Origin: Flavobacteriales bacterium
Lineage (GTDB): Bacteria > Bacteroidota > Bacteroidia > Flavobacteriales_D > Crocinitomicaceae
Reading direction: 5' to 3'
DNA: 49,608 nt
Assembly: GCA_013373595.1 (NCBI GenBank)
Contig: JABXHO010000028.1
Location: 1-49,608 of the forward strand
Shown one piece after another: positions 1 to 49,608 of this stretch; positions within the stretch are counted from its first letter, which is position 1, and each line of letters begins with the position of its first letter. A program made the position numbers and the translations under genes. The notes under the pieces are model-generated. The model was not told the origin of the DNA, did no database searches, and saw nothing but the letters and a program-made list of their open reading frames with translations.

Positions 1-63
1 TCAGTTGGTTAGAGCGCCGGATTCATAACCCGGAGGTCGGGAGTTCAAATCTCCCTCTCGCTA
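1..63 (+). tRNA. tRNA-Met (CAT), elongator type, 5' end cut off by the window
   Basis: The window opens inside a tRNA: part of the D arm, an anticodon loop TTCATAA with anticodon CAT, a variable loop, a perfect T arm (GGGAG/CTCCC around TTCAAAT at 39-55), the 3' acceptor strand TCTCGCT and discriminator A. CCA is not encoded. About ten 5' bases are missing. The anticodon stem lacks the three G-C pairs of initiator tRNA, so elongator Met is preferred; a lysidine-modified Ile tRNA also has CAT and cannot be fully excluded from the sequence. Confidence 0.93.
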
Positions 64-64
64 C

Positions 65-91
65 AAAAGACGACTTTAGGTCGTCTTTTTT
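65..91 (+). terminator. Rho-independent terminator of tRNA-Met
   Basis: AAGACGAC and GTCGTCTT form a perfect 8-bp stem around a short loop and run straight into a T tract. It begins two bases after the tRNA end, so it terminates the tRNA transcript. Confidence 0.85.
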
Positions 92-331
92 GCTTTCGGG
101 AGATTAGAAGCGGCTCTAACGTTTCACTTTGTGGCTGCCTTCGGCGGTGCTTCTCGAATGCAGTGCATTCTCTTCTCTGGCTACTTAAAATTTAAACAAT
201 CCTTTACGGGATCGTTTTTTTGTTAGGTATTGTCTTGATGCTAGCGCATCGGCTTCTCTCATTACAAAAGTTAGATTCTCGTCTGGTCGGATTTTTTTTG
301 CTTTTAGTAATTCGTCAAAATTGTCGGAATC
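92..331. other. Non-coding stretch with two degenerate hairpin/T-tract units
   Basis: I see no credible gene here. Two short palindromes, GAATGCAGTGCATTC (156-170) and GATGCTAGCGCATC (237-250), are each followed by a similar CTTCTCT...TAC segment and then an A-rich start, a weak hairpin and a run of seven or eight T. The second unit repeats the TACAAAAG...TTTTTTGCTTT frame seen at the real tRNA terminator. They could be remnants of tRNA-terminator duplications or small non-coding RNA units. Confidence 0.4.
194..221 (+). terminator. Candidate weak terminator
   Basis: AACAATCC and GGGATCGTT pair with one mismatch around TTTAC and are followed by seven T. No gene directly upstream needs it, so it may belong to a decayed or unrecognised small RNA. 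Confidence 0.4.
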
Positions 332-360
332 AAAAAAAAGGAGTACAAAATGTACCCCTT
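332..360 (-). terminator. Terminator of the oligoendopeptidase gene
   Basis: Read on the minus strand, AAGGGGTAC/GTACTCCTT pair with one mismatch around a short loop and run into eight T. It lies just downstream of the peptidase stop codon. Confidence 0.75.
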
Positions 361-388
361 CAGTTTATTTGGTCTCTTCTCCTTATCG

Positions 389-2104
389 TTATTGCAATTT
401 TTCTAACTCTTCATCAATAAAGTCTGCCAATTTTAAGATATGCGACTCACTAAAATTGAACTCAATACCGGCTGTCGAGTAAATTTCAGGAATGGATTTC
501 GTGTAAGCCAGCTTCAACGCCTCTTTGTAATCATGGATGGCTTGTTGCTTGTTTTTTAGGCTATTCATCCAAACACCAAGTGCTCCCAATTGCGCAATTC
601 CATATTCTATGTAATAGAAGGGAACCTCAAAAATGTGTAGTTGACGCTGCCAGGACGTTGCTTGAATATCTTCATAACCAGAATAATCAACTAAACTAGT
701 TCCGTATTCTTTGCTGAGAGAAATCCATTTTTCGGTGCGTTCATCGCGCGTGTGCGTGTGGTTCACATATAACCAATGCTGGAATTCATCTACTTGAGCA
801 ATCCAAGGAAGTAAAATCAATACAGTTTCCAACTGCTCACGTTTTGCACGAGTGAAGTCTTCTTTATTTGGGTAAAACTCGTTCCATTCCTCCATGGTCA
901 ATAATTCCATCGACATCGACGCCAATTCAGCGACTTCCGACGGAAGATTTTTGAAGCCTGTCAATTCGAGATCGCGACTTAGGAAAGAATGAACGGCATG
1001 TCCGCCTTCGTGTACCATTGTCACCAAATCTCGGTGCGATCCAACAGCATTCATGAAAATAAATGGAACACCAATTTCATAAAGCGGGTAGTTGTATCCT
1101 CCTGGCGCTTTTCCTTTCTTCGAAGCGAGGTCCAAATGCTCCATGTTTTCCATTGTTGCCAAACACTCAGCGAAATAAGGATCAACCTTATCGAACATCT
1201 TGATGGTTCCTGAAAGTAATTCTTTGTCTGTTTCGAATGGCTTAAGTGGCGCTTTTCCTTCTGGATCAACATCCAAATCCCAAGGTTTGAATTTATCTTT
1301 TCCGAGGAGATCCAATTTCTTTTGTTTGATCGACTTCACGATCGGAACAATGACTTTTTTCACAGATGTATGGAAATCTTCGCAATCACTCACGGAATAA
1401 TCGAATCGGCCCATTGCTTCCATTTTGTAGTCTCGGAAGTTCTCAAATCCTGCATTTACGGCTACTTGGTGACGCTTTTTGATCAAGCTATCAATTAAGT
1501 CGTTGAACTTTTCGAAATCTTCACGACGACGTGCAGCAATCTTTTCGAAAATTTCTTTACGAACTGATTCATCCGTTTCTTTCAGAAATAACGCCGCTTT
1601 TTGCATCGTTAAAGTCTCGCCATCGTGTTCAATGCTTTGTGCTGCGGACAATGCTCCAAACTTCTGACTTTCCTCTGCAATTTCTGAGATGATCTTTACG
1701 TTTTCTTCACGGTACAACTCCAATGCTTTACGCACTTTTCTGAACATGATAAAGTAATCGCTTTGACCTTCCAATTCTTTCGCAAAAGGGGAGGAGGCCA
1801 ATTTTTGATTGAGTTTATCTTCCAACGGAGCCATTTTGGGCTGAATTTCCGTCACGAAGAACATGTACGACTTGTTCAAGTCTTCATCTGTTGTGTCAAT
1901 GGTCATTTTGATGTAACGCCAAGCAGCATTTTCCTCTAGAACAGCATCCAATTCACTTTGGTCGCTCAACCACTGCTTAAAATCGGCCAATGTATCAATT
2001 GGGCGTTCCAGTAAATCGTTGTAATATTTCTCGATGGATTCCCAACTGTCAATCGTTAAGTCTTTTGCTATAAAATGGCGCTCTGGTTTACTAATGTTCA
2101 TCAT
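389..2104 (-). CDS. pepF: M3 family oligoendopeptidase F-like zinc metallopeptidase
   Basis: Cytosolic zinc peptidase that would cut short peptides, as in the M3B oligoendopeptidase F family. The 571-residue protein carries the zinc site HEGGH at about residues 365-369, in the context MVHEGGHAVHSF typical of M3 peptidases, with the downstream acidic ligand region (ELASMSMELL) about 25 residues later. There is no signal peptide or membrane segment, and length matches the family. Two adjacent ATG codons open the frame (MMN); either could start. It is separated from the upstream DUF5606 gene by a terminator, so it is probably transcribed alone and ends at its own terminator. Family call is firm; exact substrate is not visible. 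Confidence 0.93.
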   Translation of the reverse strand: MMNISKPERHFIAKDLTIDSWESIEKYYNDLLERPIDTLADFKQWLSDQSELDAVLEENAAWRYIKMTIDTTDEDLNKSYMFFVTEIQPKMAPLEDKLNQKLASSPFAKELEGQSDYFIMFRKVRKALELYREENVKIISEIAEESQKFGALSAAQSIEHDGETLTMQKAALFLKETDESVRKEIFEKIAARRREDFEKFNDLIDSLIKKRHQVAVNAGFENFRDYKMEAMGRFDYSVSDCEDFHTSVKKVIVPIVKSIKQKKLDLLGKDKFKPWDLDVDPEGKAPLKPFETDKELLSGTIKMFDKVDPYFAECLATMENMEHLDLASKKGKAPGGYNYPLYEIGVPFIFMNAVGSHRDLVTMVHEGGHAVHSFLSRDLELTGFKNLPSEVAELASMSMELLTMEEWNEFYPNKEDFTRAKREQLETVLILLPWIAQVDEFQHWLYVNHTHTRDERTEKWISLSKEYGTSLVDYSGYEDIQATSWQRQLHIFEVPFYYIEYGIAQLGALGVWMNSLKNKQQAIHDYKEALKLAYTKSIPEIYSTAGIEFNFSESHILKLADFIDEELEKLQ

Positions 2105-2111
2105 ATTGTCT

Positions 2112-2175
2112 CAAAAAAAAATCTTGATTTCAATTCCATTCGTCTTTAATAGAGGATTTGGAGCTGAAATCAAGA
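2112..2175 (-). terminator. Terminator of the DUF5606 gene
   Basis: TCTTGATTTCA and TGAAATCAAGA, extended by TCC/GGA beyond a 2-nt mismatch, form a long stem with a loop of about 22 nt. On the minus strand the stem runs into a T tract of eight or more. It sits between the DUF5606 stop and the peptidase start. Confidence 0.8.
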
Positions 2176-2198
2176 TCGTATGAATGTGTTATTCGGTG

Positions 2199-2720
2199 TT
2201 ACTTATCCTCGCTTTTCTTTTTAGCGGCAGGCTTCTTTTTCTCACCCGATTTTTTTGTTTCTTTCTTTTCTTCCTTCTTTTCGGTTGCTTCTTCCTCTTT
2301 TGCCTCTGGAGTTGTTTCTTCCTCAGCTTCCTCTTCAGATGGCTCCAAGTTTCCAGACTTCAACAACATGTTGTACCATTGAATCAATTTCTTGATATCA
2401 GAAGGGTAAACACGCTCTTCGTCGTAATTAGGAATAATTTCTGAAACAAACTCAAGCAATATGGTCATGTCTTCCTTGTGGGATGGTGCTTCTTTCCCAT
2501 CTTGTTTCTCGTAGATGTCAGCAAAAATCTCTTTTAACGGGCGATCTCCCTCGTAGGTGTAAATACTGATATCTTCCAAAGCAGAAATTCGATCAGTTGC
2601 ATACGCTGGGAAACGTTTTTTCTCCGTGATGGATTCAACAATAATGCTGTTTTTCCCTTGTGCGATCACCTTGTAAAGTCCTGGTCGTCCTGAAATCGAA
2701 ATAATACCTGATAAATCCAT
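2199..2720 (-). CDS. DUF5606-like conserved Bacteroidota protein
   Basis: A 173-residue protein with a compact N-terminal part opening MDLSGIISISGRPGLYKV, followed by helices to about residue 125 and then a low-complexity tail rich in Glu and Lys (about 128-173). The N-terminal pattern matches, from memory, the DUF5606 family found widely in Bacteroidota; its function is not known. No signal peptide, so probably cytosolic. The charged tail may be disordered and bind nucleic acid or protein, but this is only inference. It has its own terminator and a TAnnTTTG box about 20 bases upstream, suggesting a monocistronic unit. Confidence 0.85.
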   Translation of the reverse strand: MDLSGIISISGRPGLYKVIAQGKNSIIVESITEKKRFPAYATDRISALEDISIYTYEGDRPLKEIFADIYEKQDGKEAPSHKEDMTILLEFVSEIIPNYDEERVYPSDIKKLIQWYNMLLKSGNLEPSEEEAEEETTPEAKEEEATEKKEEKKETKKSGEKKKPAAKKKSEDK

Positions 2721-2740
2721 ATTGTTTAGTTTGTGAGGAG

Positions 2741-2748
2741 CAAAAATA
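2741..2748 (-). promoter_or_regulatory. Candidate Bacteroidota -7 box for the DUF5606 gene
   Basis: The minus strand reads TATTTTTG, an exact match to TAnnTTTG, 20 bases before the ATG. No clear -33 TTG is seen at the usual spacing. Confidence 0.4.
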
Positions 2749-2767
2749 GAAATTCTTTGAACATCTA

Positions 2768-5311
2768 TTACATTCTCACGATTTTCGATTGAAATACTCC
2801 GCTTTTGGTTGAGATCAACACAATGTAGAGACCTGGCGTAACTGCCCGAACGTCATAACCTTGCCCTGAAACGTAGTTTAAAGTAGTTCGCTTTCCGAGG
2901 GCGTCAATCAATTCTATACTTTGGATTGGAAGATCCGACTGTACGCTAAAAAAATCACTAACGGGATTCGGATGAAGTTTCACCGATGTGGTGCTTGCTT
3001 CATCCAAACTCAATGTGAGTGTTATAGGATTTGTTTCGGCAACACAACCATCAGGACTCGTTGCATAGCAAGTGTAGGTTCCAAATGGAGATGACACAGT
3101 AAGTTGTGCATTCGTTTCTCCGGGCAAATCGTTTCCGTTTAACGTCCACTGGTAATCGTGCGTAGAGTTCGTAAATAATGTGTCACCCACCCATGTAATT
3201 GGATCGATAAATGGAACTTCAAATTGAGAAATTGCAAGGGTGTCCGTGTAATGAATGCAGCCTCTGTCATCAAAAACAATCGCCGAGTAATTACCAACAG
3301 TGTCGACGGTAAGCGGAGAAGTAGTTCCTCCATTCGACCAATTAACGGTTGGTATGGTTTGAGTAGATGAAAGTGCAATATCAATGGGATCTTCACAAAT
3401 CCCCAGAGGTCCAACAAAAGACGTCGTGTAATTTGTGGCTAATAAAAGATCGAGTGCATGAACTTTTCCATGTCCGTAGCCATAATTAGGCAGGGAACCT
3501 GTGAAACTATCGCTGAATGCCGTATTGATCAAATCTGTTTTGAAATCGTTGTAGGTCGCATTACTGCATTTTTCTAGATAGAGTGCAGCTACTCCTGCTA
3601 CAAGAGGAGATGACATGGAAGTACCGCTATTACGCATGTGCAATAATCCAGAATCGAGAACTACGTAGGCTTGAGGAATCGTTTGTACCCACAACGGAGC
3701 TGCAGCCAGAGAAACTTCGCCAGCAGCCGAAACGTCGGGTTTTACTACGTTATGTCGATTCGGTCCTTTACTTGATTTCAGGGCTAATTTCCCTGGGGGA
3801 TTCAAGCCTGGACTCAAATATTGGTTTCCATTTCCATCGATATGACCTAGGCGGTTTTGAACATTTCCTACGGAAATTACCTTTTCGGAACAATTCCATC
3901 CTGAAACGATAGACTGCAAGGAATCTGGCATAATGTAATTGGCAATATCGGGGAATTGAGCTACGGTGGGGATCGTTGTTTCCATGTCGTTGTATCCGTG
4001 CCACGAACCGCTCCAAATATCAAACGCTCCTGAATTGGTTGCGTTGAATCGAAAAAGGTAGTCAGTAGAATCGATTTGCCAAAAGAGGACTTGCATGTTA
4101 AAATTAGATCCTACTTGCTCAGGGTAACATTCTATAATGGCGAGGACATCATTATTCTCACTCCAAATGGTATCGTAAATGACCGTTCCAACTGTGGGAA
4201 GAGCAGTATGGAATCCTGTTGTACCGCGTAATTCGTAATCTGGACCTGCTTTATCTGCCGAAAAACTAAATTCGAAGGTTGCATCACTCAAGTCTGACCA
4301 AAGGTCGAAGTAAATCGTATTGGCCCCAAACATCGCTGCTGGATTCGTTTTGAACCAAACAAATGAAGTATCAGAAGTGACATTATTATGCAAATGTGCT
4401 TTTCCACTTAATCCAGAATTTCCTGCTGCGGCAACAATAATTCGTCCGGGCTGGCTATCGAGCATGGCTTCCATCGCTTCAGACGCAGGATCGTTTCCAT
4501 CATGACTCCCAAAATAAGTTCCAAGACTTAGGTTCACAACTGCAGGCTTCCCTAAACTGTCGGCTACCTTAAAAATATAATCACAGGCATCCGCAATGGT
4601 TAAACTCCAGTTCGGTCCTCCCAAGTTACTTTCTACAATAATAATGTCTGATTCAGGAGCCATTCCTTTCATGCGACCGTTTGCACGTGCATTTCCCGAA
4701 CCAAATCCAGCCACAGTTGTTCCATGACTGTGATCATCCATACTTGTACACGTGCCATTATTGATGGCAGAACTGTCCCAAACTACGCCGTATCCGTATG
4801 TTCCGGGCGAAGGTCCTCCCGTTAAGGAGTGATCCCAATAACGTAGTACGCGAGTCGATCCATCTTCATTTTTAAAGTCCTCGTGATTGAAATCAATTCC
4901 TGTATCCACATACCCGATAATCACATCTTTTCCTGTAAATGGTGTTTGTAATCCGCCAACTCCTGCATGCACTTCTTCTACGTGATGTGCAACACGAGCA
5001 GTATCCGCCAGTAATACAGGTGGAGCCGTTTCGAAATAGAAGTTGGTAATCTTCTGATCGCGCATGGCATCATCAATCCATGTTGGAGTAGTTGTGATAA
5101 ATAGCCAATCTTTCGTGCTGTATTTTACTGTTTGATTATCGGTGCGTAACGCATTTCTATTTTGATCGTTATTTGGAACACAAAAAGTCGTTGGAGCATG
5201 GGGAGCGGTGCGTAAGACTTCGTTAAAACCGAACTTTTGTGCAAAACTAGTAACGGGAGATACTACAATAAGCAGAAGGACGAGAGGGAAGTAGAGTAGT
5301 TTGTTTACCAT
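2768..5311 (-). CDS. Secreted S8 (subtilisin-like) serine peptidase with T9SS type A sorting domain
   Basis: Extracellular or surface serine protease. Order of parts: signal peptide (about 1-24, ending TSFA-Q), propeptide-like region, then an S8 domain with Asp136 in GYVDTGIDFNHEDF, His196 in DDHSHGTTVAGF and Ser565 in NSGTSMSSPLVAG. The His-Ser gap is long because of a beta-rich insert of about 170 residues (about 300-470), a layout seen in larger subtilases. A beta-sandwich linker follows, then a C-terminal type A sorting domain (about 779-847) starting LHPNPVSDFF and ending in a basic residue, so export by the type IX system and cell-surface attachment are expected. It is divergent to another subtilase, 119 bp away. 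Confidence 0.93.
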   Translation of the reverse strand: MVNKLLYFPLVLLLIVVSPVTSFAQKFGFNEVLRTAPHAPTTFCVPNNDQNRNALRTDNQTVKYSTKDWLFITTTPTWIDDAMRDQKITNFYFETAPPVLLADTARVAHHVEEVHAGVGGLQTPFTGKDVIIGYVDTGIDFNHEDFKNEDGSTRVLRYWDHSLTGGPSPGTYGYGVVWDSSAINNGTCTSMDDHSHGTTVAGFGSGNARANGRMKGMAPESDIIIVESNLGGPNWSLTIADACDYIFKVADSLGKPAVVNLSLGTYFGSHDGNDPASEAMEAMLDSQPGRIIVAAAGNSGLSGKAHLHNNVTSDTSFVWFKTNPAAMFGANTIYFDLWSDLSDATFEFSFSADKAGPDYELRGTTGFHTALPTVGTVIYDTIWSENNDVLAIIECYPEQVGSNFNMQVLFWQIDSTDYLFRFNATNSGAFDIWSGSWHGYNDMETTIPTVAQFPDIANYIMPDSLQSIVSGWNCSEKVISVGNVQNRLGHIDGNGNQYLSPGLNPPGKLALKSSKGPNRHNVVKPDVSAAGEVSLAAAPLWVQTIPQAYVVLDSGLLHMRNSGTSMSSPLVAGVAALYLEKCSNATYNDFKTDLINTAFSDSFTGSLPNYGYGHGKVHALDLLLATNYTTSFVGPLGICEDPIDIALSSTQTIPTVNWSNGGTTSPLTVDTVGNYSAIVFDDRGCIHYTDTLAISQFEVPFIDPITWVGDTLFTNSTHDYQWTLNGNDLPGETNAQLTVSSPFGTYTCYATSPDGCVAETNPITLTLSLDEASTTSVKLHPNPVSDFFSVQSDLPIQSIELIDALGKRTTLNYVSGQGYDVRAVTPGLYIVLISTKSGVFQSKIVRM

Positions 5312-5430
5312 TTGTCAGTAAAATTTACCTTAAAACGTAAATATCGACCATACTGGGAATTTCTCCTAGCAAATCGACGAATTAATTCTAAATTTACAGT
5401 TATATCAAATTCAAAAACAAGAATTCCATT

Positions 5431-7164
5431 ATGAAAAAACACATCATAACGTTATCAATGAGCATCTTCGCTTTTGGTATCACAAACATGTTGTATGCGC
5501 AAGATGTTGATAAGGATGTATTAAACTGGTACAACGGAAAAGGTGCCGGAATGCAAACCGAAAAGGCTTATAAGAAATTAAAAAAGCGTGATTCGAAAAC
5601 AGTTGTTGTTGCTATTATTGATTCTGGAATCGATATTGAGCACGAAGATTTGGAAGGGAAAATCTGGGTAAACACAGACGAAATTCCAAATAACGGAATC
5701 GACGATGATAACAATGGTTATGTTGATGATGTTCATGGATGGAACTTCTTAGGAAATTCTTCAGGTGAAAACGCGAATGCAATGCGTTTGGAGCGTACTC
5801 GTCTTATTGCAAAAATGCAGGATAAGTTCGAAGATGTTGATGAAAACACTTTGTCTGCTTCAGAAAAAGAAGAATATGCATTGTACCAAAAGATGTCTGA
5901 AGAGTTGGAAGCTGAGCGTACTTCGTACGGTCGTGCTATAGCTTACTTCGGTATGATCAACGGAATGATTGATGCAACTCCTGAAACCTTGAACGGAATC
6001 ATGGGGAAAAGCAATCCAACGGTATCTGAAATCGAAGAGAAGATTTCTGAGTTGAATAAAGAATTGAATAGTCTTGAAAAAGAATATGAAAAAAAGGAAG
6101 ATGAAGCGACAGCGAAGAAATTGGCTGAAGTTGAAAACAACCGCGACCTTTTGGATTTCTCAAGACAAGTAGTTGCTGGAGAATTGACAAAAGAACAAAT
6201 GAATGATCGTATCGAAATGTTCCAAGGAATGATTGATACGCATCACAATGTTGACTTTGACGGTCGTGCAATTGTTGGTGACAATCCAGATGATTTCTCA
6301 GATGTAAACTACGGAAACAACGACGTTGAAGGACCAGATGCATTGCACGGTACTCACGTTGGTGGTATTGTAGGAGCAGTTCGTGGAAACGGTCTTGGTG
6401 GAGACGGTGTAGCAAACGATGTTTTGTTGATGTCACTTCGTGCTGTTCCAGATGGAGATGAGTTCGATAAAGATATCGCCTTGGCTATTCGTTACGCAGT
6501 AGATAATGGTGCAAGCATCATTAACATGTCTTTCGGAAAAGCATACTCGCCTCACCAAAAAGAAGTTTACGATGCTTTTGCATACGCTGATTCAAAAGGT
6601 GTGTTGTGTATTCACGCAGCAGGAAACGACAATGCAGACGTAGATGTTACTCCAAACTTCCCAACGTCAATGTATCCTTTCCAAACAGAGAAATTGGATC
6701 ACTTCATGACAATCGGATCAAGTACAAAAGACTTGAAAAAGAAAGTAATGGTTCCTGCTCCAACAGAGAAAGATCCAGACAAAATGAAGAAAAAGAAAGT
6801 TGGATTCTTGGCCTCTCCATTCTCTAACTACGGTCAAACATCTGTAGATGTATTCGCACCAGGTTCTGAAATTTACAACGCAGTTCCACAAAGCGATTAC
6901 AAAGAGTTGCAAGGAACATCAATGGCTTGCCCAATGGTATCTGGAGTAGCAGCCTTATTAAAGTCTTACTTCCCAGAAATGACAATGAAGGAAATCAAAG
7001 ATGTGATTCTTTCAACAGCAACTCCTTACGCTGGAACAATGCAAGTGAAGCCAGGAACTGACCTTGAAGAGGTTGATTTCGCTAAACTTTCTGTTACAGG
7101 TGGCGTTGTAAACGTTTACGCAGCAGTAAAAGAATGTCTTCGTCTTGAAAAAGCGAAGAAGTAA
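5431..7164 (+). CDS. S8 subtilisin-like peptidase with a large helical insert between catalytic Asp and His
   Basis: Signal peptide (about 1-24, cut after YAQ) followed by a subtilase domain with Asp64 in IIDSGIDIEHEDL, His306 in HGTHVGGIVGAV, the oxyanion-side Asn in AAGNDN and Ser497 in LQGTSMACPMVSG. The Asp-His spacing is about 240 residues, where 30-60 is usual; the extra part (about 100-290) is charged and predicted helical, rich in Glu/Lys heptad-like runs, so probably a coiled coil. No T9SS sorting domain is seen at the C-terminus, so it may remain periplasmic. A strong terminator follows. The whole catalytic set is intact, so it should be active; the insert might act as a built-in inhibitor or partner-binding arm, which is inference. 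Confidence 0.92.
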   Translation: MKKHIITLSMSIFAFGITNMLYAQDVDKDVLNWYNGKGAGMQTEKAYKKLKKRDSKTVVVAIIDSGIDIEHEDLEGKIWVNTDEIPNNGIDDDNNGYVDDVHGWNFLGNSSGENANAMRLERTRLIAKMQDKFEDVDENTLSASEKEEYALYQKMSEELEAERTSYGRAIAYFGMINGMIDATPETLNGIMGKSNPTVSEIEEKISELNKELNSLEKEYEKKEDEATAKKLAEVENNRDLLDFSRQVVAGELTKEQMNDRIEMFQGMIDTHHNVDFDGRAIVGDNPDDFSDVNYGNNDVEGPDALHGTHVGGIVGAVRGNGLGGDGVANDVLLMSLRAVPDGDEFDKDIALAIRYAVDNGASIINMSFGKAYSPHQKEVYDAFAYADSKGVLCIHAAGNDNADVDVTPNFPTSMYPFQTEKLDHFMTIGSSTKDLKKKVMVPAPTEKDPDKMKKKKVGFLASPFSNYGQTSVDVFAPGSEIYNAVPQSDYKELQGTSMACPMVSGVAALLKSYFPEMTMKEIKDVILSTATPYAGTMQVKPGTDLEEVDFAKLSVTGGVVNVYAAVKECLRLEKAKK

Positions 7165-7189
7165 ATTCTAAATCAAATAGATTAACTTT

Positions 7190-7226
7190 AATCCCGACTT
7201 CGATTTTCGAACGTCGGGATTTTTTA
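7190..7226 (+). terminator. Terminator of the second subtilase gene
   Basis: AATCCCGAC and GTCGGGATT form a perfect 9-bp stem followed by a T tract. It ends about 12 bases before the next start codon, so that gene would depend on read-through or an unseen promoter. Confidence 0.85.
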
Positions 7227-7237
7227 TTTCAATAAAT

Positions 7238-7708
7238 ATGAAAACTGTATTCGCTCTTATTTGCTTGGGGTTTGTCTTGGTTGCTGCAAAACCAAAGCCG
7301 TATTCTGATTTGGATCTGTTGGTAGATGAATGGCATCAGGCCGCTTCCGACGCTGATTTTGATGCCTATTTTGGCGCGATGAAAGACAATTTCGTGTTTC
7401 TAGGAACGGCTCCGGGCGAACGCTGGACAAAGGAAGAATTCGCTGAATTTTGCAAACCCTATTTTGGTAGAGGAACCGCGTGGGACTTCAAAGCAAGTAA
7501 TCGCCATTGGCAAACTTCTAAAAATGGTAAAATCGCTTGGTTCGATGAAGATTTAGATACGTGGATGCGTGGCTGTCGCGGAAGTGGAATACTCGTCAAA
7601 AAGCGGGGAGAGTGGAAAATTGCGTATTACAACTTAACGGTATTGATTGAAAACGAAAAGATTCAATCCTTCATCGAATTGAGAGATCAACCGATAGAGG
7701 AGAAATAA
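7238..7708 (+). CDS. SnoaL/NTF2-like exported protein
   Basis: A 156-residue protein with a short signal sequence (about 1-17) and a single alpha+beta cone fold of the NTF2/SnoaL type: an N-terminal helix with WHQAASDADFDAYFGAM, then GTAPGERWTKEEF and a C-terminal strand pair around RGEWKIAYYNLTVLI. This pattern fits the SnoaL_3/DUF4440 group of small ligand-binding or isomerase-like domains; here no catalytic role can be assigned. It lies just past the terminator of the upstream peptidase. The start is the first ATG after the terminator and gives a good signal peptide. Confidence 0.8.
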   Translation: MKTVFALICLGFVLVAAKPKPYSDLDLLVDEWHQAASDADFDAYFGAMKDNFVFLGTAPGERWTKEEFAEFCKPYFGRGTAWDFKASNRHWQTSKNGKIAWFDEDLDTWMRGCRGSGILVKKRGEWKIAYYNLTVLIENEKIQSFIELRDQPIEEK

Positions 7709-7716
7709 ATGGAAGT

Positions 7717-7917
7717 TTAAATCAAGGTGATAATCAAATTGGAGAACAAGCGCTCTTTTTCCTTGTTTTTTAGTTCACGTGCCTTAGCCAATCCTTTTGA
7801 ATACCACTTCAAGCATTCGTGTTCATCGCCACATTTGATGGCATTATTTCCCATTTCCTCGTACACACTTAAATCGGTAGTAGGGAAGTGTACTGCTGAA
7901 ATTTCCAATGTTTTCAT
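7717..7917 (-). CDS. Small TPR-like protein (66 aa)
   Basis: Short protein whose C-terminal two thirds look like one tetratricopeptide repeat hairpin: YEEMGNNAIKCGDEHECLKW followed by YSKGLAKAREL and a Lys/Glu-rich helix. It has no signal peptide. It is convergent to the NTF2-like gene with a nine-base gap. The amino-acid pattern looks selected rather than random, but the frame is short, so it could also be the remnant of a larger TPR protein. No function can be assigned. Confidence 0.5.
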   Translation of the reverse strand: MKTLEISAVHFPTTDLSVYEEMGNNAIKCGDEHECLKWYSKGLAKARELKNKEKERLFSNLIITLI

Positions 7918-8028
7918 GACGTATCCTTTACTTTAACAAAGGTCAGGATCGTTTATTGAAATTGTATTCAGGAAACAATAAGCTTCGAATAATTGTGTGT
8001 TAAGGGAGTATGAAGTTGAATTTTGAGA

Positions 8029-8598
8029 CTAAATGTTAGACATTAACGTTTGCGCAATTTCAATCGCTTGTTTTTTATTCTCTTCGTTATCGTTTGAGGT
8101 CTGTACGTGTACATGGAAAAGATATCCCGATTCTAGAAATGACAATTGTGACATATCAGTTCCCCAAATTGCTTTCTCACCAACGCTACTAATGTCTTCA
8201 CCATCCTCATATACTTTGATCGAACGATCATACATGGCTTCGTTGGCCTCAACAACCATCACCACCAACACTTCGCTTGGGTGGTCAATTGTCATCTTTC
8301 TCCCAGCAACTTCCATCTCTTTTTTCACCTTTCCATCTTCCCAACGGAATGAACAGGTAGGGTAAGTATATTTTTTATCTTCTTGCTCAATCTCATAATC
8401 GTTGCTGACCGAACAGATTGTTCGCACATCATTTACTGAAAGTAATTCACAAGGCGAAGAAACAACCAAGGTCGAGCCACTACTTTGCATTTCTTCTACC
8501 ACTTTGTCTGCAATCGTTTCAGGATCTGTTTCTGCTCCACCGCATGACAGTAAAAACAATGAAAGCATACATACAGGAAGGAATAGTTTCTTGGTCAT
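8029..8598 (-). CDS. Uncharacterised lipoprotein with paired-cysteine pattern
   Basis: A 189-residue protein with a lipoprotein signal (LLSC, Cys19), so probably anchored to the outer membrane. The mature part has SPCELLSVNDVRTIC and, later, YPTCSFRWEDGK, a spacing of cysteines and a conserved Cys-x-Phe-x-Trp core that recalls DUF3558-type lipoproteins, though I am not sure of that link. A C-terminal helix (KKQAIEIAQTLM) closes the domain. It is flanked by spacers on both sides and is probably a single-gene unit. Function unknown. Confidence 0.78.
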   Translation of the reverse strand: MTKKLFLPVCMLSLFLLSCGGAETDPETIADKVVEEMQSSGSTLVVSSPCELLSVNDVRTICSVSNDYEIEQEDKKYTYPTCSFRWEDGKVKKEMEVAGRKMTIDHPSEVLVVMVVEANEAMYDRSIKVYEDGEDISSVGEKAIWGTDMSQLSFLESGYLFHVHVQTSNDNEENKKQAIEIAQTLMSNI

Positions 8599-8740
8599 AA
8601 TGATTCGTTTTTGATGTTTGTTACAAGTATATAAAAATGAAAGAAGAGTGAGGTGAGGGAAAACCCTTACCCGAACGAAATCTGTTGATTACATGGTTTC
8701 TTTTCACATAACAACTACTGATAATCCAGAGAAATTCTCC

Positions 8741-9556
8741 TTACTTCAGGCCAAAGTGATTAATGGGCCCATGTCCTTTTCCTAAACGTTTATTTTTCCC
8801 ATTTTCGATAGCTTCGTTGATGTAAGAACACGCCTTTTTTACCGCCTGTTCGAGATTGTATTCTTGTCCGAGAAACGCCGCAATACTTGATGATAGACTG
8901 CAGCCCGTGCCATGCGTGTTGTTTGTGTTGATGTACGGATGTTGAATCTCATAGATCTTTCCTGAAGGATACTCAAATAAAATATCGAGCATGTGCGCAT
9001 TAGAATTTTCGAGATGTCCTCCTTTGAGTAGAACTGAAGTCTTGAATGTTAAGCCGATTTCGTGCGCGGTTGCGTGTGCATTTGTTCTATTTACTTCGTG
9101 TCCAATTAGCACGGCAGCTTCTTTGCTGTTTGGGGTGATCAATCGGGCCATCGGGAGCAGTTTCTTGAGGCATTCAATCGCATTATCAGTAATTAAAGCA
9201 TCGCCAGAAGAAGCGATCATGACAGGGTCAATCACAATATTATCGACTTTGTACGCAGATAATTTTTGTTTGATGGTTTCGATTACCTCACAAGAGTGAA
9301 GCATCCCAATTTTTACCGCGCTAAAATCGATGTCTGAGAACACGGCATCCAATTGCTTTTCGAGGTGATCAATTGGGATAGGATGAATATCGATAACACC
9401 TTGCGTACTTTGTGCGGTGGTTGCTGTGATGACGCTTGCTGCAAAAGCACCACATGCTGAAATGCTTTTTATATCCGCTTGAATGCCAGCGCATCCTCCG
9501 GAGTCACTTCCAGCAATTGTTAAAATGCTTGTGTAAGGAGTTGTTACAGTTTCCAT
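8741..9556 (-). CDS. thiD: Hydroxymethylpyrimidine/phosphomethylpyrimidine kinase
   Basis: Phosphorylates hydroxymethylpyrimidine twice to give HMP-diphosphate, the pyrimidine half of thiamine phosphate. The 271-residue ribokinase-fold protein shows the substrate motif AGSDSGGCAGIQADIK near the start, VIDPVMIASSGDAL in the middle and the anion-hole/catalytic motif NTHGTGCSLSSSIAAF near residue 215-230. It is the last gene of the thiamine operon and its ATG overlaps the end of tenA by 13 bases, which suggests coupled translation. Length and motifs match ThiD throughout. Confidence 0.96.
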   Translation of the reverse strand: METVTTPYTSILTIAGSDSGGCAGIQADIKSISACGAFAASVITATTAQSTQGVIDIHPIPIDHLEKQLDAVFSDIDFSAVKIGMLHSCEVIETIKQKLSAYKVDNIVIDPVMIASSGDALITDNAIECLKKLLPMARLITPNSKEAAVLIGHEVNRTNAHATAHEIGLTFKTSVLLKGGHLENSNAHMLDILFEYPSGKIYEIQHPYINTNNTHGTGCSLSSSIAAFLGQEYNLEQAVKKACSYINEAIENGKNKRLGKGHGPINHFGLK

Positions 9557-10197
9557 GTTTCTTTTTGATACGCACTATCCCAAAACATCCATTCCAATTT
9601 TGAAGCTTTCACGAAGGCTTCATTCATTTTTTCGATGCGCTCGGGAGATGCATTTTTTGCGTAATTATTCGTAATTTCTATGGCCTTTTTCACCGAGTTA
9701 GCAAATGCTTCTCCGCCGTAAGTGTTGATCCAATCTTGATAAGGATTCTCGTCTTTGTTGCTTTGACACTCAAGAATGTAATCACCCACTTCCTTGTATA
9801 TCGTGAAACAGGGAAGTACAGCGGCTAGTCCTTCTTCAACAGGTTTATTTGACACAATGCGCGAAAGGTAGCTTGTATACAGTTCGCAACTTGGAGAGGG
9901 TTCAACTGCTTTATTTTCAGGTTGAATGAAATGTTGGTGTAAAGCATTCTCAACAGCGATAATCCCTGTGGCGGAATCAAAAAAGAATTGCGTATCGCTT
10001 TCATTCGAACACTTGATTCCTACGTGTGCCAACACCTTTTTGTACTCCGCTAAGTATAAAGCATCTTGATTGATATAAAAGCTAAATACGTCTTGGGGAA
10101 GAGTACCTGCCATTAACTCCGTGATAAAGGGATGCTCTTTTATGCGATCAATGATCGGTGCTGTCTTTTCGTTTATTTCTTGGTACCAGTTTGACAT
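9544..10197 (-). CDS. tenA: TenA family aminopyrimidine aminohydrolase (thiaminase II)
   Basis: Hydrolyses degraded thiamine pyrimidines to hydroxymethylpyrimidine for salvage. The 217-residue all-helical protein carries Cys130 in AAVLPCFTIYKEVG, at the place of the TenA catalytic cysteine, and the family pattern YxxAL near residues 44-50 (NQDALYLAEY). Together with ThiD and ThiM in one operon this points to recycling of thiamine breakdown products, not de novo synthesis. The start overlaps the end of thiE by about 25 bases. Confidence 0.93.
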   Translation of the reverse strand: MSNWYQEINEKTAPIIDRIKEHPFITELMAGTLPQDVFSFYINQDALYLAEYKKVLAHVGIKCSNESDTQFFFDSATGIIAVENALHQHFIQPENKAVEPSPSCELYTSYLSRIVSNKPVEEGLAAVLPCFTIYKEVGDYILECQSNKDENPYQDWINTYGGEAFANSVKKAIEITNNYAKNASPERIEKMNEAFVKASKLEWMFWDSAYQKETWKL

Positions 10198-10817
10198 ATA
10201 ATTTTTTTAAGTTGTTCTGTTTCTTCTTTGGGGTTGATTGCCTGAGAAATAGCTGAAACAACGGCAATTCCACTTGCTCCGTTTTGTAGAATACTTGCGG
10301 TGTTTTCTTTGGTTATTCCTCCAATGCACACAATGGGTTTGTTACTAATCGATTGGATACGTTTGAGCCCTTCAATTTCCAATGGAGGATCTAAATCAAC
10401 TGTTTTCGTTGAAGTTCCGAAAATAGGAGAGAGTCCTATGTAATCAATGTCGAGTTGAGTTGATATTTCCGCTTGTTCATCGTTGCTGACAGACCATCCG
10501 ATTATTTTCTGATTTCCCAATAGTTTTCTCACAACATTGGCGGATAGGTCCGTTTGTCCGATATGCACACCGTCCGCATTCACGGCCATCGCAATGTCAA
10601 CCCTGTCATTTACAATAAGTGGAGTTTCGTAGCGATCACATAACGCCTTTGTTGCCATCGCGCGCTCATAAAAGCACTTAGAATTCATCGTTTTCTCTCG
10701 AAGTTGAATGATACTGGCTCCACCTTTGAGACTCGCTTCAAGAATGGAAAGAAATTGTTCGTCGTCGGTAATACGGTCGTCGGTAACAAACATCAACGAA
10801 TAATCTACGTTTTTCAT
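10173..10817 (-). CDS. thiE: Thiamine-phosphate synthase
   Basis: Joins HMP-diphosphate and hydroxyethylthiazole phosphate to make thiamine phosphate. It is a TIM-barrel protein with the ThiE motifs GASIIQLREK, VNDRVDIAMAVNADGVHIGQ, GWSVSNDEQA, YIGLSPIFGTSTK and IGGITKENTASILQNGASGI. The frame is open ten codons further upstream, but that would overlap thiM; the internal ATG four bases after the thiM stop gives the normal N-terminus MKNVDYSLMFVTDD and is chosen here. It is the second gene of the riboswitch-controlled operon. Confidence 0.95.
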   Translation of the reverse strand: MKNVDYSLMFVTDDRITDDEQFLSILEASLKGGASIIQLREKTMNSKCFYERAMATKALCDRYETPLIVNDRVDIAMAVNADGVHIGQTDLSANVVRKLLGNQKIIGWSVSNDEQAEISTQLDIDYIGLSPIFGTSTKTVDLDPPLEIEGLKRIQSISNKPIVCIGGITKENTASILQNGASGIAVVSAISQAINPKEETEQLKKIICQTGTKK

Positions 10818-10821
10818 TTCC

Positions 10822-11586
10822 CTAGGAGAGTTGGTACAACGAATCAATAAAGTTCATTTGGAAACTACCTGGTCCATTTGAGGTTGTTTCTGCTTGAGAA
10901 CCAGCCTGAGCCATAATCTCCATTCCATTTATCGATGCCTGATGATAATTTGAGTTTACAGCAATGCACGCACCAATCATGCTCGTTGCAGTGCATCCCA
11001 TCCCTGTTACTTTAGGCATAAGTGAACTTCCACCTTTCACTTCCGTTGTTTGGTCTCCTGTTACGACATAATCGATTTCTCCACTAACAACAACTGTGTT
11101 GCCAAACTTTTTCGATAATGAGCGGGCAGCATCTACCGCATTTTCAGAACTCATGGTGCTATCAACTCCTTTTGTTTCATGACTCATCTTTGCGAGCGCC
11201 ATTATTTCGGAAGCATTTCCACGAATTACGGAAGGTTGATAGTTGTCAACTAGTCGCAATGCTGTTTCTGTTCTGTAAGCGGATGCTCCTACACCAACGG
11301 GATCAAATACGATGGGTTTGTTTAGTTCATTCGCCTTTTTCATTGCTCGTTCCATTGCTTCCACCCATTTCGGACTTAATGTTCCCATGTTGATGACGAG
11401 CGAAGATGAAATAGAAGCAATATCTTCTACTTCTTCCAGGGCATGCGCCATAACAGGGGATGCGCCAATCGCCAAAAGTGCATTAGCGGTGTTGTTCATT
11501 ACCACATAGTTAGTGATGTTGTGAACAAGTGGTGATTTCTCACGAATTTCTTGTACTGTTTCCATTAATCGATTTGTGTTTGCCAT
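10822..11586 (-). CDS. thiM: Hydroxyethylthiazole kinase
   Basis: Phosphorylates the thiazole alcohol released from thiamine, the salvage entry for the thiazole half. The 254-residue protein shows the ThiM signature SPLVHNITNYVVMNNTANAL, VFDPVGVGASAYR, and the catalytic-loop motif VTGMGCTATSMIGAC near residues 195-210. It is the first gene downstream of the TPP riboswitch and its terminator. No thiC, thiG or thiS is visible here, so the operon looks like a salvage set. Confidence 0.96.
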   Translation of the reverse strand: MANTNRLMETVQEIREKSPLVHNITNYVVMNNTANALLAIGASPVMAHALEEVEDIASISSSLVINMGTLSPKWVEAMERAMKKANELNKPIVFDPVGVGASAYRTETALRLVDNYQPSVIRGNASEIMALAKMSHETKGVDSTMSSENAVDAARSLSKKFGNTVVVSGEIDYVVTGDQTTEVKGGSSLMPKVTGMGCTATSMIGACIAVNSNYHQASINGMEIMAQAGSQAETTSNGPGSFQMNFIDSLYQLS

Positions 11587-11601
11587 GATTTTGATACAAA
11601 T

Positions 11602-11635
11602 AAAAAAGCCACTTTCACAGCAGCGAAAGTGGCTT
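11602..11635 (-). terminator. Intrinsic terminator between TPP riboswitch and thiM (expression platform)
   Basis: On the minus strand AAGCCACTTTC and GAAAGTGGCTT make an 11-bp perfect stem followed by six T. It lies after the riboswitch aptamer and only 16 bases before the thiM ATG, the position expected of a riboswitch-controlled transcription terminator. An AT hairpin (TTATAG/CTATAA at 11641-11656) sits between aptamer and terminator and may take part in the switch. Confidence 0.85.
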
Positions 11636-11661
11636 GTATATTATAGAATACTATAATTCCT

Positions 11662-11752
11662 TACAATCCTCGTTTCCCTACGCTGTTATTAAACATTTCA
11701 GGTTCATAGGGTATAATCTCAGCCGAATATTGGCACCCCTAACGATGACGTA
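11662..11752 (-). promoter_or_regulatory. TPP riboswitch (THI element)
   Basis: The minus strand carries the conserved thi-box parts in order: GGGGTGCC, GGCTGAGATTATACCC, GAACCTGAA and, closing the aptamer, CAGCGTAGGGAAACGAGG. These are the pyrimidine-sensor and pyrophosphate-sensor elements of the TPP aptamer. It would repress thiM-thiE-tenA-thiD when thiamine diphosphate is plentiful. A near-match to the -7 box (TAACTTTA, 11751-11758) lies at its 5' edge, so the transcript would start almost at the aptamer. Confidence 0.95.
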
Positions 11753-11818
11753 AAGTTACTTTTATTTGCTCGAATAATAACGTTGATTTTTGAGTATTTC
11801 TCCTTCTTTTTACTGCCT

Positions 11819-12601
11819 TTATTCTTCCTTGAACAGTAGTTCAAGCGGTTTAAACTCCAATAAACCTTCTTTTCCTTCCAAGTAGCGAAGGACTGAATTC
11901 AGCAAACGTTTGCGTGAAAAATAGTTTTCAAGTGGCAAGCGATCAAATAAATGAGTCGAATTGACCAAAAGGTTGAAGCGAATATAGGTGTCCAAATCTC
12001 GGAAGCGACCAGTTCCTCCTGCCAAATTCCCGCTGTAGTTTAAAATCGTTGTGTCATTCTCCTTTTGGATTGTTGTATAATTAATACTAAAGGGCGCCCC
12101 GTCGATAACCATACCATGGAAAGGAAAGTTTAGACTGTCGATTTCAAAAACGGCGGCGTCTATAATTAATGTGTCATGAACGAGGTATTGCTCCAATTGC
12201 TCTGCCGATAATTGATAAATAAACGATCCGTCGTATAACGTATCTTTCACAATCTTTCGGAGCGTTTGTTTGTCTTCTTCCGATAAGACAATAGAAATCT
12301 TGGGTTGATTCAATTCATTGAAGCGAGCTTGCAACTTTGTGAAGTCGCTCTTAGAATAATGAATTTTCTTTTTGACAGGACGCCTGTATCTTTTTCTCCA
12401 CCGGATGGTTCGATAGCTGGCTTTGAGTTTATCAGGCGTGGCGGTTAGGGCGATATGCTCCATGTGTCCACCAGGTAGGTAGGCAATGTGGCACGACCAT
12501 TTTATTTCCGAAACGCTATCTCCAAAAAGGTGCTGGTATGAGTCTTGGGCATTCGCACTTATCGAGAAAAGAACAAATAAAAAGAAGTGAATTGTTTTCA
12601 T
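11819..12601 (-). CDS. Uncharacterised exported protein (260 aa)
   Basis: Begins with a clear signal peptide (about 1-18, cut after ANAQ). The mature part is mixed alpha/beta with a very basic patch around IRWRKRYRRPVKKKIHY (about 86-102), then a strand-rich half ending with a basic helical region (SRKRLLNSVLRYLEG). I do not recognise a family and no catalytic motif is evident. It has no T9SS sorting domain or lipobox, so a periplasmic location is likely. The next gene upstream on the same strand (another lipoprotein) ends 50 bases away, so the two may be co-transcribed. Confidence 0.72.
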   Translation of the reverse strand: MKTIHFFLFVLFSISANAQDSYQHLFGDSVSEIKWSCHIAYLPGGHMEHIALTATPDKLKASYRTIRWRKRYRRPVKKKIHYSKSDFTKLQARFNELNQPKISIVLSEEDKQTLRKIVKDTLYDGSFIYQLSAEQLEQYLVHDTLIIDAAVFEIDSLNFPFHGMVIDGAPFSINYTTIQKENDTTILNYSGNLAGGTGRFRDLDTYIRFNLLVNSTHLFDRLPLENYFSRKRLLNSVLRYLEGKEGLLEFKPLELLFKEE

Positions 12602-12651
12602 GTTATCTAGATGATCTTTTTGCTAGCTTTCCACAGAAGATAGGTGAATAA

Positions 12652-13275
12652 TCAGTTCATCGGTGCGTTTTCTCCGCTCAGTAGTTTGAGTGAATCCGTT
12701 AGTGTTTTCAGTGTGACGGAGTCTATCTGGCTATGATTAAACAATTCGTATTTCTTTTTGAAAAAAGGATAGTGTGAATAAATCAACCCAAATTCTTTTG
12801 AGAAATAAAGCGTTTCGTCCCATCGTTTGTCTTCGTTTAAATTGTAAAAAGAGTAGAGGCGAAAGGGGTGAGTGGGCGTTTGAATTTCTAGAGAGTCGAT
12901 GAGTATATAAACCTTCCATTTTGCTCGCTTATCCTGTGGATGCTTGTACTGGTTTGTAATAAGAAGTGTATCCGTTTTGAAAGAATATATTTGATTAGGT
13001 CCTTGACTTGGTTCCAGAACGACGATTGAAGAATCATAGGTGCGAAACACGGAATCAACTGTCACTTCGAATGTGATTTCACCATTCTTTTCACTTCTGA
13101 AAGTTGTTCGATACGAATAATCAAAAATTCTTCCGTTTTCGGGATCACCAAATAGAATGACTGAGGATAACCTTTCAATTTCCTGAGAAGTCGGCGGATC
13201 GTTCTTTTCTCTTGATGGCGGTGTAGAACAACTACCAAATGCAATAACGATGAGAAAAAAAGAGAACTTTCGCAT
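12652..13275 (-). CDS. Uncharacterised lipoprotein (207 aa)
   Basis: N-terminal lipoprotein signal with lipobox FGSC (Cys16), followed by a Pro/Ser-rich linker and a beta-rich domain with repeated strand pairs such as EITFEVTVDSVFRTYDSSIV and WKVYILIDSLEI. No family recognised. It is upstream of, and in the same direction as, the 260-residue exported protein, with a 50-base gap and no terminator between them, so they may form a pair. Confidence 0.72.
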   Translation of the reverse strand: MRKFSFFLIVIAFGSCSTPPSREKNDPPTSQEIERLSSVILFGDPENGRIFDYSYRTTFRSEKNGEITFEVTVDSVFRTYDSSIVVLEPSQGPNQIYSFKTDTLLITNQYKHPQDKRAKWKVYILIDSLEIQTPTHPFRLYSFYNLNEDKRWDETLYFSKEFGLIYSHYPFFKKKYELFNHSQIDSVTLKTLTDSLKLLSGENAPMN

Positions 13276-13319
13276 TCGATAAAGTTAATACATGGTTGCA
13301 TTTAGTGTCGTCCAAAAAC

Positions 13320-13349
13320 AAAAAAGACCTCCCAAACGGAAGGTCTTTT
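13320..13349 (-). terminator. Terminator of the GEVED/PKD protein gene
   Basis: AAAAGACCT and AGGTCTTTT pair perfectly; read on the minus strand the stem is followed by a long T tract. It begins about 18 bases after the stop codon. Confidence 0.85.
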
Positions 13350-13366
13350 GTATGAATTATCTGTGA

Positions 13367-14959
13367 TTAGTTTTTCATTAATTCCTTTCTGAATGCTTCT
13401 CCAGAATCACTTGTCATTTTCAGAATGTATGTTCCAACTGGGTATTGACCGAGTGATATACTCAATGATGATACTCCATCAACTGTTTTTGATTGAAGTA
13501 CTTTTCCGTCGATATCGTACAGTTCCCATTTTCCAGTGAAGGCATCGGAAGCATCAAAGTTGATGTTTACTTCGTCCGCAGTTGGGTTTGGATACACTTC
13601 AACAGTTCCTCCAAGGAACAATTCATCTACACCGATTGTTGAAACCATTACAGAATCACAGTAGTCAACCGATCCACAGCTGCTGTAGGCCGTAAAACAA
13701 ACAAAGTATCCACCATTTGACGTATACGTATGTTGTACGTTGGTTCCTGAACCTGTGCTTCCATCACCGAAATCCCATGAAACAGAATCCTCATTGGCAA
13801 CGGTTCCTGTGAAGTCTACAGTTCCACCATTCACAGAGCTTGTGAAAGACAGTACTGGGACTAAATTCACGGTTACGTCCAATGTGTCATTGGCACGACA
13901 TCCATTGCTCGACTCTACGGTAATTTGAGATGAAGCGATTAGTGCTCCTGTATTGATATTCGTTCCTGAAGTAGCCGTTACTCCGTCGATGTACCAATCG
14001 TACACTTCAGCTCCTGAAGGATTACTGATGGATAAATCCAACGAATCACCTTCACAAACAACAGAATCGCCAGTAATAACTAAATCTGTAGCGTCTAGTA
14101 TATCGATTGTTACCGCCAATGTATCATCTGAGGTATCGCCGTCACCAACTAATGACACAATGAGTTCAGCATTCAATGTTCCTCCTACTTGTGTGTTAAT
14201 CACAGCCATGTTCAAATCCATAGATGCATTTCCAAGTAAGGAAGGAATCGTATCGTAATAAGTTCCTGTTACCAATCCTGATAGGTTTAGTTCTACTGGT
14301 ACGTTGATCTCGTCGTTTGCTGTTAGGTTCGTTACTGTAACTTTTACAGAATCACTTACGTCTCCACAATCCAAGTCGAATGGCTCGAAAACAGCTGTCG
14401 CTTCAACATTTGAAGGGAGCACCCCTGAGATAACTGCGACATAATCTTCTGTTTCTCCATAAGAGCCAATGCTGGATGTACATGCATCTGATCCAGTAAG
14501 GACGGTGCTGTATGCACACATCACACGCATTGGAAGCGGTGTACCAATAACAACACCTGGAAAAGTAGATGCGATGGTGATTGTTCCCGTATGACTTAGG
14601 GCTGCAGTAGACGATGCATAGACTTGTTCAGAAGCATCATAGACACCATCGTTATTCAGATCGATCCAAATAGCTAATCCTTGATCATAAGTAGCACCTC
14701 CAACATTAGCTGATAGTGCATAAGGAACGTCCAAATCGAAGTTGAAAACCGGGGTTGAGTACGCCGAGTATCCAGAGGAATTTGAGCAGCCTGTGTTCGA
14801 GGAAGTTGTGGTTCCAATGCTGAAATTGTCAATGGCATCTCCGTATGAACAGTCGTTAGTTGGACCTGTTGTTACAGCGCATTGAGCCGATACATTTTGT
14901 GATAGCACTCCTGCCATAAAAAAAACAAGAGCAGTTGATTTTGAATAGAATTTTTTCAT
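13367..14959 (-). CDS. Secreted GEVED/PKD-domain protein with T9SS type A sorting domain
   Basis: Large cell-surface or extracellular protein of 530 residues. Signal peptide (about 1-25, cut after VSA), then a GEVED domain (about 70-178) with IWIDLNNDGVYDASEQV and the naming motif GETEDYV at 168-174. A CARDB-like beta-sandwich follows (about 190-290), then Ig-like strands with GDSVVCEGDSLDLSIS, then a PKD domain (about 365-440) with SWDFGDGSTGSG and HTYTSNGGY. The end (about 455-530) is a T9SS sorting domain starting VEVYPNPTADEVNI. No enzyme domain is present, so adhesion or matrix binding is likely. Calcium sites in GEVED (DxNxDG) look intact. Single gene with its own terminator. Confidence 0.9.
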   Translation of the reverse strand: MKKFYSKSTALVFFMAGVLSQNVSAQCAVTTGPTNDCSYGDAIDNFSIGTTTSSNTGCSNSSGYSAYSTPVFNFDLDVPYALSANVGGATYDQGLAIWIDLNNDGVYDASEQVYASSTAALSHTGTITIASTFPGVVIGTPLPMRVMCAYSTVLTGSDACTSSIGSYGETEDYVAVISGVLPSNVEATAVFEPFDLDCGDVSDSVKVTVTNLTANDEINVPVELNLSGLVTGTYYDTIPSLLGNASMDLNMAVINTQVGGTLNAELIVSLVGDGDTSDDTLAVTIDILDATDLVITGDSVVCEGDSLDLSISNPSGAEVYDWYIDGVTATSGTNINTGALIASSQITVESSNGCRANDTLDVTVNLVPVLSFTSSVNGGTVDFTGTVANEDSVSWDFGDGSTGSGTNVQHTYTSNGGYFVCFTAYSSCGSVDYCDSVMVSTIGVDELFLGGTVEVYPNPTADEVNINFDASDAFTGKWELYDIDGKVLQSKTVDGVSSLSISLGQYPVGTYILKMTSDSGEAFRKELMKN

Positions 14960-15030
14960 AGTTCCGATTAGTGAGTTTTCGAAACTAATTTAAGGAAATT
15001 ATCCAATTTCGAACACTCATTATCAATCGG

Positions 15031-16710
15031 TTAGTTGAAATCAGGTATTTTTACCTGTTGTATTTCTCCTGTTTTCGTTGATTGGACTTTAACGGTATAA
15101 GCTGATTTCTTTTTCGTTTTAAACTCTACTAAACGTACTGATTCTGAGTTTATTGAAAGTGTAACTTCTTTCACGTTTCGACCGTTCTTTTGGAGTGAAA
15201 TGGTATACAAATCTTCTTCCGATCCGATATTGAAAACTTTTACATTAATTTCTCGTTTTCGCTTCCTTAACGAGTTGCGAATGAGTTTGCTAGTGTAAGC
15301 ATATGGATAGAGTGAAGGGGCTGGACAAACTCGGTACTGCGGAAACGCTTTCCATTCATTGGTGTTCGAATCAAATTGCTCGGCAAACATGCTCCAAACA
15401 ACGTCGCCTGTGCGTGTTAATTCAATAAAACGATTGATAGCACCCAAGTTCACTAGTATGTTGCCGTTTGACAATTCATTTACGTTACCCGTCTTAACGG
15501 CTTTCCCATTTGTCAATGTGTCAAAATCGAGTTTGAAATCCAGTAGTTTCTCAGAAGTGCCATTCTTCAACCTGGAAAAAACAACAACACTCGACACAAC
15601 ATCTGGATCCATAACAGAATCGTTGTTGAGAACCGCCATGTTTCCATCCGATAGTCGGAGTGCGTCATGTTGTCTACGGAAGAATCCTGTTGCTACGTGA
15701 GGTTCGCTGAATACACCGTAACCTCCGTACGATTCAATTGCTTTTCCAGATTTTTTATCGATGACTACAATGCGACTAATGTCTCTGAAACCAACGTAAA
15801 CCTCATTTCCATGCATCGTACAAGCGTTCATGTGTGTGCGTGTGTCGTATCGATCACCGCGCTTGCGTGAAAATAGGTCAGCATCCGTAAAATAATCGTT
15901 GCTGTTCCAAGACCAAACGAGCTTTCCATCAGGATTGTACTCCATGATTGTTCCAAATTCTACATTGATGGAATCGTTGCTGTTAGGAACTCGGCGGTTT
16001 ACATGATCTAATCCTAAAACGAGGTAATTTCCATTCGGTAGTTTCGTAAACTCATGGTGATAGTGCTCTCGATCTTCTCCATTCACTTGACCGTCGTCAG
16101 GAGCCATCCAAAGTATTGTTCCTTTTCGATCAAATTCCACAGCTGATTCTCCAAAGATCGCGGTAAAGGTTCCAGATGGCGTGAATTTTAAATCGCGAAC
16201 GCGTGTCTCCGTAAACAGGCTGTCTGTTTCGGGAATATACCATACTGCTTTTCCTGCTTTGTTGATGCCGACACGTCCGTAGTCCAAGAATAATAAACTT
16301 CTTTGAGATTTCAAACGATCGAGCTTCTTTCCATCATAACGGTACTTGTTTGGGGCAATGTAATCTGAAGTGGCAATATGAAACGAGATAGGAGTTGACC
16401 AAGGCATTTTTTCACCTATGGAAGTCAAACCGCGTACTTTCCATGTGTAGCTTGAACCAAAATTTAGCCCATCTAAACGAATTTTATTGGCTTCTGAAAT
16501 GGCTGATAAGTTTCCTTTGCCAGATTCGTGGATGGCGATTAGCTCATACGACTCAGCGCCATCAATCCAGGGAAATTCGAAAAGGATAGATGTAAAATTG
16601 AGTGTGTCGTTGGAAGCAGGGGTAAATTGCGCGTTGGTCGTGTTAGAAGCTAAAATTAATAGCAGGAAAGCCAATAGTTTAGCACTGTGAGTAGAGATCG
16701 TGTTTTTCAT
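15031..16710 (-). CDS. Arylsulfotransferase-like (ASST) beta-propeller protein, copy 1
   Basis: Signal peptide (about 1-27, cut after NAQ), a fibronectin-like N-terminal domain (about 30-115), then a propeller of the arylsulfate sulfotransferase type. In that family a histidine carries the sulfuryl group from a phenolic sulfate ester to a phenol acceptor. The four expected catalytic residues are present: His219 in YHHEFTKLPNGNY, His293 in HMNACTM, Arg309 in VGFRDI and His348 in RRQHDALRL; this residue mapping is by eye against the E. coli enzyme. A short C-terminal beta domain closes the protein, without a T9SS signal. It is divergent from tsdA by 52 bp, and its closest visible relative is the gene after tsdA. 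Confidence 0.82.
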   Translation of the reverse strand: MKNTISTHSAKLLAFLLLILASNTTNAQFTPASNDTLNFTSILFEFPWIDGAESYELIAIHESGKGNLSAISEANKIRLDGLNFGSSYTWKVRGLTSIGEKMPWSTPISFHIATSDYIAPNKYRYDGKKLDRLKSQRSLLFLDYGRVGINKAGKAVWYIPETDSLFTETRVRDLKFTPSGTFTAIFGESAVEFDRKGTILWMAPDDGQVNGEDREHYHHEFTKLPNGNYLVLGLDHVNRRVPNSNDSINVEFGTIMEYNPDGKLVWSWNSNDYFTDADLFSRKRGDRYDTRTHMNACTMHGNEVYVGFRDISRIVVIDKKSGKAIESYGGYGVFSEPHVATGFFRRQHDALRLSDGNMAVLNNDSVMDPDVVSSVVVFSRLKNGTSEKLLDFKLDFDTLTNGKAVKTGNVNELSNGNILVNLGAINRFIELTRTGDVVWSMFAEQFDSNTNEWKAFPQYRVCPAPSLYPYAYTSKLIRNSLRKRKREINVKVFNIGSEEDLYTISLQKNGRNVKEVTLSINSESVRLVEFKTKKKSAYTVKVQSTKTGEIQQVKIPDFN

Positions 16711-16715
16711 TGAGG

Positions 16716-16723
16716 CAAAATTA
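16716..16723 (-). promoter_or_regulatory. Candidate -7 box for arylsulfotransferase copy 1
   Basis: The minus strand reads TAATTTTG, an exact TAnnTTTG match, five bases before the ATG. The -33 element is unclear. The plus strand has a near-match TACTTTTA at about 16725-16732 that could serve tsdA, so the 52-bp spacer may hold two back-to-back promoters. Confidence 0.35.
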
Positions 16724-16762
16724 ATTACTTTTACCCAAACTTACCATAATTGAAAAATTGCT

Positions 16763-17752
16763 TTGCTGAATCGAATCCTCCTTACTGTTTTTTTATTGGC
16801 TCTTGTCATTTTCGGATGCACAAATAATACCACAACTACTGCTGTTTCTTCTGATGTTACGGTTGTGATTGAAGAAGTACATACTGGACCGGATTTAAGC
16901 ACTATTCCTGAAGGTCCCGAAGGCGATATGATTCGCTACGGTAGGGAATTAGTGATGAATACAGCAAAATTGATCGGTCCTGATGGTTCGGAAGGACACT
17001 ACCTCGGAAACAAAATGAACTGTACGAATTGTCATTTGGATGGCGGACTTCGACCTTACGGCTACAATTATTTCAGTACTTACGGGCGTTATCCGCAGTA
17101 TCGTTCCCGAGAAAATGCAGTTCTTACAATTGAACAACGTGTGAATAATTGTGTTGAGCGTCCGCACAATGGAAGTCCGATTCCTTTAGGTTCAAAAGAA
17201 ATGGTTGCCTTCGTTTCTTACATTCAATGGGCGAGTCAGGGCGTTCCAATAGGAGAGAAGGTGAAAGGTTCAGAAACCTATGCATTGACTTTTCCAGCTC
17301 GTGCAGCAGATCCAGTTAAGGGAGAAAAGCTCTACACACAGCATTGTGCGCGTTGTCATGGCGAAAACGGTGAAGGAATTTGGCTTTCAGATAGCTCAAC
17401 CTACGAATACCCGCCATTGTGGGGAGAATACGGTTATCAACCTGGATCAAGTATGTTTAGGTTGATCAAAGCGGCACAATTCATCAAAGCGAATATGCCA
17501 TTTGACCAAGCGAGTTGGGAAAAGCCGATCTTAACAGACCAAGAAGCATTTGATGTAGCGGCGTACGTAAATGATCCGAAGCATCCACGTCCTAGTAAGA
17601 AAGGGGCGGATTACAATGATATTTCTACGAAATACGTCGATTATCCATTTGGTCCATACGACGATCCGTTTTCTGAGAAACAGCACAAATACGGTCCATT
17701 TCAACCGATTATTGATTACCGAAAAGAACACGGACTATACCTGAGTTACTAA
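16763..17752 (+). CDS. tsdA: TsdA-like thiosulfate dehydrogenase/tetrathionate reductase (dihaem cytochrome c lipoprotein)
   Basis: Joins two thiosulfate molecules to tetrathionate with release of two electrons, or the reverse. The 329-residue protein has a lipobox (VIFGC, Cys19), then two cytochrome c domains: CTNCH at 87-91 and CARCH at 195-199. Cys130 in VNNCVERPHNG sits where TsdA enzymes have the unusual His/Cys haem ligand, and the family run FPQYR-like GRYPQYRSREN, FIKANMPF and the C-terminal GPYDDPFSEKQHKYGPF are all kept. Only a TTG start is available that includes the lipoprotein signal; no in-frame ATG lies upstream. The next gene starts four bases after the stop, so they are co-transcribed. 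Lipid anchoring suggests it faces the periplasm or outer surface. Confidence 0.88.
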   Translation: MLNRILLTVFLLALVIFGCTNNTTTTAVSSDVTVVIEEVHTGPDLSTIPEGPEGDMIRYGRELVMNTAKLIGPDGSEGHYLGNKMNCTNCHLDGGLRPYGYNYFSTYGRYPQYRSRENAVLTIEQRVNNCVERPHNGSPIPLGSKEMVAFVSYIQWASQGVPIGEKVKGSETYALTFPARAADPVKGEKLYTQHCARCHGENGEGIWLSDSSTYEYPPLWGEYGYQPGSSMFRLIKAAQFIKANMPFDQASWEKPILTDQEAFDVAAYVNDPKHPRPSKKGADYNDISTKYVDYPFGPYDDPFSEKQHKYGPFQPIIDYRKEHGLYLSY

Positions 17753-17755
17753 GCT

Positions 17756-19411
17756 ATGAGTAGAACGCTTCTTTTTTTTGTTATTGCATTCTGCGGTCAG
17801 TCGGGAATCGCTCAACAATTGGTGCCCGCTGACGGAGCTGTTATTACCCGAACATCGATTTTGTTTGAAGTTCCAGAGGTGGTGGGAGCGAAAACATATA
17901 CGTATCATATCGAATCGGCCAAAGGAAATACAATAGATTTAACCGATGACAATCATGTGCTGCGGGTTGATGGCTTATCATTTGGTGAATCGTACAACTG
18001 GAAGGTAACCGCACTGGATTCGGTTGGAAAAACCTTGTATACATACAATCAAGGCTTTGAAATTGCTACTTCTGACTTTGTGAATCCGAAAGAAACCAGA
18101 TTTCATATTGTCGGTGCATCAAATAACCGTAAGATCAAAGGACTTATATTTCTTGATTACAGTCGCGTAGCTATTACACCAGATGGAAAGCCAGTTTGGT
18201 TTCTGCCCGAAAGAGAGAGCTTGAAAAACAAGCGATTGCGTGATCTCAAATTAACGAATCGAGGTACGGTAACTTATTTGGACGCGCTGAAGTGCGAGGA
18301 ATCTTCTCTTGATGGTGATTTGATTTGGAGTACGCCAGATACGAGTGAACTTACGGGAGAATCCAACGATTTGTATCACCACGAATTCACCTTGCTTTCC
18401 AATGGGAATTATTTGGCGCTAGGAAAAGAGTTCGTCCCAAGTGAATTGATGATTAATGGTGCAGAAGTTTCCAAACTTCCTTTGTCGGTTATTATCGAAT
18501 ATTCACCTGAAGGAAAGGTGGTTTGGAGTTGGAGCTCCAGTGAATTTATAAGCAATGAAGATATTCTTGCCATTGGGCAGAAAGTAGGAGTGGGGAATAC
18601 CTTTGGACACATGAATGCAGCGTATTTTGATGTCAAAACAGGTGTGATTTACGCTAGTTTCCGTGATCTGGACTGTATTCTTACCATTGAAAAAGAGAGT
18701 GGGAAGATACTTCAGTCGTACGGAGATAAAATTCCGTCGGATACAACTACACAAGGGATTGATTTGTTCGCAAAGCAACACGCACCGATTAAATTACGAG
18801 GAGATCGGCTACTGTTTTTCAACAATAATGAACGTAACGAAACATCATCGGTGCAGATTATTTCAGAGGTAACGGATGAAAATCCAAAAGCTGAAATCCT
18901 TTGGGAATTCTTTTGTGATTTCGATTCACTTCGCCCGGCACACTCTCCACGGATGGGAAATGCACTTCCTCTTGAAGATGAACACATTCTTGTAAACATG
19001 GGGAAAGCTGCGCGCGTTTTTGAAGTGAGTCCTGATAAAGAAGTGACTTGGCAATGTTTTCCTGAAATTTGGGACGGTGGACTTAACAGATGGCATCCGC
19101 AACCGAACTATCGCACTTTTAACATTTCATCTCTGTATCCTTACTATCACACTGTTTCGCTACGTAATGAAAAGATCCGTGTTTACAATGAAGGAAGTGA
19201 GGATGACACATACATTATTCGGGCATATGCAGAGCCCAAAAAGCGAAAGAAAACAAAGAAAGTTGAGCTGACTATCGAAAAAGGTCAATTTATTGATATT
19301 CAACTATCAAGTTTATTCAATCGAAAGTTAAAGTCTAAGACTGTCTATGTCGAAGTCAGCTCGAAAAACAATCCAGGTTTGGTAGTCGAGCGAAGTTATT
19401 TGGTGAGGTAA
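17756..19411 (+). CDS. Arylsulfotransferase-like (ASST) beta-propeller protein, copy 2
   Basis: Paralogue of the ASST-like gene on the other side of tsdA, with the same plan: signal peptide (about 1-19, cut after IAQ), N-terminal beta domain with TSILFEVP and SFGESYNWKV, propeller and short C-terminal domain. The catalytic set is again complete: His209 in YHHEFTLLSNGNY, His285 in HMNAAYF, Arg303 in SFRDLD and His342 in AKQHAPIKL. It starts three bases after the tsdA stop (TAA GCT ATG), so the two are one operon. The copies differ strongly in sequence, so the duplication is old, and they may act on different sulfate esters. Substrate not visible. Confidence 0.82.
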   Translation: MSRTLLFFVIAFCGQSGIAQQLVPADGAVITRTSILFEVPEVVGAKTYTYHIESAKGNTIDLTDDNHVLRVDGLSFGESYNWKVTALDSVGKTLYTYNQGFEIATSDFVNPKETRFHIVGASNNRKIKGLIFLDYSRVAITPDGKPVWFLPERESLKNKRLRDLKLTNRGTVTYLDALKCEESSLDGDLIWSTPDTSELTGESNDLYHHEFTLLSNGNYLALGKEFVPSELMINGAEVSKLPLSVIIEYSPEGKVVWSWSSSEFISNEDILAIGQKVGVGNTFGHMNAAYFDVKTGVIYASFRDLDCILTIEKESGKILQSYGDKIPSDTTTQGIDLFAKQHAPIKLRGDRLLFFNNNERNETSSVQIISEVTDENPKAEILWEFFCDFDSLRPAHSPRMGNALPLEDEHILVNMGKAARVFEVSPDKEVTWQCFPEIWDGGLNRWHPQPNYRTFNISSLYPYYHTVSLRNEKIRVYNEGSEDDTYIIRAYAEPKKRKKTKKVELTIEKGQFIDIQLSSLFNRKLKSKTVYVEVSSKNNPGLVVERSYLVR

Positions 19412-19419
19412 CAATTTGA

Positions 19420-19956
19420 TTATTCGATTGTGAATTGATCTTCTATTTCGAGTAATTCATGGCAAGGGAACGCCCCATTAATTTCCGCATTTCTTGGGTC
19501 CAGCGTGTCACTGGCACTCAACGAAAGATAAATAGCATTTGCTTTACGTACCAAGTAATAGGTGGTCATCGTTGATCCCTCACAGTCGATATATTCCGCA
19601 TCGTTTGTAAAGTGAGGTTTGTTTTCGTAACACAACGAATCTACCATGTAAATAGCATTCGATTTTTGCGTGTACGTACCAATGGTTCCGCTTCCTGAGC
19701 ATATATCACAAAATCTAAAAGTTCGGAATATCCCACCTTCGTAAAACACGACAAAATAGCCGCCAATTCCGCTACCAGTATTGAACACTTTATTGGTGAC
19801 ATCAATGGGAAATTTTACATAGATAGAGTCTTCTTCAGCGATGTAAGGAATGTATTCATGCTGCTCAACGGGATCACTTTTGCATGAGGTAAGAAGCAAT
19901 AGGCATAAAGCGTAAACTGCGATAACTTGAAGAATGATAGACTCAATTCGTTTCAT
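19420..19956 (-). CDS. Uncharacterised lipoprotein (178 aa)
   Basis: Lipoprotein signal with a long hydrophobic core and lipobox LLTSC (Cys25). The mature domain is beta-rich with several cysteines (FRFCDICSGSG, SLCYEN, YIDCEG, FPCHELL), which could form disulfides in the envelope. No family recognised. It is convergent with the second arylsulfotransferase-like gene, eight bases between stops, and has no obvious operon partner. Confidence 0.72.
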   Translation of the reverse strand: MKRIESIILQVIAVYALCLLLLTSCKSDPVEQHEYIPYIAEEDSIYVKFPIDVTNKVFNTGSGIGGYFVVFYEGGIFRTFRFCDICSGSGTIGTYTQKSNAIYMVDSLCYENKPHFTNDAEYIDCEGSTMTTYYLVRKANAIYLSLSASDTLDPRNAEINGAFPCHELLEIEDQFTIE

Positions 19957-20208
19957 GACATATCAAAAACGTTAATACTCGATAGATGTTATGGAGGTTT
20001 GTGCTTTTTTATCAAATAATTGAAACAAGAATTTCGCGAAAGGGCTTCTTGTGTTTCTACGATTAACAATGTCTCTGAAAGAAATAGGGAAGAAGATCAT
20101 CTTCACTCAATCCCATTTGGGGAAGTTGGATTAGCTCGTCGTATCACCCAAAAATATCGCTGATGATGAAGGTTTTGGGCATGGTAGAAATGCTTTTTAA
20201 CTGTTTGA

Positions 20209-20706
20209 TCAGTTGATGACCAAATTATCAATCATGAATCGGGATAGGTTTATATCTTCTTGAGTGAATTCGGTTGCTTTATTTAGTGAAAGAACTACCA
20301 AGGTTGATTTGTGATTGATTCCGTACCAGATCCAATGTGTATGTTCAAAGTAAGTTTTTAACTCGACTAGGTTATCAAACTTCATGAAGTATGAATTCCA
20401 ATCTTCGGGCTTATGTTCTTTGTTGTATGTCTCGTTAATGAATGAGTTTAATAAAGTGATGATGTCACTATCCGTCGTTTGATCTTTTAAATAATAACTA
20501 CTTACGGTTAAGTTTAACCCCGATACTGTATCTGTAATTGTTACGATTCCTCCGTCTTCTCGCAACTGGAAGTCGAGCGGGTAATACATATCGTACGCTT
20601 TAGACTGTGGCACAAATGAACGCATGGTCCGCGTACTGTCTTGAGCGAAAGATGAAGTGTGAAGAAAAACTAAAAAGAAAATCAGTAAGGTAAGGAGTCG
20701 TTGCAT
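20209..20706 (-). CDS. Uncharacterised exported protein (165 aa)
   Basis: Signal peptide (about 1-21, cut after SFA-Q) and a mature alpha+beta domain. The run SKAYDMYYPLDFQLREDGGI followed by DTVSGLNLTVSSYYL is a PsbP/Mog1-like pattern (compact domain on small secreted proteins), but this likeness is weak. No lipobox or sorting domain. A TAnnTTTG box lies about 50 bases upstream. Function unknown. Confidence 0.7.
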   Translation of the reverse strand: MQRLLTLLIFFLVFLHTSSFAQDSTRTMRSFVPQSKAYDMYYPLDFQLREDGGIVTITDTVSGLNLTVSSYYLKDQTTDSDIITLLNSFINETYNKEHKPEDWNSYFMKFDNLVELKTYFEHTHWIWYGINHKSTLVVLSLNKATEFTQEDINLSRFMIDNLVIN

Positions 20707-20756
20707 TGTTGTTACGTGCTTATGATAATTCGTAGGATAGGAAATAATTAGCGGAG

Positions 20757-20764
20757 CAAAAGTA
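20757..20764 (-). promoter_or_regulatory. Candidate -7 box for the 165-residue exported protein
   Basis: The minus strand reads TACTTTTG, an exact TAnnTTTG match, between the upstream terminator and the start codon. No -33 TTG is seen at standard spacing. Confidence 0.35.
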
Positions 20765-20810
20765 ATGATTTTACAATGGAAAGAGTTCGCTAATTAGAAT
20801 TGTATCAACT

Positions 20811-20845
20811 AAAAAAGCTCGAATTCATTACTGAACTCGAGCTTT
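20811..20845 (-). terminator. Terminator downstream of the 67-residue basic protein
   Basis: AAAGCTCGAATTC and GAACTCGAGCTTT pair with one mismatch; on the minus strand the stem is followed by six T. The only possible gene it can serve is the small frame ending 46 bases upstream of it. Confidence 0.85.
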
Positions 20846-20890
20846 CGGTTGTTGTAAAAGGAGCATATTTTACGACGAGCTCCCGGGAGT

Positions 20891-21094
20891 CTATTTTTTA
20901 ATCTTCTTTTTTGTTTTCTTACCCGAAAATCCTACGCCTAAGTTAATAAGAGCCGTATCAAATCCGGTTTTTTGTGCTGGCGCTTGCTTCTGTTGTCTCT
21001 GAAGCAGTTGCGCGATTTCAATCGATGTAATCATAGCATCTGACTTTAGTTGTTTCACTAATTTAGTCAAAACTTGTGCCACAAATGACCCCAA
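20891..21094 (-). CDS. Small basic protein (67 aa), uncertain
   Basis: Short frame with an amphipathic helical first half (QVLTKLVKQLKSDAMITSIE), a Gln-rich middle and a Lys-rich end (GKKTKKKIKK). No family recognised. The main support is the strong terminator just downstream on the same strand, which otherwise has no gene to serve. The basic tail could bind nucleic acid, which is only a guess. An alternative is that the terminator belongs to a small RNA and this frame is chance. Confidence 0.42.
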   Translation of the reverse strand: MGSFVAQVLTKLVKQLKSDAMITSIEIAQLLQRQQKQAPAQKTGFDTALINLGVGFSGKKTKKKIKK

Positions 21095-21402
21095 ACGAGT
21101 GTACGGTAGGTTTTATTGATCCAAGTGTAAGCGAAAATTTCATCGTTTTTTAGTGTTTGTAGGGGAAACGTTTTATAATCAATTGGTTACATTATTTTTA
21201 CAAATTTCTTTGAGTTTTTTCTGAAATTGACGAAATGGGAGAAAGTCATTTTATCTGCTTTCAACAAATACAATTAGACATTCGGAATTGACACTTCGAT
21301 ACGTGTATAGATCGCTTCACCTCAATTTTACTAGGTGAAAAAGCGTAGTTCATACTTCGATAACCCATGAACAAGAAAAAAAACTGAAGGGATTGAAAAA
21401 AA
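21095..21402. other. Gene-free spacer with one inverted repeat
   Basis: No gene seen. An inverted repeat CGCTTCACCT ... AGGTGAAAAAGCG lies at 21313-21345, and the words ACTTCGATA flank it on both sides (about 21294 and 21352). It has no T tract long enough to be a convincing terminator and may be an operator or small-RNA stem. Confidence 0.4.
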
Positions 21403-21963
21403 CTATTTCTTCAAACAGGTATACACAAAAGCAGGAGGGAAGTTGCGAATTGTAAAGGTGATCTTCACACTGGAAAAAATACTTTCCAAGAATTTCTTTG
21501 ATTGTAATGAATACTGAAATTGAACGTACTTTCCTTTAGGTTTGATACATGCATAGGCAGCATCCACCACGGATTGACGTAAGTCGGAAGGAAAAACCAT
21601 CAGAGGAAGTGATGAAATGACAGCATCTTGAGCCGTTTGTTCTTCCTCAGGTAAGTATTTCGCTATGTTTTCCGCAGAATCGTGAATGATTTGAACGCGA
21701 GGATCGTTGATGCGTGCCTTCAATGCTGCGTGAAACTCATCATTCAATTCGAAGACCAATAATTTGGCGTCGTCACGCATGCGTGCAATGATGATGTCGG
21801 TAAAAACACCCGTTCCAGGTCCTAATTCAACCAATCCTTTGGCTTTATCAAAGTCGATGTTCTCCAGCATTTTTTCTCCGAGAAATCTGGTACTTGGGCT
21901 TACCGCGCCCACCATTTTACGGTCTTTAAAAAATTCTTTAAGGAAATTACGCTTCGTCGCCAT
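21403..21963 (-). CDS. SAM-dependent methyltransferase, phospholipid N-methyltransferase-like
   Basis: A 186-residue class I methyltransferase. SAM-binding motif I is GLVELGPGTGVFTDI (about 43-57), the acidic residue after strand 2 is in LLVFELNDEF, and motif IV-like residues are in AVISSLPLMVF. The N-terminus FLKEFFKDRKMVGAVSPSTR is typical of the PmtA/rRNA-dimethylase-like group that methylates phosphatidylethanolamine, so membrane-lipid methylation is likely but not proven. It starts nine bases after the dihydroorotase-like gene and is probably in its operon. Confidence 0.82.
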   Translation of the reverse strand: MATKRNFLKEFFKDRKMVGAVSPSTRFLGEKMLENIDFDKAKGLVELGPGTGVFTDIIIARMRDDAKLLVFELNDEFHAALKARINDPRVQIIHDSAENIAKYLPEEEQTAQDAVISSLPLMVFPSDLRQSVVDAAYACIKPKGKYVQFQYSLQSKKFLESIFSSVKITFTIRNFPPAFVYTCLKK

Positions 21964-21972
21964 AGGGGTTTA

Positions 21973-23232
21973 TTAGTGTTTGAGCGCTAATTTAATGTTA
22001 TTAATTATACCCCAAACAGTTCCGGTCAATTCGTTATCCACATATGGACTGTTGAAGGTTGAAGACGCCACTTTTGATTTTTCGAATTTCCATGTTTTGC
22101 TTGGCGAAAAGAGCGTTAAATCGGCCACAGACCCAACTTCAATAGGACTTGGCGTTAATTTTAAAATAGCGCGAGGACCATTTGTTAACCGAGCGATTGT
22201 TGCATTTAAATCAAATTCTGAAGCTTGTTGAAGTGATGAAAAGACCGTTTGTAAAGCAATATTTCCGTAGGAAGCATGATCAAATTCTACATCTTTTTCT
22301 TCTTTGTCATTCGGACGGTGATCTGAAACAATGGCATCAATCGTTCCGTCTAAGACTCCTTCCCACAACGCTTTTCGATCTGCTTCAAAACGAAGAGGAG
22401 GCATGAATTTGAAGAGTGAGTCGAATCCAAAAACAGCTTCTTCATTGTAGATCAAATGAGAACTGTGAACATCCGCTGTAACGTTCAATCCATCGGCTTT
22501 TGCCTGACGAATCAATCGAACACCTTCTGCCGTAGAAAGTCCTGTGCAGTGAAGGTTTCCTCCGGTATAGGCTAACAGGCGTAAGTTGCGTTCCAATTGA
22601 ATGATTTCTGAAATCGAAGGGTCGGCTTTTAATCCCGTTCGTGTGGAGGCCATTCCTTCATTCACCATTCCCTTTCCTGCAAGTGAAGCATCTCTGTTGA
22701 AAGCGATAATGCGCGCTCCGAAGTTTTTGGAGTAAAGAAGTGCTCGGTACATGATTCCAGAGGAAACAGGCGTTAAATCATCCGAAAACAGTTGAACTCC
22801 CGCTTGATGCATGTCGTACATTTCGGCCAATTGTTCACCTTTCATTCCTTCAGTTACGGCACCTATCGGGTGCAAGCAGGTTGCGCTTCCTTCCGCACGA
22901 CGCTTCGCATACTCAATTTGACTTTTCCCATCAATAACAGGTTGCGTACTTGGCAACAGGGCTACATGCGTATATCCGCCGCGAGCGGCAGCTTCCAATC
23001 CTGATTCGATCGTTTCTTTGTGTTCAAATCCTGGATCGCAAAAATTCGATTTCAAATCAACCCAACCTTGCGATAAGTGTAAATCTTCTTGCTCGACAGT
23101 ATGATCGACCTCTGCAGAAATAGATGATTCAATCTGCGTGATTTTACCATTTTCGATCAACACATCCATACGTTGACCATTGTGTTTCGAGTATGCGTCG
23201 ATTATTTGCGCTTGTTTGATCAGTATCTTCAT
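21973..23232 (-). CDS. Dihydroorotase-like protein (PyrC family) lacking the metal-binding HxH motif
   Basis: A 419-residue amidohydrolase-fold protein of the type I dihydroorotase family. The family landmarks are there ([34 protein letters not shown]), but where active enzymes have DxHxHxREPG this protein reads [10 protein letters not shown] (59-68): both metal histidines are Lys61 and Asn63. Later sites are also changed ([14 protein letters not shown]). Such forms resemble the non-catalytic PyrC-prime subunits that support aspartate transcarbamoylase in some bacteria; I recall similar DLRxNF forms in other Bacteroidota. It lies ten bases after the BatA-domain gene. Either it is non-catalytic or it uses a different site. 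Confidence 0.88.
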
Positions 23233-23242
23233 ACGAGTTGTT

Positions 23243-25297
23243 TCACGATTTCCAGAAACGCACCAATAGCATTTCGGTCACGACAAAAATAAGGGTTAAA
23301 ATGAGAAATAGTTTCCAGTAGCTAAATGGCTTGTCGATGGATAAATCGCCGATTGGAGAATTGACCCCGTCGATGGCAGCAAAGGAAACGTTTTCAGCTC
23401 CACGCTGCGCAAATTTATTCTTAATCGCATCCTCACTAAGGTAATTCAATAGCGATTCTTTGCGATCATAGTTCAAAGAGAGTGTTCCCAATTTTTCTTT
23501 TGCGTCGATGGAGTAGTTGCCAGCAAATAATTGTTCGTACTTATCGAATTGAGAAAGTGAAATGTAGGTGATTCCGTAGCGTGAAGTTTTCTGCGGTATG
23601 AAGTCCAGTTTGCCGTTGGACAAGTGAATCACTTCTTCATCCAAATTATCTGCGTATATCGGATAATTTCCTTCGCTTCCAATGGTTAAGGCGATGGGTT
23701 GTGCACGCTGACTCAATTCACTCATACGAAGTATACAGGTTGAGAACAAAGCATCTGAGGCAAATACACCGAAATCGGGGTGAATCGAACTGTAGAACAT
23801 GTACGCCGTTCCTTTTGGCGTCGAATAGGCGAGAAGGGGCAATCCATTCTGCATCGTGATGAGCGTTTTGTAATTCGATCCTCCAGTAACTGTTGGCTGG
23901 AACGAACTTGAAACACTTGGAAGGTTCAGGCGATCACTTTTACTTGCAATGACGTCCCGAATAAACGGATCATCGTAGTTCAAGGATTTGATCATCGTTC
24001 CGGAACTTACTTTTGCTCCCATAACAGGAAGTTTCAATTTAGCCAGCAATTGGTTCCAAGCCGCTTTCTCAGGACTCATACCAGGAAATAATGCCAGAGA
24101 TCCACCGTTTTCGTTGAATTCCGTCAAGTAATTGATGACTCCAGAAGAAATGTTGTTCGCTCCATTGACAATCACCAAATCTTTGTTCTTAAAATTATCG
24201 ATGGTAATAGCTGAAATCTTGTTTTCCTCAACGCGGTAATAATCCTCAAGATCAAGTACCATTTTCACGTTAGGAATGGCATCTTCTCCATCTAAAATTA
24301 GAACATTTGCGTGCTCCTTTACTTCGTAAGAGATATAATAGGTGTCGTCAAAAATGACATTTTCATCAGCAACGGTTACGCTTCCTGACTTCCATCCAAC
24401 CGATTTATCCGAGAAGGTGAGGGAAGTTTCCTTTTCGCCATTAGCGGGAATGTCTGTATAGAAGGATTTGTTGAATTTGTCAATGTTTACCGTTACTTCA
24501 ACATTTTTGAGATCCTGATCGCTCGCATTGAACAAACGCATGTTCAATTCATTCTTTTGTCCCACTTTTCGAATGGGCGTACTGAACCAAACAGAATCAA
24601 TAAAGATATTTCCCGTTTCTTCAGGAATGAGTTGTACTGGATGAAACTCAAAATGGGAAAGCTTCAACTTCTCTTTATCCGTTGCTTCGTCGTGTTTTTG
24701 GAAATCGGAAAGCAAAACGCTTTGAACGAAACTTTTATCGGCATCCACATCGATTTTTTGAATGGTTTGTTGTTCCCATTCGATGATTTCATCCAAAGTT
24801 CGCGTCAGCGGCGAGTAGTCGACTTTATCGATCTTATCCAATGCATCAATTCGGTTGATTCTCCTTTGTTCAATCCCCGACATTTCATTCGTTCCAACAA
24901 TAAACTGTGTGCCTTTCGGTGATTTCTCCACGATTGATTGAGCCGTTTCTTTGGCAGAGGAGAGCAGCGCGCCTTCAACACCACGAGCCTGCATCGAAAA
25001 TGAGTTATCGAGGTAAATCATCACGATGTTCTCCTTTTTCAAGGTTTCCGCTTGTGAATTGGGAAAGTAAGGTTGGGCAAAGGCGAATACCAGACAGCTA
25101 AAGGCGAGAATTCGAGCTGCCAAAACCAGTAAATGTTTCAGTTTCTGCGTCGATTTCGTTTGCTCATCAACGTGTTTTACAAATTGAAGACTGGAGAAAT
25201 AGTGCGTTTTGTACCGCTTAAAGTTGAATAAATGAATGAGAATCGGGATCAAGAGAACCGCAAATGCCCAAAGAAATTCAGGATACAAAAACTTCAT
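23243..25297 (-). CDS. BatA and VWA-like domain membrane protein
   Basis: A 684-residue inner-membrane protein. The N-terminal BatA-type region has two membrane helices (about 3-25 and 55-77) around the basic segment [20 protein letters not shown]-like domain follows with a MIDAS motif in [13 protein letters not shown] (DxSxS), then a long periplasmic part, including a CARDB-like segment near 260-310, and one C-terminal helix (about 655-680). Related to aerotolerance-type Bat proteins, whose exact role is unsettled; a scaffold for envelope protein assembly is possible. Its neighbours downstream, dihydroorotase-like and methyltransferase genes, form one tight operon. Confidence 0.87.
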
Positions 25298-25301
25298 GCT
25301 T

Positions 25302-25309
25302 CAAAAATA
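25302..25309 (-). promoter_or_regulatory. Candidate -7 box directly before the BatA-domain gene
   Basis: The minus strand reads TATTTTTG only four bases before the ATG. If active, transcription would start at or next to the start codon and give a leaderless message. Confidence 0.35.
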
Positions 25310-25429
25310 GAATTTTATACGATGTATGATACTCAAAATTCGTTAACAATATTTCAGGATGTGCAATAATCGGTTTTTTGCAGTTCAAGAAGCACGGTGT
25401 CGTACCGCGGAAATACGAAGAACTGCGTA

Positions 25430-25460
25430 TTGTCTGGAGGTTATTGTGCATTTAACTTTG
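25430..25460 (+). promoter_or_regulatory. Bacteroidota-type promoter for the outer-membrane protein operon
   Basis: TTG at 25430-25432, a 20-base spacer, and TAACTTTG at 25453-25460 match the -33/-7 consensus (TTG, 19-21 spacer, TAnnTTTG). Transcription would start near 25467, eight bases before the chosen ATG, and excludes the longer reading that starts at 25397. Confidence 0.65.
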
Positions 25461-25474
25461 ACAAAAAACACGCA

Positions 25475-26242
25475 ATGCTTCGTCTCAGCTACTTTCTTAC
25501 TTTTTTCCTGTGCTTGTCTTTTTTACCAGCAAAGGCTCAATTTAAATTGAAAAGTCAAGATAACTATCGTGAAGGAATTCATTTTGGATATCGCGGAGAT
25601 TTTGGAGGGTATCACGAGTATAGTAATCTAAAAGCATTCTATAATGAGCAACGTCCGTGGTTGGATAATTCACTTTCGGAAGGTACATGGTTGCATGGTT
25701 TTGATATTGGATTCGGGACGCAATCAGATTTTGGTGGCGCAACATTATTGAATATTAGCTATGCTACGCGAAAAGACAAGGTGAGAGGTGAACTACCAAG
25801 TGGAGAGGCGTTTACACGTAGTGTAAGAATTTCACAGTTTGCGATTGATCCCATTGATGCTTGGTGGACTCCTGGTCACGTTGGAGGTTTCGATATGGGA
25901 TTTGGTGTGATGCCTATGGGCTTGATGTGGTGCCGATTCAAGACGAAGCTGAATGGTGAGCGCCCAGAACTCGGACCGTTTGCAAAAGGATCATTTAGTT
26001 TGATGGATGTTTTTCTCGACATGGATGCTTACTCATCCTTTCATATCGATGTTGTACGCCGGTCGAGTAACAAAAAAACAGGAATTCGATTTCAATTATT
26101 TTATTACCTCGGCTGGAAGTCAAAGACAAACGATTTGATTCTATTAAATCGAGAACTCAACCCCAATTCTTTTCAAAACTACCGTCAGCGTACTCTGCTT
26201 CAGAACAGTCATTTCGGCATCAAAACCCTGTTATTCATTTAA
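25475..26242 (+). CDS. Predicted outer-membrane beta-barrel-like protein
   Basis: The frame is open from 25397 but the promoter lies inside that part; the ATG at 25475 gives a proper signal peptide (LSYFLTFFLCLSFLPAKA-Q). The mature 230 residues alternate short hydrophobic/aromatic strands with loops (HFGYRGDFGGYHEY, GFDIGFGTQSDFGGATLLNI, IRFQLFYYLGW) as in outer-membrane barrels. No family recognised. It is the first gene of a three-gene operon with another barrel-like protein (three bases downstream) and a lipoprotein, so the three probably work at the outer membrane. Confidence 0.78.
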   Translation: MLRLSYFLTFFLCLSFLPAKAQFKLKSQDNYREGIHFGYRGDFGGYHEYSNLKAFYNEQRPWLDNSLSEGTWLHGFDIGFGTQSDFGGATLLNISYATRKDKVRGELPSGEAFTRSVRISQFAIDPIDAWWTPGHVGGFDMGFGVMPMGLMWCRFKTKLNGERPELGPFAKGSFSLMDVFLDMDAYSSFHIDVVRRSSNKKTGIRFQLFYYLGWKSKTNDLILLNRELNPNSFQNYRQRTLLQNSHFGIKTLLFI

Positions 26243-26245
26243 GTT

Positions 26246-27082
26246 ATGAAAACACTCGCCACAGTTTTATTCTTCGTTGTTGCTGGACATAGCGTTCTAG
26301 CTCAAAACATCTACGGCTCGCTTACATACGGTGCAATGGGATATCAATGCGATTACACGGATTTACAAACAAGCTATTCGAGTTACTTGGAGTCTATGGA
26401 GCCTGTGTTAGCCAATAATAACTTGTACTTTACGGATGTAGATGATAACTTCTCTAACCTCGGACTCACTGGAGCATTGACCTTTCAAGTTGGAATGGGA
26501 CAAAATGGATATTCATTGGTTTTTACTGCAATGTCCACTAAAACCGCTCAAACACGCGATGTACGTTGGTCGAATGGTTTTGGAAGAAGCTTTGTTTGGA
26601 AAGAAACACGTAGAGAAACCCTATTTGACTTTGGTTTCTATGGTACAAAGCGATTCGATTTCTACGGAACCTTTGGAGTGAATTGGAATTGGACGCGCAT
26701 GGTTTCCTATTACATTTATCCAGATGAATCGCGCACCTTGACGCATGAGTTCGCGAACAACGGTGTGTACAAGCATTATACCGTTGGTTTATCGTTTGGA
26801 GCAGGAGTGCGCTATCGATTCAAAAACTTCGTCGCACTGGAAGCACGGTACTTATTTTCTAAAATTGGCTTTGGCATCATCAATAAAGAAGAAGACTTTG
26901 GATTGTCTGATGCAGCAATTGTGAAACATCCAGATTACACCTATTTCCCTCAAGACTACACCGAACCGATTTCAGTCACCTCGGGCAACGAGCTCGTACC
27001 TTATTTCAATCGGCAGAGTGTGACCTTGTCGGCTATCTTTTACATAAACCGTGATCGAATTTCTAAAAAACGCGACAAATGA
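26246..27082 (+). CDS. Predicted outer-membrane beta-barrel protein
   Basis: Signal peptide (about 1-19, cut after LAQ) and a 258-residue mature part with many short amphipathic strands rich in Tyr, Phe and Gly: LFDFGFYGTKRFDFYGTFGV, YTVGLSFGAGVRYRF and a last strand QSVTLSAIFYI before a basic tail. This is the usual look of a porin-like or OmpA-like barrel of Bacteroidota, without any sorting domain. Second gene of the operon; its stop overlaps the next start by four bases (ATGA). Cargo unknown. Confidence 0.8.
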   Translation: MKTLATVLFFVVAGHSVLAQNIYGSLTYGAMGYQCDYTDLQTSYSSYLESMEPVLANNNLYFTDVDDNFSNLGLTGALTFQVGMGQNGYSLVFTAMSTKTAQTRDVRWSNGFGRSFVWKETRRETLFDFGFYGTKRFDFYGTFGVNWNWTRMVSYYIYPDESRTLTHEFANNGVYKHYTVGLSFGAGVRYRFKNFVALEARYLFSKIGFGIINKEEDFGLSDAAIVKHPDYTYFPQDYTEPISVTSGNELVPYFNRQSVTLSAIFYINRDRISKKRDK

Positions 27083-27570
27083 AACGACTGTTTGTTTTAC
27101 CCTTTCTTGCCCTTGTTTTAAGTGGATGTTTCAAAGAATTTAATGGAATCAATGATGAAAATGAATTATTTGCCAAGCTTTCCAGAGGAAACGGAACTTG
27201 GGAAGTAACGAAAGTGGAGAAATGGAACGCTCTAGATGCAGATCCAGTGATTACTACAACCACTCCAGATAGTAGCTTTTTCTACTTTTATTTACGCTCG
27301 AAAATTGTATTTGGCTCCGTGATTGATCTTAAATATGGTGAATACTACGATAACAATAATTTGATCGAAGAAGCGACTGTTTCCGCTCAGAAAGAACGAA
27401 TTGTGTTTGAGGGAAACACGGTCGGAAGTGGAACAGTTTATACCGTTGAGAAGAACGGGCTAACTTCATTGATTTGGCTTCATATGGAAAGCGATCAGGC
27501 CACTCGGTACTATCTTGAGAAGTGCAACTGTGAAATCCCGTCCAATCCGTCTAATGAGACAGGAGGATAA
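27079..27570 (+). CDS. Uncharacterised lipoprotein of the outer-membrane operon
   Basis: Lipobox LSGC (Cys17) followed by a beta-sheet domain: GTWEVTKVEKWNALDA then SFFYFYLRSKIVFGSV and IVFEGNTVGSGTVYTVEKNG, a lipocalin-like or DUF4923-like strand pattern that I cannot pin to a family. CNC near the end (EKCNCEIPS) could be a disulfide. It overlaps the upstream barrel gene by four bases and is translationally coupled. Confidence 0.76.
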   Translation: MKRLFVLPFLALVLSGCFKEFNGINDENELFAKLSRGNGTWEVTKVEKWNALDADPVITTTTPDSSFFYFYLRSKIVFGSVIDLKYGEYYDNNNLIEEATVSAQKERIVFEGNTVGSGTVYTVEKNGLTSLIWLHMESDQATRYYLEKCNCEIPSNPSNETGG

Positions 27571-27612
27571 GTTTTGCGGTTGAAGAATCGGGGCTTAAGC
27601 TATCGAAACGCT

Positions 27613-29616
27613 CTACAACGCCACAAACCCAAACACAATAAGGGTTCCTTCCTCCGAAGATTGAAGATCAAAACTTCCTTCAACTTCCTGCATGCGCACG
27701 CTCATGTTTTCAATTCCATTCCCTCGAAGAGATTCATCCGTATTGAAACCCTTGCCATTGTCTCTAATTCGGAGTTCAAATTGTTGTTCGCTCAATTGAC
27801 GAATCGAAATGAATAGAGTGGAGGCTTCACTGTGTTTTACTGCATTCTGGATGGCTTCCTGAACAGATCGGTAAACATTCAAACCGGTGAGTGACGAAAT
27901 GGCGACATCGTTATAATTCGATTGAAGTTCGTAGTTGATGTCAAACCGTTGTACAAACGTTTCGATCTTATCTTCTAGTTCAGAAAGCTGAATTTCATTC
28001 GTTTTTGTAGCCCAAATGGTTTTCCGTAATTCATCCATGGCAAACTTCGAGTAATTCGAGATTTCCGTCAAACTTTCAATTTCCTTTTCATCATCAAGTA
28101 GATAAATACGTTGATCAATTTTTGATTTGATGAGTGTTAATTCCGATCCAATATTGTCATGTAAATCGCGCGAAATCCGAAGCTTCTCTTGAGTCGATTT
28201 CAACGCTTGATCGTTTAATTCCTTTTCCTTTTTCGCTCGTAAGTTTCTACTGAAAAAGAAGTAGATCAACAATGAAAGAGCGAGTAATAGAGCCAAAATG
28301 ACAATCCATAAGTTGTTGCGTTTGATGCGCCAAGCATCCTCGTCAATCTTCTGTTGTTGCTTTAACAGTTGGTTTTTCTGAACGGAATTTTGGTATTTCG
28401 TCTCAATTTCTTTGAATGCCAGTTGTTGCTTCAATCCGATTGTTTCATCGGTATAAAATTGATGCTTTTTGAGCATGTCTAATGCCAGATCATAACGATG
28501 ATTAGTTTCGTAAATACGGGACAGCATTTTAGCAATTTCAATACCTTCTTCGTACAAATGTAAACTATCCACAGTGATAATTGTCTCTTCTAGAATCTGT
28601 TGCGCCTGATGCTCTTCACCTGTTGTAACAAGGCTTTTTGCCAATTGATATTTGTAATTAAACACCTGCAAGGGATCTACTTTACTTTCTTCCAAATAGG
28701 GTTTGGCTGCAAGTAATAAGGTCTTCGCTTTCTCATAATCGTTGGAAAGAAGAAGTGAATATGCTTCAGCGCTCGCCAATGCAGGTTTTAAGTAATTTAA
28801 ATCCAGTGAATCAATTCCTATTTGTGCTTTCGATAGGTAAGTGTTCATCTCACTGATATTCCCTCGCTTTGCTGATAGTTTAGCAAGGTAAATTTGTGCA
28901 TTGATGATTCCAGGAGCTTCATAATCGCTCTTTTTAATGTAATTCAGGTAGTGCTGTGCATATTCAGTAGCTCGATTGAGAATGTTCATTTTCTCGTAGG
29001 CTGAGCTGATGGACGAGCATATTTCGGCAGTGATGTAATGGTATTCAGTAGTATCAAAAATGGCCTTTCCCTCCAGGAAAATCTCAATAGCAGTAGGAAA
29101 GTCGCCTTGTCTAAGTGAGATGTTCCCAATATTGATTTTAGCAATACCAACACCGATGTAATCATCAAATTTATCGTAGTATTTCATCGCTTGGGTGTAT
29201 TCATCTCGCGATTTATCAAACACAAAATTGATACTGTACACTTCGCCTAATTCACTGTGGAGATGAGCGCCAAGCAATTCATCTTCCATGTTCTCGATGC
29301 CTTTTTCTTTCAATACCGATTGATAGTATTGCATTCCTTCATTAAAATAATAGCGCGCACTATCCAATTGTTGTGCATATCCTTTTTCAGAAACCAATTT
29401 CCGATAGAAATAACCGATATCGCCCTCACTATTTTTTTGTTGGGAAAGATCTAAGCCTTTTAATAACAAGGAGCTAGCGACTGCTGTGTTCGAAAACCGT
29501 GCGTTCTTCGCGTCAACTTTTAATTGATCAATTTCGGAAAGCTTGGAAGCTTCCTGAGCAGATAAAAATGAGCTTCCGAATAGGAGAAGGCATGCAAGAA
29601 ATGAAGCTATTCTCAT
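27613..29616 (-). CDS. TPR-containing sensor histidine kinase (HisKA_3, NarL/DegS type)
   Basis: Partner kinase of the response regulator gene 60 bases upstream. The 667-residue protein has a signal peptide (about 1-20), a periplasmic stack of tetratricopeptide repeats (about 60-400), a coiled linker, one membrane helix (NLWIVILALLLALSLLIYFF, about 433-454), a HisKA_3 dimer helix with phospho-acceptor His486 in ISRDLHDNIGSELT, and an ATPase domain with N box EAIQNAVKHS and G box RIRDNGKGFN. This layout is a common Bacteroidota two-component kinase. The signal it senses is not visible; the TPR domain suggests a protein or peptide. Confidence 0.92.
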   Translation of the reverse strand: MRIASFLACLLLFGSSFLSAQEASKLSEIDQLKVDAKNARFSNTAVASSLLLKGLDLSQQKNSEGDIGYFYRKLVSEKGYAQQLDSARYYFNEGMQYYQSVLKEKGIENMEDELLGAHLHSELGEVYSINFVFDKSRDEYTQAMKYYDKFDDYIGVGIAKINIGNISLRQGDFPTAIEIFLEGKAIFDTTEYHYITAEICSSISSAYEKMNILNRATEYAQHYLNYIKKSDYEAPGIINAQIYLAKLSAKRGNISEMNTYLSKAQIGIDSLDLNYLKPALASAEAYSLLLSNDYEKAKTLLLAAKPYLEESKVDPLQVFNYKYQLAKSLVTTGEEHQAQQILEETIITVDSLHLYEEGIEIAKMLSRIYETNHRYDLALDMLKKHQFYTDETIGLKQQLAFKEIETKYQNSVQKNQLLKQQQKIDEDAWRIKRNNLWIVILALLLALSLLIYFFFSRNLRAKKEKELNDQALKSTQEKLRISRDLHDNIGSELTLIKSKIDQRIYLLDDEKEIESLTEISNYSKFAMDELRKTIWATKTNEIQLSELEDKIETFVQRFDINYELQSNYNDVAISSLTGLNVYRSVQEAIQNAVKHSEASTLFISIRQLSEQQFELRIRDNGKGFNTDESLRGNGIENMSVRMQEVEGSFDLQSSEEGTLIVFGFVAL

Positions 29617-29676
29617 TAGGTTACTTTTCCCGAAGATAAAAGATTTTCAGTCGTTTTTGCTCGATCAGAAAGAAGT

Positions 29677-30303
29677 TTAACGAGATAATTTGCTCACAGC
29701 ATCCACTTTGTTATTGACTTCCAACTTTCGATAGAGGTTTTCGATGTGCTTGCGAATGGTTCCTTGACTTAAGAACAATGAATCTGCGATTTGCTGGTAG
29801 GTTTTTCCCGTAGCGAGAAGCTCCAGTATTTCTAACTCCCTCGATGTTAATCCGTAGCGCTCATTCAAGTTGATTTTTGGCGCTTGTGCATTGAGCAAAC
29901 GAAGTGTTTTTCGTGCGATTTTGGGATTTAGTGGAGAACCTCCGTTTAACGCTTGATGAATGGCTTGATGAATGCTCGCTGGCGCTTCGTCTTTGAGTAA
30001 ATAACCCGTCGCACCCGCAAGAATGGAATCCTTGATCGATTCTTCATCATCGTAAATGGAACACATCACAACAGGGAAGTCTGGACGAAGGTTGATGATT
30101 TCCTTTGTTGCCTCAATGCCATTCATAATCGGCATTTCGATGTCCATGAGCAGAATGTCTACTTCGTAGTTCTTAAAATGGGAAAGCGCCTCTTTTCCGT
30201 TTTTTGCAATAAAGCGAACGGAGAAATCACCGGATAGTTCAATTTTCGATTGCAGTTCTTTCCCTAACTCGGTTTTATCTTCAACAATACCAACGTAGAT
30301 CAT
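29677..30303 (-). CDS. LuxR/NarL family response regulator
   Basis: A 208-residue regulator with a receiver domain (about 1-120; phospho-acceptor Asp54 in LLMDIEMPIMNG, Lys near 105 in GYLLKDEAP) and a C-terminal LuxR helix-turn-helix (about 143-205; LTSRELEILELLATGKTYQQ and GTIRKHIENLYRKL). It is the first gene of the pair with the TPR kinase and has a well-formed promoter. Target genes are not visible. Confidence 0.95.
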   Translation of the reverse strand: MIYVGIVEDKTELGKELQSKIELSGDFSVRFIAKNGKEALSHFKNYEVDILLMDIEMPIMNGIEATKEIINLRPDFPVVMCSIYDDEESIKDSILAGATGYLLKDEAPASIHQAIHQALNGGSPLNPKIARKTLRLLNAQAPKINLNERYGLTSRELEILELLATGKTYQQIADSLFLSQGTIRKHIENLYRKLEVNNKVDAVSKLSR

Positions 30304-30319
30304 TCAAATGGATTTGATT

Positions 30320-30350
30320 CAAAGGTAAGGGAATTGAAAAGTGTATGCAA
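30320..30350 (-). promoter_or_regulatory. Promoter of the response regulator/kinase operon
   Basis: On the minus strand TTG (30350-30348), a 20-base spacer and TACCTTTG (30327-30320) match both Bacteroidota promoter elements with ideal spacing, 17 bases upstream of the ATG. Confidence 0.65.
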
Positions 30351-30394
30351 TACGAGGAGTTGCGTAGATAGTCTGGAAACGAATTTAAGCGACG

Positions 30395-31141
30395 CTAACT
30401 TTCAAAAGCACCAATTCCAAAGAGCGCAAAATCATATTTTGAAGGATCAACTGGGTCGAATTCCCTTAGTTGAGTCATCAATTCTTCCAACGCTTTCCAA
30501 TCGTCTTGTTTGCGTTGTATTAATCCTAGATTTCGTCCATGCTTACTTGTGTGTACATCTAAGGGAATGTATAATTCTGAGGTAGGAATGGACTTCCAAA
30601 TTCCAAAATCAACACCTTGTTTGTCGTTGCGAACCATCCAGCGTAAAAACATATTGATGCGCTTCGCGGCTGATCCTTTCATTGGATTTGATAGGTGTTT
30701 TTCCGATCGTTTCTCATGTTCTGTGGAAAGAAAAATATCGCGAAAATTCACGATTCGTCCTTTTACGCCTTCAATTTCAGGATGTGGAGAGAATGCCTTT
30801 TCCAATCCGCCCTTCTCGTAAATGTTTCGCAGACTTCGAAAAAAGAAATCGAGATCGATCGCATTGAAGGTTCGATGCACAAATTCGAGTGGGCGAGAGG
30901 TGTAGTTTAAAATGAATTCGTGCGGATTATGCTCCATGATCTCAATCAATCGTTCTCCATTTTTGATAATGGATTTTCGCTGACCCCATGCAATTGTAGA
31001 AATCAAAAAGGCTACAATTTCAATATCTTCCTTCTTCGAAAAACGGTGTGGAAGCTGAATAGGGTCACTTTCAATAAAGTCACGCGTGTTGTATTGCTCT
31101 GCTTTAAAATCGAGGTATTCGCGAAGTTCTTCCTTGGTCAT
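30395..31141 (-). CDS. TIGR02757 family protein
   Basis: Protein of 248 residues with landmarks recalled from the TIGR02757 (DUF2400) family: ESDPIQLPHRFSKKEDIE, FLISTIAWGQRKSI, GSAAKRINMFLRWMVR and VDHHT-like PLDVHTSKHGRNL near the end. The fold resembles helix-hairpin-helix DNA glycosylases, so a nucleic-acid role is possible, but the family is uncharacterised. The frame is open 14 codons further upstream; the internal ATG giving MTKEELREYLDFKAEQYN is preferred because it matches the family's usual N-terminus. Confidence 0.9.
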   Translation of the reverse strand: MTKEELREYLDFKAEQYNTRDFIESDPIQLPHRFSKKEDIEIVAFLISTIAWGQRKSIIKNGERLIEIMEHNPHEFILNYTSRPLEFVHRTFNAIDLDFFFRSLRNIYEKGGLEKAFSPHPEIEGVKGRIVNFRDIFLSTEHEKRSEKHLSNPMKGSAAKRINMFLRWMVRNDKQGVDFGIWKSIPTSELYIPLDVHTSKHGRNLGLIQRKQDDWKALEELMTQLREFDPVDPSKYDFALFGIGAFES

Positions 31142-31267
31142 ATTGGATTGTTGGAGTATTAGAGATCGTTGGATATGCCTCAATATTCGATCTGATACTA
31201 AAAACGACGAGCACTAGGCATCTAAAAGTGTGGTTTTCCCGATCTCAGTGTACGAGTACTTTGAATT

Positions 31268-31921
31268 TTATTCAACGATCAACCCGTCTGTAATCTGAAT
31301 TTTACGGTCTGTCATTTTGGCTAGATCTTGATTGTGCGTTACAATCACAAAAGTCTGATTGAACTCATCTCTCAAATCGAAAAACAATTGGTGTAACTCT
31401 GTTGAGTTCTGACTGTCGAGATTTCCAGAAGGTTCATCTGCCAAAATAATTTTCGGTTGATTGATCAATGATCGTGCTACCGCAATGCGCTGTTGTTCTC
31501 CACCAGAAAGCTCATTGGGACGATGCGTTGCTCTACTTTCCAAGCCCAACATTCCAAGTAATTTCATCGCTTCCTGCTTGGCATCGTTCATGTTTCGACC
31601 TTTGATTAACGCGGGTAAAATGATATTCTCCACTGCATTAAACTCTGGAAGTAACTGATGAAACTGAAAGATAAATCCGATGGATTCATTTCTGAAAGCC
31701 GATAATTTCTTTGCGCTGAGCGAGAACGGATTGGTTCCATCAATGAGAACTTCTCCAGCATCTGGCTTGTCCAAGGTTCCCAAAATTTGAAGCAAGGTTG
31801 TTTTTCCTGCTCCTGAAGATCCCACAATTGAAACAACCTCACCCTGAGTGATTTCCAAATTGATTCCCTTCAGAATGCGAAGATCCTCGAATGATTTAGT
31901 GATTCCCTTAGCAATCAGCAT
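31268..31921 (-). CDS. lolD: LolD-like ABC transporter ATP-binding protein
   Basis: ATPase subunit of the MacB/LolD group, which powers lipoprotein release from the inner membrane or related extraction. Walker A GSSGAGKT (about 34-41), Q-loop [10 protein letters not shown], signature [14 protein letters not shown], Walker [13 protein letters not shown] and the switch histidine in IVTHNQ are all intact. Length of 217 residues is normal. No permease partner is adjacent; in Bacteroidota LolD is often separated from it. It starts one base after the ribBA stop, so the two are co-transcribed. Confidence 0.87.
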
Positions 31922-31922
31922 T

Positions 31923-33137
31923 TTACTTATCCATTTTGAGTGAGTGTCCCATACGATCGCGCTTCGTTCTCAAATAGAATTCGTTGTGCTTGTTTGATTT
32001 GATCTCCAACGGAACATTTTCCACCACTTCCAAGCCGTAACCAATCAATCCTGTACGTTTTGTAGGGTTATTAGACATCAAGCGCATTTTTGAAACACCC
32101 AATGCTCGAATAATTTGTGCACCTATTCCGTAATCACGCTCGTCTCCTTTGAATCCAAGCTTCAAATTCGCCTCAAGTGTATCGTATCCTTCTTCTTGAA
32201 GTTTGTATGCCTTCAATTTATTCGTTAAACCGATTCCACGGCCTTCCTGATTCATATAAACGATCAATCCTTTGCCTTCTTCTTCAATCATGCGCATGGA
32301 TGCTTCCAATTGAGGTCCGCAATCACAACGACATGAACCGAAGATATCGCCTGTCATACATGAAGAGTGAACGCGCACTAGAACGGGTTCATCTTCTTTG
32401 AATTCACCTTTTACAATCGCCAAATGTTCTTTTCCTGAAGTCGTTTCACGGAACAAGTGAAGATCGAAATCTCCGTAATCCGTTGGCATTTTTACATCAA
32501 TAACTTCTTCAACGAGTGATTCGTTTTGCAAGCGGTATGCAATCAAATCTTCGATTGAAACCAATTTTAGATCAAACTTCTTCGCAATTTCTGCGAGTTG
32601 TGGCAAACGCGCCATCGAACCGTCTTCATTCAGGATTTCTACAATCACTCCAGCCGGTTCAAATCCAGCCAAACGAGCAAGGTCAATCGCTGCTTCTGTA
32701 TGTCCAGCTCGACGCAATACACCACCTTTTTTCGCACGAAGCGGGAAGATGTGTCCTGGTTTTCCTAATTCTTCGGGGCGAATGTTTGGATCGATCAATG
32801 CTTTTACCGTTTTCGCACGGTCGCTCGCACTAATTCCTGTCGTACAGCCATGTCCATTCAAATCAACTGAAACTGTAAACGGTGTTTCGTATGCAGCCGA
32901 GTTGCTCTGAACCATGAGATTTAATCCCAAACGATCACATTCATCCTCAATAAGCGGCGCACACACCAATCCACGGCCATGTGTTGCCATGAAGTTGATA
33001 ATTTCAGGGGTGATGTTTCTTGCTGCTGTGAGGAAATCTCCCTCATTTTCACGGTTTTCGTCATCCACGACAATGACAACCTTACCATCTTGAATGTCTT
33101 TGATGGCTTCTTCAATCGTGTTTAATTTGATTTCCAT
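31923..33137 (-). CDS. ribBA: Bifunctional 3,4-dihydroxy-2-butanone-4-phosphate synthase / GTP cyclohydrolase II
   Basis: Makes the two precursors of riboflavin: the RibB half (about 5-205) converts ribulose 5-phosphate, and the RibA half (about 210-400) opens GTP. RibB motifs [30 protein letters not shown] and the RibA zinc site [17 protein letters not shown] (three Cys) plus [13 protein letters not shown] are complete, so both halves should be active. The frame is open five codons earlier; the ATG at 33137 is chosen because a TAnnTTTG box at 33159-33166 would place the transcript start at about the earlier codon. LolD follows in the same operon. Confidence 0.95.
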
Positions 33138-33158
33138 ACGTCTGATCGACAATTTTCA

Positions 33159-33166
33159 CAAAGTTA
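33159..33166 (-). promoter_or_regulatory. Candidate -7 box for ribBA
   Basis: The minus strand reads TAACTTTG, an exact TAnnTTTG match, 21 bases before the chosen ATG. No -33 TTG at standard spacing; no FMN riboswitch is seen. Confidence 0.45.
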
Positions 33167-33212
33167 CTTGAAAAATCTAAGTTGACAGGGAGGATTCCCG
33201 ATTTCTTTCAAG

Positions 33213-34409
33213 TCAATACTTGGTGGATTCGATGAGTTCTACCAAGCGAGCAGTGGTGCTGTCCCATTGGTGGTTTTTCTCAACGAAGGCGCGCGCTTTT
33301 TCTTGTATTGCTGCGTACTTGTTGGTATCACTGAGAAGCAAGTGGATGGCCTCTTCAAATTCTTGTGGTTTGGAAGCAACGAGAATCTCTTCATTCTTCT
33401 TTGTTCCGATAGGATTGTTAGCCAATGGTGTTGTAATGCATGGAACACCTAAAGCCATGGCTTCGAGTAATTTATTTTGCATTCCCGTTCCAATCATCAT
33501 GGGAGCAAGGAAAATGCGTCCTGAGGCATATGAGTTGCGAATGTCATCGACCCAACCCGTTAATTCTATTTGTTGATTTTCTGCTGCAATCTTCTGAACC
33601 TTTTTCGATGGGGAAGAGCCTGACACCAAAAGGGTTTTATCTGGAAAGAGCGGTAGAATTCTCTTGTCGATGTAGGCAATGGCTTCCACGTTTGGCGGAT
33701 AACTCATGTTACCCACAAACACAAAATCGTATGACTTTTCTTGCTGAATTGTCTCAAAGAAAGAAGCATCAATCCCATTGGGAATACACACAATTTGCTT
33801 TGCATGTGGATGCATAATCAATTGTTGATCCTGCTGGCTGATAATCGTTCGGTTTTCGAAAAAATCAAACATCATCGACTCGTATTTCTTCAGTCTTCGT
33901 GCTTCCGATCGGAAGAGCCAACGTTTGTAAAATGCCTGCTGCGACTCTCTACGTTGAATTCCTGCGCTAAGTGCATCCATGTAGTCGAGCGTTTTCGGAA
34001 TAGTGTGCTCATTCTTTACGTATTCAGACATTCTAATCAATTGACAATAAATATGATTAAAACTATTTAATTGAATTAATTGATTAACCTTTTGCCGAGC
34101 ACGTTTACTGTAGAAATACCCCACTTGAAATGGATTTCCATTGAGCGTTGAGCGGAATAAATTCCATCCTTTTTCGAATAAGCTTTGCTGGTGAACGACA
34201 ATTTCGGAGCAATACGCTTGAACCTTTTCGAAGTGTTCTGGTTTCACCTCATGATTAGTTAAGGCAAAAAGTGTTATTTCGAAATGATTGCTGAGTTCTT
34301 TCAGTTGGTGAAACGCACGCAATTTATCTCCCTTTTCGAGCGGATAGGGGAATCGCGACACGAGCATGAGCACTTTCTTTTTATGTGTTTGCTTCGAAGG
34401 TTTCAACAA
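33213..34409 (-). CDS. GT-B glycosyltransferase, family 4-like (first of two)
   Basis: Transfers a sugar from a nucleotide sugar, probably in surface polysaccharide or glycoprotein assembly. N-terminal Rossmann part begins VLMLVSRFPYPLEKGDKLRA (GGDRxR-type opening), the donor domain has FVGNMSYPPNVEA, and the nucleotide-binding motif is APMMIGTGMQNKLLEAMALG (EX7E-type) near residues 300-320. The gene overlaps the next upstream glycosyltransferase by 29 bases, so they are one operon with the LptF/G-type permease. Exact sugar unknown. A later start at 34367 is possible but would cut the first beta strand. Confidence 0.87.
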   Translation of the reverse strand: MLKPSKQTHKKKVLMLVSRFPYPLEKGDKLRAFHQLKELSNHFEITLFALTNHEVKPEHFEKVQAYCSEIVVHQQSLFEKGWNLFRSTLNGNPFQVGYFYSKRARQKVNQLIQLNSFNHIYCQLIRMSEYVKNEHTIPKTLDYMDALSAGIQRRESQQAFYKRWLFRSEARRLKKYESMMFDFFENRTIISQQDQQLIMHPHAKQIVCIPNGIDASFFETIQQEKSYDFVFVGNMSYPPNVEAIAYIDKRILPLFPDKTLLVSGSSPSKKVQKIAAENQQIELTGWVDDIRNSYASGRIFLAPMMIGTGMQNKLLEAMALGVPCITTPLANNPIGTKKNEEILVASKPQEFEEAIHLLLSDTNKYAAIQEKARAFVEKNHQWDSTTARLVELIESTKY

Positions 34410-35562
34410 TTTTCTGACTTATGGCGTCAATATTATGGTTTTTCTCGATATAATGGATGGCGTTTCGTCCGATTTCTTTTCGTTTCTCAGGATTCACACT
34501 CAGTTCGGCAATAGCGCTAATGAATTCCTCGTCGCTATTCACAACAAACAGACAATTCTTTCCAGTATAATCGATTCCGAGTGCTCCTTCAGGAGTTGTA
34601 ACCACAGGAATTCCCATCGCCATGGCTTCGAGAAACTTAATACGAACGCCTGAAGCCAACTGAATGGGAGCGGCCAATACACCGTGATTACTCATGAAAT
34701 CTACCACAGAGTCAACGAAACCATGTACATGTAATCCTGGTTGATCTTGTTCTGGGAACACTTCATCGGACTTCGCACCGGCTACATGCAATTCTAGATG
34801 TGCATTGTTTTTTCTCAACTCGGGCAACATTTCCATCAATCTTCGCACCGATTGAATATTGGGTTGCCAATCCATACTTCCAAGGAAAAACAGCTTATTC
34901 GAGGTTGTTTCTACCGCGCTCAATGCTGTAGGGACACTCACAGGGATTTCAACGATAGAAGTAGTAATCCCATTATTCCTAAAAACTTCTGAGTCGTCTT
35001 GTGAAATAGAGAAGATAGCGTGCACTTTTTTTAGTGCGGATAACTCGAAACGCTTTAAATCCTTTGCTAAACGATTCAGATACCATTTTTTCAAAATGCT
35101 GGCTTCTTTTGCGTATTGTTCCCACAATTTGAACTCGACATTATGCGTTCGAGCCATCATTTTTCCCTTGAAAATGGCTTTCACATCTTCGAAATAGGGA
35201 AGTGTATACAAGCTATCGAACACAATGCCGTCAAAGTCTCCGTTTTGGATTAAAGCGTTTAATAAGTCGGCTACTTCCTTGTGGTAGAAACGATCTGCGT
35301 TGTACGAGCTTGATTTGAACAGTGCCGCAAATGCAGAAAGTGGGTGAATGGCTGTATCCACAAAATAATCGACAGGAGCGATTTTTTTTGCTACTTCTTT
35401 GGGGAATTTTGAATTGTCAAATGGGTGTTTATCTGTAGAAAGTGTGACATACTTCACATCCATATTGGCATGAAGAAGGCATTTGAGGAATTGCTGACTC
35501 GCAAAACAACCACCATCTACTGCTGGGTAAATTGGTTTTGATGTGAAGAACAGAATTCTCAT
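34381..35562 (-). CDS. GT-B glycosyltransferase, family 4-like (second of two)
   Basis: Opens MRILFFTSKPIYPAVDGGC, the acceptor-side loop of GT4 enzymes; LFFLGSMDWQPNIQSV marks the donor domain and APIQLASGVRIKFLEAMAMG carries the EX7E motif. The frame is open ten codons further upstream, but the ATG at 35562 overlaps the permease stop as ATGA and gives the standard N-terminus. Likely works with the neighbouring glycosyltransferase on a glycan that the permease or another system exports. Donor and acceptor unknown. Confidence 0.87.
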   Translation of the reverse strand: MRILFFTSKPIYPAVDGGCFASQQFLKCLLHANMDVKYVTLSTDKHPFDNSKFPKEVAKKIAPVDYFVDTAIHPLSAFAALFKSSSYNADRFYHKEVADLLNALIQNGDFDGIVFDSLYTLPYFEDVKAIFKGKMMARTHNVEFKLWEQYAKEASILKKWYLNRLAKDLKRFELSALKKVHAIFSISQDDSEVFRNNGITTSIVEIPVSVPTALSAVETTSNKLFFLGSMDWQPNIQSVRRLMEMLPELRKNNAHLELHVAGAKSDEVFPEQDQPGLHVHGFVDSVVDFMSNHGVLAAPIQLASGVRIKFLEAMAMGIPVVTTPEGALGIDYTGKNCLFVVNSDEEFISAIAELSVNPEKRKEIGRNAIHYIEKNHNIDAISQKIVETFEANT

Positions 35563-37013
35563 CGTCGTTTGATTCGAAATAGTTTTTTCCACGCCTCCTT
35601 ACTAAAAACAGGAGAATCGTTGGCTGCTGAATGCATCAACCAGAGCGCGACGGGTGCCAATACCATTGAAGAGAACCACATACCCAAGAAAGGAGAGATG
35701 GTTCCTGATTTTGCCAATCCATCTCCAATTGTCATCAATACGAAATAGACCATGAAGAGTAGCGCTGCGATTACCACAGGAGCACCGAATCCTCCTTTTC
35801 GGACAATGGCTCCGAGCGGTGCACCAACGAAAAACAACACGATAATGGCAATGGTAAGAGAGAATTTACGGTGAAACTCAATCAGGTATTTGTTCATGTC
35901 CATTTCCATCGTTTCCAAGAAACGTGCTTGTCCGTCCAAGTTTGATAACTTGCTACGAATTCTTGATTTTGCCAGATTTATTGCTGATTTCTTTTGCTCT
36001 GTCGTTAGCTGATCAAATACAAGCAAGGTATCGACAGCTTCCATGATTTGAGGGTCTCTTTCTCCTTCAATGGAGTTCTCTTTATAGTTCTTCGCAAGAA
36101 AATAGGGGAGATCCGCCTTCAAATTCTTTTGAAAATTCTGGATGATTCCTTTCGCATTCTTTTGAATGGAATCGAGTGTGTAATTGATCTGGAAGACATT
36201 CAGCATTTCGTGCTTGTCCTTAAACATGTCTTCATCCGAACGGTCGAGATTGAATCCGCTCAAGTCAATTTTGTACGTTGCATGGTCGAAGGTTGAACGT
36301 CGGCTCGGTCGCGTATTCTCAACTCCGTGTTCTTTTCCATCTGGAGAGAAATTTGGCGGTGTAGGCGAGAGTTCTTCCATTACGTATCCATCTTCCAACT
36401 CAAAATAGAGATACTTACCGTTTTCCGACTTGTATACATTTCCTTCTTTGGCGCGTACAGATTTGATTACTGTTTTGTCGGTGTGATCATGAATGAGAAT
36501 CCCTTTGAAGGTATTGTCTGTTCCTTCGTCAATTTTGATCGCATATCCATCTAACTCGGTGCTGTATGTTCCCGGAGTTAGAATTGAAGAAATCTTTGTT
36601 TGTTGAATATCGAAAATTAGCCCATGCCATTTCAAATTGGCCACAGGTATGACGTAATTCGCGAAATAAAAGGTTGAAAGGGCGATGATGAGCACTATCC
36701 CTGTTAGTGGGCGTAAAATTCGATAGAGCGAAAGTCCGCTTGATTTAAGTGCTGTAAGTTCGTTGTTTTCGGCCAAGTTCCCCAAAGTCATAATTGATGA
36801 CAGCAAAATTGCAAGGGGCAGTGCCAGAGGGATTAAACTTGCGGAGACGTAAAATAACAACTCCAAAATAACAGAAATAGAGAGGCCTTTTCCCATCAAA
36901 TCATCAATGTACTTCCAGAAGAACTGCATGATGAGAATGAACATAGAAATGGCGAAGGTAACCAGAAATGGTCCCGTAAATGAACGAATACTAAAATAGT
37001 AAAGACGTTTCAA
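35559..37013 (-). CDS. LptF/LptG family permease
   Basis: Inner-membrane subunit of the LPS export ABC system (LptB2FG), or a related lipid transporter. The 484-residue protein has three N-terminal membrane helices (about 14-115), a large periplasmic jellyroll with a long helical insert (about 120-385), and three C-terminal helices (about 390-465) ending in a basic tail. The region PLGAIVRKGGFG after the first C-terminal helix is typical. The family usually has about 360 residues; this one is longer through extra periplasmic sequence, common in Bacteroidota. It starts at a TTG; I see no in-frame ATG upstream. Only one of the F/G pair is here. Confidence 0.87.
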   Translation of the reverse strand: MKRLYYFSIRSFTGPFLVTFAISMFILIMQFFWKYIDDLMGKGLSISVILELLFYVSASLIPLALPLAILLSSIMTLGNLAENNELTALKSSGLSLYRILRPLTGIVLIIALSTFYFANYVIPVANLKWHGLIFDIQQTKISSILTPGTYSTELDGYAIKIDEGTDNTFKGILIHDHTDKTVIKSVRAKEGNVYKSENGKYLYFELEDGYVMEELSPTPPNFSPDGKEHGVENTRPSRRSTFDHATYKIDLSGFNLDRSDEDMFKDKHEMLNVFQINYTLDSIQKNAKGIIQNFQKNLKADLPYFLAKNYKENSIEGERDPQIMEAVDTLLVFDQLTTEQKKSAINLAKSRIRSKLSNLDGQARFLETMEMDMNKYLIEFHRKFSLTIAIIVLFFVGAPLGAIVRKGGFGAPVVIAALLFMVYFVLMTIGDGLAKSGTISPFLGMWFSSMVLAPVALWLMHSAANDSPVFSKEAWKKLFRIKRR

Positions 37014-37061
37014 ATTAGCCGTTTTGAATTACTGTGATAACGCAGTAAGCAAGAATGTATT

Positions 37062-37451
37062 TTATGCGCCGAGTTTACGCTTTAACTGATTGATCTGCTC
37101 CTCCCAAAGGAAACGTGATTCTTCCAACTCATCTGGCTCTGCGAAAGATGTCAGGGTCAAAATAACAGATTTCGTCATTGGGTCTTTCTCATAGCGGAGT
37201 TCGAAGTACGTATCGAGTTCTTCTTCCTCATCTTCGAGCCATTGCCAGCGAACACGCACATTATTCTTCTTTGTGATAAGTCGCGCTTGTTCTTCGCTAC
37301 CGTCCCATATAAATGTATAAATGTCGTCTTTGATATTCACGTCATCAGCAAACCACTCACTCAACCCGCTTGGAGTACTCACCATGTTGTCCAACGACTT
37401 GATCGACGTTTTCAACAAGAAATCCATTTCATATTTTTCTTTCTCTGCCAT
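37062..37451 (-). CDS. START-like domain protein
   Basis: A 129-residue single-domain protein with the AHSA1/START helix-grip pattern: strand FLLKTSIKSLDNMVSTPSGL, DDVNIKDDIYTFIWDG, RWQWLEDEEEEL and a C-terminal amphipathic helix FLWEEQINQLKRKLG. Such proteins bind hydrophobic ligands or, in the Bacteroidota group, have no known role. No signal peptide, so cytosolic. It is 48 bases upstream of the permease gene and may be in its operon. Confidence 0.84.
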   Translation of the reverse strand: MAEKEKYEMDFLLKTSIKSLDNMVSTPSGLSEWFADDVNIKDDIYTFIWDGSEEQARLITKKNNVRVRWQWLEDEEEELDTYFELRYEKDPMTKSVILTLTSFAEPDELEESRFLWEEQINQLKRKLGA

Positions 37452-37514
37452 TTGTAGTTATTAATTCTGATTAACTTCGTATTTGAAATCCGCCAATATA
37501 CACATTCTTTTCCA

Positions 37515-38264
37515 ATGGCTTTAAGGCATTCATTTGAAAAATCAGGCAACTTTTTGTTTAAGCATCGCGGACAGATTCCGCTGATTCTCTTTGCAATAGC
37601 TGTGCCAGCTATCTTTTTAACAGATAATGACTATTTCCTAAAGTCGAAAATGGCGTATTGGATTCTGTTGGGCGGGAGTATTTTGTTAACATTTTTTGGG
37701 CAAGTGATTCGTTCGATAGCCATCGCAAAAAGTGCCAAGCAAACTTCTGGGAGAAATACATGGGGACACGAAGCGAAAGCGCTGAACCAAACGGGGATTT
37801 ATTCTACGGTTCGACATCCACTGTATTTGGGGAACTTCTTTATTTGGATTGGAATTGTCTGCTTTGTTGGGAATCCGTGGTTTGCCCTCATTGTTTCGCT
37901 GCTTTTTTGGTTGTACTACGAGCGCATTGCATTTTCGGAAGAGGTTTTTCTGGAGAGAGAGTTTGGCGATGAATACATCGAGTGGTCGCTCAAAACGCCT
38001 GCATTTATTCCTTCGTTCAAGCATTATACAAAAAGTGAAGTGCGTTTTTCGGTGAAGACCTTGCTTCGCAGAGAATACCCAGGAATTTCAGCAGCGATTA
38101 TCGGCTTTCTTTTTGTTGATTTCGTACGAAACTGGATTTATTTCGGGGAGCCGAAGTGGTTGGTTTCACACGGTGTAATTTTGTTTGTCGCTTTGATGAT
38201 TTCTTTGGTTTTACGCACGTTAAAGCATCATACAGATGTATTAAGGGAAGAGGATCGCTCGTGA
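37515..38264 (+). CDS. Isoprenylcysteine/phospholipid methyltransferase family membrane protein
   Basis: A 249-residue integral membrane protein with about six helices. The ICMT/PEMT family signature is clear: GIYSTVRHPLYLGNFFIW (RHPxYxG) and, after a helix pair, FSEEVFLEREFGDEYIEW (EEx2L..FGxxY), which bind SAM in that fold. The methyl acceptor could be a lipid or a small molecule. It stands alone on the plus strand between minus-strand operons. Confidence 0.85.
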   Translation: MALRHSFEKSGNFLFKHRGQIPLILFAIAVPAIFLTDNDYFLKSKMAYWILLGGSILLTFFGQVIRSIAIAKSAKQTSGRNTWGHEAKALNQTGIYSTVRHPLYLGNFFIWIGIVCFVGNPWFALIVSLLFWLYYERIAFSEEVFLEREFGDEYIEWSLKTPAFIPSFKHYTKSEVRFSVKTLLRREYPGISAAIIGFLFVDFVRNWIYFGEPKWLVSHGVILFVALMISLVLRTLKHHTDVLREEDRS

Positions 38265-38328
38265 TTCGACGAGACAAATCGAAATAGGTAACTCAACCGT
38301 GTTTTTCTAGAAAGAAAATTTGAAGCAG

Positions 38329-38946
38329 TTAAAATTCCACTTCGCCAATTCCTTGACGAATAATCTCTGGTTCATTTCCTGTACAATCGACAATTGTAGA
38401 TGCCTCAAGGTTTCCGTAACCACCATCTATAATAATCTCCGCTTTCGAGTCGTAGCGTTGGTAAATTTCGTACGGATCTACGAAGTAATCTAGGATTTCA
38501 TCTTCATCATCGTGCAGAGAAGTCGTTGCCAAAGGATTTCCAAGTTGTTCAACAATATTCAGTACGATGTTGTTATTCGGAATTCTAATCCCAATTTCCT
38601 TTCGCTTGTTGTCGAACATCTTCGGAACTTCATTATTTGCTTCCAAAATGAAGGTGAAGGGGCCAGGGAGTGAACGATTAAGCAGTTTGTACGTAGAGCG
38701 ATCCATTTGTCGGACATAATCCGAAAGGTGGCTTAAATCAGAGCAAATAATCGAAAAGCGCGCCTTATTCAATTTGATTCCCTTCAGCGTAGCCAGTTGC
38801 TTTAGTGCTTTCTTGTTACGCAAATCACAGCCCATAGCGTACACCGTATCGGTTGGGAAGATGATGATTTTTCCTTGCTGCAGCGCTTTCACCACCTCGT
38901 CGATGGAGCGTTGATCAATATTGTGTTCGTTGATTTCGATTAACAT
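38329..38946 (-). CDS. Sua5/YciO/YrdC family protein, YciO-type
   Basis: A 205-residue alpha/beta protein with IIIFPTDTVYAMGC and IGIRIPNNNIV as in all YrdC-domain proteins. The run SLPGPFTFILEANNEVPKMF and STIVDCTGNEPEIIRQG are closer to E. coli YciO than to YrdC/TsaC, whose threonylcarbamoyl transfer makes t6A; YciO-type proteins have weak or other activity. The start is the ATG that shares a base with the upstream stop (TAATG), which removes an extra eight codons. It is the last gene of the mutL operon. True TsaC may lie elsewhere. Confidence 0.83.
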   Translation of the reverse strand: MLIEINEHNIDQRSIDEVVKALQQGKIIIFPTDTVYAMGCDLRNKKALKQLATLKGIKLNKARFSIICSDLSHLSDYVRQMDRSTYKLLNRSLPGPFTFILEANNEVPKMFDNKRKEIGIRIPNNNIVLNIVEQLGNPLATTSLHDDEDEILDYFVDPYEIYQRYDSKAEIIIDGGYGNLEASTIVDCTGNEPEIIRQGIGEVEF

Positions 38947-40070
38947 TATTCCTTTTTGAAAATGGAACAACTGATAGCGTAATGGTCACTCAATTTTTCC
39001 GTTTGGATTACAAAGTTACGAGAACCCATCGATTCATCATAGAAAATGTAGTCAATTCTTCCCGCAGGGACTTTTCCAGCGTAGGTTCTACCAATGCCAA
39101 ATGAGGTATTCAGGAAAGCATCTTTCAAAAATCGATGAAACTGATTGTAGGTATATGACATTGGAGCATCATTGAAATCTCCGCAGACAATAATCGGATA
39201 AGGTGAGCTCTCCATGTGCTTTGTCAGTTTCTCTGCTTGTTTCGCTCGAACGGGATAAGCGTTGAGCACTTTGCGAATCAATTTAAAGGCTTGAGAATTT
39301 TCATTCGAAGCTTGCGGGTTGTCTTCACTGAATAAAGCGTAATCATCTTTCTGGAAGTGAATGGATTGCAAATGAACATTGTACACTCGAATTGTGTCCT
39401 TTTTTGAAACGATATCCGCGTAAACACAATAATTGAATGTTTTCTCTACTTCATCGAAACTGACTTCACCTTGACTAATAATTTCATGCTTGGAAAAAAT
39501 AGCTACGCCAAACGATTGTTTCTTGTAATCGCTGACAGATAATCGCGAATGATGATACGGGGTTTTTAACCGTTTTGTGAGTGTAGGAATGGTTCTGTAT
39601 TCTTCTGATCCTTCCTGGTAATAGAATTCTTGAAAACAATAGATGTCCGCTTTTTCATCTTCTAGGTATGAAAAAATAGCTTCCTTGTTTTCGAGTGCCT
39701 TTGCTGGATTTTGATTGTATACGTCGAACAAGCGCACATTGTAGCTTAAAACTTTTAGCTCTTCCGAATTATTCGTGTTTTCGTCATCCCATCCGATAGA
39801 AAAAGACCGAAAATGTAGCGGACCGCCCAAGAGTAGTGTTCCGAACATGATTAAAATCCATACCCGTGACTTCATGAATAGCCAGATGATGAAAAGAAGC
39901 AGATGTACTCCAACGATTATTAAATAAGCCAATCCGAAAAGGGGAAGAATTCGAAACGATTCGGGATGAATATAAATACTTAAATAGGAGAGAAGAAGCG
40001 ACGCAATAGACAGAACCGAACCAATGATCAGAATGGTTTTGAATCTGAATATGCGTTTTAACAACTTCAT
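38946..40070 (-). CDS. Endonuclease/exonuclease/phosphatase family membrane protein
   Basis: A 374-residue protein: three membrane helices in the first 85 residues, then an EEP domain. Catalytic landmarks are LSYNVRLFDVYNQ, IYCFQEFYYQEG (metal Glu), IVCGDFNDAPMSYTY, IDYIFYDE and LSDHYAIS (active-site His). Substrates in this fold are phosphodiesters of lipids, nucleotides or DNA; the membrane anchor points to a lipid or envelope substrate, but this is inference. 18 bases separate it from the upstream rhomboid gene. Confidence 0.87.
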   Translation of the reverse strand: MKLLKRIFRFKTILIIGSVLSIASLLLSYLSIYIHPESFRILPLFGLAYLIIVGVHLLLFIIWLFMKSRVWILIMFGTLLLGGPLHFRSFSIGWDDENTNNSEELKVLSYNVRLFDVYNQNPAKALENKEAIFSYLEDEKADIYCFQEFYYQEGSEEYRTIPTLTKRLKTPYHHSRLSVSDYKKQSFGVAIFSKHEIISQGEVSFDEVEKTFNYCVYADIVSKKDTIRVYNVHLQSIHFQKDDYALFSEDNPQASNENSQAFKLIRKVLNAYPVRAKQAEKLTKHMESSPYPIIVCGDFNDAPMSYTYNQFHRFLKDAFLNTSFGIGRTYAGKVPAGRIDYIFYDESMGSRNFVIQTEKLSDHYAISCSIFKKE

Positions 40071-40088
40071 GGGAGTTTAGGAGTTGTG

Positions 40089-40979
40089 TTATTTACTCTG
40101 TTTGAACAAGAAATCTTTTTCCTTCTTCGTGAGTGATTCGTAGCCCGATTTTGAGATTTTGTCTAGAATACGATCCGTTTGTTCTTGACGTCTTTTTTTA
40201 TCTGCATTGTATTCCTCATCCGTCATCTGTCGGGCATCTCCCTTATTAACAGTTAACTTTGGTTTCTTGCGAAACAAACTGCGGAACCAATCGCCAAAAC
40301 GTTGTGCCATAGTGATGATATTATTTGAACTTTGAAGATTTTGGACGGAGATCAATCCAAGTGCGGCTCCACCAATGTGAGCGAAGCGCGCAACTCCATC
40401 GTCTACGCCGAGTTTTAAGAAGTTAATCAAAAATAAAGCTCCTGCGATATAAATCAATTTCACCTTGAGTACACCGAATAGATGTGCTTCTAAGTTAGGT
40501 CTATGGGCGGAAACAGCAAAAATAATCGCCATGACAGCTCCCGAAGCTCCTAGTGCAGAGGTGGAAGAAATGGCAGGGAATATGTTGGCTCCCATTTCAA
40601 AGAGTACACCGAAAACACCTCCAAGAAGATAGGTGTAAAGCAATCGTTTTTGAGAAAAAAACTGCAAAAACATACGCCCAAAGGAATAGAGTAGAAGCAT
40701 GTTAAACGCAAGGTGCAAAAATCCTTTGTGCGAGAACATATTGGTGATTAATCCCCATGGTTCTTTAATGAATGCAAGTGGGTGCGTTTTTACCGTGAAA
40801 ACGCTGTCGATAATTGAATCGATGACGATGAGTGCATCACCCTGAAGTAGTCGCCCTGTTACGTCTAAAATGTTGATCACCAAAAATACGATCACGTTGA
40901 TGAAGATCAACTTCATGAAGATGCCACCATTGTTATACTGGTGTTTTAATTCATCGAGTATGGAACGTTGTTGTTGCAT
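40089..40979 (-). CDS. Rhomboid family intramembrane serine protease (second of two)
   Basis: Cleaves membrane helices. A 296-residue protein with six or so helices; catalytic Ser146 in LGASGAVMA and His201 in FAHIGGAALG form the Ser-His dyad, and HLAFNMLLLYSFG is the L1/TM2 motif. The extra basic cytosolic C-terminal tail (about 225-296) carries KKxxK-like runs and is not usual for a minimal rhomboid. It starts two bases after the stop of the first rhomboid. Target unknown. Confidence 0.9.
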   Translation of the reverse strand: MQQQRSILDELKHQYNNGGIFMKLIFINVIVFLVINILDVTGRLLQGDALIVIDSIIDSVFTVKTHPLAFIKEPWGLITNMFSHKGFLHLAFNMLLLYSFGRMFLQFFSQKRLLYTYLLGGVFGVLFEMGANIFPAISSTSALGASGAVMAIIFAVSAHRPNLEAHLFGVLKVKLIYIAGALFLINFLKLGVDDGVARFAHIGGAALGLISVQNLQSSNNIITMAQRFGDWFRSLFRKKPKLTVNKGDARQMTDEEYNADKKRRQEQTDRILDKISKSGYESLTKKEKDFLFKQSK

Positions 40980-40981
40980 GC

Positions 40982-41728
40982 TTAATAAAAATTAGTTCGA
41001 TCTTTTTTTCTCCAAACCAAAACGAAAATTGCTCCAACAACAGCACCTCCAACGTGTGCAAGATGGGCAATGGTGTCACCTGATGCATAGACGCTATTGT
41101 AGATTTCGAACGCGATATAACCTCCAATCAGATATTTGGCTTTAATCGGAATAGGAGGGAAGATTAGCATCAATTCAGTATTCGGGAATAAAATGGCGAA
41201 GCCTGCAAGGAGTCCGAAAATCGCCCCAGAAGCTCCAACCAATCGACTCCAGTTAAAATCAGCATACGCTTGAAGAGTTTCGATTGTACCCGCTATCACC
41301 CTAATTTTATCGGTATCGCCTTCTAGTAATCGGTATTTGATTTCCGTCATGTCGTAGCCCATGGAAACAAGTTGCTGTTTCAGATCCATAATTTGCCAAA
41401 CACCAATAGAATTGTAGAGCACAAATGCACCTAATCCACTAGCGATGTAAAAGATGAAATAACGTTTCGATCCCCACACGCGTTCCAAGTGGGAGCCAAA
41501 CATAAAGAGTAAGAACATGTTAAAAAACAAGTGCAGGAAGTCGGTGCTACTGTGCATAAACATGTGTGTAATGACCTGGTAAGGTTCAAAAAACACAGAG
41601 TTAAAGTATCGACCACTTAGTAGGTAAAATAGATCAATGCCACTATTGAGCAGCACCATCGACACAACGTATAGCGTGATGTTGATCAACAACAGATTTT
41701 TTGTTACCGGTGGAATGTTTCTAAACAT
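40982..41728 (-). CDS. Rhomboid family intramembrane serine protease (first of two)
   Basis: A 248-residue rhomboid with Ser167 in LVGASGAIFG and His225 in LAHVGGAVVG, plus HLFFNMFLLFMFG near TM2. A hydrophilic loop between TM3 and TM4 (about 110-160) is longer than in the neighbouring copy. It directly abuts mutL (stop and start in adjacent bases) and is followed by its paralogue. Two diverged rhomboids in tandem suggest different substrates or a heteromeric unit. Confidence 0.9.
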   Translation of the reverse strand: MFRNIPPVTKNLLLINITLYVVSMVLLNSGIDLFYLLSGRYFNSVFFEPYQVITHMFMHSSTDFLHLFFNMFLLFMFGSHLERVWGSKRYFIFYIASGLGAFVLYNSIGVWQIMDLKQQLVSMGYDMTEIKYRLLEGDTDKIRVIAGTIETLQAYADFNWSRLVGASGAIFGLLAGFAILFPNTELMLIFPPIPIKAKYLIGGYIAFEIYNSVYASGDTIAHLAHVGGAVVGAIFVLVWRKKDRTNFY

Positions 41729-43585
41729 CTATCTAAATTTTTCGTCTATGCCTTCCAAAGAAAGCGTGTCAATAATCTTTTTATTTCCTGGGGTAAATGC
41801 ATGATTCTCGCATTGGAACAAACGCTCAATAATGTCATTTACGGCTTCTTTCGAATTCAAATTCATCTTTTTCATTGAAGCTGATTTCGAAATAGAGTGC
41901 ACCAATTCGTGGGCAATTTCTCCTTTTTCAATATCTCGATGAGCGATTGTTTCTACAATTCGGTCCAATGCTTTTTGAATCGTTTCGTCTTGCAAAACGC
42001 TCGGAACTGCAGATAAATGCAATTCACCTTCTTTCACTTCACCAACAAACCCTAGTTGCTTTAACATCATGGCGTTACTTTCCCAGGCAACAAGCTCGTT
42101 TTTCGACAACTCTTTTTCAATTGGAAAGAGTAAGACTTGAGACTGTAATGGATTTGTAATGAATGAACTAATTAAGTCAGTGTAAAGTATTTGTTCATAC
42201 GCTCTTCGAGCATGGATTACCATCAATCCTGACTTCGTTGGTGTAAAAATATAATTGCCTTTTATTAAAAATTGCGAAATTCCCGGAGACGTTTCATCTT
42301 CAATTAATGGAGCGGGTTCTTCCTCTTCAGGAGCTTCATCGATGGTATAAAAGTTCTCCCAATCCGCTGATGATGCCTCTTTTGTTCCGAATCCGTGCTT
42401 CGTGATCGCTTGTGAGAAATTTTCCGATTTCTTTCCAGATGATCCACCCGAAAAAGAGGTGGTATTCCGATTGCTCGTACTATGGAAGGGATTGTAATCT
42501 GGATTTACTTTGATAACCGGCTCGCTTACAGGTTTGGATTTCATGTCCATTGGCAAGTCAAAACTTGTTTCGCGCTCAAAATCCAAAGTAGGAGCGATGT
42601 TATATTTCCCAAGAGCTTGTCGAATGCTACTCAACAAGATAGAGTAGATGAACTTCTCCTCTTCAAACTTGATTTCCGTCTTCGTGGGATGCACGTTTAC
42701 GTCAATCTTTTGAGGATCCACGTTTAAGTACAAGAAATAACTCGCATACGTACGTTCTTTAAGTAATCCTTCAAATGCCTTGTTAATTGCATGGTTGAAA
42801 TACGTGCTCTTGAAAAAACGATCATTTACAAACAAAAATTGCTCTCCACGCGTTTTTCGAGCATACTCAGGTTTCAATACAAAGCCATTAAGCTCTACGA
42901 TATCAGTTGACTCTTCAATGGGAACCAATCGATCGTTTGTTTTCTTGCCCAAAACGTCTACAACCCGTTTTCTCAGCACACCAGGCATCAAGTTGTATAT
43001 TTCCGAATCGTTGTGCGTTAACGTGAAATGAATCGAGCTATGTGCTAAAGCTACGCGCTCAAATTCATCTTGAATGTGCCGAAATTCAACTTTGTTCGAT
43101 TTCAAGAAATTTCTTCGAGCTGGAACGTTGTAAAACAAGTTTTTGATCTCAAACGATGTTCCGTTCGGACAAACTGTCTCCGTATTGTTCACCACTTTAC
43201 TTCCTTCAATGTTGATCTGCGTTCCCGTTGCATCATCTGCTAGTTTCGTACGCATTTCAACATGGGCAATGGCCGCAATAGAGGCAAGTGCTTCTCCTCG
43301 GAACCCTTTCGTAACCAATGAGAATAAGTCATCCGCTTTACGCACCTTACTTGTTGCGTGGCGTTCAAAGCAGAGTAGAGCGTCATCTGCGCTCATCCCA
43401 GATCCGTTATCCACTACTTGAATAAGCGATTTGCCTGACTCTTTGATGTTTACATCAACCTTCGTTGCTCCTGCATCAATCGCATTTTCCATCAATTCTT
43501 TCACTACAGAGGCTGGGCGTTGAATAACTTCACCTGCTGCAATTTGATTGGCGATGTGATCGGGTAATAATTGTATCAAACTCAT
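41729..43585 (-). CDS. mutL: DNA mismatch repair protein MutL
   Basis: Links MutS to downstream repair. The N-terminal GHKL ATPase is complete: LMENAIDAGAT, VVDNGSGM, TKGFRGEALASIAA. A charged linker runs from about residue 340 to 430, then the dimer domain. In bacteria without MutH, the C-terminal domain usually carries the endonuclease motif DQHA(X)2E(X)4E; here the aligned place reads IHARRAYEQILYT (from about 458), so Asp, Gln and His are lost and only the first Glu remains. The CPHGRP motif is also altered (FTPGNKK). Length (618 aa) is normal. So the ATPase is intact but the nuclease probably is not. Confidence 0.95.
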   Translation of the reverse strand: MSLIQLLPDHIANQIAAGEVIQRPASVVKELMENAIDAGATKVDVNIKESGKSLIQVVDNGSGMSADDALLCFERHATSKVRKADDLFSLVTKGFRGEALASIAAIAHVEMRTKLADDATGTQINIEGSKVVNNTETVCPNGTSFEIKNLFYNVPARRNFLKSNKVEFRHIQDEFERVALAHSSIHFTLTHNDSEIYNLMPGVLRKRVVDVLGKKTNDRLVPIEESTDIVELNGFVLKPEYARKTRGEQFLFVNDRFFKSTYFNHAINKAFEGLLKERTYASYFLYLNVDPQKIDVNVHPTKTEIKFEEEKFIYSILLSSIRQALGKYNIAPTLDFERETSFDLPMDMKSKPVSEPVIKVNPDYNPFHSTSNRNTTSFSGGSSGKKSENFSQAITKHGFGTKEASSADWENFYTIDEAPEEEEPAPLIEDETSPGISQFLIKGNYIFTPTKSGLMVIHARRAYEQILYTDLISSFITNPLQSQVLLFPIEKELSKNELVAWESNAMMLKQLGFVGEVKEGELHLSAVPSVLQDETIQKALDRIVETIAHRDIEKGEIAHELVHSISKSASMKKMNLNSKEAVNDIIERLFQCENHAFTPGNKKIIDTLSLEGIDEKFR

Positions 43586-43591
43586 AGTTGA

Positions 43592-43915
43592 CTACCAAAG
43601 ATTATTTACAATGGTATCCACTTCGCTTACACCATTAAAAATAAAGTAACCCAATGCGAGCAACACCACAATTAAAACAAGAACACGAATGTTTGCGGAT
43701 CTATTTTGACTTTGTCGGTATTCTCCACGCGACAATTCACTGTTGAGATTGGCACGGAACATTGAACGACGATCATCATCCGATAATTCGCCATTGCTCA
43801 TTTTTCTGTAGTACTCTTTCTTCTGATCGAGTGCTTCCTTACGCTCGTCGTAGTACCTTGAGTTATAATGAAAACGCTTATTTTGAAGCGTATTATTTAA
43901 AAATCGAAACTTCAT
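43592..43915 (-). CDS. Small membrane protein upstream of mutL
   Basis: A 107-residue protein with a basic/charged N-terminal part (YYDERKEALDQKKEYYRKMS) and one C-terminal membrane helix (VLVLIVVLLALGYFIF). Similar proteins sit before mutL in several Bacteroidota and have been given the misleading name riboflavin synthase subunit beta in databases, as far as I recall; nothing here supports that activity. It is six bases upstream of mutL and begins the operon. Confidence 0.72.
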   Translation of the reverse strand: MKFRFLNNTLQNKRFHYNSRYYDERKEALDQKKEYYRKMSNGELSDDDRRSMFRANLNSELSRGEYRQSQNRSANIRVLVLIVVLLALGYFIFNGVSEVDTIVNNLW

Positions 43916-43925
43916 AATTGTAGAT

Positions 43926-43933
43926 CAAATTTA
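43926..43933 (-). promoter_or_regulatory. Candidate -7 box for the mutL/rhomboid operon
   Basis: The minus strand reads TAAATTTG, an exact TAnnTTTG match, ten bases before the ATG of the small membrane protein. The -33 element is not clear. Confidence 0.4.
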
Positions 43934-44040
43934 ACAATTAATCCCTCGTTGGACGACTAACATCCCATCAAAAAACATACCTGAAACAGACGAGGTGACA
44001 ATGCGACAGGTTTATTTTGGAAAAGTTTTTGATCTGTACT

Positions 44041-44065
44041 TGTGGATAAGTTAAAAAGATCCACA
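44041..44065. repeat. Inverted repeat that includes a DnaA-box-like word
   Basis: TGTGGAT and ATCCACA form a 7-bp hairpin around an AT-rich loop. The left arm with the next two bases, TGTGGATAA, equals a DnaA box on the minus strand. It lies just upstream of the GH3 gene. It may be a regulator site; one box alone is weak evidence. Confidence 0.3.
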
Positions 44066-44087
44066 TGATTAAGACTAGAACAAGCCG

Positions 44088-44095
44088 TATTTTTG
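44088..44095 (+). promoter_or_regulatory. Candidate -7 box directly before the GH3 fusion gene
   Basis: TATTTTTG ends five bases before the preferred ATG, as at the BatA-domain gene. If used, the message would be leaderless. No -33 TTG at the right distance. Confidence 0.35.
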
Positions 44096-44100
44096 AATGT

Positions 44101-47010
44101 ATGAACAAAATACTCTCTTTCCGTTATTTCGCTCTGTTCGGGCTACTATTTAGTGGGATTATCTCGCTTTCCTTGGCATTTCAAACCAAAGAAGTAGAGG
44201 TGAAGGTTCCAAGTCAAAGTAATTGGGTGAATGCTCAATTGGATAAAATGACATTGGAACAGAAAATCGGTCAATTTTTCATGGTGGCGGCTTATTCCAA
44301 TCGTGGTGAAGCACATTATCAACATTTGGACTCTCTTGTAACGGAGCAACAAGTAGGAGGAATGATCTTTTTTCAGGGACAACGGATCAATATGAAGACA
44401 ATCTTGAACCGTTTTCAATCGAAAGCGGAAATTCCTTTGTTGATTGGAATGGATGCTGAATGGGGCGTGCAAATGCGTTTGTTCGGAGAAGACCGTTTTC
44501 CTTATAATTATACACTTGGTGCAGCCAATGATCCAGAGTTAACGCGAACTGTTTCCAAAATGATCGCTCAAGAATGTCGTGAAATCGGTATTCATATGAA
44601 TTTTGCACCAGTAGCAGATGTAAACAGTAATCCGAATAATCCAGTTATTGGTTTTCGTTCTTTTGGAGAAAGTCCAATTGAGGTCGCAGCACACGTAAAA
44701 GCAGCTGTGGAGGGAATGGAAAGTCAAGGTGTATTGACAAGCATCAAACATTTCCCTGGACACGGTGATACGGGAACCGATTCGCATTATGATCTACCTG
44801 TGGTCGAAAACTCATTCACACAAATTGACGCGATTGATTTCCCTCCATTTCGAGCGGGAATTCGTGCAGGGACAGCGAGTGTGATGATTGCTCATTTGAG
44901 CGTGCCTGCAATCGATTCAACAGGAACGCCAAGCAGTTTGAGTCCGATTGTAATTAAAGACTACTTGCAAGGGCAATTGGGATTCAAAGGGTTGGTGATA
45001 AGTGATGCACTCAACATGAAAGCCGTGGCAGATCGTTATGGCAAAACGGAAGTAGTTGTGAAAGCATTTGAAGCGGGGTGTGATATCCTTCTGTTTCCTG
45101 AAAGTGTAGAAGATGCTATTCAAGCCATCAAAGCGAAGGTGGAAGCAGGCGAGATTGAGTTGAATGAAATTGATGCACGCTGTAAGAAAGTATTGAATGC
45201 AAAGTACAAAGCAATTATCAACCCGAAGAGCTACGAAAGCTATAACGAGTATGAAATAGAGCTCGCGAAGCGACAAGTGTATGAAAAGGCGCTGACGGTT
45301 TTGAAAAACGAGAACGAAACCCTACCAATCAAGCGCTTTGATCAACGTATTGCCCATGTGAGTATTGGAACGAATACGAGTTCACTGAACAAATCGATGG
45401 ACTTGGTGGCTCCAATTGATCACTTTCATTTCTATACAGTAGAAGAAGCTCAAAGGAGATTGAAAGACACCTTAGACGATTACGACATGATCATTACTGC
45501 TTTTCACAGCAATACGGTTCGTTCTCGAAATGATTATGGCTTGCCGAACAATTGGAAAAAGTGGATATCAGACCTTCCTGATAAAAAGAATGTATTGGCA
45601 TTTTTTGGAAATCCTCTGGGCTTGAAGGATGCGAATTTAAGTAAGTTTCAATCGGTTGTGGTGGCATATGAAAATCACAGTGTGGCGCAAGATCGAGTTG
45701 GACAGTTTCTGATGGGGACTTTTGCCTCTTCGGGAGAACTCCCAATGACAATGAATGATACATACAAGCGTGGTTTCGGCGTGAAAGTAGAGTGGTCTGG
45801 GAGACTGAAAGAATCGCAACCTGAGGAATTGGGTATCAGTCGACAAAAGATGCTGGAGATCGATCGAATTGTTCAAAGTGGCATCGATGAAGGTGCTTTC
45901 CCTGGCTGTCAGGTAGTGGTAGCGGTTGAAGGAAAGGTGATTTGGCGAAAATCTTACGGATATCATACCTACGCGAAGGAGCGAGAGGTTCAAAACACCG
46001 ATGTGTATGACATTGCGTCAATCACAAAAATTGCAGGTTCAACTTCCTCTTTGATGGTACTCGATTCTGAAGGGAAATTTGATTTAAGCGCTCGCTTGAA
46101 AGAATACCTTCCTGAACTTACCGATAGCACGGCTTATTCGAATTTGTTGTTGAAGGACATGTTAGCGCATCAAGCGGGATTATCGCCTTGGATTCCTTTT
46201 TATACGAAAACCTTGAAAGAAGGTCAACCGAGTGATGAATGGTACGCTCCGATGAAATCGGAATTAATGAATGTTCCTGTAGCGAACAACTTGTGGATCA
46301 ATGGCGCGTATACCGATACGATGTATCAACGTATTTTGCGTACTCCACTTAAGTCAAGACGTTACAAGTATTCGGATTTGGGGTATTACTTCATCAAAAA
46401 GATCATCGAGAAGCAATCGGGAGAGAAAATGGAGGATTTCACCCTAAACCATTTGTACAAACCGATGGGGCTTCAGTATTTGCGCTATACTCCGCTCGAG
46501 TATTTCCCGAAGCGACAAATCGCACCAACAGAAGACGATCAGATTTTCAGAAAACAACTTGTTCATGGGTATGTCCACGATCCAGGTGCCGCAATGATTG
46601 GTGGAGTAGGAGGTCATGCTGGACTTTTCTCAAATGCAAGCGATTTGGCAGCAATCATGCAGCTTTTCCTCAACAAAGGATCGTATGGAGGTACGCAATA
46701 CATGCAACCAGAAGTTGTTGCAAAGTACACGAAGCAGCAGTATTCACGAAATCGTCGTGGTGCTGGTTTTGATAAACCAAAACTTGATGGAAAAGGAGGA
46801 ACATGCTATAAAGGCGCGTCAATGGCGAGCTTCGGTCACTCAGGATTTACGGGGACCGTTGCATGGGTAGACCCTGTAAATCAGGTAAATTACGTATTCT
46901 TGTCAAATAGGGTTTATCCCGATGCTGAAAATTGGAAATTGGTCAAAATGAATACACGAACCGAAATACAACGTGTTATTTATGAGGCGGTTCAACAAGC
47001 AAAACGATGA
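44101..47010 (+). CDS. GH3 beta-N-acetylglucosaminidase fused to a class C beta-lactamase-like serine hydrolase
   Basis: Predicted envelope enzyme acting on peptidoglycan fragments. Signal anchor (about 1-30), a NagZ-like GH3 domain (about 40-380) with the acid/base loop KHFPGHGDTGTDSH (from Lys216) and nucleophile Asp302 in VISDALNMKA, a GH3 C-terminal part (about 380-560), then a serine-beta-lactamase-like domain (about 585-965) with SITK (Ser640, Lys643), a YSD-type second motif in YKYSDLGYYF and HSG near the end. Such fusions are known in Bacteroidota. The ATG at 44101 is preferred to the upstream one because it gives the expected anchor. The next gene overlaps by four bases. Confidence 0.9.
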   Translation: MNKILSFRYFALFGLLFSGIISLSLAFQTKEVEVKVPSQSNWVNAQLDKMTLEQKIGQFFMVAAYSNRGEAHYQHLDSLVTEQQVGGMIFFQGQRINMKTILNRFQSKAEIPLLIGMDAEWGVQMRLFGEDRFPYNYTLGAANDPELTRTVSKMIAQECREIGIHMNFAPVADVNSNPNNPVIGFRSFGESPIEVAAHVKAAVEGMESQGVLTSIKHFPGHGDTGTDSHYDLPVVENSFTQIDAIDFPPFRAGIRAGTASVMIAHLSVPAIDSTGTPSSLSPIVIKDYLQGQLGFKGLVISDALNMKAVADRYGKTEVVVKAFEAGCDILLFPESVEDAIQAIKAKVEAGEIELNEIDARCKKVLNAKYKAIINPKSYESYNEYEIELAKRQVYEKALTVLKNENETLPIKRFDQRIAHVSIGTNTSSLNKSMDLVAPIDHFHFYTVEEAQRRLKDTLDDYDMIITAFHSNTVRSRNDYGLPNNWKKWISDLPDKKNVLAFFGNPLGLKDANLSKFQSVVVAYENHSVAQDRVGQFLMGTFASSGELPMTMNDTYKRGFGVKVEWSGRLKESQPEELGISRQKMLEIDRIVQSGIDEGAFPGCQVVVAVEGKVIWRKSYGYHTYAKEREVQNTDVYDIASITKIAGSTSSLMVLDSEGKFDLSARLKEYLPELTDSTAYSNLLLKDMLAHQAGLSPWIPFYTKTLKEGQPSDEWYAPMKSELMNVPVANNLWINGAYTDTMYQRILRTPLKSRRYKYSDLGYYFIKKIIEKQSGEKMEDFTLNHLYKPMGLQYLRYTPLEYFPKRQIAPTEDDQIFRKQLVHGYVHDPGAAMIGGVGGHAGLFSNASDLAAIMQLFLNKGSYGGTQYMQPEVVAKYTKQQYSRNRRGAGFDKPKLDGKGGTCYKGASMASFGHSGFTGTVAWVDPVNQVNYVFLSNRVYPDAENWKLVKMNTRTEIQRVIYEAVQQAKR

Positions 47011-47606
47011 CTATTCAACGAAAACTACTTATTCTATCTATTCTAAGTTTGCTGTTATGCGCAATGCTTTTTGCTGTTTTTCTACCCATGCACGAAGCGA
47101 GAGCAGATGAGTTGTTGTGGTACTTCGATGATCCTATTTTTCCGCTTTTACCCGTCAAAGATGTGTCAATTCCCATTTTTTCGATCACATATGGGGCATT
47201 GATACTTTACATCATTCTTAACCGAACACACACCTTTTTCCTGAGTAAGTTGGCATTTTCCTACGCTGTATTGTTGATTCTCCGTGCAGGCACCTTATCG
47301 ATCTTACCATTGAAAGAGCCTACCAATATTGTATATCTCGATGATCCATTTCTAAACACCTTCATCTATCAAGGAACACTCAACGCCGATTTATTTTTTA
47401 GTGGACATACGGCATTAATTTGCTTATTAATTTTCTTGACTGAAAAATGGAAATGGTTGTTTGCGGTTTTGGCTATCTCGCTGGGAATCTTACTGATGAT
47501 TCAACGTGCTCATTACTCCATCGACGTGATTGGTGCCTTGCCCTTCGCCTTTCTGGCGGTAAAGATTGTGGATTTAGGGATTTATCGTCGCTTAAAGGAA
47601 AGATAA
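47007..47606 (+). CDS. PAP2/sphingomyelin-synthase-like membrane phosphatase or transferase
   Basis: A 199-residue integral membrane protein with about six helices. FFSGHTALICLL (His134) and QRAHYSIDVIGALPF (His169, Asp173) give the His-His-Asp triad of the PAP2_C/sphingomyelin synthase group, which moves a phospho-head group between lipids. Bacteroidota make sphingolipids, so a lipid head-group role is plausible, but a simple lipid phosphatase cannot be excluded. It overlaps the GH3-beta-lactamase gene by four bases (ATGA), so they are co-expressed. Confidence 0.8.
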   Translation: MTIQRKLLILSILSLLLCAMLFAVFLPMHEARADELLWYFDDPIFPLLPVKDVSIPIFSITYGALILYIILNRTHTFFLSKLAFSYAVLLILRAGTLSILPLKEPTNIVYLDDPFLNTFIYQGTLNADLFFSGHTALICLLIFLTEKWKWLFAVLAISLGILLMIQRAHYSIDVIGALPFAFLAVKIVDLGIYRRLKER

Positions 47607-47611
47607 AACCG

Positions 47612-47619
47612 TATTTTTG
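47612..47619 (+). promoter_or_regulatory. Candidate -7 box for bshA
   Basis: TATTTTTG, an exact TAnnTTTG match, lies 19 bases before the bshA ATG and inside a small palindrome, GTATTT TTG AAATAC (47611-47625). It may let bshA be expressed apart from the two upstream genes. Confidence 0.45.
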
Positions 47620-47638
47620 AAATACGAATTAGAAGAGT

Positions 47639-48766
47639 ATGAAGATAGGAATAGTATTATATCCAACCTTTGGTGGAAGTGGAGTAGTGGCGACGGAATT
47701 AGGTAAATCTTTAGCAAAAAACGGACATAGCGTACATTTCATTACGTATTCGCATCCGGTTCGACTTGGATCGTTTAGGGAGAATGTGACGTATCACGAA
47801 GTGTCTGTTTCTGACTATCCTTTGTTTGAATACCAGCCTTATGAAACTGTCTTGGCCAGTAAAATGGTTGACGTTGTAAAGCATGAAGGATTGGATATTT
47901 TGCACGTGCATTATGCTATTCCGCATGCATCTGCTGCCTTTATGGCAAAAATGATTTTGAGATCTCAAGGAGTCGACATTCCATTCGTGACAACCTTACA
48001 CGGTACAGATATTACATTGGTGGGACGCGATCCGTCATTTGAACCCGTGATTACGTTTTGTTTGAATGAATCAGATGCTGTGACAGCGGTTTCGAAAAGT
48101 TTGAAAGAAGATACGTACAAACATTTCTCGACAACACGTCCAATTGAAGTGATTCCGAATTTTATCAGTGTTCCTGCGGACTATAGAAGTATCGATCGCT
48201 CTATGCGTAAACGCTACGCAGAAGATGATGAATTCGTTCTTTGTCACGTTTCAAATTTCAGAAAAGTAAAACGTGTAGAGGATGTCTTGGATGTTTTCAA
48301 ACAGGTGAATGAAGTTAAACCGTCGCGTTTATTGTTGGTTGGAGATGGTCCAGAACGGTATAAGTTGGAGGAAATGTGTCGCGAATTACAATTGTGTGAT
48401 CGTGTCAAATTTTTGGGTAAAGTAAGAGATACGCAGCACGTATTGGAAATTTCGGATGTTTTCGTGTTGCCTTCTGAAACGGAAAGCTTTGGTTTGGCCG
48501 CTTTGGAAGCGATGGCTGTGGGAGTTCCTGTTATTTCTTCAAATACCGGTGGAATTCCTGAAGTCAATGTACACGGTGTAACTGGTTATTTGTCTGATGT
48601 TGGAGATGTAGACGACATGGCAGAAAATACCTTAAAGATTTTCAAAGATGCTGAAACCTTAGACAAGTTCCGACAGAATGCACAAACCAGAGCGCGTGAG
48701 TTTGATCTTGATACGGTGGTAAAAAAATACGAGAAGGTATACGATTCTCTACTTGAGACAGTTTAA
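47639..48766 (+). CDS. bshA: N-acetyl-alpha-D-glucosaminyl L-malate synthase
   Basis: First enzyme of bacillithiol synthesis: joins UDP-GlcNAc and malate. The 375-residue GT4 protein opens MKIGIVLYPTFGGSGVVATE, the BshA signature, then FITYSHPVRLGSF, HVHYAIPHASAAFM, TLHGTDITLVG and, in the donor domain, LPSETESFGLAALEAMAVG with the EX7E motif. These match BshA closely. bshB and bshC are not in the window. It has a likely promoter of its own and ends convergent with the next gene, four bases overlapping. Confidence 0.95.
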   Translation: MKIGIVLYPTFGGSGVVATELGKSLAKNGHSVHFITYSHPVRLGSFRENVTYHEVSVSDYPLFEYQPYETVLASKMVDVVKHEGLDILHVHYAIPHASAAFMAKMILRSQGVDIPFVTTLHGTDITLVGRDPSFEPVITFCLNESDAVTAVSKSLKEDTYKHFSTTRPIEVIPNFISVPADYRSIDRSMRKRYAEDDEFVLCHVSNFRKVKRVEDVLDVFKQVNEVKPSRLLLVGDGPERYKLEEMCRELQLCDRVKFLGKVRDTQHVLEISDVFVLPSETESFGLAALEAMAVGVPVISSNTGGIPEVNVHGVTGYLSDVGDVDDMAENTLKIFKDAETLDKFRQNAQTRAREFDLDTVVKKYEKVYDSLLETV

Positions 48767-49149
48767 GCCAATTCGAATTCTTCCGAATATTTCTTAACTT
48801 TTTTGTCTGATCCAGTTGAAACGGGTGTTGACTCCCGCGTAGCAAAAACAGTTGGTTCGATGGCCGCTGCGATGCTTTTCTTTTCAAATCCGAGTGATTT
48901 CATGTGCTTCACGAATGCATCTTCACCTTTTTGTTTGATCCAGTGATGGATAAACGAGAGGCAGGCATCATGAATCTCTTGTTGGATTTTGTCTTTCCTG
49001 CTTGCGTAGGAATGAATATCGAGTGAGGGGAGATCAATAAGAATGTTCTCTTCTGTTTCTTGGGTAGACATATTGATATTAACGAAATACTTTCCGTCTT
49101 TTACTTCAATATATTCTTCATCTTTCTGAAAGCGAATGTTTTCAATCAT
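48763..49149 (-). CDS. Uncharacterised protein (128 aa)
   Basis: A protein without signal peptide or membrane helix. Two strands (EYIEVKDGKYFVNINM, NILIDLPSLDIHSYAS) are followed by a helical segment (DACLSFIHHWIKQKGEDAFV, then KHMKSLGFEKKSIAAAIE) and a Ser/Thr/Lys-rich tail. No family recognised. It overlaps the end of bshA by four bases on the opposite strand. The strand/helix balance and lack of rare stops suggest a real gene. Confidence 0.68.
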   Translation of the reverse strand: MIENIRFQKDEEYIEVKDGKYFVNINMSTQETEENILIDLPSLDIHSYASRKDKIQQEIHDACLSFIHHWIKQKGEDAFVKHMKSLGFEKKSIAAAIEPTVFATRESTPVSTGSDKKVKKYSEEFELA

Positions 49150-49345
49150 ACGGTCAGGATTAATGAATGACTAATGTACAAATTTTCGAAGAAGAAATCC
49201 ATTTAAACGCAAAGGGCTTCGTGTTAACTTTTCAACGAGCACCGCGCCATTGAATGTGTTTCATGTTGAAAACTAGCTCAAATTCAACAAGGTGAGGGGG
49301 TACTCATTTCCCATTTCTTATACCGAAAACAGGAAATCAATCATA
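49150..49345. other. Gene-free spacer before the terminal repeats
   Basis: No credible gene, terminator or promoter seen in this part. Confidence 0.5.
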
Positions 49346-49442
49346 AAGTCCTTTCCGTATCGGTGTTTTTGCAGTAAAACCAAACACAGTTTTGTGTCTT
49401 GACTCTGTCAAGCCGGTGTCCTTGTGGTGAAAAAATCAACCA
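49346..49442. repeat. Diverged hairpin repeat, copy A
   Basis: Unit of about 97 bases sharing with copy B the core GTGTCTTGACTCnGTCAAGC and CCGTGTCCTTGTGGT-like end. Its stem CTTGAC/GTCAAG is perfect with loop TCT. TTGTGGT (49422-49428) pairs with ACCACAA (49439-49445), and TCCTTGTGG (49419-49427) with CCACAAGGA (49457-49465), an alternative fold. No coding potential seen. Confidence 0.7.
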
Positions 49443-49510
49443 CAAAGTCGCAAAGTCCACAAGGATTTTCATGGTTTAATTGGTAGTTTGAAATTCCAGC
49501 GTATCATGTT

Positions 49511-49608
49511 TAAGCCTCGTGCATCTTGGTGTTTTTTGCTACAAAACTACTCACAGCTTCGTGTCTTGACTCCGTCAAGCCGTGTCCTTGTGGTTCAAAA
49601 ATCAACCA
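49511..49608. repeat. Diverged hairpin repeat, copy B (cut by the window end)
   Basis: Second copy about 166 bases after copy A. The CTTGAC/GTCAAG stem is kept exactly while the loop is TCC instead of TCT. The sequence runs off the window at the point where copy A has its complementary arm. Confidence 0.7.

Follow-up and report, generated by a model that had tools for sequence, protein, structure and literature searches.

Clade of TsdA-like cytochromes linked to arylsulfotransferase-type propellers across Bacteroidota families

A clade of TsdA-like dihaem cytochromes is linked in the genome to beta-propellers of the arylsulfotransferase (ASST) type across Bacteroidota families. Our starting point was a 49,608-nucleotide stretch of Flavobacteriales DNA, hereafter the window, in which a tsdA-like gene lies between two propeller genes. 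The pairing suggests that cytochrome and propeller perform a step of sulfur chemistry outside the cytoplasm that has no earlier description. In the literature searched, mostly non-subscription, we found no account of a TsdA-ASST pairing or of an arylsulfotransferase joined to thiosulfate or tetrathionate, and the word sulfotransferase was not found in the excerpts consulted of PMC12345210 or PMC11582611. A 2026 review, in the part consulted, calls the physiological role of bacterial ASTs poorly understood for want of identified natural substrates (PMC13426309); with a conserved partner of known sulfur chemistry, the question can be put to a direct test.

Recurrent linkage of a TsdA clade to ASST propellers

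The preliminary description had placed an ASST-tsdA-ASST cassette at 15031..19411, with 52 bp between the divergent starts, and both points are borne out by the open reading frame coordinates, the cassette also by Pfam matches (Table 1). Propeller 2 starts 3 nt past the tsdA stop, and the two genes likely form one operon. The GEVED/PKD protein is possibly an accessory. A 47% identical relative occupies the equivalent position at another locus (L035), and GEVED/PKD relatives (E up to 1e-3) lie immediately downstream of 11 of 69 propellers, the window's own included.

Table 1. Features of the locus (positions in the window)
Feature	Position	Strand	Details
GEVED/PKD protein, type 9 secretion tail	13367..14959	-	Pfam; downstream of propeller 1, codirectional
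ASST-type beta-propeller 1	15031..16710	-	559 aa; start resembles signal peptide; His348 probable sulfated histidine
Divergent intergenic gap, propeller 1/tsdA	16711..16762		52 bp; from ORF coordinates and sequence
TsdA-like dihaem cytochrome, clade 1	16763..17752	+	329 aa; probable lipoprotein; PF21342 and PF00034
Marked residues of the cytochrome			Cys130 ligand, Arg116, Arg126, Pro134, Ser230, Asn244-Met245; from residue tables
ASST-type beta-propeller 2	17756..19411	+	551 aa; start resembles signal peptide; PF05935

Linkage was counted across 395 evenly sampled Bacteroidota genomes, the window included, with TsdAs divided into clade 1, which contains the window cytochrome, and clade 2, the other Bacteroidota TsdAs. 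An ASST propeller adjoins 12 of 13 clade-1 TsdAs versus 0 of 33 clade-2 TsdAs (Fisher p 1.2e-9 with the window left out and kinship not corrected), in line with the conservation across families that the preliminary description proposed to test. A draw at the level of the order, window included, gave 5/5 versus 0/17. The neighbourhood is not peculiar to one strain, a possibility raised earlier, since the pairing recurs in other genomes and in several Bacteroidota families; chance adjacency is ruled out by the linkage counts and the Fisher test.

The 34 linked clade-1 pairs comprise 17 divergent, 10 codirectional and 7 convergent arrangements with gaps of at most 216 nt between open frames, and their propellers are spread over three parts of the ASST tree. 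Such varied gene order, together with propellers from three parts of the tree, argues for functional coupling. Six of 40 clade-1 TsdAs have no propeller within the fetched flank. It is very improbable that an ordinary thiosulfate dehydrogenase came to lie beside ASSTs through chance or the shared ancestry of one locus. Clade-1 genes are indeed of common descent, and family f36, with 4-8 ASST genes per genome, is where chance adjacency is likelier; however, this account sits poorly with three propeller groups in three orientations, with 0/52 linked clade-2 TsdAs, and with family f17, where each of six genomes has one ASST match and that match is the neighbour (6/6).

A scan of genome contigs yielded 34 loci, each bearing the title of a Bacteroidota group; seeded with the window's propeller subfamily, it misses distant pairs, including those of f17 and f36. 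Among plasmids, 52 records hold a TsdA relative and 15 a weak propeller relative, with no accession shared among the matches listed (15 of the 52 and 10 of the 15, respectively). Six TsdA plasmid records were inspected: none of the five annotated ones has an ASST beside the cytochrome, and one carries no annotation. The motif is readable in four of the six, each of which has Ser at the position of Ser127, and unreadable in two.

Residues of the cytochrome and the propellers

The window cytochrome has a TTG start, a lipobox-like LVIFGC (by eye), and SoxA-TsdA_cyt-c and cytochrome c domains (Pfam). It matches Allochromatium vinosum TsdA (4wq7) with E 3.8e-39, is the single TsdA match in the window genome at E 0.001, and falls short of the SoxA equivalog TIGR04484 (74.2 bits against a cut-off of 110). 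The two haem motifs and Cys ligand noted previously were found again, as two CxxCH motifs and a Cys130 that aligns with haem ligand Cys123 of TsdA. The protein resembles TsdA from A. vinosum and C. jejuni in its two c-haems, Cys-ligated haem 1 and Arg109/Arg119 equivalents, and shares Asn-Met at haem 2 with the C. jejuni enzyme as described in the part consulted of PMC5146829. Clade 1 keeps the Cys ligand and the two substrate arginines (C130, R116 and R126; Cys123, Arg109 and Arg119 in TsdA) in 40/40 rows.

Unlike these two TsdAs, clade 1 is linked to ASST propellers and has two pocket changes, each in 40/40 members: Pro replaces Ser127 (Pro134 in the window; Ser in 51/52 others) and Ser replaces Gly221. 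According to the sections consulted of PMC4423706, Ser127 is invariant in TsdA and is proposed to act in the second half-reaction, and the A. vinosum S127A variant retains kcat, losing mainly affinity. A new acceptor does not necessarily follow from the pocket changes, since S127A keeps its kcat and Ser could preserve the contact of Gly221, which is made by a main-chain amide. The preliminary description had proposed an exported TsdA plus sulfuryl-transfer system; its outline stands, with the pairing recurring across families and ASST residues kept, but the name thiosulfate dehydrogenase is too firm for clade 1 because Ser127, stated to be invariant, is missing. Surveys that give this name to all Bacteroidota TsdAs may be wrong for one clade.

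Both propellers pass PF05935 (58.7 bits for propeller 1 and 54.8 for propeller 2; cut-off 24.2) and PF14269, and they are 36% identical to each other; the N-terminus of propeller 1 has a weak fn3 match under the cut-off. A predicted model of propeller 1 finds the ASST fold. ASST residues His436, His252, His356, Asn358 and Arg374 correspond to H348, H218/H219, H293, N295 and R309 of propeller 1, the first two columns being placed by a weak profile alignment to 3elq and the other three by motif and Cpz4 alignment. The sulfated histidine is kept in 71/71 propellers, where the His348, His219 and Asn295 columns are all unchanged, and the Arg374 column holds Arg in 41/71 and Lys in 23/71. Proteins of another function lacking ASST residues, an alternative named earlier, are ruled out by this conservation and the fold match. 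In contrast to the PAPS-independent ASSTs E. coli AssT and Streptomyces Cpz4, to which identity is ~15-19% with C-terminal residues past ~471 outside the match, the window propellers have a cytochrome rather than dsbA as genomic partner. Tetrathionate hydrolase is not among the 50 sequence and fold matches listed, a listing that excludes nothing.

Genomic surroundings and candidate sulfur chemistry

Bacteroidota TsdAs divide into a group that often lies in SoxB-type sulfur islands and a second group that pairs with ASSTs and has an altered pocket. A SoxB-like cluster lies near 21/50 clade-2 TsdAs, with other sulfur genes, rhodanese relatives among them, also often close by. The SoxB model TIGR04486 exceeded its cut-off of 550 in none of the 31 clade-1 genomes tested out of 39, a threshold that does not divide here, given that one clade-2 SoxB-like neighbour itself scores only 247 bits. 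Above 200 bits, SoxB-like proteins occur in 3/31 clade-1 genomes and are missing from 28, and in those three they lie on a contig other than that of the clade-1 TsdA. A SoxYZ partner was found by PF13501 in 0/38 genomes, with controls equally silent. No match supported kinship between the f36 porin-like protein and the OprD-like protein of clade 2.

The scarcity of SoxB-like proteins in clade-1 genomes, set against their clusters near clade-2 TsdAs, underlies our view of a partner swap. We tentatively propose, from sequence comparison, a two-enzyme extracytoplasmic module in which the cytochrome would form an S-sulfonate and the propeller would transfer its SO3, replacing SoxB. Arg116 and Arg126 would bind thiosulfate or a like S-SO3 compound, a Cys130-thiosulfonate would form, and two electrons would leave via the second haem. 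With Pro in place of Ser127, the group may pass to an acceptor other than, or beyond, a second thiosulfate, giving an S-sulfonate. His348 of the propeller would then take the terminal SO3 and hand it to water, yielding sulfate, or to a hydroxyl acceptor; the propeller would stand in for the job expected of the SoxB-like protein beside many clade-2 TsdAs. We lean towards a sulfur-bound sulfonate, rather than a sulfate ester, as the propeller substrate. A rhodanese-like gene close to the clade-1 TsdA throughout f36 also favours the module; weighing against it are the rhodanese relatives near many clade-2 TsdAs, the sulfate-ester donors of known ASSTs, the Lys found in part of the Arg374 column and the six clade-1 TsdAs lacking a propeller in the flank.

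This arrangement recalls the TsdA-SoxB-SdoA/B pathway of Erythrobacter flavus, where TsdA and SoxB are reported to act on tetrathionate (PMC7608252, in part), in that TsdA is joined by a protein that can act on S-SO3, as proposed for the propeller. It differs in having an ASST propeller instead of SoxB and neither a sulfur dioxygenase nor a YeeE-type gene recurring near the clade-1 pair. The acidophile tetrathionate hydrolase (TTH) is likewise a beta-propeller, with a presumed periplasmic or outer-membrane location and a presumed role after tetrathionate formation, but is eight-bladed, uses Asp325 chemistry and occurs in acidophiles (PMC10859504). That review, in the part consulted, lists no hydrolases for this chemistry besides TTH and SoxB, and a third type would be new. 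In a doubtful variant, thiosulfate oxidation would power extracytoplasmic sulfation, with the cytochrome's S-SO3 product as natural ASST donor and glycans or phenols sulfated at the cell surface without PAPS. If true, an ASST would have an inorganic compound as its natural donor, in a sulfation system powered by redox chemistry.

The wider surroundings bear on the direction of transfer. In f17 and f14 the pair sits inside a SusC-SusD-ASST-TsdA-GH123 locus (SusC-SusD and GH123 neighbours at seven loci), a setting that points to an organic substrate. A YeeE-type match is missing from 14/21 clade-1 genomes tested. The transporter gene was found in 0/14 clade-1 genomes drawn from the window's family, f36 and four others, so that no complete route of thiosulfate oxidation is evident in those 14. 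Organic substrates are favoured by the glycan setting in one lineage and by the lack of transporters in others. The propeller might work in reverse: a sulfate ester, either a sulfated glycan or a sulfated phenol, would donate SO3, sulfide or a thiol would accept it, and the cytochrome would oxidise the resulting thiosulfate or S-sulfonate, with organosulfate use coupled to electron flow. We regard this as possible but rather unlikely: the f17/f14 loci, the scarcity of SoxB-like and YeeE-type matches and the ASST donors listed in the part consulted of PMC13426309, all sulfate esters, favour it, whereas the literature considered, seen in part, reports no ASST with a sulfide or thiol acceptor, the window's pair has no SusCD alongside, and the f36 loci have a rhodanese-like gene within ~1 kb of the clade-1 TsdA (5/5), with no glycan gene observed among their neighbours.

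Somewhat less likely still is a shared regulon or organic substrate without a common sulfur intermediate, in which sulfate is removed from a compound by the ASST, and the cytochrome either works on a different portion of that compound or only carries electrons. The polysaccharide-locus-like setting in f17/f14 and the altered cytochrome pocket fit this account, but all of clade 1 retains the Cys ligand as well as the two arginines that bind the oxyanion, and the farther neighbours differ among the window's family, f17/f14 and f36.

A TsdA clade with neighbouring ASST propellers

The two propellers flanking the TsdA-like cytochrome are 36% identical to each other, and the cytochrome matches solved TsdAs at E 2e-41 to 4e-39, with a TTG start and, by eye, a lipobox-like sequence. 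No other TsdA match occurs in the genome that contains the window, an assembly of 4.69 Mb in 179 contigs with three PF05935 (ASST-family) matches: both window propellers and one on contig C62. This third match (G000:C62:3192-4298, locus L242) falls in a different part of the ASST tree.

Features of the cytochrome-propeller locus
Feature	Position	Strand	Remarks
Propeller 1, 559-aa ORF	15031-16710	-	Passes Pfam ASST model; signal-peptide-like start by eye
TsdA-like cytochrome, 329-aa ORF	16763-17752	+	SoxA/TsdA-type and second cytochrome c domain
Propeller 2, 551-aa ORF	17756-19411	+	Passes Pfam ASST model; signal-peptide-like start by eye

When 399 genomes were sampled evenly across the order, 22 yielded a TsdA match (E 1e-15). 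In five of these 22, which span three genera and include the window's genome, the TsdA shares 56% or more identity with that of the window, and all five have propeller neighbours. None of the remaining 17 TsdAs (40-46% identical) has one within flanks reaching up to 8 kb or the contig end for 14 and about 1.5 kb for 3. Sampling 395 genomes across the phylum gave 46 TsdA places in 44 of them (E 1e-30), including 13 TsdAs, the window's among them, that score >340 bits against the window TsdA. The preliminary description had proposed testing whether the pairing of TsdA with ASST-like proteins is conserved, and in this draw an ASST-family ORF adjoins 12 of the 13, versus 0 of the 33 lower-scoring TsdAs, all 33 flanks having been inspected (Fisher p 1.2e-9 with the window excluded, uncorrected for kinship). 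The lone unlinked high-scoring gene belongs to a genome, G503, with four ASST matches elsewhere.

The 340-bit score defines clade 1, the window type, and clade 2, the remaining Bacteroidota TsdAs. In a quick, midpoint-rooted TsdA tree (91 rows, one fragment omitted, no bootstrap), a branch with SH-aLRT 91 separates clade 1 from the other sequences. L216 (genome G590), a low-scoring, divergent and unlinked TsdA on a long branch next to clade 1, has the clade-1 proline described below and is counted in clade 2. By genome, PF05935 matches occur in 13/13 with clade 1, 5/31 with clade 2 only and 6/20 free of TsdA, these 20 being the first listed of 351 and so non-random. Among the non-redundant TsdAs collected, a propeller lies within the fetched flank of 34 of 40 clade-1 genes and 0 of 52 clade-2 genes; a propeller also adjoins the clade-1 gene of genome G802, which is cut by a contig end and excluded from the 40.

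Searching genome contigs from the propeller side, with a seven-sequence alignment, returned 34 loci in 28 genomes, and TsdA adjoins the propeller at 12. Three of the 28 genomes had been covered previously; a whole-genome search of the other 25 found TsdA in 24 and clade-1 TsdA in 22, figures that test linkage rather than frequency, as these genomes were selected for propeller presence. At 22 of the 34 loci (L064-L097), window-type propellers have no TsdA within the fetched flank.

Cytochrome residues and probable propeller exchange

In A. vinosum TsdA numbering, Cys123, Arg109, Arg119 and Arg224 are kept in all 40 clade-1 sequences, and Ser127 is replaced by Pro and Gly221 by Ser in 40/40 each; 51 of 52 clade-2 sequences have Ser at 127 and Gly at 221. 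The haem 2 ligand motif is Asn-Met in both clades, as reported for C. jejuni TsdA (PMC5146829). PMC4423706 describes thiosulfate contacts through the side chains of three residues, Arg109, Arg119 and Ser127, and through the main-chain amide of Gly221. The same source reports Ser127 as invariant in TsdA and missing from SoxA, proposes a role for it with the second thiosulfate, and gives S127A a Km of 4.4 versus 0.22 mM with kcat not reduced at 0.2 mM ferricyanide. Because S127A showed no kcat loss, Ser127 is dispensable for turnover. Clade 1 thus retains the requirements of the first half-reaction and alters features regarded as specific to the second, a residue pattern suggesting that the acceptor of its cytochrome may have changed.

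Of the 34 linked clade-1 genes, 17 have their nearest propeller in divergent, 10 in codirectional and 7 in convergent orientation, and the widest open-frame gap is 216 nt; the window locus has one divergent and one codirectional propeller. A quick ASST tree of 87 rows places the linked propellers in three parts, corresponding to a window type, an f17/f14 type and an f36 type (f14, f17 and f36 being Bacteroidota families), and f36-type linked propellers nest among unlinked f36 paralogues. The tree requires 8 label changes against a shuffled mean of 29, with the program's long-branch warning applying. The same TsdA clade probably acquired a new propeller more than once, or an older propeller was replaced, and this repeated recruitment or replacement is the strongest sign of functional coupling, of which we are highly confident.

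Genomic settings of the two clades

Neighbourhoods within 6 kb of 50 clade-2 TsdAs, with one representative per cluster named by Pfam, contain an OprD-like porin (29/50), metallo-beta-lactamase and rhodanese (26), Sulf_transp/YeeE halves (26 and 22), a short protein lacking a Pfam match but DsrE-like by eye (24), TauE (22) and a metallophosphatase/5'-nucleotidase (21), whose representative reaches 247 of the 550 bits set as cut-off for the SoxB model. Beside the cytochrome, Runella slithyformis pRUNSL04 encodes DsrE, metallophosphatase/5'-nucleotidase, OprD porin, YeeE/YedE and MBL hydrolase, and Pontibacter akesuensis plasmid Paks1 encodes nucleotidase and rhodanese. Clade-2 TsdAs often occupy such sulfur-gene islands (loci among L169-L235), on plasmids in two inspected cases (L236, L241). 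The islands resemble the TsdA-SoxB-Sdo route of PMC7608252, which lists Bacteroidetes as carrying tsdA and soxB homologues.

This sulfur set does not recur in the 40 clade-1 loci, where just three clusters are present in more than seven: TsdA, the propeller and, in 16 loci, GEVED-type secreted proteins. No SoxB match exceeded the cut-off in the 31 of 39 clade-1 genomes searched; three exceeded 200 bits, and two of these adjoin the clade-2 TsdA of their genomes. YeeE-type genes, sought in 21 of the 39, were found in none of 14 (members of f36 and of the window's family, plus four further genomes) and in 7/7 from f17/f14; 15/17 clade-2 genomes have them. Rhodanese-like and porin-like genes lie near clade-1 TsdA in 5/5 f36 genomes (L157, L161, L163, L165, L167), and many clade-2 TsdAs likewise have a rhodanese relative nearby. 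All seven f17/f14 loci (L158, L159, L160, L162, L164, L166, L168) share the order SusC-SusD-ASST-TsdA-GH123, six with a DUF5107 protein (Pfam assignment from L158 and the L168 propeller). The setting is polysaccharide-locus-like and contains a cytochrome.

Candidate reactions and a secreted neighbour

We tentatively favour, at somewhat under an even chance, a scheme in which the cytochrome would conjugate thiosulfate to an acceptor, yielding an S-sulfonate, and the propeller would move the SO3 group via His348 (its probable sulfated histidine in propeller 1), filling the role of SoxB; the residues and the partner swap suggest all three steps. Our restraint reflects genuine evidence for the opposite direction or an organic substrate, namely the SusCD/GH123 setting and the absence of transporters. 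Run in reverse, the propeller would take SO3 from a sulfate ester to sulfide or a thiol and the cytochrome would oxidise the product, which we consider rather unlikely. Unlikely too is a shared regulon or organic substrate with no shared sulfur intermediate. The protein families are individually known already; our literature search found no description of the TsdA-ASST pairing, the Pro/Ser clade or two TsdA settings in Bacteroidota, except that PMC7608252 mentions tsdA with soxB in Bacteroidetes.

Downstream of propeller 1, window positions 13367-14959 encode a GEVED/PKD type 9 secreted protein, and such a protein likewise follows the propeller at locus L035. Matches to the window protein lie downstream of 11 of 69 propellers (the window's own counted; two weak).
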